DNA from: a virus
Strand: one strand, 5' to 3'
Length of the DNA stretch: 64,000 nucleotides
Virus record (IMG/VR): IMGVR_UViG_3300027763_002034
Coordinates: 1 to 64,000 of that record
Shown: positions 1-64,000 of the stretch, in pieces
Layout: each line of letters begins with the position of its first letter
How positions within the stretch are numbered: position 1 is the first letter of the stretch
The notes under the pieces: generated by a model
What the model was told of the DNA's origin: nothing
What the model saw: only the letters and a program-made list of their open reading frames with translations
Databases searched by the model: none
Made by a program: the position numbers and the translations under genes

Positions 1-2409
1 TGGTGTACCATGTTTTGTAAGATATTCTTCTAAAACTTTCTTACTTGGTCTACTAACTTTCTGAACGTCTCCTGATGATTTCTTTGTACCATTGTTTATA
101 TAATAGATTGTGTCTCCTAATCCTGCCGGATAATCACTTCTCATAATTAATTCCATATGTGCTTGACGAGACATTAATGAACCAGCTTTAGTTGTCTTCT
201 GAACATACTTTCTATAATCATTAATAGATTGTTTAACACGAGCTTTATTTGCAATTTTTGATAACGGAATTTCTTTATTATAAATTTTACTTACAAATTC
301 ATAATATAATTCCACAAAAGATAATCCATCACCATTTAACAAATACTTTAATCCTTCATCTAAAAACTCTACAATATATGTTTGTAATTTTTTTGATTTA
401 ATTGTATTACCTGTTAATTTAATTTTCTCTTTTCCTTTCTTCATCATCTTAATGATATAGTTCTTACGAGAAACATTAATACATGATGGTGCAACATAAT
501 CAATATCTAATCCCATTTCATTTCTCATAAAGATATCATTGAACTCTGCAGTATCCGCTTCAATACCTTTATATTCTTTTCCTAATGTAACCATTTCATT
601 TAATCCTTTACCAATATAAACCGTATCATCAATATTCGGTGGTGTTTCAAAGTTTACACCATCCGTGTCCATTACGAGAGGTTTATAACCTTTCTTCATA
701 TAAAACATAATCATCATTCTTAAACACTGACGACCAACACAGGTAATGGTTTCACCCATATTCATATCCCCCCAAGGGAATACTTGTGGTGCGGATAAAC
801 TACCGAAATACGCATTGATAAAAATCTTAATTGGTAATTGTTTTCTATCATACATTTCAGCAAGAACTGGATCACTATTTTTTAATTCACCGGCAAGTAA
901 TTTATATTTGATACGAATATCACGGAAATATTTTAACATTGATTTCTGAACACCCATCACATCACAATCAGGAAACACATCATATACAAGTTGAATAGAT
1001 GGATAGAGTGATGCATAGTCAAACTTAACAATATTCTTTGAATAACCTACGTTAAGTAATCTTGATAAACCACCAGTGATTGCACGTTTCTCGTCTTTTG
1101 CTGGTATTGCTAAATTGTTTTCATAAGACCATGCTAACATAATAATTTTCCATAGTGTTGCAGTTCCCATTGTTGCAATTCTTTCATACGTGGTAGGTAC
1201 GAGTTTTGATAATAAGAATGTTGATTGAGAAAATGAATCATCTACAACCATGGTCTCGTACAAGTCATCATCAAGATATTGTTCTACAATTTTTCTTCCT
1301 GTCCATATCTCAAATTTACCAGGATATTTCTGTGTTAAATTTTCTGTACCAGGTTCTCCAATTTGTTTATAATTTCCTGTCTTTGGATTTACATAATAAC
1401 TTTCGTTATCAAGATATATTTTGGAAATCTTTGCACCATCCACATAAACCCGATTAGGTTTTTCTTTCTCCAAATATGTGGTAATATATTTCAACCCCCA
1501 ACTTTTAATTTCAGAGTTGATTGCCTGAGCACGTCTTACGGAATGTGCAATATCAATAATATTGAATCCCCATATAACGTGTTGTTTATATGGTTCAATT
1601 TCATTTGCAAGTTTTAACATTCCTTCTTTCTCTTTCATTCCTTGCGTTGTGAATATTTGTGTAAGACCATTAACGTCAACACCAAGTATTTCTGCACGTT
1701 TTAATATAAATGGCCAGTCAAAGAACGCGGAGTTATAACCTGCAACAATGGTTGGTTTTAAATCTTTAATATATTTGAAAAATCTTTCAATACATTTCTT
1801 TTCCCCATCTTCACCAAATGCAGCAATGGTTTCATTCATACCACGATTATCTTTAACCCCTATTAATATAATAACACAAGTTTCAGGGTCAAGACCAGTG
1901 GTCTCAATATCAAATACAAATCTATTAACACCACTATACTCATCAATACCTTTAAATAATCTTTTTTTCTTTTGTATAAGATATTGTTCAACAGGGTTTA
2001 ATACAGTAAAATGATGTCTTACTTTTTCGTCCCATGGATTTAATCCGCCCATTCTAAAGAACGATACTAAATCCGTATATGATTTAATACTCTTAACGAT
2101 ATGGGTCATACCATTTTCTAAACGTTCGTTGCCGTGAGTATCTAACTTCTCAATTAATATTCCAAACTCACCCATACGTTTCTTTTGCATGGCCTTTGAG
2201 TTGTTATAGAAATTTAATCCTGTTAAATCACCCACCCATATAAACGGTGTAAATGTATCAGATTTAATAATTTTTCCTTCAATTGGGTCTTGGATAATTT
2301 TCCAAATTGTATTGGTTGGGTAGTCATATTCAACTCCGACGATATACATTTCGTCGTCACCACCATTGAGGAAGCCTTCAATAACTTCCTGAGAGATAAC
2401 CTCTTTCAT
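1..2409 (-). CDS. 43: Family B DNA polymerase, T4 gp43-like (C-terminus beyond window)
   Basis: Replicative DNA polymerase with proofreading 3'-5' exonuclease. Translating the complement from ATG at 2409 gives 803 codons without a stop. The exonuclease I motif FDIETTG lies near residues 165-171 and the exonuclease II motif GYNSAFFDWP near 222-231. Polymerase motif A (DYASLYPSI) is near 464-472, motif B (INAYFGS) near 528-535 and motif C (MDTDG) near 579-583. All catalytic carboxylates are present. T4 gp43 is about 900 residues, so roughly the last 100 residues, including the thumb and clamp-binding tail, should lie left of the window. It is the only replisome component seen here. Confidence 0.96.
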   Translation of the reverse strand, partial: MKEVISQEVIEGFLNGGDDEMYIVGVEYDYPTNTIWKIIQDPIEGKIIKSDTFTPFIWVGDLTGLNFYNNSKAMQKKRMGEFGILIEKLDTHGNERLENGMTHIVKSIKSYTDLVSFFRMGGLNPWDEKVRHHFTVLNPVEQYLIQKKKRLFKGIDEYSGVNRFVFDIETTGLDPETCVIILIGVKDNRGMNETIAAFGEDGEKKCIERFFKYIKDLKPTIVAGYNSAFFDWPFILKRAEILGVDVNGLTQIFTTQGMKEKEGMLKLANEIEPYKQHVIWGFNIIDIAHSVRRAQAINSEIKSWGLKYITTYLEKEKPNRVYVDGAKISKIYLDNESYYVNPKTGNYKQIGEPGTENLTQKYPGKFEIWTGRKIVEQYLDDDLYETMVVDDSFSQSTFLLSKLVPTTYERIATMGTATLWKIIMLAWSYENNLAIPAKDEKRAITGGLSRLLNVGYSKNIVKFDYASLYPSIQLVYDVFPDCDVMGVQKSMLKYFRDIRIKYKLLAGELKNSDPVLAEMYDRKQLPIKIFINAYFGSLSAPQVFPWGDMNMGETITCVGRQCLRMMIMFYMKKGYKPLVMDTDGVNFETPPNIDDTVYIGKGLNEMVTLGKEYKGIEADTAEFNDIFMRNEMGLDIDYVAPSCINVSRKNYIIKMMKKGKEKIKLTGNTIKSKKLQTYIVEFLDEGLKYLLNGDGLSFVELYYEFVSKIYNKEIPLSKIANKARVKQSINDYRKYVQKTTKAGSLMSRQAHMELIMRSDYPAGLGDTIYYINNGTKKSSGDVQKVSRPSKKVLEEYLTKHGTP

Positions 2410-2440
2410 GTTTTATATTTTTTTAATGTGACGTATTAGC

Positions 2441-2456
2441 TTGTGGATAACCACAG
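2441..2456 (-). promoter_or_regulatory. Hairpin containing a perfect DnaA-box sequence in the polymerase leader
   Basis: Read on the minus strand the site contains TTATCCACA, an exact match to the bacterial DnaA box. It also folds as a 5-bp hairpin (TGTGG, loop ATAA, CCACA on the plus strand). It lies about 32 bases upstream of the polymerase start codon. In T4 the polymerase represses its own translation by binding a leader hairpin, so an autoregulatory operator is one reading and host DnaA control another. A single 9-mer can occur by chance. Confidence 0.35.
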
Positions 2457-2500
2457 TTTGCCTTGTTTACATTAATAAATATACATAAAAAAATCGGTAA

Positions 2501-2532
2501 TAAAAAAAAGGAGGACTTTTTGGGTCCTCCTT
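2501..2532 (-). terminator. Rho-independent terminator after the DUF1566 tail gene
   Basis: The stem AAGGAGGAC/GTCCTCCTT (2508-2516 with 2524-2532) has a 7-base loop. On the minus strand it is followed by eight T residues. It ends the adhesin transcript before the polymerase gene. Confidence 0.9.
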
Positions 2533-2552
2533 GTGAATTATTTGTTTTACGT

Positions 2553-3380
2553 TTAGAAGCTTCTCACTGCACGTACATATAAATCAGAGTTCTTAGGTGT
2601 TGCAGTTACAAAACCATTAGTGAAATCTTGGTAATATGCTGCAGATGCAATGTGATATTCCGTAGAAGACCAATAGGCGTCATTCGCAAAACCTCCAATA
2701 GAAGCTTTGTTTGTATATAATGCATTTAACTCATCTTTACTTGGTAAATACCAATCAGAATATCCACTTTGTGTTAAATCTCCACAAATTCTAGCTGCAA
2801 TTCCTGCGGTAGCACATCCAGCCATTATATCTATTGTATTTTGATTTCCAGTTCCTATAGCGGTACCATCTGCACCCGATATCGCCGTTCCAATACATCC
2901 CCATGATGCATTACCTGAAGAAACATCTGCAACTGTAGCAACTAATCCTGATGTACCTGTAGAACCACCACCATCAATATAAGCGATTATACCACCTAAG
3001 GCTGCTTGACCTATAGTATAAGTTACTGGAGCACCTGGTAAATCACCAAGAGTTAATTCTGCACTTAAAACTGCCATATTTGCTTGACCATCAGCCCACG
3101 CCAATACATTTTCTATTGTACTACCTGTAGCACCAATTGCTAATAACATACCAATACATTGAGCATTGTTAGATGCCACATGAATACTTGGACCTTGTGA
3201 TGCTTTATCTACGTAAATGGTGTATCCACCTACTGGTGGTTTTACTCCGTTCCAAAAACCTGTTGATGAGGTTGGGCCATAATCGGCACCCTCCTTTACT
3301 CCAACGCTGAAGCCACCTCTTGTGGCTGAACTTATTCCGGATGCTCCGAATTTAAAATGATTTGTACTTGGTTGTGACAT
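2553..3380 (-). CDS. Tail adhesin with C-terminal DUF1566 (Lcl-type) domain
   Basis: A 275-residue probable receptor-binding or tail-fibre protein. Residues 1-117 form a module nearly identical to the N-terminus of the neighbour at 3398-4468. The rest, from about residue 125, has the DUF1566 signature: GLVATV, WGCIG, GTGNQNT, SDWYLPSKDEL, YWSSTEY and a final VRAVRSF. That C-type-lectin-like fold is common in phage adhesins and in variable proteins of diversity-generating retroelements. The gene is last in the minus-strand adhesin group and is followed by a strong terminator. The role is inferred from domains and position. Confidence 0.75.
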   Translation of the reverse strand: MSQPSTNHFKFGASGISSATRGGFSVGVKEGADYGPTSSTGFWNGVKPPVGGYTIYVDKASQGPSIHVASNNAQCIGMLLAIGATGSTIENVLAWADGQANMAVLSAELTLGDLPGAPVTYTIGQAALGGIIAYIDGGGSTGTSGLVATVADVSSGNASWGCIGTAISGADGTAIGTGNQNTIDIMAGCATAGIAARICGDLTQSGYSDWYLPSKDELNALYTNKASIGGFANDAYWSSTEYHIASAAYYQDFTNGFVTATPKNSDLYVRAVRSF

Positions 3381-3397
3381 ATATTTTTTGTTTTATT

Positions 3398-4468
3398 TTA
3401 TAATCCAAATCTTGATTTTACAGTGTTAAAGTTTTGAGTGACTTCAGTTGAATTTAATGCTCGATTATAAACTCTTAATGTATTTAATCGTCCGTCAAAT
3501 GCTGAACAACAACCATCATAAGATATGTTAGGTGCTGCTAATGACATTCCTGAACGTGGCGAAATACCCGTTGATCCTTTTGATATACCGTTTGAATATG
3601 CATATATATTAACACCTCCACCTAATGCGTTCGTTCTATCAAATACTCCAACAATATGATACCATGCTCCAACAGTTACACTTCCGTTACCTACAGTTGC
3701 ATTATCAGTTCCACTACCATCTCCAATCATAAAGTATAAAGAATCATCATTAAGAATACCAAATCTATAACCATCACCTGTACCTGAATTTAAGAATATA
3801 GAATTTTGTCCATTCCCAAAGTTGTAAGATGATATATAATACATAAATTCAATTGTGAAACCATTAGTTTGTGGTATTCCAGTATTAGTTGCAAATGTAA
3901 ATCCTTGTACACTTGTATCGTGGTTGTATATGTATTTATTGTTATTAGATAAGTTAAAGTAACTAGCTGCACCGTTACTTACAAATGTTGGGTTAGAACT
4001 AGTCATTGTAGCTGTATATCCATTTCCACTTAAGTCATTCCAAACTGTTCCAGTTCCGGAATATGAAGAAACATTTCCAGCATCCAAGTTTAATACTAAA
4101 CCTGATGTTACAATACTTGGTCCCGCACCTGGTAAATCACCTATAACTAATTCTTCACTTAAAACTACCATATTTGCTTGACCATCAGCCCACGCCAATA
4201 CATTTTCTATTGTACTACCTGTGGCACCCATCGCCAATAACATACCAATACATTGTGAATTGTTAGACGCAACGTGTATACTAGGACCTTGTGAAGCTTT
4301 ATCTACGTAAATGGTGTATCCACTTACTGGTGGAGTTACTCCGTTCCAAAAACCTGTTGTTGATGTTGGTCCGTAATCGGCCCCTTCTTTTACTCCAACA
4401 CTAAAACCGCCTCTAGTTGCTGAACTTATTCCTGAGGCTCCGAATTTAAAATGATTTGTTGATGGCAT
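3398..4468 (-). CDS. Tail adhesin with C-terminal LamG/concanavalin-like domain
   Basis: A 356-residue protein. Residues 1-115 repeat the N-terminal module of the gene at 2553-3380 with only scattered substitutions. The remainder looks like a laminin-G/jellyroll carbohydrate-binding domain: it opens with GLVLNLDAGNVSSYSG, contains WNDLSGNGY and FTIEFMYY, and ends LRVYNRALNSTEV then NTVKSRFGL. The same kind of ending closes the 956-residue neighbour. The shared attachment module with different tips suggests alternative host-binding fibres. A near-match to the late motif (CATAAATA on the plus strand, about 4484) lies upstream. Confidence 0.72.
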   Translation of the reverse strand: MPSTNHFKFGASGISSATRGGFSVGVKEGADYGPTSTTGFWNGVTPPVSGYTIYVDKASQGPSIHVASNNSQCIGMLLAMGATGSTIENVLAWADGQANMVVLSEELVIGDLPGAGPSIVTSGLVLNLDAGNVSSYSGTGTVWNDLSGNGYTATMTSSNPTFVSNGAASYFNLSNNNKYIYNHDTSVQGFTFATNTGIPQTNGFTIEFMYYISSYNFGNGQNSIFLNSGTGDGYRFGILNDDSLYFMIGDGSGTDNATVGNGSVTVGAWYHIVGVFDRTNALGGGVNIYAYSNGISKGSTGISPRSGMSLAAPNISYDGCCSAFDGRLNTLRVYNRALNSTEVTQNFNTVKSRFGL

Positions 4469-4517
4469 CTATTTTTTGTTTATCATAAATAGTATAAATT
4501 CTACTAATGAAATGAAA

Positions 4518-4871
4518 TTAAAAAATATTAATGTAAAGTTTTTCTTTAACAGGTAATATAAGTTTATTACCATTATCAAACGACACATTTACCTTTCCTT
4601 CAAATTTACCTATTTCAGATGTCTGTTCTTCGGTAAATCTATAAATGATATAATATTCATCAGTCGTTTGGTTATATAGTTTTGTTCTTGTTGTGATATT
4701 ACAAGTTTCATTTAATAACACGGGTTCACCGGTACTAACATCAAACATGTCAAATGTGATTGTTGCATTTTCCAATAAATCGTTAAATGATGATTTGTCG
4801 TTTTTACCATCATCAATCATCCTCAATTTTAATATTGGGTCAGATGCCCCTTGTCTTATAAAGAATTCCAT
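4518..4871 (-). CDS. Small virion protein, beta-rich (BppU N-terminal-like)
   Basis: A 117-residue protein without a signal peptide or membrane segment. Alternating hydrophobic strands and the phrases ITFDMFDVSTGEPV and YYIIYRFTEEQTSEIGKFEG resemble the N-terminal beta-sandwich found in siphophage baseplate upper proteins. It sits between the two adhesins and the large 956-residue tail protein, so an attachment or adaptor role is plausible. An exact TATTTATA motif ends four bases before its ATG. The family assignment is tentative. Confidence 0.6.
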   Translation of the reverse strand: MEFFIRQGASDPILKLRMIDDGKNDKSSFNDLLENATITFDMFDVSTGEPVLLNETCNITTRTKLYNQTTDEYYIIYRFTEEQTSEIGKFEGKVNVSFDNGNKLILPVKEKLYINIF

Positions 4872-4875
4872 ATGT

Positions 4876-4883
4876 TATAAATA
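4876..4883 (-). promoter_or_regulatory. TATTTATA late-gene motif
   Basis: Exact octamer on the minus strand, four bases upstream of the ATG at 4871. It is one of sixteen exact copies placed before genes in this window. Confidence 0.6.
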
Positions 4884-4893
4884 TATATTTTTA

Positions 4894-7764
4894 TTATAAA
4901 CCGTATCTTGACTTGGTGTTATTATATTCGTCTGAAATATTGGAATCACTTCTCAATGTTTTATATACTCTAAATTCACCTAAATTAGCATTCATAAAGA
5001 ACGCATCATCAATAAATGACCCAATAACCCAAGGTTGGTTTGTTATAACACCAACAGATGTAATCTGTTCAGCACCTAAAAGAATACCATTATGGTAAAA
5101 ACTAATTTTTCTATTGGTCTTATCAAACTTATATGCAATATGTTGCCAAGTATTTCCTATTATTGGTTGGCTACTTGTAAAACGTGTTGAACCACCGCTT
5201 GCACCCGCATTTTCAAACAACATTTGATTAGAATAGGCGTTAATATCATTATAATTAAGTCTCCACACCATTTTAAATCCAGGGCTAGATGAATTTTGTA
5301 CAGCATTTGACATTAATGTAATGAAATAATCGTTATGTTCGTAATCACGAGGATAAATCCAAGCTGTAGTTGTCATTTCATTTCCAAAATCAAATGTGTC
5401 AAATGTAATTTTATTTCTTAAGTTTGCAAAAGTGTTTCCACTAAAATTAAATACTCCACGAGCAATTCCACTTTCAAATGTTACACCACTTATAGTACCT
5501 AACGTTCCACTAACATTTCCCAATGTACCAATATTTGTTAATGTTGTACCACCAGAGTATGACAAAGCATTTGCAGCGTCGTAAAAAATCTCTGCGGTGT
5601 TAGTATATGTACTCAATATAGTTGGAGTAGGTGTTACCGTGTTTGTTGGCGTTATAGTTGGTGTTGGTGTATTTGTAGGTGTCTCCGTAGGTGTAACCGT
5701 ATTTGTTGGTGTAGGTGTTGGAGTTTCACTTCCTGTTGGTGTTGGTGTATTGGTAGGCGTAACCGTAGGTGTTGGGGTATTAGTAGGGGTTTCAGTAACA
5801 GTAGGTGTTGGTGTATTAGTTGGAGTTTCAGTAACAGTAGGTGTTGGTGTTGGAGTTTCACTTCCTGTTGGTGTTGGTGTATTGGTAGGTGTAACCGTAG
5901 GTGTTGGCGTTGAGGTAGGAGTTTCAGTATTTGTTGGTGTAGGTGTTGGTGTTGGAGTTTGATTACCATTTAAGAAGTAACCATTTTTGGATGATATATT
6001 AAATTCAAATTTATCAACAATTTCAAATGCCTCGCAATTTTGTGTATTACTTGTTATAATTGTACCGTTAGATTTAACTAATTTTGTTTGAGTGGCACCT
6101 GTATTAATAAATGTGTAACCATCTTGAATCGGTGTTCCTCCTTTCCACATTGTTGATTTCATAATAACAGGTATAAATCCTTTTGAACCGTACCATGTTG
6201 CCGTAAACGTTAATTCTAAATCTGTTGTGGAGGGATACTGTGTTTTAAATTTATTTAAATCAAATAAAATTGCCTCAGTTCCTGTTCCTAAATTATCACC
6301 ACCATAAAGTAAAAATGGATCAATCCAATTTCCATTAGACGGTCCATTAGACGATGATGCACATGTTCCAACATAATCACCAGGTAAACCATTGGTAAAG
6401 TCATTATTCATTATTAATGGATTAGATACATAAGTCATAGTATCCATATCAGAACCATCACTAAAGAAATATTCACATAACATATAATCAAAATCAAAAT
6501 TAAATAACCCTGTTTCAAATACTGGTGCCTGTGTAGGTGATGGGGTTATAGTTGGTGTATTGGTTGGCGTTACAGTATTGGTTGGTGTGATACTAGGTGT
6601 TGGTGTTGGTGTTGGTGTTCCTGTCTGTGTAGGTGTTGGGGTCGGTGTTACCGTTTTAGTTGGAGTAATACTCGGAGTTGGTGTTGGTGTAGGACTTGGT
6701 AAAACATCTGAACAACCATATATTGAATAATTTGGTTTAATTGATGTTAAATAATGATGATTAACATGAACAAAATCCAACGGTTCTTCAAAATACTTAA
6801 CTTGTTTTAAAACACCATTAAGACCATTACTACCAAAAATTTGTACGATTTCATTTTCAGAAGACCTTAATGATGGAATTATTTCCTCAAAGTTTTCTAA
6901 TTTATATATTCTTTTACCGTTATGATAAATTTTAAGTGTTCCTAATCTTTTTTGTTTTTCGCTGGCCCATTTCTTATTTAATTCTTCAACATAACTATAT
7001 TCAGTATCACCCGTAATCCAATTTAATGAACCTGTAGTCATTGTGTATCCTGTGGTGATTTGTGTTGAATGTCCTATAAATGAACCCGAAAAGAAACTAC
7101 CAGTATCTCCAGTCGTCGGAGCCCATAATTCATCAGTATAACTAACCGCGTGCGGACCTAATATTAAATCATTAAATCCTCCCTCATTCTCAATCTCACA
7201 ATCATAAAGATATGTGTATCTATCAAATGTGATTGTAATATTAAAATCGTCATATATTCCATTCGCACACAATTCAGGAGTATTACCTGTTAATGTGTAA
7301 TATGACTCCGTGTACCCGCTATCTGGATTACACGACCCCGAATAATGGTAAGATTCCCATTTTATTTTTTTATTATTGGTAAATGAGAATGTTAAATTAT
7401 TATCCGCGTAATTCCCATTGGCTAAATCATCTTTAATTCCTAAATAGTAAAATGTCGATCCAGTTACTAATCTATCGAAAACTAAATCTAATGTCCAACC
7501 CTTCTCTGTTCTTCTACGAACAGTAAAATCACAGGTACCGCCAGTGTATGGTTTATTTACCTCTACTTCCCAAGGTGAAGTTAGTCCTGTTAAACAAGAA
7601 GAATCTATTGTTAGTCCTGTATATGTTATTTCCGTATCGAAATCTAAGACCTCTTCATTATAATCCATTTGAACTTTTGATAGTTCATAGTCATATAATT
7701 CGGAATAATCTACCTTCAAATCGAGTTTGGAACCGTAAAATCTTAAAATATTCTGATTAGCCAT
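4894..7764 (-). CDS. Large tail fibre/adhesin with Thr-Pro stalks and LamG-like tip
   Basis: A 956-residue structural protein. Residues 1-350 are a beta-rich region with many aromatic residues. Residues ~355-410 and ~600-711 are long [12 protein letters not shown] low-complexity linkers, likely extended stalks, separated by a globular domain (~415-600). Residues ~725-956 form a LamG-like jellyroll ending NTKSRYGL, like the neighbour at 3398. I place the start at 7764 (MANQNILRF) because a TATTTATA motif lies five bases upstream; an in-frame ATG at 7785 would add seven residues but overlap that motif. The portal gene also begins MANQN directly after this motif. Confidence 0.75.
5630..5965. repeat. 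Coding microsatellite-like Thr/Pro repeat, major block
   Basis: Degenerate 6-base repeats (GGTGTT/GGTGTA on the plus strand) encode TPTPT runs on the minus strand. Longer units of about 60-70 bases containing [11 protein letters not shown] recur. The repeats can produce length variation in the fibre stalk by slippage or recombination. The opposite-strand reading frame is a by-product of the repeat. Confidence 0.85.
6535..6700. repeat. Coding Thr/Pro repeat, minor block
   Basis: A second, shorter run of the same degenerate hexamer type encodes residues ~355-410 of the large adhesin. It forms another probable flexible stalk. Confidence 0.8.
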
Positions 7765-7769
7765 GTTTA

Positions 7770-7777
7770 TATAAATA
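7770..7777 (-). promoter_or_regulatory. TATTTATA late-gene motif
   Basis: Exact octamer on the minus strand, five bases upstream of ATG 7764. It supports that start over 7785. Confidence 0.6.
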
Positions 7778-7794
7778 TCTTTCATAACATTTGA

Positions 7795-7802
7795 TATTTA
7801 TA
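7795..7802 (+). promoter_or_regulatory. TATTTATA late-gene motif
   Basis: Exact octamer on the plus strand, 15 bases before ATG 7818. Together with the minus-strand copy at 7770 it forms a compact divergent control region. Confidence 0.6.
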
Positions 7803-7817
7803 TAAAAGTCCATTTAG

Positions 7818-8603
7818 ATGAATAATTTTATAAAACAGGTAATTGAGGAGAAATTTGCATCAAAAGCACAACAAAGATTCTTCTATGCAAAAGCCAAAGG
7901 GGGTAAAAATAAGAAGTGGTCCAAATGGGCCAAAGAGTTTTCTGATAAGACGGATTATAGTAAAATACCTGATAAGGTAGAGAAAGAAGAAGAAGTGGAT
8001 GAGATTATAGATAAAAATGGTAATATCTTAACAAGTAAAAAACCTTCGGATTTAGATGCTAAAGGTGTTAGTTCCGATTCAACAAGTGACGAAGTGGTGA
8101 GAACGGGTAAAGGTATGATGGGTAATTATGGTATGACCAAGGTTCAAAACTACACAAAGTTTTGGGGAGAGGGTAAATTAACCAAAGGAGAACTAATTGA
8201 AATTGCAATGAAAGATGCTCTTGGATTTGACGCTACAATGGGAAATGACGCAGATTACGAAGAGGCTGAAGAATATTTTGAAAAAGATTTAGGTTTGGAT
8301 AGTGAAGAAACTAAAGATAGAATGGATCAAATGGGATATGACGAAAATTTACCTGACGATAAAGTTAGATTAGTTGAGAACCCAAAGAAGTATATGGAGG
8401 AATATATTGAGAGTATTCTTAAAGGTAGAAGTAAAGATAATGATGTTTTAGAAAAGGAAAAGGAAGAAGTTGAACCAAAAGAGATACATCCAATTATTAA
8501 AAGACAACTTAATTCATTAAAAAATAGTATGGATAATCATAATTTATCAATGGAAACAATTGTAAAATATTTATCTGACGTCGAAGTTAATTTGAAAAAA
8601 TAA
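7818..8603 (+). CDS. Conserved phage protein with DUF3008-like SKAQQRFF motif
   Basis: A 261-residue, highly charged protein of unknown role. Near residue 15 it has ASKAQQRFFYAKAKG, which resembles the short DUF3008 signature seen in phage and small bacterial proteins. The middle is acidic with a Gly-rich patch (GKGMMGNYGMTK). The C-terminus is predicted helical and starts with HPIIKRQLNSLKNSM. It is the first gene of a plus-strand late run, and its stop overlaps the next start (TAATG). A virion or core-associated role is inferred from position and charge. Confidence 0.6.
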   Translation: MNNFIKQVIEEKFASKAQQRFFYAKAKGGKNKKWSKWAKEFSDKTDYSKIPDKVEKEEEVDEIIDKNGNILTSKKPSDLDAKGVSSDSTSDEVVRTGKGMMGNYGMTKVQNYTKFWGEGKLTKGELIEIAMKDALGFDATMGNDADYEEAEEYFEKDLGLDSEETKDRMDQMGYDENLPDDKVRLVENPKKYMEEYIESILKGRSKDNDVLEKEKEEVEPKEIHPIIKRQLNSLKNSMDNHNLSMETIVKYLSDVEVNLKK

Positions 8604-9097
8604 TGAATAAGGATTTAAAACATAGGATATTTGATATACCGCAGAACATTTTAGATAAGATTAACCATACAATCGTTGGTCTTAACGGAACACATGTTCA
8701 TGGTGTACAAAGAGCCAAGAAACTTTTAATGGATAAAAAAGTTAAATACGGACAGTTAAAAAGAATTATACATGACTTACAAAATATTGATAAAATTGGT
8801 GATAGAGTTAGGTATGACTTGGCTGGTGGTGAGTTAATGGATAGATGGTCCAAACAATACCTACAAGGTGAAAGAGATATGGTGAGTAATAGAAAAGACG
8901 GAAGAAAACAGGCTGATGATATTGGTGGGATAACTGGAGAAAGAAAAAATAGTCATTTGAAAAAACATTCAAAAAAACCAGATTTCTTACCTCCGTTGAA
9001 TATGATGAAAAGTAATTCACATAAATCTTCAATATCAAGTATTAAATTATCGGGTTTGTTTGAACAATTACAAAGAATAAAAAAATTAATGTTATAA
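8603..9097 (+). CDS. Basic phage protein with C-terminal IKKLM tag
   Basis: A 164-residue, Lys/Arg-rich protein of unknown function. The start overlaps the upstream stop by one base (TAATG), so it is probably translationally coupled. The last residues, GLFEQLQRIKKLML, resemble the ends of the scaffold, of the prohead protease and of the protein at 9494. This suggests a shared binding or packaging motif rather than an enzymatic role. No catalytic motif was seen. Confidence 0.55.
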   Translation: MNKDLKHRIFDIPQNILDKINHTIVGLNGTHVHGVQRAKKLLMDKKVKYGQLKRIIHDLQNIDKIGDRVRYDLAGGELMDRWSKQYLQGERDMVSNRKDGRKQADDIGGITGERKNSHLKKHSKKPDFLPPLNMMKSNSHKSSISSIKLSGLFEQLQRIKKLML

Positions 9098-9098
9098 T

Positions 9099-9494
9099 AT
9101 GGCAAAGACACAATTAGAAGTTATCGCTGAAAAATTAAGAACACAAGAAGTTGTTATTAATAGATATTCAGAAAAAAATGGTTATGGTATCACAAGTAAA
9201 AACGCACTTTCCGATGGAGATGAATTAGGTAAAGGACAAGTTGGTGATACGGGTACTGTCGGTTCTTTAACTGATATTAACACAAGAATTCAAATTATGG
9301 CAACCAATAAATATAGTGGTGAAAATGGATATGGTGTTACAAATCCTAATGCTATGTCAGATGGTGACGAATTTGGTAAAGGACAAATTGGTGATAACGG
9401 ACAAGTTGGTTCATTAACTGATATTAATACAAGAATACAAGTTATTAATAAAAATAAATTTGGTGAATCCAACAAATATCCTGATTTCGAATAA
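9099..9494 (+). CDS. Small protein built of two tandem ~46-residue repeats
   Basis: A 131-residue protein. Two consecutive repeats share NGYG, then an NA(L/M)SDGDE(L/F)GKGQ core, GD.G.VGSLTDINTRIQ and a spacer. A third partial unit (NKNKFGESNKYPDF) starts at the C-terminus. The repeats look like an internal gene duplication, possibly a fibre or decoration protein. It begins one base after the previous stop codon and its own stop overlaps the next start. No known family was recognised. Confidence 0.55.
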   Translation: MAKTQLEVIAEKLRTQEVVINRYSEKNGYGITSKNALSDGDELGKGQVGDTGTVGSLTDINTRIQIMATNKYSGENGYGVTNPNAMSDGDEFGKGQIGDNGQVGSLTDINTRIQVINKNKFGESNKYPDFE

Positions 9495-10249
9495 TGAATT
9501 TTAATCAAACATTCTTCGATGTTATTGAAGAACAAAATATATTAAAGACGACTAAAACAAAACCTATTGTTGACGCAATCAAAAGTAGGAATAAAATATC
9601 TTTTTTTTATAGTGGTCCAAGAAAACCCGCAAAAAATAGTGTTAAACCAGGTAATAGAATTGACGCAGAAGCTGTTGCATTAGGTTTAAATAAAAAAGGT
9701 AATTTAGTTGTTCGTGCGTATGTTCAACCACCATCAGTATCCAAAAAAGGATTTGATAAAACAGGTTGGAGAACTTTTATGGTTGGTCGTATGAGTAATT
9801 TAAAGGTTAGTGATAGTAAGTTTGACCAAAAAAGACCTGACTATAAAGAAGGTGATGATAAATCTATGAGTGTTACTTATGTAACTGCTGATTGGACAAA
9901 TAAACCTGAAGTTAAAAAACCAAGGATTGTTAAACCTACAGTTAGTAAACCAACACCTAAACCAGTTCAACCACAACCTACAGAACCTCAACCAGTTGAG
10001 CCTGAAGTTAAACCTACTGAACCTACGGAACCAACACCAACAGAATTACCACAACCAACACCACAAACAAAACCAACAAAGACACCAACGCCACCGAAAG
10101 AACCGACTCAACCAACACCCGAAGAACCTAAAACACAAGAACCTCCTCAACCAAAACCACAGGAAAAACCTGAAGTTAATCCAGAAGAGGATGAAAATAA
10201 AAAACTTCAAGAAAGTATTAAAAACATTAAGCGTTTAATGTTTTCATAA
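9494..10249 (+). CDS. WYL-like domain protein with Pro-rich linker and IKRLM tail
   Basis: A 251-residue protein. Residues ~25-115 resemble a WYL-type small beta-barrel: a hydrophobic ISFFYSGP strand, an RIDAEAVALGLNKKGNLVVRA region, and TGWRTFMVGRMSNLKV. Residues ~140-230 are an extended proline/threonine/glutamate linker. The protein ends in SIKNIKRLMFS, like other proteins of this virion region. WYL domains usually sense ligands in transcription regulators, but there is no DNA-binding domain here and the context is structural. Function is unknown. Confidence 0.5.
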   Translation: MNFNQTFFDVIEEQNILKTTKTKPIVDAIKSRNKISFFYSGPRKPAKNSVKPGNRIDAEAVALGLNKKGNLVVRAYVQPPSVSKKGFDKTGWRTFMVGRMSNLKVSDSKFDQKRPDYKEGDDKSMSVTYVTADWTNKPEVKKPRIVKPTVSKPTPKPVQPQPTEPQPVEPEVKPTEPTEPTPTELPQPTPQTKPTKTPTPPKEPTQPTPEEPKTQEPPQPKPQEKPEVNPEEDENKKLQESIKNIKRLMFS

Positions 10250-10282
10250 AAAATATTATATTAAAATAAAATATTTATTAGT

Positions 10283-10855
10283 ATGTCACAAGGAAAAGGA
10301 ACAATATCATCTAACGATTTAATGCAAAAATTAGTTAACGCTAAAAAGGTTATGAATAAAGTAGACGGCGGAAACTACGAAAGAGGTCATGTAAATGAAG
10401 AAATGTTAAGGTCTAACCCTGAAGATTTAATGAATAGTCAAGATTTACCACAACAATCTTCTACAAAACAAATGGGAATGCCGTCAGTTGATAAAATACA
10501 AAATTCTAAATTACCTGACGCAATTAAAAAAGCAATGATTGAGAATCCAATTCAACAAATATCTTTAAATGACACACTTGATATGGATTTCTTAAAAGGT
10601 GCTAAAAGATTAATGGAACAAGAAGGTGTTGGTAAAAAACAACCACAACAAAAACAAGTAGTACAATATAATAATAATATTGATATGGGGGCAATTGCCA
10701 CACTTATTGAAAATACAGTTCGTAAAGTAATGGACGAAAAGTTAAATCAAATATTATCAGCATCAACCACTGCGTCAATTAACGAAAATTTAGTATTAAA
10801 AGTGGGTGATTCCATATTCAAAGGTAAAATCACTGGCGTAAATAAAGCAAAGTAA
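10283..10855 (+). CDS. Uncharacterised phage protein
   Basis: A 190-residue, Gln/Asn- and Lys-rich protein. A helical segment, FLKGAKRLMEQEG (near residue 110), matches the KRLM theme of neighbouring virion proteins. A Gln-rich stretch follows, then a predicted helix with TLIENTVRKVMDEKLNQIL. The C-terminal LVLKVGDSIFKGKITGV could form a small beta domain. A near-match of the late motif (TATTTATT) precedes the ATG by a few bases. The function was not recognised. Confidence 0.5.
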   Translation: MSQGKGTISSNDLMQKLVNAKKVMNKVDGGNYERGHVNEEMLRSNPEDLMNSQDLPQQSSTKQMGMPSVDKIQNSKLPDAIKKAMIENPIQQISLNDTLDMDFLKGAKRLMEQEGVGKKQPQQKQVVQYNNNIDMGAIATLIENTVRKVMDEKLNQILSASTTASINENLVLKVGDSIFKGKITGVNKAK

Positions 10856-10906
10856 TTTTGTTTTCTCATTTTTATTTCTTATATTATAGACATATAATAG
10901 TAATTA

Positions 10907-12127
10907 ATGTCAAAAATTAGAATTTTAGCAATTCCCTCGGATAAACACGGAGTAGGTAAGTTTAGGATGATGGACCCTTACCAATTTATTGGTGATAATC
11001 ATTCGGATGATGTCCATGTTGATATCTCATATAATGCAGATAACAATGATGAATATTTTTTAAATTACGATATCGTCGTATTTCATACATTCATACATCA
11101 AACAAATCACGAACAAAACATTGGAAGAATAAAATGGTTACAATCCAAAGGTATTAAAGTTATTATGGATATTGATGATTTGTGGTTTGTTGATCAAAGA
11201 CACCCAATGTATCATCACGTTAAAGCATCTAAGATTGGTGAAATGAAAATTGACATGTTAAAAGTAGTTGATTATGTTACAACGACAACACCAATTTTCA
11301 CTAAAACCATCAAAGATAAATTACATATAAAAAATATTGAAATTTTTCCAAATGCGGTTAATGAAGATGAACCTCAGTTTAAAAGAGAAACAATTAAGTC
11401 AGATAAAATTAGATTTGGTTGGTTAGGTGGTTCATCACATTTACATGATATTGAATTAATGTCAAATGGTATTTCTTCAACACATAACAGTTTCAAAGAT
11501 AAAGTACAATTTGTGTTATGTGGGTTTGACTTAAGAGGTACTGTGACTGAAATTGACCAAGAAGGAAAACAAAGACAACGTTCAATTCAACCAACAGAAA
11601 CTGTTTGGTATAAGTATGAAAAATTCTTTACTGAAGATTATAAAGTATTAAGTCCTCAATATAAAAGTTTTTTAAATACATTTGTTGATACGCCATATGA
11701 TGATGAAAATGAATCATATAGAAGAAGGTGGACAAAGGACATTAAAACATATGCATCAAATTATAATACATTTGATGTGTCTTTGGCACCATTAGTTGAA
11801 TCTCAATTTAACGCTAACAAATCACAATTAAAAGTTATTGAAGCGGGGTTTCATAAGAAAGCAATTATTGCAAGTGAAACTGACCCATATACATTAGATT
11901 TAATTTCAGCAATTAACGACGGTAAGTTTAATGATAACGGTAACGCATTATTAGTTAACCCAAGAAGAAATCATAAGGATTGGGCAAAACATATGAAACG
12001 TTTAGTTGAAAATCCAAATATGATTGAAGATTTAGGTAATCGTTTATATGAAACAGTTAAAGACAAATATTCATTAAAAAAAGTTTGTCAAGATAGAGTA
12101 GAATTTTTTAAATCAATAATAAAATAA
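10907..12127 (+). CDS. GT-B glycosyltransferase
   Basis: A 406-residue protein with the layout of a GT-B nucleotide-sugar glycosyltransferase. The N-terminal Rossmann-like half has RILAIPSDKHGVGKFRM and VIMDIDDLWFVDQ. The C-terminal half has IRFGWLGGSSH, FVLCGFDL and a donor-site-like segment, SQLKVIEAGFHKKAIIASE, with the conserved E near residue 315. It probably transfers a sugar to phage DNA, virion protein or host glycan; the acceptor cannot be read. Two more glycosyltransferases lie at 14969-16814. Confidence 0.75.
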   Translation: MSKIRILAIPSDKHGVGKFRMMDPYQFIGDNHSDDVHVDISYNADNNDEYFLNYDIVVFHTFIHQTNHEQNIGRIKWLQSKGIKVIMDIDDLWFVDQRHPMYHHVKASKIGEMKIDMLKVVDYVTTTTPIFTKTIKDKLHIKNIEIFPNAVNEDEPQFKRETIKSDKIRFGWLGGSSHLHDIELMSNGISSTHNSFKDKVQFVLCGFDLRGTVTEIDQEGKQRQRSIQPTETVWYKYEKFFTEDYKVLSPQYKSFLNTFVDTPYDDENESYRRRWTKDIKTYASNYNTFDVSLAPLVESQFNANKSQLKVIEAGFHKKAIIASETDPYTLDLISAINDGKFNDNGNALLVNPRRNHKDWAKHMKRLVENPNMIEDLGNRLYETVKDKYSLKKVCQDRVEFFKSIIK

Positions 12128-12133
12128 AACAAC

Positions 12134-12370
12134 ATGCATTATTTAGTTACAATCGGTTATGAAACCGAACAAATGGACAGAGAAGGAAACCCTCGTGTTA
12201 AAAAGTACAAGTACATTATCGAAGCGGAATCAGTAGAAGAGGCAACCATTGTTGCATCAAAATACAGAGCTGGTGACACACGTTCAAGTGAAAGTATTTC
12301 AGTTGCAAAAATGGCAATTGAATGTATCATTGACAGTAAGAACACACCAGAGTATTACAAAAGTAAATAA
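12134..12370 (+). CDS. Small uncharacterised protein
   Basis: A 78-residue protein, probably a compact alpha/beta fold. The phrase KKYKYIIEAESVEEATIVASKY is typical of small phage proteins with a beta-strand followed by an 'ESVEEA' helix. It is tightly packed between the glycosyltransferase and the next small gene. No function is recognised. Confidence 0.5.
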   Translation: MHYLVTIGYETEQMDREGNPRVKKYKYIIEAESVEEATIVASKYRAGDTRSSESISVAKMAIECIIDSKNTPEYYKSK

Positions 12371-12389
12371 CAATTAAACACCAACTGAT

Positions 12390-12602
12390 ATGGAATTCTA
12401 TAGTCGTGAAATACAAATTATGCGTCAATCACAAAGTAAAATGGCTTTAGAGTATGTCACAACAGTTGGTGTTTCTGTTACTTTAGAAGAATTAATTCGA
12501 ATAACTGATTTATTCGTAGAAATATGTTTAAGACCCCAAGATGATGACCTTAAAAGAAGAATAAAGGCGTTAGATAAATGGTTGGAAGAAAAGAAAAAAT
12601 AA
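12390..12602 (+). CDS. Small uncharacterised helical protein
   Basis: A 70-residue protein with predicted helices and a charged C-terminus (LKRRIKALDKWLEEKKK). The segment VTLEELIRITDLFVEICL is a likely amphipathic helix. It ends one base before the dUTPase start, so it is probably co-translated with it. Function is unknown. Confidence 0.45.
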   Translation: MEFYSREIQIMRQSQSKMALEYVTTVGVSVTLEELIRITDLFVEICLRPQDDDLKRRIKALDKWLEEKKK

Positions 12603-12603
12603 A

Positions 12604-13257
12604 ATGGAAAAAGAAGAAATAGAACAGTACCTAAAAAAATTAGAAGAGATTGAAAAAACACTTAATGACGATACTGATGAAAGTCAGGATATGAGTTATT
12701 TAAGTGAGTTAGAAGAAGTTCTAAATAAATTATCTGGTGAAATTACTAATGACGAAGTTTCAAAAAATATTAATACCCCTGTTAACAGACAAAACATAAT
12801 TAACACTCAACCAACAATGACGGGAGGTGGTACTTTAGTTAAAGTTAAAAAATTAGTTCCTGAAGCTGTAATTCCATCATATTCAAAAGTTGGGGATGCT
12901 GGTATGGATTTAACAATCACAAAAGAAATTGAAAATACATCATTTAGCGTATCATATGGATTTGGTATTGCAATAGAAATTCCTAAAGGTTATGTTGGGT
13001 TAGTATTCCCTCGTTCTTCAGTTAGAAACCAAGATTTAATATTATCAAATTGTGTTGGTGTAATTGATAGTGGATATAGAGGAGAATTACAAGCCACCTT
13101 TAAGAAAACAAATGGTTTGGACTCAATTAAATACAAAGTTGGAGATAGAGGAGCTCAAATCATCATATTACCTTATCCTACCATATATATGACGGAGGTT
13201 CCTGAATTATCTAATACAGAAAGAGGCGAGGGAGGATTTGGATCTACCGGTGTTTGA
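12604..13257 (+). CDS. dut: dUTPase with N-terminal extension
   Basis: Hydrolyses dUTP to dUMP, keeping uracil out of phage DNA and feeding dTMP synthesis. All five trimeric dUTPase motifs are present: DAGMDL (~98-103), PRSSVR (~138), GVIDSGYRGE (~153-162), GDRGAQ (~181) and RGEGGFGSTG near the C-terminus. About 75 residues precede the catalytic domain; they are acidic and likely coiled-coil (EIEQYLKKLEEIEKTL), which is longer than in typical dUTPases. The extension may mediate partner binding. Confidence 0.93.
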   Translation: MEKEEIEQYLKKLEEIEKTLNDDTDESQDMSYLSELEEVLNKLSGEITNDEVSKNINTPVNRQNIINTQPTMTGGGTLVKVKKLVPEAVIPSYSKVGDAGMDLTITKEIENTSFSVSYGFGIAIEIPKGYVGLVFPRSSVRNQDLILSNCVGVIDSGYRGELQATFKKTNGLDSIKYKVGDRGAQIIILPYPTIYMTEVPELSNTERGEGGFGSTGV

Positions 13258-13260
13258 TGA

Positions 13261-13268
13261 TATTTATA
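13261..13268 (+). promoter_or_regulatory. TATTTATA late-gene motif
   Basis: Exact octamer just after the dUTPase stop and 32 bases before the PhoH TTG start. Confidence 0.55.
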
Positions 13269-13300
13269 AACAATAAACAGAACTTTTAAAACTATCAATT

Positions 13301-14032
13301 TTGGCATATAAAACTAGAACCAAAACAACCAACCACCCACCCGTATTAGTAGAAGAGAAGAAGATATCACATAAGGATAGGATAAGACAAATCATCAAAC
13401 GTCCTAAAGAAAAGTTCCTAACGAAAAACCAAGAAATTTATTGGAACATTCTTGGAGAAAATCAAATAACATTATGTTTCGGTCCCGCAGGTGTAGGTAA
13501 GTCCTACATAGCAATGAAACGTGCTGTGGACCTATTATACGACGATTCTAACAAGTATGAGAAGATTATCATAGTTAGGCCCGCAGTTGAAGCTGAAGAG
13601 AAATTAGGGTCACTTCCAGGGGGTTTAGAGGAGAAATTAGACCCATACATTTATCCGTCATATTACCTTTTAAATAAGATTATTGGTAAGGAAGCGAGAG
13701 AAGAACTAAAAGACCAAGGTTATATTGAAGTTGCCGCACTCGCTTACATGAGAGGTTGGAACGTAGATAATACAATCCTTGTTTTTGAGGAAGCACAAAA
13801 TGCCACCCCATCACAGATTAAGTTATTATTAACTCGTATTGGATTTAATTCCAAATTTTTCTTATCAGGTGATTTGGAACAATCAGATAAATTTAGAGAT
13901 AAAACTAAATCTGGTTTATTTGATGCTAAAATGAGATTACAAGATGTTAAGGGAATTGGGATTTTTGAATTTGGAATGCAAGACATTGTACGAAACCCAA
14001 TCATTGGTGAAATATTGAATAGATACGATTAA
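13301..14032 (+). CDS. phoH: PhoH-like ATPase
   Basis: A 243-residue PhoH family P-loop ATPase, widespread in T4-like phages. The Walker A motif GPAGVGKS is at 61-68. The family signatures RPAVEAEEKLGSLPG and LAYMRGWNVDNT follow, then Walker B ILVFEEAQNATP and the sensor-like LSGDLEQSD. The reading starts at TTG; no ATG occurs before the conserved region, so TTG is the likely start. It has its own TATTTATA motif and a strong terminator, so it can be a single transcription unit. The biochemical role in phages is uncertain (RNA metabolism or stress are the usual proposals). Confidence 0.92.
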   Translation: MAYKTRTKTTNHPPVLVEEKKISHKDRIRQIIKRPKEKFLTKNQEIYWNILGENQITLCFGPAGVGKSYIAMKRAVDLLYDDSNKYEKIIIVRPAVEAEEKLGSLPGGLEEKLDPYIYPSYYLLNKIIGKEAREELKDQGYIEVAALAYMRGWNVDNTILVFEEAQNATPSQIKLLLTRIGFNSKFFLSGDLEQSDKFRDKTKSGLFDAKMRLQDVKGIGIFEFGMQDIVRNPIIGEILNRYD

Positions 14033-14056
14033 AATAATTATTAGATTATATAATTG

Positions 14057-14096
14057 AACCCACACCGTTTATCATAATGGTGTGGGTTTATTATTT
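14057..14096 (+). terminator. Rho-independent terminator after phoH
   Basis: A perfect 10-bp stem AACCCACACC/GGTGTGGGTT (14057-14066 with 14079-14088), followed by a T-rich tail. Confidence 0.88.
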
Positions 14097-14128
14097 ACTT
14101 ATGATTATGAATGTGTTATATTTTTATT

Positions 14129-14773
14129 ATGGAAATTTTTATTAGTATAGATGGTGTTATAAGAAACACAATTCAAAAATTTGACTTTCATTATAAGGAT
14201 TCTTATTTAGATAGTGAAAGTGAAGATGTCTTTGAATACGACATAACGGAACCAATTCAAAACGATAATTTATTAAATTCTTATAAATTTCAATCACAAG
14301 AAGAATTTGAATATTTTTTATTTGTTGAGTATCCAATTGAAATATTTGGTCACGCCGGATTGAGTTATTCCACCACATTTACGGATTTACATAAAATGAT
14401 TTTTGACAATCCAGAACATAATTTTACATTAGTTGGTTTAGATGAATTAGGTAAAGCAAAACCTGCAACACTTTTCTTCTTATCAAAAAATGGATTTATG
14501 GGTAACAATATTAAATCAATTAAAACTGAAAACTTAGATGAGAATTGGAACAAGTGTGATGTTTGGATTACTGATTGTAAAAAAATTGTTGACTCGTGTC
14601 CAAGTGATAAAGTTGTAATTAAATTTAACACGACTTATAATCAATACTTTACAAATAAAAAAGAAATAACTAAATTAACTGAAATACAAGAACCATGGTT
14701 GAAATCTTTGGAAAAACCTACTACATTGACCTTGACGGAGTCACAGACAAATGTAGAACAGGAAAAAATATAA
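14129..14773 (+). CDS. HAD-like protein with altered motif I
   Basis: A 214-residue protein. I choose ATG 14129 (MEIFISIDGVIRN) over the upstream ATG at 14111 because it starts directly at the core strand. The segment looks like HAD motif I but has Ser where the catalytic nucleophile Asp is expected. Later parts fit the fold (FFLSKNGFMGN as motif II-like, WNKCDVWITDCKK as a motif IV-like region). It may therefore be a binding or non-hydrolytic relative. The 3' end overlaps the next gene by 79 bases in another frame. Confidence 0.5.
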   Translation: MEIFISIDGVIRNTIQKFDFHYKDSYLDSESEDVFEYDITEPIQNDNLLNSYKFQSQEEFEYFLFVEYPIEIFGHAGLSYSTTFTDLHKMIFDNPEHNFTLVGLDELGKAKPATLFFLSKNGFMGNNIKSIKTENLDENWNKCDVWITDCKKIVDSCPSDKVVIKFNTTYNQYFTNKKEITKLTEIQEPWLKSLEKPTTLTLTESQTNVEQEKI

Positions 14774-14976
14774 AAGACGAGGATGGAGAAGATGTTACCG
14801 AGGTAAACATTTTCAAATATGAAATTATAAAAATGTGTTTAGATAGAGTGTTGGCCGAGTTTGAACAAGTAGATGAAGAACTTGGTGAATTCGCACAAAA
14901 CAACACAACCACATCATTTAAAATTGCATTTAACACACTAATAAAAAATCAAATATTAATAGAAGACGATGAGTAA
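14695..14976 (+). CDS. Small uncharacterised protein overlapping the HAD-like gene
   Basis: A 93-residue protein beginning MVEIFGKTYYIDLDGVTDKC. The IDLDGV string resembles HAD motif I, but the protein is too short for that enzyme. The rest is acidic and helical (CLDRVLAEFEQVDEELGEFA). Its first 26 codons overlap the upstream gene out of frame, and its end overlaps the next start by eight bases. No alternative ATG lies after the overlap, so either the long overlap is real or initiation uses a non-ATG codon. Confidence 0.45.
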   Translation: MVEIFGKTYYIDLDGVTDKCRTGKNIKDEDGEDVTEVNIFKYEIIKMCLDRVLAEFEQVDEELGEFAQNNTTTSFKIAFNTLIKNQILIEDDE

Positions 14977-16033
14977 TAACGAAAACATAGAAAAATTAGA
15001 ATCTGCTTTAGGTAGATTAAATAACAATGAAAGTGTTGTGTATTTTTTAACATACGACACTAAAACAAACGCGAGAGCATCTGTAAAATACATTTACGAT
15101 TTGGCATTAACACTTAATAGAAATGGTAGAAAGTCCAAAATTTTAGTTGAAGATAAAAACTATGTTGGGGTTAGTTCTTGGTTAAGTGAAGAATATAGTG
15201 AATTAGAGATTGTATCTATCAAAGAAGATAAAGTTGAAATTAAAATTGAAGATGTTTTAGTTGTTCCCGAGTATTACGGAAACACATTACAACAATTATC
15301 AAGTATTAGATGTATTAAAGTTTTATTGATACAACAAAAAGAATATATGTTTGAGACATTACCAATTGGTAGTAGGTATAGCGAATATGGATTTGATAAA
15401 GTTATTACCACAACTGAAAGTACAAAAAAATACATTTTAGATTACTTCCCTGAAAGTTTAGTGTATATTATTCCACCGATTATCGGAGATGATTTTAAAC
15501 CAATTAATTTACCATTAAAACCTTATGTGGCAATCAGTTGTAGAGATAGAGCGGTACATAGAAAATTAATTTCTGAATTTTATTTGAAGTTTCCACAATT
15601 ACGTTGGATTACATTTAGAGATATGGTCCAAATGTCTTATGATGAATTTTCGTCAAACTTAAAGGAATGTATGGTATCGGTATGGGTTGATGATGAAAGT
15701 ACGTTCGGTACATTTCCATTAGAATCTATGAAATGTGGTGTACCTGTAGTTGGTAAAATTCCTGACACTGAACCAGATTGGTTAAGTGAAAATGGTATGT
15801 GGACATACGACGGTAATAAATTAGTTGAATTATTAGGTTCATATATTTTAGCGTGGATTGAGGGTGTTGAATTAACTGATGAAGTTAAAGATAAAATGAA
15901 AGAAACGTTATTACCTTATGACACTGAAATTACAAAAAATAATATTTTATCAATATTTGGTTCATTAATAAATAAAAGAGTTGAATCTATTCAATCAGCA
16001 TTAGACAAATTAAAACAAGAAGAAACAGTATAA
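14969..16033 (+). CDS. GT-B glycosyltransferase
   Basis: A 354-residue protein resembling GT4-type glycosyltransferases. The N-terminal domain has VVYFLTYDTKTNARASVKYI. A central VITTTESTKKYI is followed by a linker, IIPPIIGDDFKP. The C-terminal donor domain contains VSVWVDDESTFGTFPLESMK, in which the late E corresponds to the conserved donor-binding Glu, then CGVPVVGKIP. It starts inside the end of the previous gene, and the next glycosyltransferase begins one base after its stop codon, so the pair probably acts in one pathway. Confidence 0.72.
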   Translation: MSNNENIEKLESALGRLNNNESVVYFLTYDTKTNARASVKYIYDLALTLNRNGRKSKILVEDKNYVGVSSWLSEEYSELEIVSIKEDKVEIKIEDVLVVPEYYGNTLQQLSSIRCIKVLLIQQKEYMFETLPIGSRYSEYGFDKVITTTESTKKYILDYFPESLVYIIPPIIGDDFKPINLPLKPYVAISCRDRAVHRKLISEFYLKFPQLRWITFRDMVQMSYDEFSSNLKECMVSVWVDDESTFGTFPLESMKCGVPVVGKIPDTEPDWLSENGMWTYDGNKLVELLGSYILAWIEGVELTDEVKDKMKETLLPYDTEITKNNILSIFGSLINKRVESIQSALDKLKQEETV

Positions 16034-16034
16034 T

Positions 16035-16814
16035 ATGAAAAATATAACAGTAATTTTACCTTTACATAAATTAGATGACGATTATAAAGTTATGTTAGAT
16101 AACGCGTTATCGTCTATTGAGGATTTCCACAATGATGTTAAAGTATCAATTGTTTGTCCAAGTAAATTAAAAAAAGATTTAGAAAATCTTTCTGAAAAAT
16201 TAGAAATTGAAATAGTGGTTAATAAAGGTGAAACAGATTTTTGTTCACAAGTTAATTTAGGTATTGAGAAATGTGATACTGAATGGTTTACTATTTTAGA
16301 AGTTGATGATGAATTTAGACCTATTTGGTTAAAATCAATCAACGATTATATGAAAATTTATAAAGATGTTGATGTATTTTTACCTATTGTAAGAGACATT
16401 AATACTGATGGTAAATTTGTAAGTTTTACAAATGAATCAGCTTGGGCATATGGTTTTACTGAAATGCAAGGATTCATTGACAATGAAGTATTATTAGATT
16501 TCCAAAATTATCAAATAAGTGGTGGTTTATATAGAACCCAAGTTATTAAGGATAATGGTAGCTTAAAAGAAAATATCAAATTAACATTCGCATACGAATT
16601 CTTTTTAAGATTAACACACAATGGTATTAGGGTCATGACAGTTCCTAAAATTGGTTATCAACATGTTAACTTAAGAGAAGATTCATTATTTTGGAGTTAC
16701 AAGAATAATGAAAAACAAAAACTGTCAGAAAATGAGGTTAAATTTTGGTTGGAGACGGCCAAAAAGGAATTCTTTTTTAAGAATAAACGAGATGTAAATT
16801 ATGAAACAGTTTAA
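16035..16814 (+). CDS. GT2-like (GT-A) glycosyltransferase
   Basis: A 259-residue family 2-like glycosyltransferase. It opens with ITVILPLHKLDDDY, the usual first nucleotide-binding strand. The DxD-type metal motif appears as EVDDEF near residue 92, preceded by the typical NLGIEKCDTEWFTIL. The C-terminal half (FAYEFFLRLTHNGIRV) fits the acceptor side. It is coupled to the preceding GT-B gene and followed without a gap by the late sigma factor. The substrate is unknown. Confidence 0.7.
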   Translation: MKNITVILPLHKLDDDYKVMLDNALSSIEDFHNDVKVSIVCPSKLKKDLENLSEKLEIEIVVNKGETDFCSQVNLGIEKCDTEWFTILEVDDEFRPIWLKSINDYMKIYKDVDVFLPIVRDINTDGKFVSFTNESAWAYGFTEMQGFIDNEVLLDFQNYQISGGLYRTQVIKDNGSLKENIKLTFAYEFFLRLTHNGIRVMTVPKIGYQHVNLREDSLFWSYKNNEKQKLSENEVKFWLETAKKEFFFKNKRDVNYETV

Positions 16815-17513
16815 ATGCCGAGACCACGAACCCAAAAAATATACTTTGGTGAGGATCAAGAAAAAGCCGTCGTTAAGTATCTAGAGAGTACCGATGAAGA
16901 TGAAAAAAACAAAATATTCAATGAGTTTTTAAGAGAACCATTAGTTATTATGGTTGAGAGTATTATTAGAAGATATAAATTATATAGGAAGGATATGGAA
17001 TTTGAAGAAATTCACACCGATACTATGTCTTTTTTAATCACTAAAATTAATAAATTCGACCACACAAAGAACACTAAAGCGTATTCATACTTTGGTACTA
17101 TCTGTAAAAACTACCTTATGGGGGCAATACAGAAAGACACTAAAGAACAGAATAGACAAGTATCTTACGATGACATATCATCCGATATTGAAGATAGGAA
17201 AGATTTGTCTTATGTTATTGACGAACACATTATTGATTACCAAAGTGTTATAATTAAATTAACCATTTCTTTAGAAAACTTTATTGAGAAGGAAAACCTA
17301 ACAGAAAACGAACAAAAATTGGGATATGCATTGTTAGAGATTTTTAGCAATTTTGATAAAATATTCCAAGTTGGTGATGGTAATAAATTCAATAAGAACC
17401 TTATCTTACTCTCATTACGAGAAATGACCTCATTATCCACAAAAGAGATTAGAGTATCCCTAAAACGTTTTAAAAAGATGTATGACGGTATTTTGGTTGG
17501 ATTTTTAGAATAA
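16815..17513 (+). CDS. 55: Late-transcription sigma factor, T4 gp55-like
   Basis: A 232-residue protein. Residues ~40-115 resemble sigma region 2 as in T4 gp55: EPLVIMVESIIRRY, then the core-binding helix region FLITKINKFDHTKNT and AYSYFGTICKNYLMGAIQK followed by DTKEQNR. The spacing of KFDHTKN and AYSYFGTICKN matches the FDPEKS..PFAYFTQ arrangement of gp55. It would direct host RNA polymerase to late promoters. The TATTTATA motif before capsid, portal and tail genes is the obvious candidate target. T4 gp55 is 185 residues, so this one has a C-terminal extension. Confidence 0.75.
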   Translation: MPRPRTQKIYFGEDQEKAVVKYLESTDEDEKNKIFNEFLREPLVIMVESIIRRYKLYRKDMEFEEIHTDTMSFLITKINKFDHTKNTKAYSYFGTICKNYLMGAIQKDTKEQNRQVSYDDISSDIEDRKDLSYVIDEHIIDYQSVIIKLTISLENFIEKENLTENEQKLGYALLEIFSNFDKIFQVGDGNKFNKNLILLSLREMTSLSTKEIRVSLKRFKKMYDGILVGFLE

Positions 17514-17516
17514 ATC

Positions 17517-17524
17517 TATTTATA
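17517..17524 (+). promoter_or_regulatory. TATTTATA late-gene motif
   Basis: Exact octamer three bases before ATG 17528, immediately after the gp55-like gene. Confidence 0.6.
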
Positions 17525-17527
17525 GAT

Positions 17528-17905
17528 ATGAGAACACAAAGAAACAATATTACTTTAGATGTTGATTCGGCGTTAGCCCTAATGCAGGAAATCTACAACG
17601 ATGTTGTTGAGAATAGAAATACTGCATCCCAAATTTTGAGAAAAATGATGGGATTTATGAAGGACGCTGAAGATATGAGTACAATTGGACCTGTTATTAA
17701 AGAACAACAGAAGATTTTAAACGATTGTACCGAGAAGAAAATTTCATTAGTTAAATTACAAAGTTTACTATTAAAACAAACTACAAGTGGTGGTAATGGA
17801 GGTGGTCCAATGGGTAAACTTACATTGTCAGATGAAGATAGGGAGTTATTAGATAAACTGGTAAATGATGGTTCAGATAATAAACCAAATAATTATTCAT
17901 TATAA
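17528..17905 (+). CDS. Small coiled-coil protein, possible small terminase or late co-activator
   Basis: A 125-residue protein with a long central helical region (residues ~12-85) and a flexible Gly-rich segment. It ends in an acidic tail, SDEDRELLDKLVNDG. The coiled-coil centre with disordered ends recalls T4 gp16 (small terminase). The location after a gp55-like gene also allows a gp33-like co-activator. Neither assignment can be decided from the sequence. The stop overlaps the next start (TAATG). Confidence 0.45.
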   Translation: MRTQRNNITLDVDSALALMQEIYNDVVENRNTASQILRKMMGFMKDAEDMSTIGPVIKEQQKILNDCTEKKISLVKLQSLLLKQTTSGGNGGGPMGKLTLSDEDRELLDKLVNDGSDNKPNNYSL

Positions 17906-19950
17906 TGGGAGAATATTTTAATGTTAGTAGTAACCCAATTATTCCATTTTCATATGCGACTGCAAATGATTTACCAACTAAAAGTAAAACAAAGATTTTA
18001 ATCGCTAAAATTAAAAGAAAAATTGGGGCTGTTAAGGAATTTGCCGATAAGTGGAACTTTAACAATACTATAGATAAGGATGGTTTTGGGTCTATTATTG
18101 ATTTTAATGGAGATGGTCCATTACTTGCGGACGCAAAAAAAAGATTAAAGAAAAAAATTACAGATTTAAAAGAGAAAAAAAAGAAAAAAGATGCTGGAAA
18201 ATTAAAAACTGATATTTTTAGTCAAATTCTTGATTTGGTTGATACTTTTTTAGATAAAAAAAAATCTACAACTTTTACAGTTAAAAAAACTTACGGGTCT
18301 AAATTTACAAGACAAAACTTTGTATCTAAAGACAGATTACATTTTTTAGCACATGAAGCCATTAATACAACAATAACGTCTTCTAAAAACATTGTGATGG
18401 ATAATGTTAAAAATATTCTTTTTGCTGGTGATGGTATTTGTGGATCATCAACACCAATCACGGGTAATACATTAACTATACGTCCTGGTGAATTTGATTT
18501 TATGAATGTTTTGACAGTAAACCCAACTAGTAATAGTGGTCAAATTGTGTATGAACCACAAAATCCAGATAGGAAATTAATTAAGATGAATCGTACATTA
18601 TATTCTGGATTTACATCAGATCAATCGGTTGAAACATCTGATGAAAAAAAATTATTTGATTTACATTGGGATGAAGCAAATCAAGAATTTGAATTATCTG
18701 GATTAACAGGGATGACAACCACAACTCAAACAGGAACCACTGTTGGTGGTTTTTTTAATGATTATTATAGTAATATTGAACAGTTAGATTTATCTGCGGT
18801 AGTTAAAACTGCAACGATGATGGTTTTGAAGGGTGATAAATCTGAACCCCCGTTATTTGATATCGGTATGAATGATTTAAATAGATTATTAAATAAATTG
18901 ATGAGGGTTTGTAATAACCCAAGTCAAGGATTAAATCAAAGTGCGGAAAATCAATTTAATGAAGATGATGATGATATAGAATCTTTCTTTGATTTTGATG
19001 ATATGGAAGGTATTGATTTAGACGACGAGGCGAATAGATTTAATAAAGTTTTAAAATTTACAGACTGTAATAATTTTACAATACCATCAAATCCATCACA
19101 CTATGAAGATTTTGTGTACCTTTCAAAAAACAATTTAGATGATGCGGTAAATGACGTCTTTTTAAATACTGCAACAACGTCATATCAAGAAGCCGGTGGA
19201 ACAATACCATTAGTTAATTTTCAAATATCGTTATTAAACAATTATATTTTAAACTTACCTAAAGCATTAATTGGTTCTATTTTATCACCAAAGTATATAT
19301 TACCAATTGTAATAATTTATAAATATGTAAATTCAGCAGGTGGTAATGTTGTTTTATTGGCGAAAGAAATAATGAAAAAATTACATAAATTATTTTTTAA
19401 AATAATTAAGGATATTTTATGGAAATTTATAAGTGAGTTTTGGAAATTGGTTAAAAAAGATTTACTTGAATTTTTAAAAATTACAGCATATAATATATTA
19501 AAAGAAAAAATTAAAAAATATAGAGATTATATTCTTTCTATTATAAATTTATTACGTGGACTGTTGGACACAAAGCTTAATAACTGTAACGCATTATTTA
19601 CTGTGATTGACAAAACAATAGATGCTGCATTATTTGGTGGTCCTAATTTTGAAGTTCCTGGTATTATTGATTCCTTTGCCGATAAAAAATCAGGATTTAG
19701 TGGTATTAGAACTATTGTTAATATTGTGAACCAATTAGAAGAACAAGGTATAAACGCATCTCAACCAATATTTGGTAAAGATAATAACTTATTAAGTGTT
19801 TTGGCAACAACAGTTCAACAACACACTAAAGAAGTGAATAATAACTCTTACGTACACGTCGCAAATAAAAAAACGCTAAAGTTTCCAGTTGTTGGTGGAA
19901 TGGTACTAATACCACAAGGATTACTTAAAGCGACCGGAGGACTAGCATAA
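17905..19950 (+). CDS. Large structural protein, probably tail/baseplate
   Basis: A 681-residue protein of unrecognised family, between the small coiled-coil gene and the gp5-like baseplate gene. The N-terminal 150 residues are Lys-rich with a strongly basic helix (ITDLKEKKKKKDAGK). The middle has beta-rich sequence and an acidic patch (~350-375). The C-terminal third is hydrophobic and helical with Lys-rich stretches (LHKLFFKIIKDILWKFISE). The end (VVGGMVLIPQGLLKATGG) is Gly-rich. Late structural genes on both sides support a baseplate or tail role. Confidence 0.5.
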   Translation: MGEYFNVSSNPIIPFSYATANDLPTKSKTKILIAKIKRKIGAVKEFADKWNFNNTIDKDGFGSIIDFNGDGPLLADAKKRLKKKITDLKEKKKKKDAGKLKTDIFSQILDLVDTFLDKKKSTTFTVKKTYGSKFTRQNFVSKDRLHFLAHEAINTTITSSKNIVMDNVKNILFAGDGICGSSTPITGNTLTIRPGEFDFMNVLTVNPTSNSGQIVYEPQNPDRKLIKMNRTLYSGFTSDQSVETSDEKKLFDLHWDEANQEFELSGLTGMTTTTQTGTTVGGFFNDYYSNIEQLDLSAVVKTATMMVLKGDKSEPPLFDIGMNDLNRLLNKLMRVCNNPSQGLNQSAENQFNEDDDDIESFFDFDDMEGIDLDDEANRFNKVLKFTDCNNFTIPSNPSHYEDFVYLSKNNLDDAVNDVFLNTATTSYQEAGGTIPLVNFQISLLNNYILNLPKALIGSILSPKYILPIVIIYKYVNSAGGNVVLLAKEIMKKLHKLFFKIIKDILWKFISEFWKLVKKDLLEFLKITAYNILKEKIKKYRDYILSIINLLRGLLDTKLNNCNALFTVIDKTIDAALFGGPNFEVPGIIDSFADKKSGFSGIRTIVNIVNQLEEQGINASQPIFGKDNNLLSVLATTVQQHTKEVNNNSYVHVANKKTLKFPVVGGMVLIPQGLLKATGGLA

Positions 19951-19953
19951 TAT

Positions 19954-20154
19954 ATGGAAAAAGAAAAAATTATAGAAGTGGTGTATGACGTCGAAAATAA
20001 ATCAAATAAAGATTTATTTATCGTTGTTAATGAATTATACGAAGAATTTGAAAAGACAAAACAATTAATAATTGATTTAACAAGACATATGGAGAGTGTT
20101 GAAAATTCATATAATAAAGTTAATAAAGAAATTGAAAAAAGGCTTAAGAAATGA
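19954..20154 (+). CDS. Small coiled-coil protein
   Basis: A 66-residue protein, almost entirely charged heptad-like helix (LYEEFEKTKQLIIDLTRHME). Its stop overlaps the start of the baseplate gene (ATGA). It may be a chaperone or small baseplate component. No family is recognised. Confidence 0.5.
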   Translation: MEKEKIIEVVYDVENKSNKDLFIVVNELYEEFEKTKQLIIDLTRHMESVENSYNKVNKEIEKRLKK

Positions 20155-21662
20155 AAATAATAGATATTGCAATTTGTATTGATAATAATGACCCAAAAGG
20201 TATTGGTCGTATCCGTGCAGTTAGGTATAGTTCATATACAGGTGAATTAGAAAAAGCTTTTGATTATAATGCTTGGGATGATAAGGATTTATTTACTGCA
20301 ATTCCATTTTTACCAACAAATCTGAATTTTATACCTGAAAAAGGACAGTCAGTTAAAATTATAAATTACGATACTGAAAAAGATACTGTTAATCTTGAAT
20401 ATATTGCAGGTCCCTTTACAACTGTTCACGATTTTAACGGACAAACACATTCCGCACAACTTGAAAATACAACTTACCATAAAGGAGCGGTGCATGGTGA
20501 AGATGTTAAAGATAAAGACGGAAATTATATTAAACCAAAATCTAATGGTTCGTTAGCAAAAAATACTGATTATGGTGTTTATGGGAAATACGGTTCTGAT
20601 GTTATTTTTACAGAAAATGGTGTGAATATTAGAGGTGGTAAATTGTTAAGTAAATCATTTGCAACAAGTGCACAAAAAAAGGTATTGATAACGCACCCGA
20701 CAATGTCGGACAATTCATCAACAATACATTTAAAAAAATATCCAAAAAAATTAGAATATAACAACCAAGATGTTATCACTAATACCTTACAAATCCAACA
20801 AATAAAATATTTTGTTGAATATAACGTTACTAATTTTTATGGTGGTGGAGTTAATATTGAATTTTATGTTTATGACACTAGAAATGCTGGACCACAATTT
20901 TTAAGTTCAAACTCAAAATTAGAAGATACAATTTTAACCACTGGTTGTACGTTAATCAACGAATATAACATTAATAATAGAGTAAATACTTCGACAGGCG
21001 CAACACTCACATTTACGGCTGCAGATTTAACGGAAGCGTGTGTTAAAATACGATTAAACCTCTATAAATTACATCACGATGGATTAAACTACTTCAACCC
21101 AATTTACGGAGAAACTGAAATGCATCCATTTTATTTTAGATGTACAAAAGAATGTAAAGAGAGAGATTTAGCGAATCCATTTGAATTAACAAATAGAAAA
21201 ACACTATTAACAAACGTTACTTTTGGTAAAAGAATCCAAGAAGGTATCGTTTTCTCAAAATCAAGTTTTGATGCTCCAACAGTAACTAGTGTAACAAAAA
21301 AGAATGTTTTGGAAGAAAGTGATGATACTGTTGAACAAACATTTGCAACCGTTAAATCTGACAAAATATACCTAATTTCAACAGATACCAACGAATATAA
21401 CATACCAATTGATTTTACCAAAATTGATAAGTATGAACCTACCCACGAGAATTATATTAAAGACATTGAACCAAATACATATGCGTTAGTTAGGGGGGAA
21501 GTTTTAATTGACGTACTTCAATCAATAATTAAATTAATGATTAGTCACCAACACAATTTGATGGGTCCATTAGTCCAAACTGACCCGAGTTTCGTTAATT
21601 TAATGAAAAAAATCACGACTTTAGAAAATGACATGTTAAACAAATCGATTAGAACCAATTAA
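20151..21662 (+). CDS. Baseplate OB-fold protein, gp5/gpV-like
   Basis: A 503-residue protein. Residues 1-90 have the OB-fold pattern of phage baseplate spike proteins: IDNNDPKGIGRIRAVRY, then IPFLPTNLNFIPEKGQSVKI and a following beta-strand. The central part is beta-rich. Residues ~430-500 contain a helical tail with ALVRGEVLIDVLQ and ISHQHNLMGP. In T4 gp5 the OB domain docks the spike in the gp27 hub. No lysozyme domain is visible, so the cell-wall activity must lie elsewhere or be absent. Confidence 0.65.
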   Translation: MKIIDIAICIDNNDPKGIGRIRAVRYSSYTGELEKAFDYNAWDDKDLFTAIPFLPTNLNFIPEKGQSVKIINYDTEKDTVNLEYIAGPFTTVHDFNGQTHSAQLENTTYHKGAVHGEDVKDKDGNYIKPKSNGSLAKNTDYGVYGKYGSDVIFTENGVNIRGGKLLSKSFATSAQKKVLITHPTMSDNSSTIHLKKYPKKLEYNNQDVITNTLQIQQIKYFVEYNVTNFYGGGVNIEFYVYDTRNAGPQFLSSNSKLEDTILTTGCTLINEYNINNRVNTSTGATLTFTAADLTEACVKIRLNLYKLHHDGLNYFNPIYGETEMHPFYFRCTKECKERDLANPFELTNRKTLLTNVTFGKRIQEGIVFSKSSFDAPTVTSVTKKNVLEESDDTVEQTFATVKSDKIYLISTDTNEYNIPIDFTKIDKYEPTHENYIKDIEPNTYALVRGEVLIDVLQSIIKLMISHQHNLMGPLVQTDPSFVNLMKKITTLENDMLNKSIRTN

Positions 21663-21667
21663 TTTGA

Positions 21668-21675
21668 TATTTATA
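21668..21675 (+). promoter_or_regulatory. TATTTATA late-gene motif
   Basis: Exact octamer 11 bases before ATG 21687. An A-rich stretch AAAAAAGAG lies between motif and start. Confidence 0.6.
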
Positions 21676-21686
21676 ATAAAAAAGAG

Positions 21687-23075
21687 ATGTCATATTTCCG
21701 TTCCTATTTTGAAAAGAATAATACTATTATTAAGGATTCACAGGTTAACACCGCAAAAAACCCTGCAACAGAGATTTTTTATGGTTCTTCATTTTCTAAA
21801 TTTTTATTTAAAGTTGACTTTACCGATTTAAAAAATAAAGTTAATAATGATGAATTAGTGGTAGATTCTAACACTAGACATACTTTACATTTAACAAATA
21901 CAATCTTTGGTGATGAGGGTCAAAAGGGTTTAAACAGAACTACCGGTAGAGACAGAACAAGTTCATTTGATTTAATATTATTTAAATTAGATCAATTTTG
22001 GGATGAAGGTTTAGGGTTTGATTATGCAGATTCTGGTTATGACTTTGTAACTGGAAATAGAACATTTGACGAAAGACCGTCAAACTGGTATTATAGAACA
22101 ACATTGAATCAATGGTCAACTGCAGGTGTATTTCATGACTCCCCAACAGTCATTTCAGGGTACACAGGTAATAAAATACATATGGATAATGGTGGTGAAA
22201 ACATTGATTTTGATATTACCGATTATGTAAATGGTATTATTACAGGTAATACAAATCATGGTTTAGGATTATCATTCGCTGTTGTTTATCAATATTTAAC
22301 ACCTGATAGAGACCAATCAGTAGCATTTTTTACCAAATACACACAAACATTCTTTGAACCATACGTTGACACACATTTTGAAGATACCATAATGGACGAT
22401 AGAAATAATTTTGTTGAGAAAGTATCACAGAATTTATATCTATACGTTACAAAAGGAACCAATTTTTATAATTTAGATTCAAACCCAACGGTTGACATAT
22501 TAAACTCTGACGGTGCTGTTATTACAGGTCTTTCAGGTTTAACCACAACATTAATTAGAAAAGGTATCTATAAGGTTACATTTACAATAACCACACCAGA
22601 ATGTGACGGAAAGAAATTCTTTACTGACCATTGGAAAGGTGTTATTTTAGATGGTAATACAATTTCTGGTGGAGTAAGACAAAAGTTCATTCCAAAACCA
22701 TATACCGCCGGATTTACGGTAGGTGAAAATCAAACAGAATTACAAAGGTATGCCATTCAATTTTTTGGAATTAAACAAAATGAAAAAATAGTAAGTGGTG
22801 AAATAAGAAAAGTAGTTATTACATTTAAATCTATTGACGTACCTAAAACGGTATTGTTAGATGAGGTTTATTATAGAATTTATATCGAAGAAGGTGCGAC
22901 TCAAGTAATTGTACACGATTGGACGTTATTAGATAAAACGAATGAAAACTCATTTCAATTAGATAGTTCTTATTTAATACCAAGACAGTATTTCCTACAG
23001 ATTAAAGGAAAAACTCACACTGAAGAGATATACTATAAAGAATCAATAAATTTTGAAATCGTATCAGAAAAATAA
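21687..23075 (+). CDS. Structural protein, probably tail or baseplate wedge
   Basis: A 462-residue, beta-rich protein without signal peptide or membrane segment. It opens with MSYFRSYFEKNNTIIKD, then a DNPATE-like region (AKNPATEIFYG), and has many Thr/Gly/Asp turns. The last ~110 residues resemble an Ig-like or fibronectin-like beta domain (KVVITFKSIDVPKTVLLDEVY). It follows the gp5-like gene and has its own TATTTATA motif, so a tail role is likely. No specific T4 counterpart is recognised. Confidence 0.5.
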   Translation: MSYFRSYFEKNNTIIKDSQVNTAKNPATEIFYGSSFSKFLFKVDFTDLKNKVNNDELVVDSNTRHTLHLTNTIFGDEGQKGLNRTTGRDRTSSFDLILFKLDQFWDEGLGFDYADSGYDFVTGNRTFDERPSNWYYRTTLNQWSTAGVFHDSPTVISGYTGNKIHMDNGGENIDFDITDYVNGIITGNTNHGLGLSFAVVYQYLTPDRDQSVAFFTKYTQTFFEPYVDTHFEDTIMDDRNNFVEKVSQNLYLYVTKGTNFYNLDSNPTVDILNSDGAVITGLSGLTTTLIRKGIYKVTFTITTPECDGKKFFTDHWKGVILDGNTISGGVRQKFIPKPYTAGFTVGENQTELQRYAIQFFGIKQNEKIVSGEIRKVVITFKSIDVPKTVLLDEVYYRIYIEEGATQVIVHDWTLLDKTNENSFQLDSSYLIPRQYFLQIKGKTHTEEIYYKESINFEIVSEK

Positions 23076-23088
23076 AGTATTTATTAAT

Positions 23089-23745
23089 ATGAAGAAAATT
23101 ATAATCAGCGAAGCTCAATTAAAGAAAATAATTGAAAGTCAAACAACTGAAAACTATATGTTTTTTGGTAATTTACAACAAATACATAGACAATGTGAAA
23201 TGTTGATGAAAATGAATCCACAAGAATTGGATAACATTATTAAAAATGGTCACGATTGGGCGGACGATCACGTATCTGAGGCGAAGAACAATATGGACCA
23301 AGTTTTTGATTTCTTCATGAATGAAACTAAAAGTAAAGATAAACAAGATGTAACTGCTGACGTGGATCAGTTTAGTATGAACGAAGAAGGACAACTTGAC
23401 GAAAAATGTTGGGATGGTTACAAACAAGTTGGTAGTAAGAAAAAAGGTGGAAAAATGGTACCAAATTGTGTACCTGTAAGTGAAGCAAAAAATCTTACAC
23501 AACAAGCCGCTATTGCAATTGCTATGAAAAAAGCCGGTAAGAAACCTAAGAATGAATCAGAAAAGGAAATGTATGAAGCTATGGAAATAGATGAAAGTAA
23601 GAATTGTCCAACAGACCCTGCAAAATGGGCAGCATCTAAAGCTAAAGCTAAATCAAAATTTGACGTATACCCCTCAGCTTATGCAAATGGATTCGCGGCA
23701 AAAGATTATAAAGCAAAAGGTGGTGGTTGGAGAAAATGTAAATAG
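23089..23745 (+). CDS. Virion-associated protein with ISEAQL tag and YPSAYAN motif
   Basis: A 218-residue protein. I start it at ATG 23089 (MKKIIISEAQLKKIIES) because a TATTTATT motif directly precedes it; the ATG 36 bases upstream lies inside the previous gene. The N-terminal tag contains IxE sites like those cleaved by T4 gp21. Two recurrent phage-virion motifs follow: CWDGYKQVG..GKMVPNCVP (~residues 100-120) and the C-terminal WAASKAKAKSKFDVYPSAYAN. Its role is probably as an internal or DNA-associated virion protein. Confidence 0.6.
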   Translation: MKKIIISEAQLKKIIESQTTENYMFFGNLQQIHRQCEMLMKMNPQELDNIIKNGHDWADDHVSEAKNNMDQVFDFFMNETKSKDKQDVTADVDQFSMNEEGQLDEKCWDGYKQVGSKKKGGKMVPNCVPVSEAKNLTQQAAIAIAMKKAGKKPKNESEKEMYEAMEIDESKNCPTDPAKWAASKAKAKSKFDVYPSAYANGFAAKDYKAKGGGWRKCK

Positions 23746-24507
23746 ATGAATTTAGAAGAGAACATACAAAGGATTAGACAAATGATGATTTCTGAGGAGA
23801 TGGTACAATCTGATGCTTGGAAATCTTTAAAGAAAACATTGGATGTTCTTAAAAAGAAGAAAAAAGTTTTATTATTAAGTTGTTCTAATAGACACAATTG
23901 GGACAAAAATGATATTGATATACCAAAATCTAAAATGATTGCAATGTACCTTAATGAAGAATTAGGTGATAACTCAACATTAATGGACGTTTCAGAACTA
24001 AATATTGTTCCTTGTGAGGGTAATGTATCAAGAAAAGATGGTAATAGTTGCGGTTTATTAAAGGCAAAACTTAAGGATAAAGATAAAAACCCAACTGGTC
24101 ATCATAGATGTTGGGCCAGTGTTAATAACCCTAAAGATGAACTTTGGAAAATAAGTAAAGAATTGTTTGAATCCGATGCTGTGATATTCCTTAGTTCTGT
24201 TAGATGGGGACAAACAAATATGTTTTACCAAAATCTAATTGAACGTCTAACTTGGATAGAAAATAGACACACAGCGTTAGGTGAATCTAATTTAGTTAAA
24301 GATATTGAAACTGGATTTATATGTACGGGACAAAATTTTAACGGTGTTAATGTTAATGATTTACAAAAGAAAGTTCATGAATTTTACGGTTTCAAAACAA
24401 ATGACGATTTATATTGGAATTGGCAATATACTAAAAATGTAAATGATGAATCATTAAAATCATATAAAGATTCTCACAAAAAATTTATAAAAGATACTAA
24501 ATTATAA
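23746..24507 (+). CDS. Flavodoxin-fold NADPH-dependent FMN reductase-like protein with N-terminal tag
   Basis: A 253-residue protein. Residues ~40-215 fit the flavodoxin-like NAD(P)H:FMN reductase/iron-sulphur flavoprotein fold. The phosphate-binding strand and loop is VLLLSCSNRHNWD (41-53), then LNIVPCEGN and the second flavin loop FLSSVRWGQTNMFYQNL, with ETGFICTGQNFNG late. The first 18 residues, MNLEENIQRIRQMMISEE, form an extra helix before the fold, resembling tags on neighbouring virion proteins. It would bind FMN and reduce it or a quinone-like substrate. The tag suggests packaging. Confidence 0.68.
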   Translation: MNLEENIQRIRQMMISEEMVQSDAWKSLKKTLDVLKKKKKVLLLSCSNRHNWDKNDIDIPKSKMIAMYLNEELGDNSTLMDVSELNIVPCEGNVSRKDGNSCGLLKAKLKDKDKNPTGHHRCWASVNNPKDELWKISKELFESDAVIFLSSVRWGQTNMFYQNLIERLTWIENRHTALGESNLVKDIETGFICTGQNFNGVNVNDLQKKVHEFYGFKTNDDLYWNWQYTKNVNDESLKSYKDSHKKFIKDTKL

Positions 24508-24508
24508 T

Positions 24509-24787
24509 ATGAGAATAATAATAACTGAAGACCAAAAAAATACAATTATGAATAGTAATAATTGGGAGGAAGTAAGTGGTAAACTAATTAAAACATTTTA
24601 TTTTAAAGATTATAAGGAGGTTATGTCATTTGCGAATGAGGTGATGAAAATTGCCAACAAACAAAATCATCACCCCGATATGACGGTTCATTATGATAAT
24701 GTAAAGTTATCAATTACAGACCACGATAAGGGTAAGGTGTCCGATAAGTGTCATAAATTTGTTAATGAGGTAAATAAAATTATATAA
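24509..24787 (+). CDS. Pterin-4a-carbinolamine dehydratase-like protein
   Basis: A 92-residue protein. The core matches the PCD/DCoH family: a WEEVSGKLIKTFYFKDY strand region, a helix with FANEVMKIA, then QNHHPDMTVHYDNVKLSI (His54, His55, Pro56, His61) and TDHDKGKVSDKCHKF. Those histidines are the catalytic set of pterin carbinolamine dehydratase, which restores quinonoid dihydropterin after hydroxylase reactions. The start MRIIITEDQ resembles tags on neighbouring genes, although the family itself usually opens with a similar helix. It begins one base after the flavodoxin-like gene ends. Confidence 0.78.
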   Translation: MRIIITEDQKNTIMNSNNWEEVSGKLIKTFYFKDYKEVMSFANEVMKIANKQNHHPDMTVHYDNVKLSITDHDKGKVSDKCHKFVNEVNKII

Positions 24788-24788
24788 C

Positions 24789-25541
24789 ATGAAAATTATT
24801 GTTTCAAAGGAAGATAAAGAATATATAAACGAATGTCTTAAATCAGGTGAGGTTTTAAAAGAAGATCTTACAAGGTGGTTTAAAGAGAAGTGGGTAGATG
24901 TTAGTAAAAAGGTAGATGGTAAACACCCACCTTGTGGTAGAAAAGATGCCGATGGTAAATCATATCCTAAATGTCGTCCATCTAAGAAAGTTTCAAAAGA
25001 AACACCAAAAGTTGCATCTTCATATGATAAAAAAGAAAAGAAGGCTATGACATCACAAAAAAGAAGAGCCGAAAAGAAAGACCCAAAAGTAGGTAAGGGT
25101 AATAAACCAACAATGACTAAATTTGATGAGAGTATGAAAAAAAGAACAATAATTCAAATATCTGAAGAACAATTCCAAAGATTATTTGAATACAACGAAG
25201 AAACTCCCGTATTAATATATGAAGATGAGGACGGTTCCGTTGAAAACACCAATTTTGAATATAACGGTGGTTTATTAAATGAAGCAGAATACCAAGGACG
25301 TAAAGTTCAATTAGGTAAAATCATGCAAGGTGATGTAAAGAAATCAAAAGTATATGTTAAAAACGACAAAGGTAAAGTCGTTAAGGTTAATTTTGGATTT
25401 GGTGGTAAATCTGCCAAAGGTAAAAGAATGGTTATTAAGAAAAATAACCCTGCAAGACGTAAATCATTCAGGGCACGTATGAATTGTGATAATCCAGGTC
25501 CACGTTGGAAACCAAGATATTGGGCCTGTCGTAGCTGGTAA
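24789..25541 (+). CDS. Virion protein: DUF5872-like domain joined to a basic KKSKVYVKN domain
   Basis: A 250-residue basic protein. Residues ~25-65 resemble the DUF5872 pattern (DLTRWFKEKWVDVSKK, CGRKDADGKSYPKCRPS). A second tag-like start, MKKRTIIQISEEQFQRLFE, begins at residue 116 (nucleotide 25134) and could be an internal start, or mark a fusion. The C-terminal domain, with KKSKVYVKNDKGKVVKVNFG and ARMNCDNPGPRWKPRYWACR, is a motif often found in virion proteins of marine T4-like phages. The strong positive charge suggests DNA contact in the capsid. Confidence 0.6.
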   Translation: MKIIVSKEDKEYINECLKSGEVLKEDLTRWFKEKWVDVSKKVDGKHPPCGRKDADGKSYPKCRPSKKVSKETPKVASSYDKKEKKAMTSQKRRAEKKDPKVGKGNKPTMTKFDESMKKRTIIQISEEQFQRLFEYNEETPVLIYEDEDGSVENTNFEYNGGLLNEAEYQGRKVQLGKIMQGDVKKSKVYVKNDKGKVVKVNFGFGGKSAKGKRMVIKKNNPARRKSFRARMNCDNPGPRWKPRYWACRSW

Positions 25542-25847
25542 TTATATTAATTTTTGATTTGATATGAAATATATCCTATCTGACGCATACAGACCTTTAG
25601 GGTGTGCCTCTTTCTTTTCCACTAACTTACCCATTTGAATCAATTGAGAGTGATTTTTGAGGTCTATACCCACCAAAAACCGACCTCCTTCCTTTTCGTA
25701 GGTTGTCTCACGGATATACTTACCCTCATCGTCCATTTTAAGGTATTCAATCATCACATCTTTCTTGTTTTTACAAGAAATCCCCCTCTCATCAATGAGT
25801 TTGGTTAATACGTCCAATCTTAATATTTCATAGTTAATTTCTGACAT
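25542..25847 (-). CDS. Small SAP-like protein
   Basis: A 101-residue protein on the opposite strand. I start at ATG 25847 (MSEINYEILRLDVLTKL), since the in-frame ATG at 25883 would add a hydrophobic stretch overlapping the capsid terminator. Residues ~8-30 (LRLDVLTKLIDERGISCKNKKDVM) have the SAP-motif helix-turn-helix pattern associated with DNA binding. The C-terminal half is beta-rich. It lies downstream of the capsid terminator and converges with the plus-strand gene ending at 25541. Function is unknown. Confidence 0.5.
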   Translation of the reverse strand: MSEINYEILRLDVLTKLIDERGISCKNKKDVMIEYLKMDDEGKYIRETTYEKEGGRFLVGIDLKNHSQLIQMGKLVEKKEAHPKGLYASDRIYFISNQKLI

Positions 25848-25884
25848 AATAGCAAATATAAGTAATATTCTGGAATATCCCAAA

Positions 25885-25914
25885 AATAAAAAACCCCCGT
25901 ATTTCTACGAGGGT
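25885..25914 (-). terminator. Terminator after the major capsid gene
   Basis: A 9-bp stem with one mismatch (25893-25901 with 25906-25914) and a 4-base loop. It is followed on the minus strand by six T residues. Confidence 0.82.
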
Positions 25915-25937
25915 CTTTTGTATTGTGAATCCTAAGA

Positions 25938-27677
25938 TTATCTTAATGTATTCATATCAAATGTTGCAATACCTTGTACATCGATGATACCAAAGTAACG
26001 GTTGTTCACCATTTTCTTTGCGTAACGAGTCATGATACCTTTGATAGGAGTCATTGTGAAAGGATTGTACATTGTTGGAGTCAATTGTAATGGCACATAT
26101 GGTGCGTATACATAACCTGCATCCAATAAAGATTTTCCTTTATGACCAATCAAGATTTTGTTAGCTGGGAAGTAAGGATCACGGTATACTTGGTAGCGAC
26201 CTGCCAAAGAACCGATTTTCTCAATACCCATGTTGTAAGAATCTTGCTCAGGAGCTGCGTTTGATACGTGGAAATATTCCAAATCATCAAATACTGCAGA
26301 AACTTCAGAAGAAACTACAATCCAGTTAGCACCACCTCTTAAGGTTGTTTTATGGATTTGAGCTGAAATTTGGTTAACTTTAGTAACTAAAGTTTGGTTC
26401 CAGTCTTTTTGTGTGTAACCTTGTAAAGTTGCACCACCAGTTCCACCGTATTTCCACTCATTGTAATCCCATTTAGATTTCCATGCTGCACCTTTACGTA
26501 AATCACGTAAGATTTCACGGTCAACTTCAGCTGCAATTTGCTCTGATAATAAAGCTGTTAATTCAGCTTCAGCATCAATGTTGTGGAATGCACTAACGTC
26601 TTGAGCCAATTCAGGAGACCAGCTAGCTCTTAATTTTCTTTCAGTTACAGAAACTGTTACTGATTCTAAATCAAAAGAAACCTCACCAATTTGATCTTCA
26701 AATTCTAAAGTTGCATAACGACGATAAGTCGCTGTAAAGTCATCACCTTGTAATGTTGTAACTGTAATTTCCGTATCTGCAAAACCTTCAGTTGAACTGT
26801 AAGTTTGTAAATCAACATTTAAGTAGATTGTACCAGCTTCATCGCAAATATCATTGAATAAGTTACCGTTTGTACCTGCAGATTTTTGTCCGTAAGATAC
26901 GATACCTTTACCATATTTTTGAGTTACAACGTTGAAAGGTAAGAAAGTTCTACCACTTAACGCATTTGCACGAGGTGCAGTGATTGTTAATGAAGCTAAA
27001 AACTCTTCTGTATCCATTTCGTTACCGTCTGGACCAGCTAATTTACCTTGACCTAATCTAGAGAAACCTGTTAACTTTAAGATAACTGATGAAACATCGG
27101 TACCTGTAGCGATAGTTACTGCGTTACTTTCAACACCATTTGCAAAAGTTACAATAGATGTACCAGTTAAAGAAACATCAGTGAATGAACCTTTTGAATA
27201 ATCAAAAAGACCTTCACCTACTGCGTCACTACCTTCGTAGAAACGATCGTAAAGATTCTTAGCACCTGTGTCATAACCTTGACTTGTTGCACCTGTATTT
27301 GGATATCCATAAGGAGAATAGTGATTATTACTATTATCTCTTTCTTGGATTTTAGGTACGAAGAAGAACAATTTACCAATTGGTAAGTTCATTGCTTGTA
27401 CTGATACGATGTCATTCGCTAATAATTTAGAGAATACACGACGGATGATAGGGAAAACTACAGTTTCAAAAGAACCTGAAGAATCTGCTACTGCCGCTTC
27501 GTTAATCAAATATGACGCTTGGTTTTCATACAATTGCGCGATATTATCTTTTTGGTGACCTTCTAAGTTTTCTAAGAAACCTAATTCGTCCCATTTTTTA
27601 ATGGTATCTTCCTTGATAACACGTAAATGTTTTAATCCGATGTTACCAACCATACCTGATTCTAATAATGCTCCCAT
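25938..27677 (-). CDS. 23: Major capsid protein, T4 gp23-like
   Basis: A 579-residue shell protein. The gp23 hallmark FPIIRRVFSKLLANDIVSVQ is at ~76-95, followed by MNLPIGKLFFF. A probable prohead-protease site, INE|A, falls after residue 60, close to the gp23 processing point after residue 65 in T4. The C-terminal half includes GVYAPYVPLQLTP-type capsid sequence. Gene order matches T4 (portal, protease, scaffold, capsid). A terminator follows. The longer length compared with T4 gp23 (521 residues) suggests an inserted domain. Confidence 0.93.
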   Translation of the reverse strand: MGALLESGMVGNIGLKHLRVIKEDTIKKWDELGFLENLEGHQKDNIAQLYENQASYLINEAAVADSSGSFETVVFPIIRRVFSKLLANDIVSVQAMNLPIGKLFFFVPKIQERDNSNNHYSPYGYPNTGATSQGYDTGAKNLYDRFYEGSDAVGEGLFDYSKGSFTDVSLTGTSIVTFANGVESNAVTIATGTDVSSVILKLTGFSRLGQGKLAGPDGNEMDTEEFLASLTITAPRANALSGRTFLPFNVVTQKYGKGIVSYGQKSAGTNGNLFNDICDEAGTIYLNVDLQTYSSTEGFADTEITVTTLQGDDFTATYRRYATLEFEDQIGEVSFDLESVTVSVTERKLRASWSPELAQDVSAFHNIDAEAELTALLSEQIAAEVDREILRDLRKGAAWKSKWDYNEWKYGGTGGATLQGYTQKDWNQTLVTKVNQISAQIHKTTLRGGANWIVVSSEVSAVFDDLEYFHVSNAAPEQDSYNMGIEKIGSLAGRYQVYRDPYFPANKILIGHKGKSLLDAGYVYAPYVPLQLTPTMYNPFTMTPIKGIMTRYAKKMVNNRYFGIIDVQGIATFDMNTLR

Positions 27678-27702
27678 TTTTAAAATATTTTGTTTTTTTA
27701 GT

Positions 27703-28935
27703 TTATTTTATTTTTGTCATCAAATCTTTCATTCTTTTGAACTGTGGATTTTCGTAAGCTTTTGACTCAGCTAAAACCTCAGTAGAAGTAGATGTTGATG
27801 GCATGTTAGTGATTTTTTCAGCCACTGATTCAGTTACAGTTGTTTTAGTACCTAATTCAGTTTTTATTGTGTTGAATAAAGTTTTAGCTTCATTCATAGA
27901 GGAAATAGAATCAAATCTCTTTAAAATATTCAATTTCTCTTGTTTTGTTGTAGAATGTTCAGTGAATAAACGAGTAGCGTAAGCTAAGTTTGCGTTGAAT
28001 ACAGCAACTTCATTAAGCTTGTCTTTGAAAAGAATTAAAGCTTTCTTGTATTCAGAATTTTGTTTCTTCAACTTTTCAACTTCTTCGTTCATTTCATGAC
28101 GACCTGCTTTATATTTTTTACCTTGGTCAGCTGGCTTTCTAACATCGTTACCCAATGTTCTTGCCGCTTCACCAACTTCAACTTCTTTAGCTTCACCTTC
28201 AGAAGCTTCTACTTCCTTAACTTCATCTTCGTCTTCACCTAACTCAATTTCATATAAAGTTTCATCCATATCTGTTTCGTCAGAAGTTTCGTCAGTTTCA
28301 GTATCTAAATCTGCGTCCATTTCAGAACCCATATCAGTATCTAAATCTGTGTCCATATCTGCATCAACATCAGGAGTTTCCTCACTATCAAGTTTGATGA
28401 TATACTCATCTTGACCGTCAGCAAATTCAACGTTATTACCATCTTTCTTAACTACAATACCATCTTCTGGTTTCATAGCCTTGAAAACTTTAAGAACCTC
28501 ATCATCTGAAGCTCCTGTCATGTCCATAACGTCTTCGTCATCCATACCTTCTTCTGGAGATGGTTCAGTACCTAAATCATCCATAGATGTGTCGGTATCG
28601 TCACCAGCTTCAGAATCTAAGTCATCGATTCCTTTACTTGGTTCATTATCGAGGTCTGTGTCATCATCTTCAACATCAGTGTCAGCATCTTCACCATCGG
28701 TGTCAGCTTCATCATCTGTTGTTACATCATCTTCCTCTTCGTCAGGTTTAGTTTCGTCTTCAGGTTGTTCACCCATTGGATCTAACTTCTCCTCTTCTTC
28801 TAACGATTCTTTAAGCAAGTCGCTTAGTTCTTGTTTCATTGTTGAAGCAAGTATACCTTTTGCATTTTGCTTAACAGCTTCTTCAAGGTTTTGCACTTGA
28901 AGTAACGCTTGTTCTAAAATAGATTTTTCGCTCAT
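27703..28935 (-). CDS. 22: Prohead scaffold/core protein, gp22-like
   Basis: A 410-residue, very acidic assembly scaffold. Residues ~55-240 are dominated by Asp/Glu/Thr runs with degenerate DTD/DMDTD repeats. The N- and C-terminal parts are helical (VEKLKKQNSEYKKALILFKD; LATRLFTEH-like segment). The protein ends in FKRMKDLMTKIK, similar to the C-terminus of the neighbouring protease. T4 gp22 is also acidic and is degraded by gp21 during maturation. Location between protease and capsid genes supports the call. Confidence 0.82.
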   Translation of the reverse strand: MSEKSILEQALLQVQNLEEAVKQNAKGILASTMKQELSDLLKESLEEEEKLDPMGEQPEDETKPDEEEDDVTTDDEADTDGEDADTDVEDDDTDLDNEPSKGIDDLDSEAGDDTDTSMDDLGTEPSPEEGMDDEDVMDMTGASDDEVLKVFKAMKPEDGIVVKKDGNNVEFADGQDEYIIKLDSEETPDVDADMDTDLDTDMGSEMDADLDTETDETSDETDMDETLYEIELGEDEDEVKEVEASEGEAKEVEVGEAARTLGNDVRKPADQGKKYKAGRHEMNEEVEKLKKQNSEYKKALILFKDKLNEVAVFNANLAYATRLFTEHSTTKQEKLNILKRFDSISSMNEAKTLFNTIKTELGTKTTVTESVAEKITNMPSTSTSTEVLAESKAYENPQFKRMKDLMTKIK

Positions 28936-28961
28936 TTGTAAAATTTGTTGTTTTATTACCT

Positions 28962-28969
28962 TATAAATA
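28962..28969 (-). promoter_or_regulatory. TATTTATA late-gene motif
   Basis: Exact octamer on the minus strand, 26 bases upstream of the scaffold ATG at 28935. Confidence 0.6.
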
Positions 28970-29023
28970 CTTGGAAATTTGGAAAAATTGACTATTTCAA
29001 TATTCCCACCCCTAATAAATTAA

Positions 29024-29707
29024 TTATTTAGATAGAAATGTATCTAATCTACCCATTAGTTTTTTCATTCTGTCCTCAACTACGGGTTTTTCAATTGTAG
29101 ATTCTTGATATTGGTCTCTTTCAGATGGGTCACTAAAAACATATGCACCAGGTGTAGATGGAGATGAAACTAAATCAAAACAAACTAATTCAAAGTCGTC
29201 TTGTACAATGTTCTCACCTTTAACTTGTTTAAGTGAACCTACTCCACGTGAAGAGATACCCAAAGTTGCTCCGTTCATTAATAACATAGCCGCTTGGTCT
29301 CCTTTGGTAGAAACAATACCCATCTTCTTCCAACCTGGCGAAGTGAATAGTTTTATCTTACCCATAAGGATTTTACCATCCCACCATGTTTCTAGAATTG
29401 AATGTGAAATTCTATCTAAATCGATAAGTGAAGATGTTGGGTGATTTAATTCATTTAAAGCTCCACCCTTCTTAATAATTGTTTGGTATTTTTCGTTTTC
29501 TCTCTTAAGTAACATCTCAGGATAAATCCTTCCGTTCTTATTCGGAGTGTCGTATTTTTGTAAAACAGCATAAAGAATCATGTCCTGTGAAAAGTCCATG
29601 TTCTTCATTTCTGAAATTATTTTTTTATTCTCTTCTGGAGATACGTGACCAGCATCATACTCAATTAATAATCCTCTGCCGGTTTCTTTTGGTCCTAATA
29701 CCTTCAT
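29024..29707 (-). CDS. 21: Prohead protease, gp21-like (S77-type serine protease)
   Basis: A 227-residue protease that cleaves scaffold, capsid and internal proteins during head maturation. Catalytic His89 lies in LNELNHPTS, and the nucleophile Ser (about 152) lies in TLGISSRGVGSL. Downstream, FELVCFDLVSSPSTPGAY is the usual prohead-protease closing region. The C-terminus MKKLMGRLDTFLSK resembles that of the scaffold. T4 gp21 cleaves after (L/I)xE, which fits the INE site in the capsid protein. Confidence 0.9.
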   Translation of the reverse strand: MKVLGPKETGRGLLIEYDAGHVSPEENKKIISEMKNMDFSQDMILYAVLQKYDTPNKNGRIYPEMLLKRENEKYQTIIKKGGALNELNHPTSSLIDLDRISHSILETWWDGKILMGKIKLFTSPGWKKMGIVSTKGDQAAMLLMNGATLGISSRGVGSLKQVKGENIVQDDFELVCFDLVSSPSTPGAYVFSDPSERDQYQESTIEKPVVEDRMKKLMGRLDTFLSK

Positions 29708-29723
29708 TTATAGTTTTTATTAC

Positions 29724-29731
29724 TATAAATA
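29724..29731 (-). promoter_or_regulatory. TATTTATA late-gene motif
   Basis: Exact octamer on the minus strand, 16 bases upstream of the protease ATG at 29707. Confidence 0.6.
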
Positions 29732-29745
29732 CATCAATATCTAAC

Positions 29746-30171
29746 TTATTTCTTTGTTTTGTAAAAATTGAATAGTTTTTTATCAGATAACCCTTCATCT
29801 ATGATATGTTCGAATAAATCATTAATGATTATTTTAACATCTTTTGATTTAATGTCGAATTGATTGTTAACATATAATGTTACCTCCAAATTCATAAAGG
29901 ACCTCTTTTCTAACTTAATCCCTTTAGTTCTAACATCTAAATCTACAATAGATTGGTCTTTAAAATACGGACTTTTTAAGTTGTAAATTATTTCTTTAAT
30001 CTTTCTTCTTGATTTTCCAATCAAATGGTTGAAGTCGTCCGTTTCGTTTTCGGGTTGTAACCACGAATTTAATTTAAGATATATGGTTTTCAGATTTTTA
30101 AAATCTACGGTACCATAACCGATTTTTACTTCATTGTACGTTCCCAATGGAATATACTTACCAATTTTCAT
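29746..30171 (-). CDS. Uncharacterised head-region protein
   Basis: A 141-residue protein of no recognised family, mixed alpha/beta, with a basic centre (FNHLIGKSRRKIKEI) and a strand-rich part (FMNLEVTLYVNNQF). It lies between the bS21 gene and the prohead protease in the head-assembly run. It could be an analogue of the small T4 core proteins gp67/gp68, but there is no sequence support beyond position. Confidence 0.45.
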   Translation of the reverse strand: MKIGKYIPLGTYNEVKIGYGTVDFKNLKTIYLKLNSWLQPENETDDFNHLIGKSRRKIKEIIYNLKSPYFKDQSIVDLDVRTKGIKLEKRSFMNLEVTLYVNNQFDIKSKDVKIIINDLFEHIIDEGLSDKKLFNFYKTKK

Positions 30172-30225
30172 TATAATTTCATATTATTTTTATTTTATGG
30201 TGTTTTATAAAAAATAAATAAAATA

Positions 30226-30258
30226 TTTGATTATTCCAAAAATACTTTCATATATTTG
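30226..30258 (+). promoter_or_regulatory. Bacteroidota-type promoter for the bS21 gene
   Basis: TTTG at 30226-30229 and TATATTTG at 30251-30258, 21 bases apart. This fits the Bacteroidota consensus TTTG-N19-21-TAnnTTTG. Use of host sigma would allow early expression, in addition to the late motif that follows. Confidence 0.5.
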
Positions 30259-30267
30259 TAATATATT

Positions 30268-30275
30268 TATTTATA
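30268..30275 (+). promoter_or_regulatory. TATTTATA motif directly before bS21
   Basis: Exact octamer separated from ATG 30277 by one base. This is too close for a conventional -10 element serving that start, unless transcription begins inside the gene. Confidence 0.5.
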
Positions 30276-30276
30276 T

Positions 30277-30468
30277 ATGATTATAATTGATTTACAAAAA
30301 GAGAAAAGTATTGAGACTGCGTTAAGAACTTATAAACAAAAAGTTCAGAAAACAAAACAAGTTCAAAAATTAAGGGAGAGACAACAGTTTGTTAAACCTT
30401 CTGTTAAGAAAAGAACTGAAAAATTGAAAGCGGTATATCTACAACAAAAAAGAAATGGACTTAGTTAA
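30277..30468 (+). CDS. rpsU: Ribosomal protein bS21 homologue
   Basis: A 63-residue homologue of small-subunit protein bS21. The family pattern is clear: KEKSIETALRTYKQKVQKT, then LRERQQFVKPSVKKR and a basic C-terminal helix (LKAVYLQQKRN), closest to the Bacteroidota form. It sits alone on the plus strand inside the minus-strand head genes, with its own promoter and terminator. In Bacteroidota, bS21 helps bury the anti-Shine-Dalgarno sequence, so phage bS21 could replace or displace the host protein and change start-site choice. Confidence 0.88.
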   Translation: MIIIDLQKEKSIETALRTYKQKVQKTKQVQKLRERQQFVKPSVKKRTEKLKAVYLQQKRNGLS

Positions 30469-30476
30469 GTCCATTT
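30453..30476. terminator. Bidirectional terminator across two converging stop codons
   Basis: A perfect 10-bp stem AAATGGACTT/AAGTCCATTT with loop AGTT (30453-30476). It spans the stop codons of bS21 (+) and of the gene at 30461-31198 (-). T-rich sequence follows on the plus strand and A-rich sequence precedes it, so it can end both transcripts. Confidence 0.82.
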
Positions 30477-31198
30477 TTTAATTCTGTTAATCTGTAATAA
30501 TTTAATTTGGATGGGAACATTTCGTTAACCTCATCTTTCACTTTCTTTAATTTAGTTGATAAATCAGTTTCATTTGATTCACTTATAAGTGTAGATACTT
30601 GATTGATAATAGATTCCTTTAATTCAGTTGTTTTAGTTAATACATCTTCATGAGATAAAGAAAGGATGTTCTTTAACTCTTCTTTTTGTTGTTCCGATAA
30701 TGTATTAGAATAAAGAACATTAAAGTTATTTGTTAAAACGGCATTTAATAAATTTTCATTTGGGATTAATGTTGAATCTTTAGATTCCTTTATTTCCTTT
30801 TTAGTTGTTAAATGTTCTACTAATTTCTTCTTTGCAATTACTTTCTTTTCAATATTAGATAATTTATCGTTTTCTATTAATACGTCTAAAGAACTATAAA
30901 TTTCATTTTCATTAATTGTCTCTACATTAATCATTTTATTTAATGATGTACAAAATGTTGTTAAATCTTCCATTTGTTGTTTTAAGATTCCAATAACCCC
31001 CTCGACATATAATTTTGCAGTTTCTTTATCTTCAATATATTTGTTTTCAATTTCTTCATAGAACAAATACATTTCTTTAAAATCTTTGTTTTCTTTAATT
31101 GTAGTTAGTATATCCTTTATCTCGGCTTTATTTTCATTAGCGTAAGACTCAGTTAATTTAGTTAATAATTTACTTTTTATTGTTCCGAATTTGTTCAT
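30461..31198 (-). CDS. Helical head-assembly-region protein
   Basis: A 245-residue, mostly helical, Lys/Glu/Asn-rich protein with several coiled-coil-like stretches. One begins KLLTKLTESYANENKAE and another LSHEDVLTKTTELKES. It starts just after the portal stop codon, in the place where T4 has small core genes between gp20 and gp21, so an internal core or chaperone function is reasonable. It carries no catalytic motif and no membrane segment. Its stop codon overlaps the bidirectional hairpin shared with bS21. Confidence 0.5.
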   Translation of the reverse strand: MNKFGTIKSKLLTKLTESYANENKAEIKDILTTIKENKDFKEMYLFYEEIENKYIEDKETAKLYVEGVIGILKQQMEDLTTFCTSLNKMINVETINENEIYSSLDVLIENDKLSNIEKKVIAKKKLVEHLTTKKEIKESKDSTLIPNENLLNAVLTNNFNVLYSNTLSEQQKEELKNILSLSHEDVLTKTTELKESIINQVSTLISESNETDLSTKLKKVKDEVNEMFPSKLNYYRLTELKNGLN

Positions 31199-31200
31199 TT

Positions 31201-33024
31201 TTAGTCATTTAAAATATCCTTCAATTTATTCTCTATCTCATAAATATTCTGTTGTGCGCGTTTCATATCAAATAGTGAGCTAAAATCTTCTTTCTCTTCA
31301 CCTAACATACCTAATATTTTAGATTTCTTTGATTTAGATTCACTTAACGGTGGTTCTCCTCCACCTGCTGCTGGTGGTTCAGGTGCTCCACCGCCACCCA
31401 TATCCATACCACCTCCTTCAGGATTTTCACCACCCAATGCACCGGCAGCTTCAAGTTTTTCTCTCTCTTCTTCAGGGATTCCGTATTTGGAATCAACCTC
31501 ATCGAACACACCTGATCGTTTAATAATATTCTGTGTATTAGTTAATTCAAAACCTATAGCTCTTTCTAAACGTTGTTGTTGTAAATCAAGTACGACTTCA
31601 CTGTCACTAAACCCTAAAATATTCTTCTTTGCCCATGTATGCGACACCGGCAAGATACCAACTTGTGACTGGTCGGAAGTCGCATCTTTGTAAAGTGTTA
31701 CCTTTTCCTTCCACTGCTCAAGCCTTAACAAATCAGATTGTGCTGATGGGTTAGTTAATGATAAAGTAAAATTATTCAATTCATCTTCCATACCTAAAAG
31801 ATATAAATGAATTAATGCAACTTTATTTAACTCTTGTATTAATGATTTTTGTATTTTATTAATTGTTCTTGCAAAACGGATATCCATTAATGCAAGATTC
31901 TTTCCGTCACCAACTACTTCTTCAAATCCTAAAAATGCTTTAGGAATACGAAGTGCTGCTAACATTTTCTTTTGAATATATTCAATGTCAGCAATTTCAC
32001 CTAAGTTTTGTGCACCAGGTAAAGTTTCAATTGGCATTGTTTGAGATGCATCACGAACAGGAACAAAATAATCTTGGTCAACTGCCATTTGATTATATCT
32101 CATATCCACCTGACCATTACGTGGGTCGGCTATTGGACTACGTTTAAATTTATTTGCAACTTTTTGTACGTAAGATTCAATATCTTTATCGTCCATATTA
32201 CCAACAAATATTTTAAACACACGTCTTTCGGGTGCTCTTGATGTTCTATAGATTAACATTGCATCTTCAGCAAGTAAAAGTTGTTTCCAAATTCTTCTAA
32301 TTTTATCTAACATAGAAGTTCCATAAGGAAGTTTTCTATCATCACCTAATAATCTAAAGTGAGCGACTTCCCATGCTTGAAATTCCAAATCTTTATTCTT
32401 CCATTGAAATCTTAATTCACGTGTTGGAACTTTAATATCATGAGGTCCTGCGGTTTTTGTTCCAGCACCTTCGATTCTTTCAATTTCAATATTTGGTAAT
32501 TGTTGAACTCCAACAATACCTTTTTCAGGGTCAATCTTTAAATAAACAAAATCATCACCGTACTTAGACATACCACGAGCCCACATTTGTAGGTTAGTAT
32601 TGATATCCATTTTTGTGTGGAATAAATCTTGAAGTATTGATTTAATTCTATCTGATTCAGAATATATTGTAAGGATTTCACCCTTCTCTGACATTGTAGT
32701 TGATTCTTCAGCGTATATATCTAATGCTGCTGAAACTTCAGGAGTAAACTCCATAGATTCATAGTCGTAGTATGCTGCCATTCTATTCGGTTCATAATAA
32801 ACCGATTGATTATAAAGAGATTGATCTAATTTTGTCCACTTGTCAGCAATGTATTGACTCTGTTGAGCCTGTAACATTGCCTTTTCATAATCTTCTTTAC
32901 TATCCGTTTTTAATAATTCATCTTTGTTGAAATTAAATGATGGTGCCTGATCAGCTTTAATTTGACCCGGAAAACCAAACATTCTTGTTAGTTTCTGAAA
33001 GACGGTAGGATTTTGATTTGCCAT
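31201..33024 (-). CDS. 20: Portal protein, gp20-like
   Basis: A 607-residue portal vertex protein. T4-type portal sequences are visible: MEFTPEVSAALDIYAEES, a clip-region GMSKYGDDFVYLKID, the MLIYRTSRAPERRVF-type core, and the stem/crown segment VGDGKNLALMDIRFARTI. The tail (~540-585) is low-complexity Gly/Glu/Pro (GGGMDMGGGGAPEPP), absent from most portals. The start is fixed by a TATTTATA motif four bases upstream. The gene lies between terminase and the head proteins, as in T4. Confidence 0.93.
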   Translation of the reverse strand: MANQNPTVFQKLTRMFGFPGQIKADQAPSFNFNKDELLKTDSKEDYEKAMLQAQQSQYIADKWTKLDQSLYNQSVYYEPNRMAAYYDYESMEFTPEVSAALDIYAEESTTMSEKGEILTIYSESDRIKSILQDLFHTKMDINTNLQMWARGMSKYGDDFVYLKIDPEKGIVGVQQLPNIEIERIEGAGTKTAGPHDIKVPTRELRFQWKNKDLEFQAWEVAHFRLLGDDRKLPYGTSMLDKIRRIWKQLLLAEDAMLIYRTSRAPERRVFKIFVGNMDDKDIESYVQKVANKFKRSPIADPRNGQVDMRYNQMAVDQDYFVPVRDASQTMPIETLPGAQNLGEIADIEYIQKKMLAALRIPKAFLGFEEVVGDGKNLALMDIRFARTINKIQKSLIQELNKVALIHLYLLGMEDELNNFTLSLTNPSAQSDLLRLEQWKEKVTLYKDATSDQSQVGILPVSHTWAKKNILGFSDSEVVLDLQQQRLERAIGFELTNTQNIIKRSGVFDEVDSKYGIPEEEREKLEAAGALGGENPEGGGMDMGGGGAPEPPAAGGGEPPLSESKSKKSKILGMLGEEKEDFSSLFDMKRAQQNIYEIENKLKDILND

Positions 33025-33028
33025 TCTA

Positions 33029-33036
33029 TATAAATA
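33029..33036 (-). promoter_or_regulatory. TATTTATA late-gene motif
   Basis: Exact octamer on the minus strand, four bases upstream of the portal ATG. Confidence 0.62.
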
Positions 33037-33078
33037 CTTTTCTTTATAATATAAACTAAATATTTGGTATTTGGAATA

Positions 33079-34854
33079 TTATTTAGATTTCCCAAATAAC
33101 CACATATGTTCTTTATATGCGTCTTTAGGTACGTTTGTTGGGTTGTCTTTGTGATAAATGTCGTTAGTGTCCATACCCATAGCCCCTATTTGGTCAAAAG
33201 ATGAACCATAAGAATAATGAGTTTTGGCCGGTTCGTAAGTTCTTTCAGACATAACCCATGAATCTATCATTGCTTTATTTTTGGAATCATTTTTTTGTAA
33301 TTGATTGAATGAAATATCACCAGCATATAATGCCATAGACATACTCATAATTGAGTCATCGTGCATTCCTTTCATATGGTCAGGTCTTCCATTCAGATAA
33401 ACAAACGTATTGAGTTCATTTAATAATCTACTAGACCTTACTAAAAATCCTTTTCTAAGTTGTTCTTCAAAGGCCGCCACGATTTGGGTTCTTTTATTGT
33501 TAAAACTAATTCCTGGTATTTTATCTAAAGCCTTTTTATTGTATTCCCAAATGTTCTGTGTGTTAATACCATCAATGAATAAACTTTTATAATTCATTTC
33601 TTGTAACTTTCTAGATGTTGCAACTCCCATACCACCTGTGATATCAATTACAATGAAAGCGTCATATAAAATACCCCATTTGTATGCTATATTCGCCAAA
33701 TCATCTGGAGGTATTTTACCAATATATTCAACAACTTGTTCTCTATCGTCAAAATCAATAATATTAATTGATGAAAAGTCCTCACTATCCCCTCTACTAA
33801 CATCCACACCCATAATATAACGATGACCTTCAATTGGTTCTTTCCATTGCCAGAAAGTACCTTGCATGTATTTTTCTTTAGGAATACGAATCATATTTTT
33901 TGCTATGTTCTCTTGAATATCAGTAGGTATAACCCCATCACCTGAACCTAAGAAATCACATTCCAACTCCTGAGCAATTTTACGTCTATCGTATTTGAAT
34001 TTTTTAGACATTGATTCAAACCAAGATGAAAATGGTTTATAACCATCCTCAATTAGTTTATTGTACTCTTTCATATCAAAATCATGTAGAACAACTTCAT
34101 CATCATTATATTGTTCTCTATTCAACATGTAGTGACAGATGTCTTGACATTTAACCCAACGTAAATCTTTGGTGTAACGAGGGTCTTTAAACCATCTTAA
34201 ATCAGTTATATGGAAATCATTGATTCCACGTAATGCTTGGTCGTAAACACCGTAATAGATAGCATCATAACCATTTGGTGTGGAGATAAGAATAATCTTA
34301 CCACCCGTTGATAGGGATGCCATAGATGCCGCCCAAAAATCATCACCCGCTTCAATATATGCAGCCTCATCAAATACAAGTATGGTAGGTGTATAACCAC
34401 GAAGGGCATCCGCCGATGTTGCAACCGCCTTAACCTCACAACCATTATTTAATCTAAATCTACTTTCTGAGTTTTTATCAGGTGAGAACCCAACATTAAT
34501 CCAATCAGGCCATTGTTCTATGAAATGTCTAACCTTATTAGCCATCTCCACCGCGGTATCACGTTTGTTCGCGATAAGTAGAACCCTTTCAGGATTATCA
34601 GGTTTTGCTAATTGTAATTTTTTTGATAACCATGCTGCAGTTACAGTTGTAACTCCAGCTTGTCTATACTTTCTTGTAATGTTTTCGTTGTAATTTTCGT
34701 AATCGTTAATTAATTGAATTTGGTCCTCAAACAAATCCATCGGGACATACTTCTTCTGTGTATTGTCAAACGTTTGAAGGTATGTTCTAAGGGCGTATGG
34801 GGTATCTTTAATAATCTTAGCATACTCCATTAATTGTTCTGCTCTGGTATTCAT
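33079..34854 (-). CDS. 17: Terminase large subunit, gp17-like
   Basis: A 591-residue packaging motor. The ATPase half has the Walker A-like YRQAGVTT (63-70) and Walker B ILVFDEAAYIE (~155-165), then a coupling motif, LISTPNG. The RNase H-like nuclease half has GVDVSRGDSEDFSS (~350-363), FIVIDITGGMG and a final acidic site in KGMHDDSIMS. It cleaves concatemeric DNA and pumps it into the prohead. T4 gp17 is 610 residues, so this is full length. It is the first gene of the portal-capsid series. Confidence 0.94.
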   Translation of the reverse strand: MNTRAEQLMEYAKIIKDTPYALRTYLQTFDNTQKKYVPMDLFEDQIQLINDYENYNENITRKYRQAGVTTVTAAWLSKKLQLAKPDNPERVLLIANKRDTAVEMANKVRHFIEQWPDWINVGFSPDKNSESRFRLNNGCEVKAVATSADALRGYTPTILVFDEAAYIEAGDDFWAASMASLSTGGKIILISTPNGYDAIYYGVYDQALRGINDFHITDLRWFKDPRYTKDLRWVKCQDICHYMLNREQYNDDEVVLHDFDMKEYNKLIEDGYKPFSSWFESMSKKFKYDRRKIAQELECDFLGSGDGVIPTDIQENIAKNMIRIPKEKYMQGTFWQWKEPIEGHRYIMGVDVSRGDSEDFSSINIIDFDDREQVVEYIGKIPPDDLANIAYKWGILYDAFIVIDITGGMGVATSRKLQEMNYKSLFIDGINTQNIWEYNKKALDKIPGISFNNKRTQIVAAFEEQLRKGFLVRSSRLLNELNTFVYLNGRPDHMKGMHDDSIMSMSMALYAGDISFNQLQKNDSKNKAMIDSWVMSERTYEPAKTHYSYGSSFDQIGAMGMDTNDIYHKDNPTNVPKDAYKEHMWLFGKSK

Positions 34855-34859
34855 ATATG

Positions 34860-34867
34860 TATAAATA
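34860..34867 (-). promoter_or_regulatory. TATTTATA late-gene motif
   Basis: Exact octamer on the minus strand, five bases upstream of the terminase ATG at 34854. It directly adjoins the upstream terminator. Confidence 0.62.
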
Positions 34868-34898
34868 CAAAAAAAGGTGGTTATTGTAAACCACCTTT
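34868..34898 (-). terminator. Terminator upstream of the terminase gene
   Basis: A perfect 10-bp stem AAAGGTGGTT/AACCACCTTT (34873-34882 with 34889-34898), followed on the minus strand by a T run. It ends the transcript of the 465-residue virion protein and is adjacent to the terminase motif. Confidence 0.88.
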
Positions 34899-34901
34899 GT
34901 A

Positions 34902-36299
34902 TTATTTCGTAGGTCTATCTAAACCTAACTCTTTAAAGAGGTCATCATCGTCATCCTCTTCGTCATTATCATTAGATAAACTAATACCAGGTATTCCTGA
35001 TATAAAATCTTTTAATTCATTGTTATCTGTTTCATCGGAAACATTATTTAAATCCTCATCAAATTCCGCCATTGTCTGTTCGTAATCGTAATTGTTAATG
35101 TCTTCTTCAATTGCTCTTACTAAAGTTTCCATTAAACGATTTCCACTTTCAGAGTTAGAAACAACTTCCTTCATAAACACTAAAAACTCTTTTGCTGGTT
35201 TTTTGAAAATATGTTGGAAAACCATTAATTGAATAATTGATTTTGTTTCGTCAGTTAATACATCTTCAGGAAATTTAGACCTAATTCTATCCCAAATTAC
35301 AGGTCCTAAACGTAAATCCCACATTTCTTTTTCTAATGTATCTTCACTATCTTCAATTGCTGTAAAATCTTCTTCATTACCTTCTTCATCTCTTTTTCTA
35401 CCGTGTAATGCAACCAACTCTAATGTTCCTTTAATTAATTCATGTATTAAAACTGGAAAGTTTACCGCTCTTGCTTTAACCGTTGGTGGGTCTGTTTGTC
35501 TATCAACATCTTCTCTACCTGCAATCGCACCCGCCTGTCCCATTGATTTCATAGTTTCATCAGGTAATTGCCAATATAATGCGTCATTTACTGACATCAT
35601 AATACCGTACAATCCAATGATTCTATCATTACCCACAATTTCTCTAACTCTATCTTCAACATAATGATACATATAGTGACCTCTTTTAGATGCCCCCTGT
35701 ATAATTGTATTAATAAATCTTCTTTTTGCTTTCTCTAAATTAAGATTTTCTAAATCATTAACGATTTCAATTTCATTACCAAAATTCATTTCCTCTTCAC
35801 CACCCTCTTCGTCACCACCTTGTTCTTCCTCATCATGACCAAAATCTTCAGGGTTAAATTCACCCATACCAATAATTCTTGCATCATATTGAACTGAACC
35901 TTCTGGAATACCTAATTCTTTTTTAACTAAATCTACCGCTAACGCTTCCAATTCTCTTCTATGATTTTGTTCAAACGATAAAATTTGATTATGAGCACTC
36001 ATCATTTGTTGCATCAATGGGCTCATACCTTGCATACCACTTATAGTTGAATTGGTACCCGTATATTGTCTCATTTTCTCAACAACTTGTTTATATCTTT
36101 CTGAAGCTAAAAGTTCTTGGAAGTTCTTATTAGGTTCATTTCCCGTCTGTGGTAATGGTATTTTTTTCAACGGAGTTTCTCCCGATGATAATTTATCTTG
36201 TACCCCTTGGTCAGGTCTATCTTGTGAATCAAAGTCCATCGGCATTTCGTTCAAATTTTCTTTGATTAAAGATAAGAGTTTTTTCTTAGATATTCTCAT
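34902..36299 (-). CDS. Virion structural protein with N-terminal tag
   Basis: A 465-residue protein. It begins MRISKKKLLSLIKENLNEMP, a tag-like helix with IKE and LNE sites resembling those on proteins at 23089-25541. Residues ~60-140 are helical. An acidic patch (EEEQGGDEEGGEEE) follows, then a globular part with GASKRGHYMYHYVEDR and VNFPVLIHELIKGTLELV. The C-terminus is acidic (DEEDDDDDLF). Position just upstream of terminase suggests a neck, portal-associated or core protein. No T4 counterpart was recognised. Confidence 0.5.
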   Translation of the reverse strand: MRISKKKLLSLIKENLNEMPMDFDSQDRPDQGVQDKLSSGETPLKKIPLPQTGNEPNKNFQELLASERYKQVVEKMRQYTGTNSTISGMQGMSPLMQQMMSAHNQILSFEQNHRRELEALAVDLVKKELGIPEGSVQYDARIIGMGEFNPEDFGHDEEEQGGDEEGGEEEMNFGNEIEIVNDLENLNLEKAKRRFINTIIQGASKRGHYMYHYVEDRVREIVGNDRIIGLYGIMMSVNDALYWQLPDETMKSMGQAGAIAGREDVDRQTDPPTVKARAVNFPVLIHELIKGTLELVALHGRKRDEEGNEEDFTAIEDSEDTLEKEMWDLRLGPVIWDRIRSKFPEDVLTDETKSIIQLMVFQHIFKKPAKEFLVFMKEVVSNSESGNRLMETLVRAIEEDINNYDYEQTMAEFDEDLNNVSDETDNNELKDFISGIPGISLSNDNDEEDDDDDLFKELGLDRPTK

Positions 36300-36301
36300 T
36301 A

Positions 36302-37477
36302 TTAGTTAACTTTTTTTTCTTCCGCCATTTTAGCCTTTGGTTTTGGGTTTGGTCCCGGGCCAGGTTGTTTAAAAGGAGTTTTTCTTGGGTCTTCTCTTCT
36401 TGTCGGTGTAGGTCTTGTACCTGGTTTTGTTTGTGGTGCAGGTTTACTTGGTGCTGTTTTTGGTTCAGCATCTACAATTGCATCATATGACATAAACTCA
36501 GGAATACCGTTGTGTCCCTTTTTAACTTTAGGTCCGTGTTGAACCATTGTATTTGACTCGGTAAGTTTAGTTTGGATAAGTTCCATAATTTCGCTTTTAG
36601 ACGTAAAACTATGAAATTCTTTATTCTCTACCAAACCTTTAACCCAATTTTTTACTTCTTTAATATCTTCTTTTTTACACTTACATTTAGATTCCACCTT
36701 TCCACAATCATCACATTTTTTAATATTTTTAAGTTGTGGAAAATCTTCTTTAGATTTCTCTAACGCCTTTTCACTTCTTTCATTGTGATAATCACCTTCT
36801 TCCACATCTTCTTCTTTTTTCTTTTTATGACCGTTAAAATTTGGACTAGGTCGTTTTTCTGGTTTATAAGGATTTTTTTTCATTCTTTCTTTTGATTCGT
36901 TGTCTTTTTTCCAACTATTGACAAAATCTTCATGTGCTTTATCGATTTCGTGGTCCTCAGGTTCTCTACCTAAATCTTTACTTAATTTATCTTTAATTAC
37001 ACCAAGCATAAGACCATTTAATGATTCATCCACTTCTCCCTCTTCAGTTTCACCTTCTTCTTTTTTCTTTGGTGTAGATTTCTTTTTAGGAGAACTTGAT
37101 TTTTTAGGTGTTCCTCCAAATAGAGAGGTACTACTTGATTTTGAACCTTTTACGGTTAAACCCATATCAGCCTCATTTACATCTTCTTTAGCTTCACCTT
37201 TCTTTTCTTTGTTTAAAATTGCAAAGTCCTCAGCATCAATTTCACCGTTATGGTTTTTATCAATGTTCTTTTGTTTACCCTTTAATTCCTCTTCAACCTC
37301 AACCTCAGTATTTGGGTCATTTGCCAAATCTTTTAATTTTTGATCTGTTTTTAATTTGTCAGCATCAATAACAATTCTTTCATGTAAATCTGAAAGTTGT
37401 TTATCACTAAATCTAACCAATGTTTTTTCAGAAAATCCTTCTTTGATTAACTGACTAACTATAACGTCTCTTTTCAT
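36302..37477 (-). CDS. Charged virion protein with EF-hand-like loop and Cys cluster
   Basis: A 391-residue, Lys/Glu/Pro-rich, probably disordered protein. Residues ~75-92 read DKNHNGEIDAEDF, a convincing EF-hand/dockerin calcium loop (D-K-N-H-N-G-E-I-D-x-x-D). Near residue 255, CDDCGKVESKCKCKK could bind zinc. The N-terminus MKRDVIVSQLIKEGFSE is another tag-like helix. The C-terminal 70 residues are Pro/Lys-rich. It is sandwiched between virion genes and overlaps the next start by four bases. The role is unknown; calcium-dependent assembly is a guess. Confidence 0.5.
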   Translation of the reverse strand: MKRDVIVSQLIKEGFSEKTLVRFSDKQLSDLHERIVIDADKLKTDQKLKDLANDPNTEVEVEEELKGKQKNIDKNHNGEIDAEDFAILNKEKKGEAKEDVNEADMGLTVKGSKSSSTSLFGGTPKKSSSPKKKSTPKKKEEGETEEGEVDESLNGLMLGVIKDKLSKDLGREPEDHEIDKAHEDFVNSWKKDNESKERMKKNPYKPEKRPSPNFNGHKKKKEEDVEEGDYHNERSEKALEKSKEDFPQLKNIKKCDDCGKVESKCKCKKEDIKEVKNWVKGLVENKEFHSFTSKSEIMELIQTKLTESNTMVQHGPKVKKGHNGIPEFMSYDAIVDAEPKTAPSKPAPQTKPGTRPTPTRREDPRKTPFKQPGPGPNPKPKAKMAEEKKVN

Positions 37478-37875
37478 AATTCTTTGATTTTAATTTCTTC
37501 GTTTAATAAACTATAATTCCTATTTTTTAATTTTTTTGTGACAGATTCAATTGGTTCCCCGAATTTAAATGTTAATCTTTCAAATTCGTTATCAAAATCG
37601 AACTTTTCCCATGCCAATGATATTACACCATCTACGGCATCAATAACTCCGAAAAAATCGGAGTTTTGTATAAGTTCTAATTGTAAATCTGTATCTTTTA
37701 ATAATCCAACTACATCAACATATTCGACGTCAGGTGATTTAGACCTTGAGACAGACGATGCAGGTATTGCAAACCAATCTCCCATGTCAATTTCGGTACT
37801 TTCACTAAATACGAATTCGTACTGTTTTTGACCTTTGTAATCCGAACCGATTTCATTGACATATATAAGATGCAT
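37474..37875 (-). CDS. Conserved phage protein of unknown function
   Basis: A 133-residue, mixed alpha/beta protein beginning MHLIYVNEIGSDYKGQKQYE. Acidic and aromatic residues are spread through it (GDWFAIPASSV, ISLAWEKFDFDNEFERL). No signal peptide or transmembrane segment. It overlaps the downstream gene by four bases and directly follows the 324-residue gene, so the three are probably one translation unit. Function not recognised. Confidence 0.5.
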   Translation of the reverse strand: MHLIYVNEIGSDYKGQKQYEFVFSESTEIDMGDWFAIPASSVSRSKSPDVEYVDVVGLLKDTDLQLELIQNSDFFGVIDAVDGVISLAWEKFDFDNEFERLTFKFGEPIESVTKKLKNRNYSLLNEEIKIKEL

Positions 37876-38850
37876 TTATTTAAAGTATTTGTGTAAAGTT
37901 TGACTAATACTACTATTGATTTCATTCTTGATTTCATCTAAATCAAGTTCTTGAATATTATCTTCGTTATATTCGTCACCTGTTTCTTTAATTGAGTATT
38001 TTGATAAATCAATTTCATCTGTGTCCATTGGGGTTTCAACAAATTCTTCTAATGAACCCATAGCATCGTATTCACCCATTTCAGCTTCAGGTTCTACTGC
38101 TGGTTCCTCAGAAGGAACTTCCGCACTTGGTTCTTCTGAACCCATTCCACCTTCTTCTTCCTCTCTTTCAAATTTCTTAGCAACATCTTCAATATCTTCA
38201 TCAGATAATTTATCCAAATCAACCGCCGAAATAATCATATTTAAAATATATTTGATATCGTCACTTTCCATTCTATCATGTAAATCTCTTAATTCTTGAC
38301 CTAATTTACCCGCATATTTTTGAGCTTCAGCCATATAACTTGAACGTTTTCCCATATCTTCTCCACCATCTGTTGGAGGTGTTTCTGAAGGTACAGAACC
38401 GCCATCTGTTGGTGCAGCATCGGGTGCTGGTTGAGTTGACATATCGTCCACAGGTGCCTCAGGAGCATCCATAGATGGTTCTGGCATTGGCATTTCTTCT
38501 TGTGGTTTGTTTTGTTTTAAAACATACTTTGTTGCTTCTTGTAATTCGTCTTGACCTTTTAACAATTCAAGTCTCTTAAAAGCATCACCATAAGATGAAA
38601 ATTTGTTTTTGTTTTTCATAAACATTCCACCGATATAATCAAGCGATTGCTCATTTAAACCTCTTTTAACATAGTATGCGTCTTTCTCTCTCACAATACC
38701 ATATACACCACCTGTTTTTGATTCCTGAACTAATTCAGCCTTCATAGATGATGATTTCTTATTATTGTTGTAGTATGTTAACTCAAGAATCCTTTTTAAT
38801 TTCTCATCTGAGTTAAGTTTTTCACTACCAAGTGGTTTTATTTCTGCCAT
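37876..38850 (-). CDS. Acidic virion-associated protein
   Basis: A 324-residue protein. Residues 1-110 form a folded, basic to neutral domain (GVYGIVREKDAYYVKRGLNE). A Pro/Ala/Thr linker follows (~115-160), then helices (AGKLGQELRDLHDRMES) and an acidic C-terminus rich in EEP and DTDEIDLS. The opening of the folded part, GGVYGIVREKDAYYVK, recurs in phage proteins near portal/terminase clusters, but I cannot name the family. A TATTTATA motif lies 33 bases upstream. Confidence 0.5.
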   Translation of the reverse strand: MAEIKPLGSEKLNSDEKLKRILELTYYNNNKKSSSMKAELVQESKTGGVYGIVREKDAYYVKRGLNEQSLDYIGGMFMKNKNKFSSYGDAFKRLELLKGQDELQEATKYVLKQNKPQEEMPMPEPSMDAPEAPVDDMSTQPAPDAAPTDGGSVPSETPPTDGGEDMGKRSSYMAEAQKYAGKLGQELRDLHDRMESDDIKYILNMIISAVDLDKLSDEDIEDVAKKFEREEEEGGMGSEEPSAEVPSEEPAVEPEAEMGEYDAMGSLEEFVETPMDTDEIDLSKYSIKETGDEYNEDNIQELDLDEIKNEINSSISQTLHKYFK

Positions 38851-38883
38851 TTTATAAATTGTTAGATATACTTATTCTTATCC

Positions 38884-38891
38884 TATAAATA
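38884..38891 (-). promoter_or_regulatory. TATTTATA late-gene motif
   Basis: Exact octamer on the minus strand, 33 bases upstream of ATG 38850. It is the head of the terminase-upstream gene group. Confidence 0.58.
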
Positions 38892-38920
38892 CATAGATAT
38901 ATAGAAAAAAATAGGTATAG

Positions 38921-39679
38921 TTATTGTTCTACAGACAATTTTTTATCTGTTAGTGTTATTTTAAGTTTTAATAATTTCCCAATGTATCCGTTTCGTCTTA
39001 ATAATTTGAATGTTAGATTCTCGTAAGAGTACTCCCCACCTGAATCTAATCCACTTTGTCTAAACGATTTAATCTTAGCTCTGATGTTCTCAATATCATT
39101 TAATACGTCCACACCCTTATTCCCCTTTTCAACGATTTTATCTATTTTCTTTATATACTCCTCTCCCTTTTGAAGAATCATTCTATCATCAATATTAGGG
39201 TTCTTTTGTTCAGGTTCAATAATCCATTTGTTATGTAAGATAGAATAAACGCCAGATGAAACGTGTTCTTCATTGACGTCTTGTACGTATAATTCAACGT
39301 CATATCCTTTAATTACGATATCATGTTTTTCATTCCAAATATTCTTTTTAGCATCAAAAAACTCTTTAAGAATTTCAGAATTGTATTTAGATTCTTTATA
39401 ATCAATTACAATATGTAGGTCAACATCGGAAAAATTTGACCAATTGTAATTAGCCAATGAACCAGTTAAAACAATATCGTGTATGAAAAATTCAACTCCA
39501 AGGGATTCAATAAAGTCATCCGAAATTTTTAATAATGCGATTTTAATATCATCACGCATCAAAAATTTACCTTTATCCCCCTCAAAAATTTGATTAGATA
39601 AGGTATCTTTAGATTTAAAAGATTTGATAATTTTCTTATCACCTTTTTTATCTTCAATTAATTCTTCAAATAAACTCAT
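38921..39679 (-). CDS. Pol-beta-superfamily nucleotidyltransferase
   Basis: A 252-residue predicted nucleotidyltransferase. The signature GSLANYNWSNFSDVDLHI gives the G-S loop (73-74) and the first two metal-binding carboxylates (Asp85, Asp87); a third acidic residue lies in GYDVELYVQD (~127-129). The helical C-terminal half contains NGYIGKLLKLK. Such proteins add nucleotides to RNA, proteins or drugs; the phage substrate is unknown. The start overlaps the end of the KTSC gene upstream by four bases. A toxin-like or modification role cannot be excluded. Confidence 0.7.
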   Translation of the reverse strand: MSLFEELIEDKKGDKKIIKSFKSKDTLSNQIFEGDKGKFLMRDDIKIALLKISDDFIESLGVEFFIHDIVLTGSLANYNWSNFSDVDLHIVIDYKESKYNSEILKEFFDAKKNIWNEKHDIVIKGYDVELYVQDVNEEHVSSGVYSILHNKWIIEPEQKNPNIDDRMILQKGEEYIKKIDKIVEKGNKGVDVLNDIENIRAKIKSFRQSGLDSGGEYSYENLTFKLLRRNGYIGKLLKLKITLTDKKLSVEQ

Positions 39680-39921
39680 CCTTGTTTTGTATACTTATGA
39701 CTTTTGGCGATATTCTCGTTGAAGTATTTTCCGTGGGATTCGGCTAACCTAAATTTGGTGAACTTCTGCCAAGGAACTTTATTGTATACATAAATACTTC
39801 CGTTGTTAAAAACGACGGTTAAGTCCTCTGTTTCTGTATTGTATGTTGATTCTTTAAGGTTGGAAGATTGGATAGTAACTGTAATAAGTTTACCCTCAAT
39901 TTTTTCTGATATGATACCCAT
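39676..39921 (-). CDS. KTSC-domain protein
   Basis: An 81-residue KTSC-type protein. The domain pattern runs IQSSNLKESTYN, then LTVVFNNGSIYVYNKVPW and FRLAESHGKYFNENIAKSH. KTSC domains are small, often associated with nucleic-acid enzymes, and of unproven function. It is a paralogue of the gene at 39995-40246 and is joined to the nucleotidyltransferase by a four-base overlap, suggesting that it may target or regulate that enzyme. Confidence 0.7.
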   Translation of the reverse strand: MGIISEKIEGKLITVTIQSSNLKESTYNTETEDLTVVFNNGSIYVYNKVPWQKFTKFRLAESHGKYFNENIAKSHKYTKQG

Positions 39922-39954
39922 AGTATATTGTTTATATATTATAGATAATAAATA

Positions 39955-39986
39955 TCAAAAAATAAACCCCTCATTTAGAGGGGTTT
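39955..39986 (-). terminator. Terminator between the two KTSC genes
   Basis: A perfect 9-bp stem AAACCCCTC/GAGGGGTTT (39964-39972 with 39978-39986), followed on the minus strand by a T-rich tail. It ends the transcript of the upstream KTSC gene. Confidence 0.85.
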
Positions 39987-39994
39987 AAATTTAA

Positions 39995-40246
39995 TTAGAT
40001 ACTTTTTACTTTTTTATAAGTAAAGTTGTTTGAAATGTTCTGATTAAAGAACTTTCCTTGTGACTTAGCCAATCTAAACTTAGTAAATGTTGTTGATGGT
40101 ACATTTTGGTACTCATAGGCAACTCCACTGTTGAACAAAACTCGTAAGTTTTCTTTTAAAGTGTCGTAAGACGCAGATTTAAGACTAGTTGATTTAATTG
40201 AGGCATAAATCATTTTTCCGTTGATTTTTTCTTTTTTTACTGACAT
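39995..40246 (-). CDS. KTSC-domain protein, second copy
   Basis: An 83-residue paralogue of the neighbouring KTSC protein. Aligned segments are IKSTSLKSASYD, LRVLFNSGVAYEYQNVP and FRLAKSQGKFFNQNIS. It matches the namesake K-T/S-S-x pattern slightly better than its neighbour. It has its own terminator, so it can be expressed separately. The tandem duplication suggests divergent targets or dose. Confidence 0.68.
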   Translation of the reverse strand: MSVKKEKINGKMIYASIKSTSLKSASYDTLKENLRVLFNSGVAYEYQNVPSTTFTKFRLAKSQGKFFNQNISNNFTYKKVKSI

Positions 40247-40297
40247 GGTGTATAATTTTATATTACTAATTTAAGAAATAAAATTGATAAAAAAAAA

Positions 40298-40654
40298 TTA
40301 ATTCAAAGAAATTTGTCTTTCTAATGATTTTTTCCTGTCAATCGGTAAAACCAACTCTAATACTCCGTTCTCAACTTTACCTAAAATATCTTTTTCTCTC
40401 ACATCATCAGGTATGTTATAAGATTTAATGAAACTACCAATAAAGTGACGTGTTTTATCACCTTCAATTTTTTCATACGAAATCTTTAGTATACCATCTT
40501 TTGTTGTGATTTTTATGTCTTCCTTGGTCAAACCTGGAACACATATTGAAACTTTATATTCAGTTTCATTTTTGGCGATGTTAGTTTCAGGTGTAGATAA
40601 GAATCTGTTGTTATCTAATCCTGTAAAAAATGGGTCTTTAAATAATGTAATCAT
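40298..40654 (-). CDS. Small heat-shock protein (Hsp20 family)
   Basis: A 118-residue alpha-crystallin-domain chaperone. I start at ATG 40654 (MITLFKDPFFTGLD), which gives a normal short N-terminal arm; the longer reading adds a non-homologous stretch. The core strands read YKVSICVPGLTKEDIKIT, then LKISYEK and the closing VENGVLELVLPIDRKK, with the G-V-L motif in place of the classical GxL. It probably holds unfolding phage proteins during rapid late synthesis. It is divergent from the Clp ATPase gene. Confidence 0.88.
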   Translation of the reverse strand: MITLFKDPFFTGLDNNRFLSTPETNIAKNETEYKVSICVPGLTKEDIKITTKDGILKISYEKIEGDKTRHFIGSFIKSYNIPDDVREKDILGKVENGVLELVLPIDRKKSLERQISLN

Positions 40655-40754
40655 AGTTATATGTTTTTTTATTTTAATAACAAATACTTTACCAACATAT
40701 ATTTTTGGACAACTTGTCATTATATTTAAAAACTTTTTGACAATTTGTCTCACG

Positions 40755-40786
40755 TTTGTTTTTTAGTATTATTTGTGTTATGTTTG
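40755..40786 (+). promoter_or_regulatory. Bacteroidota-type promoter for the Clp ATPase gene
   Basis: TTTG (40755-40758), 20 bases, then TATGTTTG (40779-40786), an exact match to TAnnTTTG. The predicted transcription start lies shortly upstream of ATG 40809. It indicates recognition by the host sigma factor. Confidence 0.62.
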
Positions 40787-40808
40787 TATTGAATTAAACT
40801 TATATCAT

Positions 40809-42821
40809 ATGTCAGTAGATTTTTTTGAAGATGGTCCAACCACAAACCCAAAGAAAGTTAGAAAAGGTTCTAACACCCCAATTTTAGATAACTTCTCTCG
40901 TGATCTTATTAAGATGGCCGAGGAAGGTAAGATTGACCCTATTGTTGGTAGGGACGTTGAAGTAAAAAGAATTGCACAAATTCTATCTCGTAAAAAGAAA
41001 AACAACGCAGTTATTGTTGGTGACGCTGGTGTCGGTAAATCTGCATTAGTTGAGAAACTTGCGTTAATGATTCACAAAGGTGATTGCCCAACAAATCTTT
41101 TAGATAAAAGAATTATGTCTTTGGATTTAACATCACTTGTTGCTGGAACAAAATATCGTGGTCAATTTGAAGAAAGAATTAAGGCAATTTTAAATGAGTT
41201 GGTTGAAGCACCGAACGTAATTGTTTTTATTGATGAACTTCATACCATGGTTGGTGCAGGAAATGCGAGTGGTTCTATGGATGCCGCAAATATTCTTAAA
41301 CCAGCATTAGCAAGAGGTGAAATACAATGTATTGGTGCAACAACTTTTGATGAATTTAAAAAACACATTGAAAAAGACAGTGCGCTCGTTAGAAGATTTC
41401 AAAAAATAATCCTAAAGGAACCAACAGAGTTAGAGACAATTGAAATTTTAAAAAATCTAACAACATCATATCAAGATTTTCATAAAGTAACGTATGAGGA
41501 TGGTGTAATTGAAGTAATTGTAAGGTTAGCAGGAAGATACATAACCGAAAGACAATTTCCCGATAAGGCAATTGACGTATTAGATGAATTGGGTTCTGAA
41601 AAAAGAATATCAACAAGAATTCCTGAATCAATTGAAAAATTAAAATTTCAAATTGATGAAATCAAAGAGAAAAAAATACAAGTTGTTAAAAGTCAGAATT
41701 ACGAACAAGCGGCAAAATTGAGAGACGAAGAAAAGAAAGTAGTTACTAAACTTGAAGATGAGAAATATAAATGGTCTGAAAAACAAAAAGACAATAAGAT
41801 ACCAATTACTATTGATAATGTTTATGAAATCATTTCTCAAATGACAGGGGTTCCAATTAGTAAACTTGATGCAAAAGAAACTCAAAAGTTATTACAACTC
41901 GAGGATTTGTTATCTGAAAAAGTTATTGGTCAACCTGAAGCGATTTCTACAATATCAAGGTCAATCAGAAGAAATAGAGTAGGTATTAAAGACGCGAATA
42001 AACCTATTGGTTCATTCATATTCTTAGGTTCAACTGGTGTAGGTAAAACTTATCTTGCTAAAACATTAGCACAATACTTGTTTGGTGATGAAGATAAAAT
42101 CATTCGTGTTGATATGAGTGAATATATGGATAGACACAACGTATCAAAATTAATTGGTTCTCCCCCAGGTTTTGTTGGGTATGATGAAGGAGGTCAGTTA
42201 ACCGAGAAAGTTAAAAATAACCCCTTCTCTGTCATTTTATTTGATGAAATTGAGAAAGCACATAAAGACGTGTTCAACATACTATTACAAATTTTAGATG
42301 AAGGTCATTTAACTGATTCATTTGGTAGAAAAGTTAATTTTACAAATTGTTTGGTTATTATGACATCTAACATTGGGGCGAAACGTGTTTCTGAATTTGG
42401 TGGTGGTGTTGGATTTAGTACATCATCAAGCGAAGTTCAAAAATATGAAGTTAGAAAAACAATGATACAAAAAGCGTTGAAACAACATTTTAATCCTGAG
42501 TTTTTAAATCGTATTGATGACATAATCTTATTTAATGCACTGAACGAAGAAACATTGAAAAAAATTATTGACCTTGAAATTAATAGATTGTCGAATAGAT
42601 TAAAAGATAAAGGATATAAAGTTAATTTTGATAAAACAGTCACCAATAGAGTATTTGAATTAAATTCGCAAGAAGAATATGGAGCTAGACCAGTAAAAAG
42701 AATTATTCAAAATCTTTGTGAGGATTTTTTAAGTGAAGAAATTTTAAAAGGTAATATTGTTGAGGGTAAATTAATAAATCTCAAATATAAAGACGAAAAA
42801 TTAACAATCTCAAAAAAATAA
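40809..42821 (+). CDS. Clp-type AAA+ ATPase lacking the N-terminal domain (ClpA/ClpC-like)
   Basis: A 670-residue AAA+ unfoldase. I use ATG 40809 (MSVDFFEDGP) because the promoter fits it. The first AAA module has Walker A GDAGVGKS (71-78) and a VIVFIDELHTMVGAG-type Walker B. Residues ~285-315 are a UVR-like helical pair (QNYEQAAKLRDEEKK), as in ClpC. The second module has GSTGVGKT (~407-414) and ILFDEIEKAHKDV, then a sensor with RIDDIILF. The usual N-domain of about 140 residues is missing. A ClpP-binding loop (LGF-type) is not obvious, so it may act as a disaggregase. Confidence 0.9.
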   Translation: MSVDFFEDGPTTNPKKVRKGSNTPILDNFSRDLIKMAEEGKIDPIVGRDVEVKRIAQILSRKKKNNAVIVGDAGVGKSALVEKLALMIHKGDCPTNLLDKRIMSLDLTSLVAGTKYRGQFEERIKAILNELVEAPNVIVFIDELHTMVGAGNASGSMDAANILKPALARGEIQCIGATTFDEFKKHIEKDSALVRRFQKIILKEPTELETIEILKNLTTSYQDFHKVTYEDGVIEVIVRLAGRYITERQFPDKAIDVLDELGSEKRISTRIPESIEKLKFQIDEIKEKKIQVVKSQNYEQAAKLRDEEKKVVTKLEDEKYKWSEKQKDNKIPITIDNVYEIISQMTGVPISKLDAKETQKLLQLEDLLSEKVIGQPEAISTISRSIRRNRVGIKDANKPIGSFIFLGSTGVGKTYLAKTLAQYLFGDEDKIIRVDMSEYMDRHNVSKLIGSPPGFVGYDEGGQLTEKVKNNPFSVILFDEIEKAHKDVFNILLQILDEGHLTDSFGRKVNFTNCLVIMTSNIGAKRVSEFGGGVGFSTSSSEVQKYEVRKTMIQKALKQHFNPEFLNRIDDIILFNALNEETLKKIIDLEINRLSNRLKDKGYKVNFDKTVTNRVFELNSQEEYGARPVKRIIQNLCEDFLSEEILKGNIVEGKLINLKYKDEKLTISKK

Positions 42822-42832
42822 TTTTAAGTTTT

Positions 42833-43522
42833 ATGGATAAAAATTTATGGGTTTTTGGTGATTCGTTTACTTCATCGTTTAAATTACAAAAAGAAGGTAA
42901 AGTTTCGTATGATTATGTAAAATACAAAGGGTACCCACCGAAAGTTTTTTCTGAAATTATAAGTGAAACCATCAATATAAACTTAATTGATAAATCTATT
43001 GCGGGAACATGTAATCAAACAATATTTCATTGGTTTGTTGATAATATAAATCGAATAAATGATGGTGATATTGTTATTTTTGGTTGGACCCAAAATATGA
43101 GATTTAATGCTGCAACAAAAGATAATAGACTTTTTCCTATTTTAATTGGCGGTGCAAATGAAAAAGTTTACAATTTTATTGATGTTTCATTTGAATCATT
43201 AGTTGATTTATCAATGAATAGATTAAAATATTCAGTTTTTTGGACTGAGGTTACCGACTACATTAAGGTCATTAATCATATTTTAAAAAATAATTTGGTT
43301 TACCATTGGACATGGGTCGACCCATCTAACGATTATCAATTAGATAATGATGATTACCAAAAAGAATTTTATGATTTTTTAATTCCGTTTAAAAAACGTC
43401 CTTCTATTACAATTGAAACCAATAATCTTGTTGATGATTTTCATTGGGGGGAAGAGGCTCATAAAGATTTTGCGATTGAAATTTTAAAATATATCGAATT
43501 AAATAAAAATTTTAATAAATAG
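42833..43522 (+). CDS. SGNH hydrolase-like protein
   Basis: A 229-residue protein with an N-terminal block I motif, LWVFGDSFTSSF (GDS), and a late block V-like region, VDDFHWGEEAHKDFA, supplying Asp/His. The family removes acyl groups from sugars or lipids. Between them lie IAGTCNQTI (N of block III) and DIVIFGWTQNMR. It is a paralogue of the gene at 61634-62296 with the same layout. There is no signal peptide. A role in glycan deacetylation alongside the glycosyltransferases is possible. Confidence 0.65.
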   Translation: MDKNLWVFGDSFTSSFKLQKEGKVSYDYVKYKGYPPKVFSEIISETININLIDKSIAGTCNQTIFHWFVDNINRINDGDIVIFGWTQNMRFNAATKDNRLFPILIGGANEKVYNFIDVSFESLVDLSMNRLKYSVFWTEVTDYIKVINHILKNNLVYHWTWVDPSNDYQLDNDDYQKEFYDFLIPFKKRPSITIETNNLVDDFHWGEEAHKDFAIEILKYIELNKNFNK

Positions 43523-43546
43523 TTGACTTTTTAGTAAAGTTATATA

Positions 43547-43554
43547 TATTTATA
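43547..43554 (+). promoter_or_regulatory. TATTTATA motif upstream of a small RNA-like region
   Basis: Exact octamer in the 179-base gap after the SGNH-like gene. No open reading frame follows within 140 bases, but a strong terminator does. Confidence 0.48.
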
Positions 43555-43561
43555 TCACTAT

Positions 43562-43657
43562 AGGTTCTCTTTGTCGATAACCTTTTCGTTTCTTAAATTA
43601 AGTGGGGTTGAACCCACCGAAAGACCTTAAACCCCGACATCTCGTTGGGGTTTTTTT
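43562..43657 (+). ncRNA. Candidate small RNA (about 95 nt)
   Basis: The stretch follows a TATTTATA motif and contains no reading frame. Three stems are visible: GGTT/AACC near its start, GTGGG/CCCAC with loop GTTGAA (43602-43617), and a terminator stem. It may equally be the 3' untranslated end of the SGNH-like mRNA. Confidence 0.4.
43630..43657 (+). terminator. Terminator before the small lipoprotein gene
   Basis: A 9-bp stem with one G-T pair (43630-43638 with 43644-43652) and a 5-base loop, then seven T residues. Confidence 0.85.
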
Positions 43658-43663
43658 ATGGAA

Positions 43664-43695
43664 TTTGGTTTTATCGTTAAACTTTCGTATATTTA
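43664..43695 (+). promoter_or_regulatory. Bacteroidota-type promoter for the lipoprotein gene
   Basis: TTTG (43664-43667), 20 bases, then TATATTTA (43688-43695), seven of eight consensus positions. It lies just before ATG 43702. Confidence 0.5.
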
Positions 43696-43701
43696 CTATA
43701 T

Positions 43702-43893
43702 ATGAAAAAATTAACATTTATCTTAGCTCTTGGTGTAGCACTTACACTAACAGCATGTGGTTCAGGGTCAGCCGCAACAGAAACAACGGACTCTACAATG
43801 GCTCCTGTTGCAGATACAACTGCAGTAGTTGCTGATTCAACAGTGGCACCTGTAACAGGTGGTGAAGTAAAAACTGAAATACCACAAAAATAA
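43702..43893 (+). CDS. Small exported lipoprotein
   Basis: A 63-residue precursor. The signal sequence MKKLTFILALGVALTLTAC ends in a lipobox with Cys19, so the mature lipoprotein is about 45 residues, rich in Ala/Thr/Val/Asp and low in charge. Such small phage lipoproteins can act in superinfection exclusion by blocking receptors or DNA entry at the outer membrane. Own promoter and terminator make it a separate unit, probably early. No enzymatic motif. Confidence 0.75.
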   Translation: MKKLTFILALGVALTLTACGSGSAATETTDSTMAPVADTTAVVADSTVAPVTGGEVKTEIPQK

Positions 43894-43899
43894 GAAATC

Positions 43900-43930
43900 G
43901 GGGTTGGTTTCATACTGACCCCAATTTTTT
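43900..43930 (+). terminator. Terminator after the lipoprotein gene
   Basis: An 8-bp stem, GGGGTTGG with CTGACCCC (with G-T pairs), 7-base loop, then AA and six T residues. Confidence 0.78.
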
Positions 43931-43947
43931 AATTCTAAATCTCTCCT

Positions 43948-44376
43948 ATGGATAGTGTAAACGAAGCTCAGGGCGAATTAATATTATTAAGAGGGTTACC
44001 TGGTTCTGGTAAATCAACGTTAGCTAAAATCATATTACAACTTAGAAGTACAGATGAACCTGAGGTTTTATCGGCTGATGATTTTTTTATCAACGAAAAT
44101 AGTGAATACGATTTTGATTCACAAAAAATAAAAGAAGCGCATAACTATTGTCAATTTAGATGTTCAGAAAGGATGAGACAACAAAAGGCAAGGATAGTTG
44201 TTGCAAATACTTTTACTCAAGAATGGGAAATGGACGAATATTTTAAAATGGCAGAAAGGTACAATTATCGTGTTCATACGGTGGTTGTTGAAAATAGACA
44301 TGGTAATGAAAATGTTCACGGAGTTCCCGAAGATAAACTTCAACAAATGAAGAATAGATTTCAAGTTAAACTTTAA
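43948..44376 (+). CDS. Polynucleotide 5'-kinase-like P-loop protein
   Basis: A 142-residue P-loop kinase of the AAA_33/NEDD4BP2-type 5'-polynucleotide kinase family. Walker A is GLPGSGKST (16-24). LSADDFFINENSEYDFD follows, then a helix with KIKEAHNYCQFRCSERM, NTFTQEWEMDEYF as the lid/acceptor region, and HGVPEDKLQQMKNRF. It would phosphorylate RNA 5'-OH ends. There is no phosphatase domain, and the cREC-like gene downstream could supply the 3'-end processing. It is coupled to the next gene by TAATG. Confidence 0.78.
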   Translation: MDSVNEAQGELILLRGLPGSGKSTLAKIILQLRSTDEPEVLSADDFFINENSEYDFDSQKIKEAHNYCQFRCSERMRQQKARIVVANTFTQEWEMDEYFKMAERYNYRVHTVVVENRHGNENVHGVPEDKLQQMKNRFQVKL

Positions 44377-44618
44377 TGAGTCAATTTATTTCTTCTTATG
44401 TTAAAACAATTAACCCAAAACCAAAGATGAAATTTCACGCTAACTTACATAGAAACCAATGGTTAATATATCCATTACCTTTTGTTTATTTTTATTTTGA
44501 AACATGTCAACCCGATTCTCATGTATCAATTTGGAAAAACAAAATGTGTGGAGTATATTTGTCCTTTAATTGGTTGAAACATACCTACAACATCGGATTT
44601 CACAAAACAATAAACTAA
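44376..44618 (+). CDS. Small uncharacterised protein in the RNA-repair cassette
   Basis: An 80-residue protein rich in aromatic residues (FVYFYFETC; FNWLKHTYNIGF), possibly a small beta barrel. Its start overlaps the kinase stop (TAATG) and its stop overlaps the ligase start (TAATG), which strongly supports it as a real gene of the operon. There is no recognised domain. It may be a nucleic-acid-binding or adaptor subunit. Confidence 0.6.
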   Translation: MSQFISSYVKTINPKPKMKFHANLHRNQWLIYPLPFVYFYFETCQPDSHVSIWKNKMCGVYLSFNWLKHTYNIGFHKTIN

Positions 44619-45691
44619 TGTTAGAAATTTTAGAGAAATATTATACTGATGGTTTGTTGCATAAACAAACACATCCTACTAAAGATTTGACTATATGGAA
44701 TTATTCTCCTAAAGTTCAATATGAGCGTCTTTGGGATGAAATAACTATTATGTGCCGTGGATTGGTTACCAATTCAAAAGGTGAGATTGTTGCAAGACCA
44801 TTTAAGAAATTTTTTAACTACGAAGAACATAAACCAGAAGAAATACCTAATGAAGATTATGTGGTCTATGAAAAGATGGATGGATCGTTAGGTATTCTTT
44901 TTAATTATGAAAATGAATGGATATTATCAACACGCGGATCCTTCACATCACAACAGGCAATTAAGGGTAAAGAAATTCTTGATAAGAAATATGATGTTAG
45001 TTCATTAAGAAAAGACAACACATATTTGTTTGAAATAATTTTCAAAGAAAACCGAATAGTAGTAAATTACGGTGATGAAGAAAAGTTAGTTTTACTTGGT
45101 GCCATTCATACTGAAAGTGGAAATGAAGTTCCTGACAGTTCTTTATTCTTTATGCAAGAAGGTGGTTGGGAATTAGTAATGACATATAAAACATGGGGAG
45201 AAGGATATGATTTACTTAAAGAAGAAATACAAAAGGATAGAGAGGGATATGTAATTAAATTTAAGAATGGTTTTCGTATGAAAATCAAAGGGGAAGAGTA
45301 TAAAAGATTACATAAAATATTAACCAATTTTTCATCCAAAGATATTTGGGAATTATTGAGGGATGGAAAACCTATGGATGAATTTTTAGATAGGGTACCT
45401 GATGAATTTTACAAGTGGGTTAAACAACAAGTGAGTTCTTTTGAATATGCCAAATACAGAATTGGAGAACATTGTGGTAAGATACATGATTATTTTAGAT
45501 ACGGAAAATATGGAGATGTAGACCCTGAACCAACAAAAAAAGATTTTGCATTACATTTAGAAAAATGTGATGTTGAAACATTTTATAGACCAATATTATT
45601 TGCAATGTGGGACGGAAAACCATATGAACATATTATTTGGAGAATAATGAAACCTAAATACGAAAAACCATTTAAGAAAGATGAAAATTAA
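44618..45691 (+). CDS. rnlA: T4 Rnl1-like RNA ligase
   Basis: A 357-residue RNA ligase joining 3'-OH to 5'-phosphate ends. I start at ATG 44618 (MLEILEKYY), which directly overlaps the upstream stop. Nucleotidyl motif I is EKMDGSLGI with the adenylated Lys86; motif III is YLFEIIF, motif IV REGYVIKF and motif V RMKIKGEEY. The C-terminal ~100 residues form a separate tRNA-recognition-type domain with KIHDYFRYGKYGDVDP. In T4, Rnl1 with Pnkp repairs tRNA cut by host anticodon nucleases. Confidence 0.9.
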   Translation: MLEILEKYYTDGLLHKQTHPTKDLTIWNYSPKVQYERLWDEITIMCRGLVTNSKGEIVARPFKKFFNYEEHKPEEIPNEDYVVYEKMDGSLGILFNYENEWILSTRGSFTSQQAIKGKEILDKKYDVSSLRKDNTYLFEIIFKENRIVVNYGDEEKLVLLGAIHTESGNEVPDSSLFFMQEGGWELVMTYKTWGEGYDLLKEEIQKDREGYVIKFKNGFRMKIKGEEYKRLHKILTNFSSKDIWELLRDGKPMDEFLDRVPDEFYKWVKQQVSSFEYAKYRIGEHCGKIHDYFRYGKYGDVDPEPTKKDFALHLEKCDVETFYRPILFAMWDGKPYEHIIWRIMKPKYEKPFKKDEN

Positions 45692-46169
45692 TAATAAATT
45701 GAGATTATATCTTGATGATGTAAGAACACCATTAGCTAAAGATTGGATAATTGCCCGTAATTATGATGAATTTGTGGCTGCAATTAAATTACACGGATTA
45801 GGTAATTTTGAAGTTATATCTTTAGATCATGATTTAGGTGAAGGTGCCATGATAGAATATTATACAAATGTAAAAAATAATTATATGTTGGATTATAACA
45901 ACATAGAAGAAAAAACTGGTATGGATTGTTGTAGATATTTGGTTGCTGAAAGTATGAATGAAAAAATACCCTTACCTCAAATTTATATTCATTCGGCAAA
46001 TCCTATTGGTAGTGCCAATATGATGGGATATATTAACAATTATTTAAAAAACTGTAGGTTACCTCAAACCTGTATAAGTGTTAAAATTGAACATACAATA
46101 GATGAACCGTTAATGTTATCCCCAGAGGCTAGAAAAGCAAAATGGGATAAATCTATGGATAACGAATAA
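45681..46169 (+). CDS. Cyclic-phosphate-processing receiver-like (cREC) protein
   Basis: A 162-residue receiver-like domain. The typical cREC signatures are LRLYLDDVRTP near the start (Asp pair), ISLDHDLGE in the middle and YIHSANPIGSANMMGYI late. This family was predicted to process cyclic-phosphate ends in RNA-repair systems. That would generate the 3'-OH needed by the ligase after the kinase has added the 5'-phosphate. It overlaps the ligase gene by 11 bases and is the last gene of the cassette. The biochemical role is not demonstrated. Confidence 0.66.
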   Translation: MKINNKLRLYLDDVRTPLAKDWIIARNYDEFVAAIKLHGLGNFEVISLDHDLGEGAMIEYYTNVKNNYMLDYNNIEEKTGMDCCRYLVAESMNEKIPLPQIYIHSANPIGSANMMGYINNYLKNCRLPQTCISVKIEHTIDEPLMLSPEARKAKWDKSMDNE

Positions 46170-46173
46170 ATTT

Positions 46174-46204
46174 TTTGTTGTTTTATTAAAATGTTGTAAT
46201 TTTG
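46174..46204 (+). promoter_or_regulatory. Bacteroidota-type promoter upstream of 46245
   Basis: TTTG (46174-46177), 19 bases, then TAATTTTG (46197-46204), an exact TAnnTTTG. It provides a host-type promoter for the gene at 46245. Confidence 0.6.
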
Positions 46205-46244
46205 ATGTACGAACTAAATTAACTAACTTACTAAACACCATTTA

Positions 46245-46571
46245 ATGCGAAAAAATAAAAATGAAGAACCATTTAAGTCGTTGATAATCAAGGACAAGTA
46301 TAAAAATTACGAAGATTTTTATAGTGAGAATAAAACGTTAATTTATAAATCAATTTTAAATGTTTTTGAAGAATTTAAAACTACAAGTAAAGAAAATCTT
46401 ACTTTTTATATCTCGGCAAAAATAAAAAATGAAGAATGGGATACTGAATTTAAATTTCATAAACAAGAATCTATAATATTGAAAAGGGATTTAATTCCAC
46501 ATTTTGAAGAAATCGAGGATTATGAAACTTGTATTGAGATAAATAATTTATATAAAGAATTGACTTCTTAA
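46245..46571 (+). CDS. Small uncharacterised protein
   Basis: A 108-residue, Lys/Glu-rich, helical and soluble protein beginning MRKNKNEEPFKSLIIKD. A good Bacteroidota-type promoter precedes it and a terminator follows, so it is probably an independent, early-expressed gene. Aromatic residues (YEDFYSENKTLIY) may form a small core. No domain was recognised. It is a candidate host-takeover protein by position only. Confidence 0.5.
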   Translation: MRKNKNEEPFKSLIIKDKYKNYEDFYSENKTLIYKSILNVFEEFKTTSKENLTFYISAKIKNEEWDTEFKFHKQESIILKRDLIPHFEEIEDYETCIEINNLYKELTS

Positions 46572-46601
46572 AATCTAATTAATATATTAGTAAAGTATCA
46601 G

Positions 46602-46626
46602 GAGAGAGGTACATTTATTTTTTGTC
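46602..46626. repeat. 25-base repeat, left copy, bordering the exported-protein block
   Basis: The 25-mer starting GAGAGAGGTAC and ending TTTTTTGTC matches the copy at 60554-60578 at 23 of 25 positions in the same orientation. The two copies bracket the 14-kb minus-strand block 46660-60495. A short inverted repeat (CTAAT/ATTAG) lies 11 bases upstream. Confidence 0.6.
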
Positions 46627-46628
46627 AC

Positions 46629-46661
46629 ATCCTCGAGGTTTATACTTCGGGGATTTTTTTT
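46629..46661 (+). terminator. Terminator facing the exported-protein block
   Basis: A 10-bp stem with two G-T pairs (46629-46638 with 46645-46654) and a 6-base loop, followed by seven T residues. The T tract overlaps the stop codon of the converging gene at 46660. Confidence 0.8.
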
Positions 46662-48252
46662 ATAATACCATTCTACTACCTATCTGAAAGTTGCTTAAAA
46701 ATACGGAATACGGTTTAGTATTACCACTTATTTTGTAATTAAACGCAAACCCAAATCTCTTACTAAGTTTATAATCAAATGCGGTTCCTAATAAGAAACC
46801 CATATGTCTATTAACTGTCGATGCCCCTGTGACACTATTCCAAGAGATAGGTGAGAACATCGTGAACACTTGAGGTGATATTGTAAGTTTTTTTGAATAG
46901 ACGTAAGGTTTGGTCCAAAATGCAATTGCAGAACTTGCCATATTATAATCAAACCCACCATTATCGTTTTTAAGAAATAAATTAATGACACCAACGTTAT
47001 AACCAAATGTTCCCTTTTTAGGTGTTGGTTTAATCCAAGTATAACCCATTAAGTTCATATAGTTACCTGCCAAATATGCAAATGCTGTTCCGTATGAGTG
47101 TATTGCGTCTAATTGTCCATCTTCGGTCATTTTCATTTTTGTAATACCTCCTGTTAATATAATAGAACTTAAGTCACTATTCACTATCAATCCACCACTA
47201 TAACTTACATCACCAGCCATAGATGATTTACTAAGTCCTAATGATATAGACGCTAAAAACTTACCTCGTTCCGTTTCTGCCGTTGTTATATCTGATGCAA
47301 GTAATGTTGGATTTGTTACTTCTTGTTTTTTCTTTTTTTCTTCTTCTTTTTTCTTTTCTTCCTCTTTCTTTTTCTCTTCCTCTTTTTTAGCTTCTTCCTT
47401 TTTTTCCTCAGTCTTTTTTTCTTCTGATTTCTTTTCTTCGGTTTTAGTTTCCTCTTTCTTTTCTTCGGTTTTAGCTTCAGTTTTCTTTTCCTCAGTTTTT
47501 TGTTCTGCGGGTTTATCCGATTTAGTTTCGGCAGGTTTAGTTTCTGTGGGTTTTGCCTCAGCAGGTTTTGCTTCCGTTGATGACGAACTACTTGATGAAG
47601 AAGATGAACCGCCACTTGCCGGAGGTGGGGATGACGAACTACTTGCAGGTGGTGGTGCCGCTGTTGGTGGGGGAGCGGCAACTACGGGTGGTGGCGGAGG
47701 AGGTGCAATGTTTATTGGTGGTGGAGTTGATGCTGCTGCGGATGCTGCCGCTCCACTTGCTGCGGATGATGCTGCCCCACTTGCCGCTCCGCTCGCTGCA
47801 GATGATGCAGCTCCACTTGCGGCTCCACTCGCCGCACTTGCCGCCGCCTTTGCGGCTGCATCTGATGCCGCTTTTGCTGCCGCGTCTGATGCAGCTTTCG
47901 CCGCGGCATCTGCGGCGGCCTTTGCGGCTGCGTCCGCCGCTGCTCTCGCCGCGGCATCTGCTGCTGCTCTTGCTGCGGCTTCCTGTGCTAATCTTATTGC
48001 GTCGTTTTGTGGACAAGGTGTTGCGAATATACTATTAACCCAAACTTGAAACGCACCACTACTCATGTCGGCTAACGTAACTATTTTAGACTTACCTCTA
48101 ATAACGGCTATTGTTTGATTTTGACCAAAGGGAATTGTTACCACGTAAACTTTATTGTCACATGGATCTATATATGTTTGTGTTATAGTACTTTGACTAA
48201 ATGACTTACTACAAAAAAATAATATTAGGAGAGAGATAATATATTTTTTCAT
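46660..48252 (-). CDS. Exported Ala-rich protein with C-terminal outer-membrane barrel-like domain
   Basis: A 530-residue secreted protein. Residues 1-19 are a signal peptide ending in FSQ. Residues ~20-85 form a small beta domain, ~86-170 are AADAAAKAA-type Ala-rich repeats (long helix), ~172-225 are Pro/Ser-rich, and ~225-315 are Lys/Glu/Thr-rich repeats. Residues ~330-530 look like a beta barrel (LASISLGLSKSSM, ending FQIGSRMVL with a terminal hydrophobic residue as in outer-membrane proteins). The Ala/Pro section is strikingly G+C-rich. This suggests a long periplasm-spanning connector anchored in the outer membrane. Confidence 0.62.
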   Translation of the reverse strand: MKKYIISLLILFFCSKSFSQSTITQTYIDPCDNKVYVVTIPFGQNQTIAVIRGKSKIVTLADMSSGAFQVWVNSIFATPCPQNDAIRLAQEAAARAAADAAARAAADAAAKAAADAAAKAASDAAAKAASDAAAKAAASAASGAASGAASSAASGAASGAASSAASGAAASAAASTPPPINIAPPPPPPVVAAPPPTAAPPPASSSSSPPPASGGSSSSSSSSSSTEAKPAEAKPTETKPAETKSDKPAEQKTEEKKTEAKTEEKKEETKTEEKKSEEKKTEEKKEEAKKEEEKKKEEEKKKEEEKKKKQEVTNPTLLASDITTAETERGKFLASISLGLSKSSMAGDVSYSGGLIVNSDLSSIILTGGITKMKMTEDGQLDAIHSYGTAFAYLAGNYMNLMGYTWIKPTPKKGTFGYNVGVINLFLKNDNGGFDYNMASSAIAFWTKPYVYSKKLTISPQVFTMFSPISWNSVTGASTVNRHMGFLLGTAFDYKLSKRFGFAFNYKISGNTKPYSVFLSNFQIGSRMVL

Positions 48253-49100
48253 TATTTGTTATTCAAACCAATTGCTATTTGTGTGTATCCTCTTATTGGG
48301 TCAGCATCTACTTTTAATGTAACAAATTTAAAATCTTTTATAATACCAACTTTAAATGTTGTAAATGATGAATTTGATTTTGGAAACGATATACCACCAA
48401 TATCATCTTTACCTTGCCATCTAATAACTTCATTACCGAATCCTATCATACCGTGTATTCCTATTTTACCAATTCTTTTACCACCACCAACATAGAAAGT
48501 TGATTCTTTTTTCCAATCGTTTTTACTTAATGGGAAATCAACATTGTTAATTTGACCATATGGATAATAGCTGTTTTGGTCTATTGCGTAAGTCATTACA
48601 TAGTCCATAATAAAATATCCTTTATTACCACCAATCAATCCCCAGTAAGCAATTTGTTTATTATTTGTATGTCCTATACCCGCCGAAAATAATACAGGTG
48701 TTGAAGTGACCGTATCTCTTTTACCATTCTCATATATTCTAACTACACTTCTTTGTCTCCATCCATAATCATCATACCATATATAAGGATAAGGTTGATA
48801 CCATCCCCATACACCATATTGTAAACCATACGGATTGTATGTTGTAGGTCTATATCTTCTTGTTAAAGGTTGTCCCTGAAAATTATCACCTGGTCTTATT
48901 GGTGCAGTTTGTGTTCTCCATTGACTCACATTATTTTGTTGTTGTGGTACAGATGGTTGAACTCTTGGTGCTGATTGTGTTGTTTGTGGTGAAACACTTC
49001 CACCTGTTTGTCTCCAAGAACTAACTTGAGCATTCAACATTATTGTGCAGAATAATATTAATATTAATATTAAACCTGTAACTAATAAAACCTTTTTCAT
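48252..49100 (-). CDS. Exported protein with Tyr/Trp-rich linker and barrel-like C-terminus
   Basis: A 282-residue protein with a signal peptide or N-terminal anchor (residues ~1-25, ending LNAQ). Residues ~30-130 are Gln/Pro/Tyr/Trp-rich (WGWYQPYPYIWYDDYGW). Residues ~135-282 are beta-strand-rich, similar in texture to the C-terminus of the gene at 46660-48252. Its stop overlaps that gene's start (TAATG), so both are co-translated. An outer-membrane location is probable. It is preceded by the PspC-like gene with a four-base overlap. Confidence 0.58.
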   Translation of the reverse strand: MKKVLLVTGLILILILFCTIMLNAQVSSWRQTGGSVSPQTTQSAPRVQPSVPQQQNNVSQWRTQTAPIRPGDNFQGQPLTRRYRPTTYNPYGLQYGVWGWYQPYPYIWYDDYGWRQRSVVRIYENGKRDTVTSTPVLFSAGIGHTNNKQIAYWGLIGGNKGYFIMDYVMTYAIDQNSYYPYGQINNVDFPLSKNDWKKESTFYVGGGKRIGKIGIHGMIGFGNEVIRWQGKDDIGGISFPKSNSSFTTFKVGIIKDFKFVTLKVDADPIRGYTQIAIGLNNK

Positions 49101-49276
49101 ACTGTTTCAGTTAAAATTGTGGTTAGTAAATAACCGGTTATTATTGGGGCTGGTGAAAATATTAAAAAAAAGAACAACAACCTCCAAACTAATGGGTCAA
49201 CATTGGTACGGTGACTTAAACCACTACACACACCAAAGAAAACTTTATCGTCGTGAACTCTCTTAAACTTTTTCAT
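49097..49276 (-). CDS. PspC-domain microprotein (59 residues)
   Basis: A short minus-strand gene. The peptide has the PspC pattern: MKKFKRVHDDKVFFGVCSGL, then NVDPLVWRLLFFFL and a hydrophobic segment with IITGYLLTTIL as the transmembrane part. PspC proteins sit in the inner membrane and monitor envelope stress in the phage-shock response. It has an exact TATTTATA motif four bases upstream, and its stop overlaps the next start by four bases (ATGA). It may stabilise the membrane while phage envelope proteins are exported. Confidence 0.72.
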   Translation of the reverse strand: MKKFKRVHDDKVFFGVCSGLSHRTNVDPLVWRLLFFFLIFSPAPIITGYLLTTILTETV

Positions 49277-49280
49277 ATAA

Positions 49281-49288
49281 TATAAATA
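49281..49288 (-). promoter_or_regulatory. TATTTATA late-gene motif
   Basis: Exact octamer on the minus strand, four bases upstream of the PspC-like ATG. It overlaps the tail of the preceding terminator. Confidence 0.6.
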
Positions 49289-49316
49289 TTAAAAAAGGGG
49301 TTATAAAACCCCTTTT
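49285..49316 (-). terminator. Terminator after the FeoA-like gene
   Basis: A perfect 10-bp stem AAAAGGGGTT/AACCCCTTTT with loop ATAA (49293-49316), including the stop codon of the upstream gene. A T-rich tail follows on the minus strand. Confidence 0.88.
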
Positions 49317-49534
49317 AAACATATTCTATCTAATTCTTCTTGTCTTAAACCTATGGTTGAATCTATTTGTCCTCCCTCGGATAAAATATTTACCAAATAA
49401 AGACCAAATTTTTTATCACTTATCTCTATTTCTTGTCCATGTATAAACCCCATATCCATTAATCTTAATCTCATACATGGTACACAATTTTCACAAGGAT
49501 TATTTTGTGGAACGTCCACTACTTCGTATTTCAT
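49301..49534 (-). CDS. FeoA-like small protein
   Basis: A 77-residue protein. CENCVPCMRLRLMDMGFIHGQEIEI matches the FeoA SH3-like opening (RRLxDMGxxxGxxI), and the end IGLRQEELDRI matches the closing helix of the family. The two Cys pairs near residues 15-22 are atypical and may bind metal. FeoA normally assists the FeoB ferrous-iron transporter; no feoB is present here. Its start overlaps the stop of the CsgG-like gene. Confidence 0.6.
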   Translation of the reverse strand: MKYEVVDVPQNNPCENCVPCMRLRLMDMGFIHGQEIEISDKKFGLYLVNILSEGGQIDSTIGLRQEELDRICLKGVL

Positions 49535-50253
49535 TATTTCGTGAATATACCTTTTTTAATCATCCTATCCAAGATATTAGCACATGCAATATCTAAAGCT
49601 TTCTTTGTTGCAATACTAATTGTTGATTGATTGAATTTAATTGGGTCTATCGTAGCGTCTGATAAAAGGGTTAACTCTCTTTTTGTTGTTGCCTCACCTA
49701 ATCCTGACCCACCAAACAAGACTCCTGTCTCTGCATCTGTAAATCTAACTTGGAGACCTATACGAGTTACCATATTGTCTTTAATACCGTCTTTTAGGTT
49801 GATAGTTTCATCTTCTGACACCGAGTAGTCATAACACTCAATAGTTACAAAATACTTCGCCAAATTGATTTTACCACGACCATCTAATTTATTCTCTGAA
49901 ATACCTGCCTGAGATGCTTTAAATTGTAGAAGCATCCTATTTTTTATTTCCGTTTTATCTTCGGTAAATTTGAACCTGTTTAGGTTTTCAAGGTATTCCA
50001 TTGATATATTTGCAACCCCTAAACCAACTCTTTTTTCTTTCAATTCAGGATACATCTCATACATTTCATCAGAAATTCCAGCCTTTAATATTTGAATTGG
50101 AATTTGGGGACCATCGTAATCCATATACGCAGAAATATCTTTCTTTTTCTCAAAATCCGCTTTATAATCCTCTGTCTTAGTCTTACCTATTGTTTGACTA
50201 CTTGCAACAAGACTTACTAAACAAACGCTTAATAATATAAATAATTTTTTCAT
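49534..50253 (-). CDS. CsgG-like exported protein
   Basis: A 239-residue protein with a signal peptide ending at about residue 20 (LVASSQ). The rest has features of the CsgG superfamily, which forms the outer-membrane pore for curli export: RFKFTEDKTEIKNRM, YFVTIECYDYSVS, IGLQVRFTDAETGVLFGGSG and a final helix IATKKALDIACANI. Unlike classical CsgG, the leader has no lipobox. It may export phage-encoded surface proteins, or be a periplasmic CsgG-fold protein without a pore. It overlaps the FeoA-like gene by one base. Confidence 0.58.
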   Translation of the reverse strand: MKKLFILLSVCLVSLVASSQTIGKTKTEDYKADFEKKKDISAYMDYDGPQIPIQILKAGISDEMYEMYPELKEKRVGLGVANISMEYLENLNRFKFTEDKTEIKNRMLLQFKASQAGISENKLDGRGKINLAKYFVTIECYDYSVSEDETINLKDGIKDNMVTRIGLQVRFTDAETGVLFGGSGLGEATTKRELTLLSDATIDPIKFNQSTISIATKKALDIACANILDRMIKKGIFTK

Positions 50254-50262
50254 ATATTTTTT

Positions 50263-51006
50263 TTAAGGGTTCCATTTATTTAATGAACTAATATATCCAT
50301 CGGTCATGTGGTCTTTAATGTTCTTACCCGTTACCATAGATTTCAAATAATTCCAAGCACGTTCCCAATCAATCATGAACTTCTTAATATTACCCTCACT
50401 ATCGATACGTAACATCTGATTGACGTGATAGTATCCAATATATGGAGAATGTGTTACCACGTCGTTATTATGAACGATTCTTAATGACTCAATTGGTGAT
50501 TTATCAAAGTTCTGTTTGAATACTTTATTTCCAACTCTTGGACTACCGATAGTGCAACATATAATCTTATTTGATTTATAAATTGAATAAATCTCATATG
50601 CACACAAAGTAGAAACCGCAGCTCCCAAACTGTGTCCACAAACAACAATATTATCAACTTCACCTTCTCCACCTAATGTGGATAATGCTTTTTCAAATGA
50701 TTTATAAGTTTCGTCTTTAACAGCGTCCCAAGATGATTTAAAACCAATATGGACTTTCTCACCTTCTTGAATAAATGGAACTTTGTCAATTGACGCGTCG
50801 TTTTGGAAATCCTTTTTAGAAGAACTTCCTCTCCAAACGATATAGATGGATTTGTCTTTTGTTGCAACAAATCCTTGTGTGTCTGTTTTTTTATCGTCAA
50901 TCCATTTAATTAATTTTAATCTTTGTGCTTTAAAATCAATGTCTTTTTGTTCTGAATATACTTTGTCAGTTAAACCAACATTATATAGTATTTCGTTTTT
51001 TGTCAT
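50263..51006 (-). CDS. Class 3 lipase-like hydrolase
   Basis: A 247-residue alpha/beta hydrolase of the class 3 lipase family. The nucleophile elbow GHSLGAA gives Ser126. The SPRVGN motif follows at ~155, with Asp182 in NNDVVTHSP and His233 in KDHMTDGY completing the triad. The family hydrolyses acylglycerols or phospholipids. There is no signal peptide, so it would act in the cytoplasm unless released by a holin. A membrane-active lysis or host lipid-remodelling role is possible. Confidence 0.82.
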   Translation of the reverse strand: MTKNEILYNVGLTDKVYSEQKDIDFKAQRLKLIKWIDDKKTDTQGFVATKDKSIYIVWRGSSSKKDFQNDASIDKVPFIQEGEKVHIGFKSSWDAVKDETYKSFEKALSTLGGEGEVDNIVVCGHSLGAAVSTLCAYEIYSIYKSNKIICCTIGSPRVGNKVFKQNFDKSPIESLRIVHNNDVVTHSPYIGYYHVNQMLRIDSEGNIKKFMIDWERAWNYLKSMVTGKNIKDHMTDGYISSLNKWNP

Positions 51007-52076
51007 TTTGTTTTTGTTTTAGATTGATCACCCTTCTTTAAAAATATATCAAATATTGTTTTAGGACAATATTCTACAAGTAATATTAAACCCTTCCTCA
51101 ATGTGGAGTTTTTTACGACGTGATTTAAAATTTCCTTAATAACCTCTTTAATGGCGAAATTTTTAGTGTCAAAATATGTTCCATCAAAATATCTTGGACT
51201 TGTTCCCTCACCACCTGGTGAACCGTGATGAGCACCTATAGAAGTGCGCCAATAGTCAGCGTGATTTTGCCATTCAGGAATTGAAACTAATTCAGGTGAA
51301 TCAAAAAATAAGTTCCACGATAATACATTACCTTTTTGTAACATATTACCCGTACCTAAATTAAAAAGGTTTAAAAAGTATTGATTAAACTTATCTAATT
51401 TCTCATCGTTTGTTGGCACCATTCTTCCTATTTCCACATTGATATGTCCTGTACTATATGCTTCTTCCTTTATAGCAAAATCAGGATTCTTAAATCTTGG
51501 TGATAAACCCTTTCCAAGTTGGAATATAGGTTCTTTAGGATTTCCTGGTAGATGTGTTAAAACACGAATAGCATTATCTTTGTCGATAGGATATTTACGA
51601 GAACTATATTTTAATAATGGCCAAATTGCTCTTAATAGACCACCTTGATTTTCACCTGGTGTTAACCAAATTTTTCCCTCAACCATCATATCTGCCGCAA
51701 TTTCCTTTGTGTCTTCATTAACCCATCCTCTTTGTCCTGTAACAGTTACTTCCACATTGATACAAATTTCATCCCCAATCCACATCCCTTGTTGAGGACA
51801 TATTATGGAATAAATCCTACCTTCATTGGTGTATCCTATTCTAGAAATATAAGGAGCAAATTGTACATAACAACGCTTTGGGTCCTTTTCTCCATTTAGG
51901 GTATTCCAACTAAACATTGGCCATTTAACACCCCATTGTCTTTGTAGTAAATTAATGTTATCCATATTACCCAACATAGGTAATGAAGTTAAATCCGTAG
52001 TAGGATATAACATTTTCTTTTGTTTTTCAGATGGAAAGCCACCTTGCCATCCCGTAGGAATTTGTTCTTCTATCAT
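51003..52076 (-). CDS. Uncharacterised soluble protein upstream of the lipase
   Basis: A 357-residue protein with no signal peptide or membrane segment and no family I recognise. It is rich in Trp, Pro and Gly (PTGWQGGFPSEKQKK; KWPMFSWNTLNGEKDP). Its C-terminal half contains GAHHGSPGGEGTSPRYFDG and a final basic tail. Its end overlaps the lipase start by four bases (ATGA), so the two are translationally coupled and may form an enzyme-partner pair. Confidence 0.5.
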   Translation of the reverse strand: MIEEQIPTGWQGGFPSEKQKKMLYPTTDLTSLPMLGNMDNINLLQRQWGVKWPMFSWNTLNGEKDPKRCYVQFAPYISRIGYTNEGRIYSIICPQQGMWIGDEICINVEVTVTGQRGWVNEDTKEIAADMMVEGKIWLTPGENQGGLLRAIWPLLKYSSRKYPIDKDNAIRVLTHLPGNPKEPIFQLGKGLSPRFKNPDFAIKEEAYSTGHINVEIGRMVPTNDEKLDKFNQYFLNLFNLGTGNMLQKGNVLSWNLFFDSPELVSIPEWQNHADYWRTSIGAHHGSPGGEGTSPRYFDGTYFDTKNFAIKEVIKEILNHVVKNSTLRKGLILLVEYCPKTIFDIFLKKGDQSKTKTK

Positions 52077-52095
52077 ATTGTATTTTGTTTTATAT

Positions 52096-52362
52096 TTATT
52101 TTTTATTTATTAATTCTTCAACATACTTATCCCTTTGTTCTTGAAGATATTTGGTTCTCTCAAGTAATCTTGTTCTTTCGTCGTCGGTTAATTTTAAAAC
52201 TAATGTTTCCTTCTCATCTACCATTTTCTTGTATTCATTAATTTGATTACTGAAATTGACGTTTTGATAATACAATATACCTACCAATAAAATGATGGTA
52301 AATGATTGTTCTTTTAATTTAGTAAAAAATACGTCTGTCCCGTTTTGTGATTGTCCCGCCAT
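52096..52362 (-). CDS. Single-pass membrane protein with coiled-coil (spanin-like)
   Basis: An 88-residue protein with a polar N-terminus, one hydrophobic segment (SFTIILLVGILYY at ~20-32), and then a charged coiled coil running to the C-terminus (LLERTKYLQEQRDKYVEEL). The layout, N-in with a periplasmic coil, resembles an inner-membrane spanin, but no partner outer-membrane spanin is obvious. A TATTTATA motif lies 12 bases upstream, and the gene follows the terminator of the holin-like cluster. Confidence 0.48.
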   Translation of the reverse strand: MAGQSQNGTDVFFTKLKEQSFTIILLVGILYYQNVNFSNQINEYKKMVDEKETLVLKLTDDERTRLLERTKYLQEQRDKYVEELINKK

Positions 52363-52374
52363 AAAATACTTTAA

Positions 52375-52382
52375 TATAAATA
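52375..52382 (-). promoter_or_regulatory. TATTTATA late-gene motif
   Basis: Exact octamer on the minus strand, 12 bases upstream of ATG 52362. Confidence 0.58.
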
Positions 52383-52383
52383 C

Positions 52384-52411
52384 ACAAAAAAGGGAGTTTT
52401 TAACTCCCTTT
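52384..52411 (-). terminator. Terminator after the holin-like gene
   Basis: A perfect 10-bp stem AAAGGGAGTT/AACTCCCTTT with loop TTT (52389-52411). A T-rich stretch follows on the minus strand and runs toward the late motif. Confidence 0.85.
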
Positions 52412-52414
52412 CAT

Positions 52415-52663
52415 TTAACCTTCCGTTTCGTCTTTCTTTTTGTGAGAGAATTTATCCAAAGTATCAGCACCCATTCCAATTCCCGTGATTAACATTACCG
52501 CATTCACCAATTCAGGTGATGGGGCAAAATCCGCGTGAGAGAACGAATTTAACATCATTGTTATACATAGGAATAATGCACCTATCATTGCTATTACCGG
52601 TTTTACCGATATTGATCCTCTTTCGTCTTTGAAAATTTCAACTACCCATTCTTTAAAGTTCAT
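52415..52663 (-). CDS. Holin-like two-segment membrane protein
   Basis: An 82-residue protein with an amphipathic N-terminus (MNFKEWVVEIFKDERGS), two hydrophobic segments (VIAMIGALFLCITMML at ~23-38; LVNAVMLITGIGMGADTL at ~52-69) and a charged C-terminus (KKKDETEG). Length, two segments and the polar tail are typical of class II holins. It lies with other membrane proteins and a lipase, which suggests a lysis role, but no endolysin is present in the window. Confidence 0.52.
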   Translation of the reverse strand: MNFKEWVVEIFKDERGSISVKPVIAMIGALFLCITMMLNSFSHADFAPSPELVNAVMLITGIGMGADTLDKFSHKKKDETEG

Positions 52664-52688
52664 AATTATTATTTTTTGTCTTGTTTAT

Positions 52689-53261
52689 TTATCCCTCAAC
52701 GTCTTCACGTAAAAGTCCACATTTTTGACACTCCTCGTGTCCATCATGGTCAGAATCTCCCCACTCATGTACACATTGTCTGTGAGCGTGATGTTCAAAT
52801 TCCAATTTTTCCATTTCTTGTTCATGTTCTTGTTGGTCTTTTTCCAACTCAAAATTTTGTTGGTTTTCAACTACAGCCAATTCTCTCGCAGCTTGAGCTC
52901 CTTGAACAAATGCATCAGGAATAATCGGTGTAAATGGTTTGTTACTTTCCTTTATGTCATTAACACTACCCAATGATACACCATCTTCCTCATCCATTTT
53001 TTGAACTAACATTTTGTCCTTATCAGTATCACTAAACCAGTAATCTATGATTTTACCATAACTACCAATAAATGCACCTAACAATAATAAAAGTAATTCC
53101 TTCCATTCAGCCGCCATTGGGGTTTTCAATGCGATTGCTGTAAACATACCTGCAATTATCATCATAAAACCTCCCAACACCATTGCAGATATGAACCATC
53201 TGCGTTGCATCATTGAGTTTAATAATTCTTTAAATCCACTTGGCGGTTGTTGATTACTCAT
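52689..53261 (-). CDS. Membrane protein with C-terminal Cys/His (zinc-binding-like) tail
   Basis: A 190-residue protein. Two hydrophobic segments (~25-45 and ~53-70) follow a basic start, similar to holin-type proteins. Residues ~100-160 are helical and acidic (EKDQQEHEQEMEKLEFEHHAH). The C-terminus CVHEWGDSDHDGHEECQKCG has paired Cys and several His, consistent with a zinc site. The start overlaps the end of the 31-residue gene. It might be a holin with a regulatory tail or an envelope scaffold. Confidence 0.5.
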   Translation of the reverse strand: MSNQQPPSGFKELLNSMMQRRWFISAMVLGGFMMIIAGMFTAIALKTPMAAEWKELLLLLLGAFIGSYGKIIDYWFSDTDKDKMLVQKMDEEDGVSLGSVNDIKESNKPFTPIIPDAFVQGAQAARELAVVENQQNFELEKDQQEHEQEMEKLEFEHHAHRQCVHEWGDSDHDGHEECQKCGLLREDVEG

Positions 53262-53349
53262 CTTTTTTTAATTTAAAACTATATCTTATTAAAAACGTTA
53301 ATAATCCAATAAAGAATATTACCGTTCCTATTTGATAGTATATTACCAT
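53254..53349 (-). CDS. 31-residue membrane microprotein
   Basis: A very short frame. Its ATG (53349) lies inside the end of the gene at 53343-53654 and its stop overlaps the ATG of the next gene (53261). The peptide MVIYYQIGTVIFFIGLLTFL plus a basic tail (IRYSFKLKKDE) is a textbook single-pass segment. Overlaps at both ends make chance unlikely; translation by reinitiation is probable. Function is unknown; lysis-control or envelope assembly is possible. Confidence 0.5.
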   Translation of the reverse strand: MVIYYQIGTVIFFIGLLTFLIRYSFKLKKDE

Positions 53350-53654
53350 TTAGGTGCTTCTTCTTTAAACTCATCACCTTCTTTCTTCTTAGGTTTTGCA
53401 ACTGGTTGAGCTGGTTTACCGTCACCACCTTTATTGATGATTATAGTTTTACCTCCACCCGCTTGCTGAGTTTGAGTGTTTTGAATGTTGATTACAGGTG
53501 CCGCTTGTTGAACGGGAGCCTCTTTTTCGTCACCACCTGTTAATTTTGTTGTAAACCAACCACCAACACCTAATGTGATAGTGCTTACTAATCCGATAAT
53601 AATGTTCTTAATTGAACCACCGGTACTTTCTGATTTTTCTTGTTCTTCTGCCAT
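53343..53654 (-). CDS. Single-pass membrane protein with Pro/Lys-rich tail
   Basis: A 103-residue protein: acidic start (MAEEQEKSESTGGS), one transmembrane segment (NIIIGLVSTITLGVGGWF at ~17-34), then a flexible Gln/Pro/Lys-rich tail with KTIIINKGGDGKPAQPV. There is no signal-peptidase site, so it is probably anchored with the tail in the periplasm. An A-rich GACAAAAAA leader, common to several genes of this block, precedes it. Function unknown. Confidence 0.48.
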   Translation of the reverse strand: MAEEQEKSESTGGSIKNIIIGLVSTITLGVGGWFTTKLTGGDEKEAPVQQAAPVINIQNTQTQQAGGGKTIIINKGGDGKPAQPVAKPKKKEGDEFKEEAPKW

Positions 53655-53686
53655 AATTTTGTGTTTTTTGTCTTTATATAATTATC

Positions 53687-54052
53687 TTAAATTTTATTAA
53701 AGTCCGTTATTGTTAACATATTACCTGCGGCGTCATATAAAGCGATTCTATACGCTGAGGACGGTAAAGCGGATGTATACACCCTTAAAATGTTATCACC
53801 AACCTTAACTTCACTTGTTGATTTTGATACGATTCTATTAGAAATATCAAATATTTTAACGGTTACGGTTTGATTTACATCACTTTTTATGTTCATAGCA
53901 ACCTCACTTGTTACAAATGGAGTTTCTAATTTTAACCCCACTGAACTTGAGATTTTAAGGTTGTCACTAATCACCTGTGGCATTGGGGTATCGTTTTTTC
54001 TACACCCAACCAATAAGATTAGTCCAAAGAGTACGAGAGATACTTTTTTCAT
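53687..54052 (-). CDS. Lipoprotein with sorting-domain-like beta module, copy 1
   Basis: A 121-residue lipoprotein precursor with lipobox LLVGC (Cys17). The body resembles the type A sorting domain of type IX secretion substrates: TVTVKIFDISNRIVSK, a G-x-N-x-L strand (VGDNILRVYTSALPS), then YRIALYDAAGN and a final TDFNKI. Such domains target proteins to the Bacteroidota cell surface. Fusion to a lipobox is unusual, since sorting domains are normally cleaved from soluble substrates. It pairs with the neighbouring lipoprotein. Confidence 0.6.
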   Translation of the reverse strand: MKKVSLVLFGLILLVGCRKNDTPMPQVISDNLKISSSVGLKLETPFVTSEVAMNIKSDVNQTVTVKIFDISNRIVSKSTSEVKVGDNILRVYTSALPSSAYRIALYDAAGNMLTITDFNKI

Positions 54053-54064
54053 TTTTTGTCTTGT

Positions 54065-54412
54065 TTAATTTATAATTATTCTTGTTTTACCTATCTGTTG
54101 ATTATTTTGGTCTTTTAATACGACACTTAGGTTTTTTGTCGGTAAGGTATTAGTAAATATTTTAAGAGAGTTTAATCCTACTTTACCAGTAAATCTTTCC
54201 CTTGATACTACTTGGTTTTGAGCCGTATCAATCATTGTTAAAGTGTATACTCCTCCTGTAGTTAAATTAATATTAATAACATCCCCGTTTTTAACCGTGT
54301 TTTCGGACACACTAAAAAATTCTTTGTTATTGATTGACACAACGGGCGCCGAAGGTTCTATTTTTTTACACCCTACTAAAGTCAATACTAATATGAATAA
54401 TATCTTTTTCAT
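54065..54412 (-). CDS. Lipoprotein with sorting-domain-like beta module, copy 2
   Basis: A 115-residue lipoprotein precursor with lipobox TLVGC (Cys15), a probable paralogue of the gene at 53687. The body has similar strands: GVYTLTMIDTAQNQVVS, then GLNSLKIFTNTLPTKNLSVV and a closing IGKTRIIIN. It lacks the C-terminal Lys-rich end of true sorting domains. It overlaps the stop of the outer-membrane-like gene by one base (TAATG). The tandem copies suggest an outer-membrane complex. Confidence 0.55.
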   Translation of the reverse strand: MKKILFILVLTLVGCKKIEPSAPVVSINNKEFFSVSENTVKNGDVININLTTGGVYTLTMIDTAQNQVVSRERFTGKVGLNSLKIFTNTLPTKNLSVVLKDQNNQQIGKTRIIIN

Positions 54413-55305
54413 TAAAATTGAAAGTTTGTTCCTATCATAAACATTATTGGGTTACTCTTTTTATAACCAACTGACTCACTTAGTTTATCCCAAGTTTTAT
54501 TAAATCTGATATTAGTATTCAAAATAAATCTTTTAGTTATTTTCCAATCCATAGATGTACCATAATATAAGTCCAAATTGAAATCGTCTAAGTACGCTAA
54601 ATCGGATGACGTTCCATCTTTGAAATCTTTATAGATATCACTCATAGCAAATACTTGTGGTGAGATATTAACTAACTTTGTTTTGAATGTATACGTATAC
54701 ATCATCATACCTTTATAAGTTATTTGACTTGACGATGGAACCATTGGATAAATTAAATCTACAAAATTACCGTTTGCACCAACCGTATATTTTCCTTCCC
54801 ACGTACCTTCATATGACCCCCAAAATGATTTTGACGCAATTAAACTATAACCAAATGTTCCAAACTTTTTAGTTCTAAATACATCTATGAATGATAAGGT
54901 AATATCTTTTTGGAAATTAAAATCGGTTGAATAGAATGATTGTAATGTAGTAGTTCTTGTATTCGTATTTCTACTAAAACCATATCCTACTCCATAATAA
55001 TTCCATATCGGATTTATTGATGATGTGAATGAGTGACCCCATTTACCATTATTTGATGTTTTACTATATCCTAAATTTAAGGTAGTAGATACTTGCTTTC
55101 CAATTATACCTACTGAAAGGTTTGAAGATGAAAGAACATCTTTTGAAAAATCAATATACGACTCTAATATACCTAAATTATTCCAATCACCACTTTCTCC
55201 AAATAATTCTTTTGGTGATAGTTGTAATGTATCAGGTTTTACGATTTGTGCGTTTGCAACAAATCCAATTAAAACTAACGATATAATTAATAATATTTTT
55301 TTCAC
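54412..55305 (-). CDS. Outer-membrane beta-barrel-like exported protein
   Basis: A 297-residue protein with a signal peptide (MKKILLIISLVLIGFVANAQ). The mature part has alternating hydrophobic strands throughout (VSTTLNLGYSKTSNNGKWG, TFGYSLIASKSFWGSYEG, FKTKLVNISPQVFAMSD) and ends MFMIGTNFQF with a terminal aromatic residue, as typical outer-membrane barrels do. VNISPQVFAMSD is shared in spirit with TISPQVFTMFS in the 530-residue protein at 46660, so the two belong to one barrel family. Such a phage-encoded barrel could modify phage reception or export. Confidence 0.65.
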   Translation of the reverse strand: MKKILLIISLVLIGFVANAQIVKPDTLQLSPKELFGESGDWNNLGILESYIDFSKDVLSSSNLSVGIIGKQVSTTLNLGYSKTSNNGKWGHSFTSSINPIWNYYGVGYGFSRNTNTRTTTLQSFYSTDFNFQKDITLSFIDVFRTKKFGTFGYSLIASKSFWGSYEGTWEGKYTVGANGNFVDLIYPMVPSSSQITYKGMMMYTYTFKTKLVNISPQVFAMSDIYKDFKDGTSSDLAYLDDFNLDLYYGTSMDWKITKRFILNTNIRFNKTWDKLSESVGYKKSNPIMFMIGTNFQF

Positions 55306-55310
55306 TTATA

Positions 55311-55595
55311 TTATAAATTTAATAGTTTATTTTTCATCTCTTTGTAAAAAGCCGATTCAACATTCCACATCATAAGGCTATCTTTTCGTTTATTTTCACC
55401 ATTACATAACCATTCTTCACTTGCAATATCATCTATTTGGTATGCCACTTCTATAAATTCTTCTTCTTCCGTATATTGCCAATTATTAGAAGGGTTAGGA
55501 TGAATCCAACTAAAACACTTAACATTTACGATTTTATATTTTCCACCTTTAATGATAAAATTTTTCATTTCATCATATCCAAAATTAATTTCCAT
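55311..55595 (-). CDS. Small uncharacterised protein
   Basis: A 94-residue soluble protein beginning MEINFGYDEMKNF, with no signal peptide or hydrophobic segment. It contains WIHPNPSNNWQYTEEEEFIEV and a conserved-looking ASEEWLCNGENKRKDS. It lies between the adhesin-like protein gene and the barrel gene with tiny gaps, so it is in the operon. Function is not recognised; it may be a cytoplasmic chaperone for the exported proteins. Confidence 0.45.
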   Translation of the reverse strand: MEINFGYDEMKNFIIKGGKYKIVNVKCFSWIHPNPSNNWQYTEEEEFIEVAYQIDDIASEEWLCNGENKRKDSLMMWNVESAFYKEMKNKLLNL

Positions 55596-55600
55596 AATTT

Positions 55601-58198
55601 TTAATTTATTTTTATTTTTAATGTTTTTCCATCTTTATTAACTGCGTCCGTTGAACCTATTGAAATTAAACCCAATATGTTATCCAATTTTGTGTTTGAC
55701 GAAAATGAAATCTTATATGTTGTTGTCTTATCTAAACTTGTACTACCATCACTCACCAAAGAACCTAAATTAATGTAATTACCCTTGTTGGTTGCATAGT
55801 TGGTAGGTGAACCTTTTGTGGTAAATTGTATTCCTTTAAAATTTAAGACCGAATTATCATAGTTTAATTGAAATTGAGTTCCTACCACGTTTTGTTGTAA
55901 TGGGTCAAATGTGATGTAAGCATAAACACTATCACCAATTACTTCTGTTATTATAGATGCGTTAATATCGGTTGATATGGAGGTACTCATTGATGTTCTA
56001 ACCGACATTGTCGTAATATTATTTGATGGTGGTGTTGCTGAATGTGATAAGTTTACATCACCTTTCCAACTAACCGCTAAATCATAGTTATAACTTATTA
56101 CATCATCTAATAAACTGAATGAGTATGTTTTTCCTTTATATGATGTGAATGAACTCCACGTTGACTTACCTATTAAATTATAGATTGAGTCCGGTATTAC
56201 TTTTATTGTATTGTCTAATGTGTAACTACTAACTAAGTTTTGAGTACCTGTTAGATTTTGTAATAATTTGAAACAATCTGCTTCGTTAAAATATCCATCA
56301 TCATTTACATCTGCATTTATATACTGAATACCATATGTAAATTCATTTCCACTTTGATTTCCAAATATACCACCATTTGCCAATTCCTTAAATGCCAAAT
56401 AAACATCCGATACCGTTACAACACTATTATATAAAGTTCTCAATTGAACACTATCATATTCATTCAATTCCATTCTATGTTGTTTGTATGTACCTAATTG
56501 TGTAAATCCAAATTCCGCTTTTACCCCATAAAATCCATTTGCACTTCTTAAACTTGATGTATATGATGAACCCGTATAATTAAATTGCGTCGGTGTATAA
56601 ACATAATATTCAGCCCAACCATTTGGGTCATATGAATTAAATGTTACTGCACCATTCCATAAATCAAATAATTTTAATTTAGTTACATTACTCGGTGTTA
56701 TATTTGTTCCTATAAATTCTCTTGCATCAACACCAATTCTATATCTACCATTTGATGCATCATAATCATAAATTACACACCATTCAACTTGACCAGGAGA
56801 TGTAGTTGCTTTATATGACATTGGTGCCGATACAAATTGATAACTTAAATCCCAACCACCCCAATCAGATGTTGTTATACCATTACGGGTTGATGCGGTA
56901 TAATTATTTTTTCCTTCAACTACTTTAATATAAATTTCTTTTGTTTGTCCAATTGTTAAAACTCCAGCATGTACAGCCATGGCAGGAATATAAGAGTCGT
57001 TTGTGTAAATATCAGTTCCCCATCCACCACCACTTGCACCGGTTACGGTCATTTTATATATTTTACCGATATCTGCAGTAGTGAATTGTGTCATATCACT
57101 TACTCCATTTAAAGGTATTGCAACTGACGTGAATATTTGTGCAGTATCTATTTGGTTTGAAAGATATACTTTACCCAAACCACTTAATGATTTATATCCA
57201 TCTGCTGCAGTCCAATTAGATGTGTTATCGTTTCTTTTGAATATTTGAGCGGTGAATTTAGTTTTATCAATTGAACTATTAAACTTAAATCCAAATAGTG
57301 CTTTTATAGTTTGTCCGTTTGAGTGAGCAACACTATTAGTATAAAATTCAGTAAATGTTGCATCATCAGGATTACTCCAAGTCCCATATTCAATTACATA
57401 AGCACAACTAAAGTTATTTGGTAAATCATTCCATTGAGTGCCACCACCCCATTTAGTTACTGCGTAATCTTCGTTACCACTATTGTTTGGTTCACCACCT
57501 GCCCAGTTATTATATTGACCTGGAATGTTTCCGTTTGTTTGTCCATTGTTAATTTTAATCAGAGTTCCTTTTTCAGGTCCAGCATCTATTGTCCATCTAG
57601 CTTCACTTACTTCATCGGTTAATGCAAACCAAATATTTGATTGAGGTACATTATTATAAATAAATGCATCTTCATCTGCAGAAGTAATTGTTACCAAATA
57701 TCCTGTCTGTCCTTTGAATGTTGTTTGCAATGCTGCGGCTCTTGCTACTGTGTAATATGCTCCAGTTGATACGGGTTTGTAAAAGTGTCCGTTTACACCA
57801 TTAAAATAATATCCCGTTGGGTTTACAGTTGCAGCCACTGAAATATTAATATCTCCCGTTATTGTTCCTGTGTTTATCTTTAATGTTGCTAATGCTGTAT
57901 TGATACTAGCCATTGTTCCAGTTACCACCAAACGAGTTTTATTACCACTTAAAGTAAATCCACTTGCAGCAGTTAAACCTGTTGTTGTTCCTAAAGAAAA
58001 TGTTGTACCGGATGGAGGATTAACTAAACTGATTGAAGTTAGTAAAGTTGCTGTTGTACTAAATCCAGTTAATTCAAATCCACTAGCGTCTTGTCCTGTG
58101 GTATTCACAGTAAATGATTTAGGGTCTGGTGCCGTTACTGACTGACCAAACCCTAAAAATGATATAAATAAAAATAATACTATTAATAGTTTCTTCAT
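55601..58198 (-). CDS. Exported C-type-lectin / dockerin-like / cohesin-like protein
   Basis: An 865-residue secreted adhesin with a signal peptide ending FGQ. Residues ~146-271 form a C-type lectin domain (LVTITSADEDAFIYNN, WNDLPNNFSCAYVIEYG). A large beta region follows. Residues ~620-640 hold a dockerin-like calcium repeat (ADVNDDGYFNEADCFKLL). Residues ~755-865 look like a cohesin domain (FQLNYDNSVLNFKGIQF). Its C-terminal layout matches the neighbour at 58202. It likely binds glycans at the cell surface and may dock to other cohesin/dockerin partners. Confidence 0.66.
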   Translation of the reverse strand: MKKLLIVLFLFISFLGFGQSVTAPDPKSFTVNTTGQDASGFELTGFSTTATLLTSISLVNPPSGTTFSLGTTTGLTAASGFTLSGNKTRLVVTGTMASINTALATLKINTGTITGDINISVAATVNPTGYYFNGVNGHFYKPVSTGAYYTVARAAALQTTFKGQTGYLVTITSADEDAFIYNNVPQSNIWFALTDEVSEARWTIDAGPEKGTLIKINNGQTNGNIPGQYNNWAGGEPNNSGNEDYAVTKWGGGTQWNDLPNNFSCAYVIEYGTWSNPDDATFTEFYTNSVAHSNGQTIKALFGFKFNSSIDKTKFTAQIFKRNDNTSNWTAADGYKSLSGLGKVYLSNQIDTAQIFTSVAIPLNGVSDMTQFTTADIGKIYKMTVTGASGGGWGTDIYTNDSYIPAMAVHAGVLTIGQTKEIYIKVVEGKNNYTASTRNGITTSDWGGWDLSYQFVSAPMSYKATTSPGQVEWCVIYDYDASNGRYRIGVDAREFIGTNITPSNVTKLKLFDLWNGAVTFNSYDPNGWAEYYVYTPTQFNYTGSSYTSSLRSANGFYGVKAEFGFTQLGTYKQHRMELNEYDSVQLRTLYNSVVTVSDVYLAFKELANGGIFGNQSGNEFTYGIQYINADVNDDGYFNEADCFKLLQNLTGTQNLVSSYTLDNTIKVIPDSIYNLIGKSTWSSFTSYKGKTYSFSLLDDVISYNYDLAVSWKGDVNLSHSATPPSNNITTMSVRTSMSTSISTDINASIITEVIGDSVYAYITFDPLQQNVVGTQFQLNYDNSVLNFKGIQFTTKGSPTNYATNKGNYINLGSLVSDGSTSLDKTTTYKISFSSNTKLDNILGLISIGSTDAVNKDGKTLKIKIN

Positions 58199-58201
58199 AA
58201 A

Positions 58202-59845
58202 TTATTCAACAATCAAATTAATCTTGTTTCCGTTTCCATCAACCGCGTCAGCTAAAACTGTATAGAATAAACCTGCGGTATTTGTTATGGTTTCTTTTGG
58301 TATAAAAGTTAATTTATATGGTGTTCCTATTTTAATTCTTGCTGTTTTTGTTTGATCCATAGAACCAAATGTTAATCTACCATCTCCGTTTGTTGAGAAG
58401 TTAGTTACACTTGGACCCGCATCAAATGAGATATTATCAAATGTTAATTTTGTATTGTCGTATTGTAAGATTACTTCTAATCCCGCCAATCCATCTTTTG
58501 TTAATGTTCCTGTTAATACTACTTTACCATTAACTATTGTAGAATTTAATCCTAATGTTGCCTTTTCTGATGTTGGTGTATATGCCATTGATTGAACTGC
58601 AAATGATTTAATTGTTGTACCATCTTTTATTGAATTAAAGTATGTACCAGCTGCAATTCTACTTGCAATCTCAGTTGGGTCAGATGAATGAGACCAATCC
58701 AAATCTCCACCCCAAGCATAAACCATATCTACCGCTTGATTTGAAGATGTTACTTTTGTTTTATAAGTAGGAACACCATCTAACCAACTTTGATTTAATA
58801 ATCCACTAAACCATTTGTATAATCCACTATTTGTACTTAATGGAACCCATGCCTTTTCTTTTACATCAATACCCATCACATATGCAAACATATAATATGA
58901 ATCACTCTCACTAAATGTAGTTTTATCTTTTGTAATTTGAGCTATATTCTTTTGTAATGTTGGTCTTGTAAAATATGTTGGAGTACCTGTTAAATCTACT
59001 TGTGAAATACCTAAAAATGCTTTATATGCGTCCGATACTGTGATGATGTTATTCATAAACGACTTCCCTGTTGCTCCATACATCCATAATGCTAAACTAT
59101 CACCTACTTTAACTCCCGATGTGAATGTTGCCTCACCACTTGCGTCCAATACTTTAGTCGCAATTGGTGTTACCGTAAAATCAATAGTACCATCCGTTTT
59201 TATTGGAAATAACGCAACACTATGTGCTGTAATATCGTATCCTGTTGGGAATAATACCCTTACTTTGAATTGAGATGTGTTACCCGTTACATTTGATAAA
59301 GACATTGTGCCTGGATCAGTTGTAATTGGTGTGATATATGCACTCGCAGCGTCAATTGAATATGATAAGTCCAATTTATGAATGTTTGTGTATTCACCTA
59401 AATCTTTAATTACATATTTTTGAGTTGCTATATCTCCGTTGATTGATGCATCCGTTCTTTGAACAGTTAATTGACCTGCGTTCCAATCTGAATTAGTTGC
59501 GTATCCCCAAGGTGTCGCACCATATTGAGCATATAAACTTGTTGCGGTAATACTATTTGCAGTACTTGCGGTAAACTTATAAGATGACCAACTTGTATAG
59601 AATGTTTGAACTGATGTTCCTTGTGAGAACGTTGTTGAGACATATGCAAGTGCTTTGTTATTATAGTTATATCTTAACCAAAAATAACGAGGAGTTGTTG
59701 TGCCTCTAGCAACCGTATACTTTACCGAAACCGTATCACCAACCTTTAACCCTGTTGTTGGTGTTACAGATTGGTTAACCGTTAATTGCGCATTTGTTGC
59801 TATGGATATTACTAGTATTCCAAGTAGCGTTAATAATTTTTTCAT
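58202..59845 (-). CDS. Exported cohesin-like protein, paralogue of 55601
   Basis: A 547-residue protein with signal peptide ATNAQ. It shares its second half with the gene at 55601: VSDAYKAFLG (like VSDVYLAFKE there), then WGGDLDWSHSSDP (like WKGDVNLSHSATP) and a final cohesin-like domain (EVILQYDNTKLTFDNISF). The N-terminal half is beta-rich with Ser/Thr and has no lectin domain. It starts two bases after the stop of the CsgG/YajG-like gene and is probably its partner in the surface structure. Confidence 0.62.
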   Translation of the reverse strand: MKKLLTLLGILVISIATNAQLTVNQSVTPTTGLKVGDTVSVKYTVARGTTTPRYFWLRYNYNNKALAYVSTTFSQGTSVQTFYTSWSSYKFTASTANSITATSLYAQYGATPWGYATNSDWNAGQLTVQRTDASINGDIATQKYVIKDLGEYTNIHKLDLSYSIDAASAYITPITTDPGTMSLSNVTGNTSQFKVRVLFPTGYDITAHSVALFPIKTDGTIDFTVTPIATKVLDASGEATFTSGVKVGDSLALWMYGATGKSFMNNIITVSDAYKAFLGISQVDLTGTPTYFTRPTLQKNIAQITKDKTTFSESDSYYMFAYVMGIDVKEKAWVPLSTNSGLYKWFSGLLNQSWLDGVPTYKTKVTSSNQAVDMVYAWGGDLDWSHSSDPTEIASRIAAGTYFNSIKDGTTIKSFAVQSMAYTPTSEKATLGLNSTIVNGKVVLTGTLTKDGLAGLEVILQYDNTKLTFDNISFDAGPSVTNFSTNGDGRLTFGSMDQTKTARIKIGTPYKLTFIPKETITNTAGLFYTVLADAVDGNGNKINLIVE

Positions 59846-59847
59846 AG

Positions 59848-60495
59848 TTACTTTTCAAATAATTTGGTTATTAGTTTATCTGCCGACTTTTTCAAAGCAT
59901 TACTTAAAGATGTTTGATTGAATTGACCACCTTCATCCACGATTAATGTTGACATGGATATTTCTGAAGATGATTCTTCTACCATTATTTCTTTTTCTTT
60001 CTTACCATCCTTATATAAAATTCCTTTCATACGAATGACAACTTCTTCTTCATTTTTGTGAAAAACCGAAATGTTCTTTTTTGTTGTAAGAACGTCTAAA
60101 TAAACGATTTGAACTTTTAATTTGTACGGAGCCGACGGTGTCAAATCATACCCCTTCTCTTGTAAGAATTCTTCCAATGTGTTTTTAACACCGAAAGCTA
60201 AATTTCTATTACCTGCCAATTTACCCATCTTAACTTCATTGGTAACACTTTCAACCCAAATATGGTCTTCAGCATTGTATAATATATTTTCAGGTGAGTT
60301 CTTGAACGTACCGTCAATCCTCCACATAATCCAATTTGACACATCTCTTGTTATTTCTCTTTGACCTGAAAATTCCAAAACCGCCATTGATATCGCAAAC
60401 AAAAGTGCGAATATAATCCATAATAAAAACAAGGATAAAAATACCTGTGCTAATTTTTCTTTAATGTTAACCGATAATGTTCTTAATTTTTCCAT
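59848..60495 (-). CDS. Membrane-anchored periplasmic protein, YajG/CsgG-like domain
   Basis: A 215-residue protein. I start at ATG 60495 (MEKLRTLSVNIKEKL) rather than the GTG at 60528. Residues ~20-45 form a long hydrophobic anchor (LSLFLLWIIFALLFAISM). The periplasmic part has KLKVQIVYLDVLTTKK and VVIRMKGILYKDGKKEKEI, followed by a helix with ALKKSADKLITKLFEK, a pattern shared with YajG/CsgG-type lipoproteins. It is first in the exported-protein block, which is why I link it to the CsgG-like gene at 49534. Confidence 0.5.
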   Translation of the reverse strand: MEKLRTLSVNIKEKLAQVFLSLFLLWIIFALLFAISMAVLEFSGQREITRDVSNWIMWRIDGTFKNSPENILYNAEDHIWVESVTNEVKMGKLAGNRNLAFGVKNTLEEFLQEKGYDLTPSAPYKLKVQIVYLDVLTTKKNISVFHKNEEEVVIRMKGILYKDGKKEKEIMVEESSSEISMSTLIVDEGGQFNQTSLSNALKKSADKLITKLFEK

Positions 60496-60553
60496 AATGT
60501 TCCGAGTTTTTAATTCCCTCAGAACCACATATTATAATAATATGTCATATCTT

Positions 60554-60578
60554 GAGAGAGATACGTTTATTTTTTGTC
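60554..60578. repeat. 25-base repeat, right copy, bordering the exported-protein block
   Basis: The right-hand copy of the 25-mer at 46602-46626 (23 of 25 identical, same orientation). It lies in the leader of the block's first gene. An 8-bp inverted repeat ACATATTA/TAATATGT (60527-60545) stands just upstream, paralleling the short inverted repeat near the left copy. Confidence 0.6.
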
Positions 60579-60582
60579 TGTT

Positions 60583-60590
60583 TATAAATA
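60583..60590 (-). promoter_or_regulatory. TATTTATA motif, promoter of the exported-protein block
   Basis: Exact octamer on the minus strand, 87 bases upstream of ATG 60495. The long leader contains the 25-base repeat and an inverted repeat. Confidence 0.5.
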
Positions 60591-60638
60591 CTTTACTTTA
60601 ATGGACTGACAATAGTCATTTATTATTTTTTAAAATAA

Positions 60639-60670
60639 TTTCGTATATTCATATATATTTATTATCTTTG
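60639..60670 (+). promoter_or_regulatory. Bacteroidota-type promoter for the tRNA/structured-RNA cluster
   Basis: TTTC (60639-60642; consensus TTTG), 20 bases, then TATCTTTG (60663-60670), an exact TAnnTTTG, 12 bases before the first tRNA. Confidence 0.5.
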
Positions 60671-60681
60671 TAAAACAATAA

Positions 60682-60754
60682 GCCTTCTTAGCTCAGCAGG
60701 TAGAGCGCGAAATTTGTAATTTCGATGTCATTGGTTCGATTCCGATAGAAGGCT
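60682..60754 (+). tRNA. tRNA-Thr (UGU)
   Basis: A full cloverleaf of 73 nt: 7-bp acceptor GCCTTCT/AGAAGGC, D arm GCTC/GAGC, anticodon stem CGAAA/TTTCG with loop TTTGTAA (anticodon TGT), and T arm with loop TTCGATT. Discriminator T; no CCA is encoded. It reads ACA codons, frequent in this A+T-rich genome. Confidence 0.9.
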
Positions 60755-61024
60755 CAACAGGTGACGACGGTGGTGTAACCCCACTGTCTATGAATCCCAA
60801 AAGATCCGTCTGACTCGCGAGGTAGGGCGGTGAGGGTAGAGTTACTATAAGTCGGGAGTAATTAACCCAATACGAAAATGTAACCGCAGATTATGTCTGT
60901 TATGATGTACATAGATGGTACAAAAAACCTGTAACTTTTTGAAACTAACTCAACGAGGACTTTGTCAACCAGAGCAGTGACTCGGATGGTGCAACTTAAG
61001 GTGAGTTAGAATCAAATTTTTTTT
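60755..61024 (+). ncRNA. Structured RNA A between tRNA-Thr and tRNA-Asn
   Basis: No reading frame, but many stems: GACGGTGG/CCACTGTC (60766-60773 with 60781-60788), CAGA/TCTG, TGTAC/GTACA, and a closing CTAACTCA/TGAGTTAG (60945-60952 with 61002-61009) followed by a T8 tract. Hairpin TTACT/AGTAA (60842-60861) has a GGG-containing loop that can pair with CCC at 60866-60868. The same pseudoknot with shared strings TACTATAAG and TAACCCAAT recurs in RNA B. Confidence 0.65.
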
Positions 61025-61035
61025 GGCTATTAAAA

Positions 61036-61120
61036 TGACACGTTGCCATAGAGGCCGAATGGTCCAGACTGTTAATCTGGTGAGTAAAATCCACCGTAGG
61101 TTCGACTCCTACCGTGTCAG
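61036..61120 (+). tRNA. tRNA-Asn (GUU) with long variable region
   Basis: An 85-nt cloverleaf: acceptor TGACACG/CGTGTCA, D stem GCC/GGT, anticodon stem CCAGA/TCTGG with loop CTGTTAA (anticodon GTT), T arm GTAGG/CCTAC with loop TTCGACT. The variable region is 15 nt (61081-61095), the class II length of Leu/Ser/Tyr tRNAs, whereas tRNA-Asn is normally class I. U1-A72 and discriminator G73 are Asn-like. Confidence 0.78.
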
Positions 61121-61129
61121 CAAACAATA

Positions 61130-61202
61130 GGACTTGTAGCTCAGCTGGTAGAGCAAGACACTCATAATGTCGAGGTCGGGGGATCATACCCCTCCGGGTC
61201 CA
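61130..61202 (+). tRNA. tRNA with CAU anticodon (Met or Ile2)
   Basis: A 73-nt cloverleaf: acceptor GGACTTG/CGGGTCC, D arm GCTC/GAGC, anticodon loop CTCATAA (anticodon CAT) on a stem with one A-G mismatch, and T stem GGGGG/CCCTC with loop ATCATAC, which lacks the usual TTC start. Elongator Met or lysidine-modified Ile cannot be separated by sequence alone. Confidence 0.78.
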
Positions 61203-61204
61203 CA

Positions 61205-61554
61205 CGGTTCGGTTGGTCACCGAATAGTATGTCCAATATGAAGAGAAATGGTTTGACGACCATATGGAACTGATGATAGGACAAGGTTCTATTTAGATTG
61301 ACCGTCTACTATAAGGGGTAAATATAGTAACCCAATGGTCTATTCCTAACCTGAAAGGGGACAGCTAAGACACCTGTGAGTTGGATAAATAAAGGTGTCA
61401 ACGGAAGAGTACTTCAGGCGGCCCTGAATCCAGTCTTGAAAACTGTGAGTACTGCAAGGTATGGCGATCGACACGTCACTCTTCCGCACGGGTCTTAGCC
61501 CAAGGAGAAATCTAGAATACTAAGTGGCACCTCGGAAAGACGAGGATTTTTTTT
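61205..61554 (+). ncRNA. Structured RNA B between tRNA-Met/Ile2 and tRNA-Glu
   Basis: About 350 nt without a reading frame. Stems: TGTCC/GGACA, ATGGT/ACCAT (61248-61263), TACTATA/TATAGTA (61307-61329), GACACCT/AGGTGTC (61369-61399), CAGG/CCTG and the 9-bp CGGAAGAGT/ACTCTTCCG (61402-61410 with 61478-61486). The terminator is CCTCG/CGAGG (61530-61545) with T8. The hairpin loop GGGG at 61315-61318 can pair with CCC at 61331-61333, as in RNA A. It does not match RNase P RNA, tmRNA or 6S RNA signatures that I know. Confidence 0.68.
61530..61554 (+). terminator. Terminator of structured RNA B
   Basis: Stem CCTCG/CGAGG with loop GAAAGA, then A and eight T residues. The tRNA-Glu begins at the very next base. 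Confidence 0.85.
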
Positions 61555-61626
61555 GATCCTATCGACTAAGGGTTAGGTCACCACCCTTTCACGGTGGTAA
61601 TACGGGTTCGAATCCCGTTGGGAGTA
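61555..61626 (+). tRNA. tRNA-Glu (UUC)
   Basis: A 72-nt cloverleaf: anticodon stem CCACC/GGTGG with loop CTTTCAC (anticodon TTC), T arm ACGGG/CCCGT with loop TTCGAAT, short D stem GAC/GTC. The acceptor GATCCTA/TGGGAGT has one A-G mismatch and a G-T first pair, so it is weak. It sits directly after a terminator, so it needs read-through or processing. Discriminator A. Confidence 0.7.
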
Positions 61627-61633
61627 CAAATTT

Positions 61634-62296
61634 ATGAGTAAAACTTTATGGACATTCGGAGATTCATTTACACAAGGATTTTGTTGTGTACCGGTTGTGG
61701 GATACCCAATGCCCAAATATTATGAATATAAAAAATTAGGGGAAGATATTTGGTCTAATTTATTAAGTAAATATTTAGGTAACAAATTGATGAATAAAGG
61801 TTTAGCTGGAATTTCCAACGATTCTATAATCGATATAATCATAGATAATTGGGATTACATTAAACCAAATGATATTGTAATAATAGGAATAACCGCTAAT
61901 GTTAGAATTGATGTTCCGATTAGAGAAAATAAAAAATTAAACATTGATAAACCATGTCTGTATTCTATGAGTAATCTTTTAAATTCGGAATTAATGAATG
62001 ATATGACGGAAATAGAAAAAGAAACAATATTCAATTTTCAATACTATTTTTCGAATTCAGTGTTATATCAAGAAAGAAACTTAAAAAGATTTAATTATAT
62101 AAAAAAATTATTAGAATTAAATGGAATTTTAGTGTTTATATGGGAATTGGAAAAAGAAATAAATAAATATGAAACAATATCAACCGCAACAAATGATGTT
62201 ATAAAAGACAATCATTGGTCATTTAAAGGAAATTATGATTTTTGTCAAAATATTATTATGAATTTAAAATTAGAATATAGTACCAAATTAATATAA
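61634..62296 (+). CDS. SGNH hydrolase-like protein, second copy
   Basis: A 220-residue paralogue of the gene at 42833-43522. The opening LWTFGDSFTQGF carries the GDS nucleophile, the middle has AGISNDSIIDI (N of block III) and DIVIIGITANVR, and the late KDNHWSFKGNYDF supplies the Asp/His region. It begins eight bases after the tRNA-Glu. There is no signal peptide. The presence of two copies near RNA and glycosyltransferase genes suggests separate substrates. Confidence 0.65.
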   Translation: MSKTLWTFGDSFTQGFCCVPVVGYPMPKYYEYKKLGEDIWSNLLSKYLGNKLMNKGLAGISNDSIIDIIIDNWDYIKPNDIVIIGITANVRIDVPIRENKKLNIDKPCLYSMSNLLNSELMNDMTEIEKETIFNFQYYFSNSVLYQERNLKRFNYIKKLLELNGILVFIWELEKEINKYETISTATNDVIKDNHWSFKGNYDFCQNIIMNLKLEYSTKLI

Positions 62297-62304
62297 TAAA
62301 AAAT

Positions 62305-62436
62305 AAGTAGATGACGAAGGATTCAGTAGAAACTGATGAGGCCGTCACACAATATCGGGGTCGGTTATACTTTGGTTTAACCTATACGTGATGTAACCCG
62401 AGGCCAAACCCCTGCTTTGGGTGCTGTCATCTATTT
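62305..62436 (+). ncRNA. Structured RNA C (possible cis-regulatory leader)
   Basis: A closing 11-bp helix (62305-62315 with 62426-62436, with one G-T pair) encloses hairpin TCAGT/ACTGA (62323-62336), helix GGGGT/ACCCC (62357-62361 with 62408-62412) and GGTT/AACC. No T tract follows. It ends 46 bases before the glycosyltransferase start, so a riboswitch-like or attenuator leader is one possibility; an independent RNA is another. No known riboswitch signature recognised. Confidence 0.52.
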
Positions 62437-62482
62437 TACACCATCTCCTTTATTTTTTACGTTTTATTGTATATATTTCAGT

Positions 62483-64000
62483 ATGGCGTATAGAAAAATT
62501 TTATTCATTATTAATAATGAAGAACAAAGAGAATTAGTCACATTTATTGATGATATGTTAGTTAGGTCTGATATTAATTCGAGCGTTTGGTTAATGACAA
62601 ATATTGAAGATTCATTATCCGTCATTAAGGAATATAACCCAAGTCATGTTTTTATTGAGGGTTCTTTTATTAATCCTACCGATTATAATCATCTACCTCA
62701 TACGTTTCCAAAAGTAAAATTTATCATTAGATTATTGAATGATTTGACTTTTACAGATAAAGATAATATTAACTATGATTGGTTACCTGGTTATTATAGT
62801 TTTAATAACACAGTAATTGGTGTTAGTTCAACAAAAACATTTGATAATCTTAAAACATTTTTGAAAATAAAAAATCATTGGGTTGGTGAACAAGGTAGTG
62901 ACAAAGTTCAGTATTTACCAAATTATTACCCTATTGATTTAAAATCAAAAATTTTCAATAGACATAAAGATACTATTGACATTTCTTTTTTCGGGCACAA
63001 TATACCATTAAAAAAATATATTTCAAATGCATTAGTCACTATCAATTTTGTTGATCACATGGACCATAAACAATTAAGATTTTATATCAATTCAAATGAT
63101 CTTAATGAAACAGATTTGGAAACGTTAAAAAATGTTTTTAACGGTTTATATACAAATCCTGAATTGGTTGAATGTAAATGGAAAACAAAAGAGGAATTTA
63201 TTGAGATTTCATCTCAAATTGATATTGCATTAGGAAGTTCATTTTCAAACAATGATAACCTATATGAAATGATTATGGTTAGTCAAGGTACACAATTAAT
63301 TACATCGAATGACATACCTTGGGTAGAAAATTCACATTGTATCGACACCGAAATTATGAACAATATTTTTGTAAAATATGTTAGATTATATGAGGAACCA
63401 TATTCAAATATATTTTCTTGTCAAGGTGGATTAAAAAAACAAATGGACATTAATAGAGATGTGTGGTTGGAATTTCTCTATAAAAATAAAATTGCAATTT
63501 TTATTAATGGTCAATTTAGAGAGTTTGATACTGCGGTAAAATCATGGGGATTTTTAGAGGAATTTGATTATGATATATATGTGTCCACTTGGAGTAAATC
63601 TAAACAAGTAAATAAGAGATTAGATATTGATATTGAAGAAGAGATTACTAGTGATATGATTACTAAACATTTTCCAAATGCAAAAATATCAATTTTAAAT
63701 CAAGATGATTATGAATTTCCTGGTGACGTCACATATCATAATGGTAAACAAATATTTCATTGGAAAAATTGTTTACAGATGTCAAAAGAATCTGGTGTCA
63801 AATATGATCAAATAATGTTAATTAGACCTGACGATTATTTATTCTATAATGAACCATATGAACATTTTTACCATTGTAAAGACGGAAGAATTATTTATGG
63901 TCAATCAAAAATACATATATCACCAAAAATGGAATATTTTCTTCCTGATTATTTTTTCTTCGGTAATTCGGTTCCAATGTCTAAAATGATTGAAACTTTA
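62483..64000 (+). CDS. Two-domain glycosyltransferase (C-terminus beyond window)
   Basis: An open frame of 506 codons running off the right edge. The N-terminal ~320 residues have GT-B-like texture: KILFIINNEEQRELV, then VFIEGSFINPT, and a donor-like IDIALGSSFSNNDNLYEMI. A second domain begins near residue 333 with IAIFINGQFREFDTAVKSWG and YDIYVSTWSKSKQ, and contains MLIRPDDYLFY (an Asp-Asp motif). This domain is a separate sugar-transferase type seen in large phages. It is probably a bifunctional enzyme working with the GTs at 10907 and 14969-16814. Confidence 0.65.
   Translation, partial: MAYRKILFIINNEEQRELVTFIDDMLVRSDINSSVWLMTNIEDSLSVIKEYNPSHVFIEGSFINPTDYNHLPHTFPKVKFIIRLLNDLTFTDKDNINYDWLPGYYSFNNTVIGVSSTKTFDNLKTFLKIKNHWVGEQGSDKVQYLPNYYPIDLKSKIFNRHKDTIDISFFGHNIPLKKYISNALVTINFVDHMDHKQLRFYINSNDLNETDLETLKNVFNGLYTNPELVECKWKTKEEFIEISSQIDIALGSSFSNNDNLYEMIMVSQGTQLITSNDIPWVENSHCIDTEIMNNIFVKYVRLYEEPYSNIFSCQGGLKKQMDINRDVWLEFLYKNKIAIFINGQFREFDTAVKSWGFLEEFDYDIYVSTWSKSKQVNKRLDIDIEEEITSDMITKHFPNAKISILNQDDYEFPGDVTYHNGKQIFHWKNCLQMSKESGVKYDQIMLIRPDDYLFYNEPYEHFYHCKDGRIIYGQSKIHISPKMEYFLPDYFFFGNSVPMSKMIETL

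Follow-up and report, generated by a model that had tools for sequence, protein, structure and literature searches.

Which amino acid is carried by a tRNA whose anticodon is that of asparagine and whose variable region has the length found in another class of tRNAs? In bacteria, a long variable arm is taught as the mark of the Ser, Leu and Tyr (and Sec) tRNAs, and the gene considered here joins such an arm to the anticodon GUU. It lies within a window of 64,000 nt (i.e. the whole stretch of DNA that was analysed), with which an IMG/VR virus record of 71.5 kb begins. By its major capsid Gp23, portal Gp20 and T4-type terminase the phage is T4-like, and its host may belong to Bacteroidota, as suggested by the nearest named relative of the long-armed tRNA-Asn, which is found in Cellulophaga phage phi4:1. 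A sequence-only reading of the locus had suggested that the gene may be a re-engineered tRNA of Tyr or Ser type, the charging of which might differ from that of the host tRNA-Asn.

The tRNA cluster and the anatomy of its long-armed member

Close to the end of the window, ARAGORN called four tRNA genes on the plus strand: Thr(UGU) (60682-60755), Asn(GUU) (61036-61121), Met(CAU) (61130-61203) and Glu(UUC) (61555-61627). The Thr, Met and Glu genes are ordinary neighbours (ARAGORN, Rfam), and all four genes encode C74 (at 60755, 61121, 61203 and 61627) and leave C75 and A76 unencoded. A fifth, Ser(UGA)-like tRNA (61403-61486, plus strand), not called by ARAGORN, was recognised with the Rfam tRNA-Sec model (37.1 bits, which is below its cut-off of 47) and by its fold; it shows an 8-bp acceptor, a 4-bp T stem, a 6-bp D stem, a 4-nt D loop and a variable hairpin. 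The spacers 60756-61032 and 61204-61553, each taken whole, did not fold better than shuffles (z -0.75 and -1.04, respectively), and no DNA relatives of window positions 50000-57000 were found in the phage collection.

Within the tRNA-Asn gene, nucleotides U1 to G73 occupy 61036-61120 and position 61121 is the encoded C74, the complete CCA being absent. The 7/5 acceptor branch (acceptor UGACACG/CGUGUCA, T arm GUAGG-UUCGACU-CCUAC, read by hand) begins with U1-A72 and carries G73 at 61120. The acceptor is connected to the D stem by the linker UUG (61043-61045), which has 3 nt instead of 2 and is common to the family of 43 aligned genes described below. It is followed by the class II-like D arm CCAU-AGAGGCCGA-AUGG (61046-61062; assigned by D-stem covariation and a nearest-neighbour test without the variable region), by the anticodon arm CCAGA-CUGUUAA-UCUGG with anticodon GUU (61064-61080; sequence, ARAGORN) and by the 15-nt variable region UGAGUAAAAUCCACC (61081-61095; sequence, family covariation), in which U44 precedes the hairpin GA-GUAAAA-UC and the hairpin is succeeded by CACC. 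Two pairs of the variable stem are sure (G-C and A-U), while the third position is G.A, a pair lost in the window copy.

The gene was matched by Rfam RF00005 with 43.3 bits (cut-off 29; E 7e-6 for the whole window) over model positions 1-71 of 71, the alignment placing an 11-nt insertion in the variable region. The 15-nt variable region, U1-A72, G73 and GUU described from the letters alone are thereby confirmed (sequence, ARAGORN and Rfam). An alternative fold with a 5-nt variable loop, the outcome named beforehand as contrary to that description, was found neither by ARAGORN nor by Rfam (both set the T arm 15 nt past the anticodon stem), and the 43 related genes keep the same helices. In a single-sequence energy fold (z -1.93; 9 of 200 shuffles equally good) the acceptor, T arm and variable hairpin form, but the standard D and anticodon arms do not.

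Set beside class I tRNA-Asn(GUU), e.g. that of Bacteroidota, the gene has the same anticodon, anticodon loop (CUGUUAA), U1-A72 and G73, and differs in its variable region (15 nt with a hairpin, as compared to 5 nt there and to 4-5 nt in class I generally), its class II-like D arm and its 3-nt linker. Bacterial tRNA-Tyr(GUA) has in common with it the long variable arm and a similar anticodon arm, and represents the best cellular match to the family model; it differs by the anticodon GUA, by A73 and G1-C72 (which the window gene lacks) and by an unpaired stretch behind the variable stem that mostly has 3 nt where the window gene has 4. G73 agrees with tRNA-Ser as well, but the four unpaired nt that follow the variable stem depart from the 0-1 expected of that isotype. 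Unusual cloverleaves from bacteria and phages include the 8/4 and 9/3 tRNAs and the allo-tRNAs; their 8/4 and 9/3 acceptor branches contrast with the 7/5 branch of the window tRNA-Asn; an 8/4 branch is present in the neighbouring tRNA at 61403-61486.

A family of long-armed tRNA-Asn genes in phages

A blastn search against named phages showed that Cellulophaga phage phi4:1 and an uncultured phage of 636 kb have a tRNA of this plan, and also gave equal-length alignments through the variable region with the tRNA-Asn of phiKZ and PA1C. The phi4:1 copy is annotated as tRNA-Pseudo, and the phiKZ gene stands in databases as tRNA-Asn. As defined here, the family is characterized by the UUG linker, a UAG..CGA D loop, the anticodon GUU and a variable hairpin with four unpaired nt behind it, all of which are present in the window gene. 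When viral contigs were searched with a pattern of linker, D loop and anticodon arm in which any anticodon was allowed, 59 loci matched. The anticodons at 64 sites (all collected viral loci and the window) were GTT in 59 cases, CAC in 3, TTA in 1 and TCC in 1, and on 49 distinct stretches ARAGORN called 45 tRNA-Asn and 1 tRNA-Gly (i.e. 45 of the 46 called tRNAs were Asn). The search for the same tRNA in related phages, as had been proposed for this locus, was thus rewarded with 43 distinct family genes, and the long-armed tRNA-Asn is not peculiar to the window phage.

These 43 Asn genes were aligned by MAFFT, and a cloverleaf with a 3-bp variable stem was tested on the alignment: 97.9% of cells were paired, as compared to 76.2% in shuffles and 33-51% when the structure was slid. 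Both-sided changes were observed in 20 of 24 pairs, among them all three variable-stem pairs and pairs of the D stem. In view of this pairing and of the both-sided changes in 43 genes, we regard the variable hairpin as a kept structure and not as noise; the four unpaired nt after it occur in 43 of 43 rows. An alternative fifth D-arm pair in place of the 3-nt linker (alignment columns 10 and 30) is G-U in 42 of 43 rows, broken in the remaining one and free of both-sided changes, so that it is neither supported nor excluded by covariation.

The family covariance model gave 96.9 bits to the window gene (itself one of the 43 training rows), 89.8-101.7 bits to five of its own members, 76.8-83.4 bits to four long-armed phage tRNA-Lys (XacN1, L095, L108, L401) and 73.6-75.2 bits to the tRNA-Asn(GUU) of phiKZ and PA1C, which were not among the training rows. 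The latter two agree with the window gene in the 15-nt length of the variable region, the four unpaired nt that precede the T stem, U1-A72 and G73, but are separated from the family by a 2-nt linker, another D arm, the lower score (at least 89.8 bits for the family) and a tree cluster of their own. The four long-armed tRNA-Lys share with the family the 3-nt linker, the D arm and the setting of the variable arm, and differ by their anticodons (CUU or UUU) and a Lys-type G1-C72; three of these genes lie at 2000-2088 of Xanthomonas phage XacN1 (L008), 9961-10049 of L095 and 4778-4865 of L108. By ARAGORN, the 3-nt linker is present in 13 of 100 long-armed Asn and in 4 of 17 long-armed Lys tRNAs.

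Spread of long arms

A variable region was considered long when it spanned at least 9 nt by ARAGORN brackets, a threshold set in this analysis; some of the long calls look odd and are possibly wrong (Ile(UAU) and Met above all), and one counted long-armed Asn (L476) has an atypical anticodon loop. A tRNA-Asn motif with a long gap ahead of the T loop produced at least 120 rows in viral contigs, and 88 of those listed carry a long-armed tRNA-Asn (ARAGORN). In cellular genomes it produced at least 116 rows, and among those listed a plausible class II Asn is present in 5 loci (L152, L191, L196, L216 and L220), most of them within arrays or clusters of tRNA genes. The L196 locus (Aestuariivirga sp. 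YIM B02566 contig, 2989-3072 and 6894-7080), a tRNA cluster on a chromosome, contains one Asn and two Lys tRNAs with long arms and is possibly an integrated element. Two further cellular calls, in Gillisia (L147), were rejected, as they look like tRNA-Asn pseudogene repeats. In Gillisia (L147/L635, genome G007) tRNA-Asn-like copies adjoin a true tRNA-Asn and have the palindrome CCCCGATAGCTATCGGGG in place of the variable loop and T stem; single motif matches of the same copy type occur in genomes G001 and G009, and such copies look like tRNA-derived repeats.

A motif scan admitting both lengths in one IMG/VR sample found, among the matches listed, about 10 long-armed versus about 94 short-armed tRNA-Asn; within that sample and those matches, roughly one tenth of the motif-matched phage tRNA-Asn are long-armed. 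With 120 rows listed, 104 loci gave 93 class I Asn, 12 sites without a tRNA and no class II, and the other 16 loci (L018-L033, inferred from the scan order, 10 of them directly listed) included 10 with a long-armed Asn. Other isotypes are affected too: among the matches listed, long arms were found in 8 of 93 called tRNA-Lys(UUU) and 2 of 96 called tRNA-Asp (no tRNA being called at 22 sites of the Lys and 13 of the Asp scan), and for isotypes other than Asn, Ser, Leu and Tyr at loci L254-L577 the variable region was long in 61 of 1679 calls. In the family's own phages (L578-L630, e.g. L600, L593 and L619), long arms were also called on Cys, Met, Thr, Ile, Trp, Glu, Asp and Val tRNAs.

Origin of the class II body

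When the variable region was left out of the comparison, a class II tRNA was the nearest match of the D arm for 81% of the 43 family genes and for 6% of 60 class I tRNA-Asn; over the D, anticodon and T arms the respective values are 93% and 3%. The likeness of the D arm to type II tRNAs, remarked upon from the single sequence, is therefore upheld by the family. By its D arm the family comes closest to LysII and SerII, by its anticodon and T arms to TyrII; among phage tRNAs the long-armed tRNA-Lys are nearest, with Ser and Tyr mixed in. A cellular source was not found in 198 Bacteroidota genomes (stricter filters), where the best match reached 69.1 bits and fell below every family member scored; 20 Bacteroidota loci extracted from the family-model search comprised 19 tRNA-Tyr and 1 tRNA-Ser. 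On the strength of the D-arm nearest-neighbour test, the family-model scores and the standing of Tyr and Ser as best Bacteroidota matches, a class II ancestor of the window family appears well supported. Neither Tyr nor Ser stands out as the donor, since the nearest phage tRNA is a long-armed Lys with Ser and Tyr intermingled; the proposed re-engineering of a Tyr- or Ser-type tRNA thus holds as regards class II descent and not as regards a specific donor.

We consider it rather improbable that the gene is a class I tRNA-Asn that merely gained an insertion in its variable loop. Such an origin agrees with the intact Asn identity elements, and for the 91 long-armed Asn outside the family class II is the closest match of no more than 49% of the D arms, while class I Asn leads the nearest groups (17.5 of 91) when the D, anticodon and T arms are compared together; the window family, however, argues against it by its class II shares of 81% and 93%, where the class I controls have 6% and 3%. 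For some of the long-armed Asn outside the family, on the other hand, a class I origin with an insertion may apply.

In a phylogenetic tree (84 columns and 177 rows, bootstrap not settled; Tyr, Ser, Leu, class I Asn and the other long-armed Asn groups sampled), which is poorly resolved, the family is situated on one side together with most long-armed Lys and apart from the phiKZ-type Asn, and at least 5 changes among the other long-armed Asn are needed to satisfy its starred branches. Given this placement and the forced changes, long-armed tRNA-Asn likely arose several times.

Amino-acid identity and charging

As far as the account in PMC9976931 goes, bacterial Asn identity consists of GUU and G73 and can be transferred with these into another tRNA, Tyr needs A73 and G1-C72, G73 repels TyrRS and LeuRS, and Ser relies on the variable arm. 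We observed U1-A72 in 78 and G73 in 92 of 100 distinct long-armed phage tRNA-Asn; in 181 class I phage tRNA-Asn the counts are 132 and 160, respectively. Phage tRNA-Tyr have G1-C72 in 93 and A73 in 105 of 109 cases, tRNA-Leu A73 in 166 of 167, and tRNA-Ser G73 in 136 and G1-C72 in 151 of 174. The nucleotides left unpaired past the variable stem number 3-4 in 72 of 100 long-armed Asn, as compared to 0-1 in 153 of 172 Ser. Furthermore, Bacteroidota class I tRNA-Asn display U1-A72 and G73 in 6 of 9 genomes (none was read from the other 3), Asn is represented by the long-armed gene alone among the 22 phi4:1 tRNAs covered (19 isotypes), and Asn codons make up 6.6% (336 AAC and 786 AAU of 16,976) in 49 of 61 ORFs of the window.

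Plain asparagine decoding is favoured by these identity nucleotides, the setting of the arm, the likeness to Bacteroidota tRNA-Asn, the phi4:1 set and the Asn codon usage, and we think it quite probable that the gene encodes a functional tRNA-Asn(GUU) with the body of a class II tRNA, charged by the host AsnRS and decoding Asn codons. The covarying helices and the 45 Asn among 46 called tRNAs, obtained with no anticodon prescribed, agree with this reading. Its starting point would have been a class II gene within the tRNA array of a phage, to which the features read by AsnRS were added (the anticodon of Asn, G73 and, in this gene, U1-A72); the long variable arm and the class II D arm would have stayed because AsnRS needs no short variable region; and the host enzyme would load asparagine, AAC and AAU being decoded during infection. 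Some observations point the other way. While 44 of 66 loci with at least 12 tRNAs and a long-armed Asn are devoid of a class I Asn in the stretch covered, 22 of 66 also have one, and the single-sequence fold is without a full cloverleaf. Moreover, G1-C72 is present in 26 of 43 family members (12 of these with G73, 14 with U73, e.g. L009, L082, L089 and L586), and the 14 that combine it with U73 are at odds with the E. coli AsnRS rules and speak against Asn charging.

For the window gene itself, the suggestion that its charging differs from that of host tRNA-Asn found no support (Asn anticodon, G73 and U1-A72 present, A73 and G1-C72 absent, variable arm not set as in Ser), and altered charging appears unlikely. 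Recognition by SerRS of the long arm and G73, both of which are present, would place serine at Asn codons and turn the gene into a missense or regulatory tRNA; we give this little credence, as 1-72 is U-A instead of G-C and the four unpaired nt after the variable stem (43 of 43 family rows) contrast with the 0-1 of 153 of 172 phage Ser. Less credible still is that the gene has remained a tRNA-Tyr and inserts tyrosine at Asn codons: G34, U35 and the long arm are retained and the nearest cellular tRNA is tRNA-Tyr (19 of 20 loci), but A73 (present in 105 of 109 phage Tyr tRNAs) and G1-C72 are missing, and G73 acts as a TyrRS antideterminant by the account cited (PMC9976931). A decaying pseudogene, in keeping with the tRNA-Pseudo annotation of the phi4:1 copy, with the lowest Rfam score among the four window tRNAs and with the lost third variable-stem pair, seems very unlikely in the face of acceptor, D, anticodon and T pairs that are all intact, of compensatory changes in 20 of 24 family pairs (97.9% of cells paired) and of an anticodon kept at 59 of 64 sites.

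Why the long arm stays

A separate possibility, compatible with the preferred reading of a working, asparagine-charged tRNA and concerned only with why the arm stays, is that the molecule functions as tRNA-Asn and that the long arm shields it from host tRNA-cutting defences; we put it forward tentatively. It is in line with the recurrence of long arms on several isotypes in phages and with the presence in the window phage of an RNA ligase of PHROG 562 (44570-45691, plus strand), a kind of ligase that in T4 repairs tRNA-Lys cut by a host nuclease, according to the T4 account in PMC10264068. On the other hand, the anticodon loop CUGUUAA is identical to that of the host tRNA-Asn, and the same facts are fitted by the remaining reading, in which AsnRS and LysRS simply tolerate the arm and phage arrays recycle class II genes. 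It is likewise conceivable, though we would not presume it, that phages have repeatedly made class I isotypes long-armed (Asn and Lys above all, but also Cys, Thr, Met, Ile, Trp and Glu), the arm being selected as a poor substrate for such defences in tRNAs still charged by AsnRS and LysRS.

Implications for phage tRNA biology

No description of a long-armed phage tRNA-Asn was found in the literature (titles and opening abstracts, open-licence PMC), which is weak evidence of absence. The phi4:1 copy, labelled a pseudogene, illustrates that annotation can miss such genes. Taken together, the recurrence of long-armed tRNA-Asn in phages suggests that the divide between class I and class II has been crossed in nature with the amino-acid identity kept, and long-armed phage tRNAs offer natural substrates for probing the tolerance of AsnRS and LysRS. 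If selection by tRNA-cutting defences proved true, the long arm would represent a resistance trait situated outside the anticodon loop.
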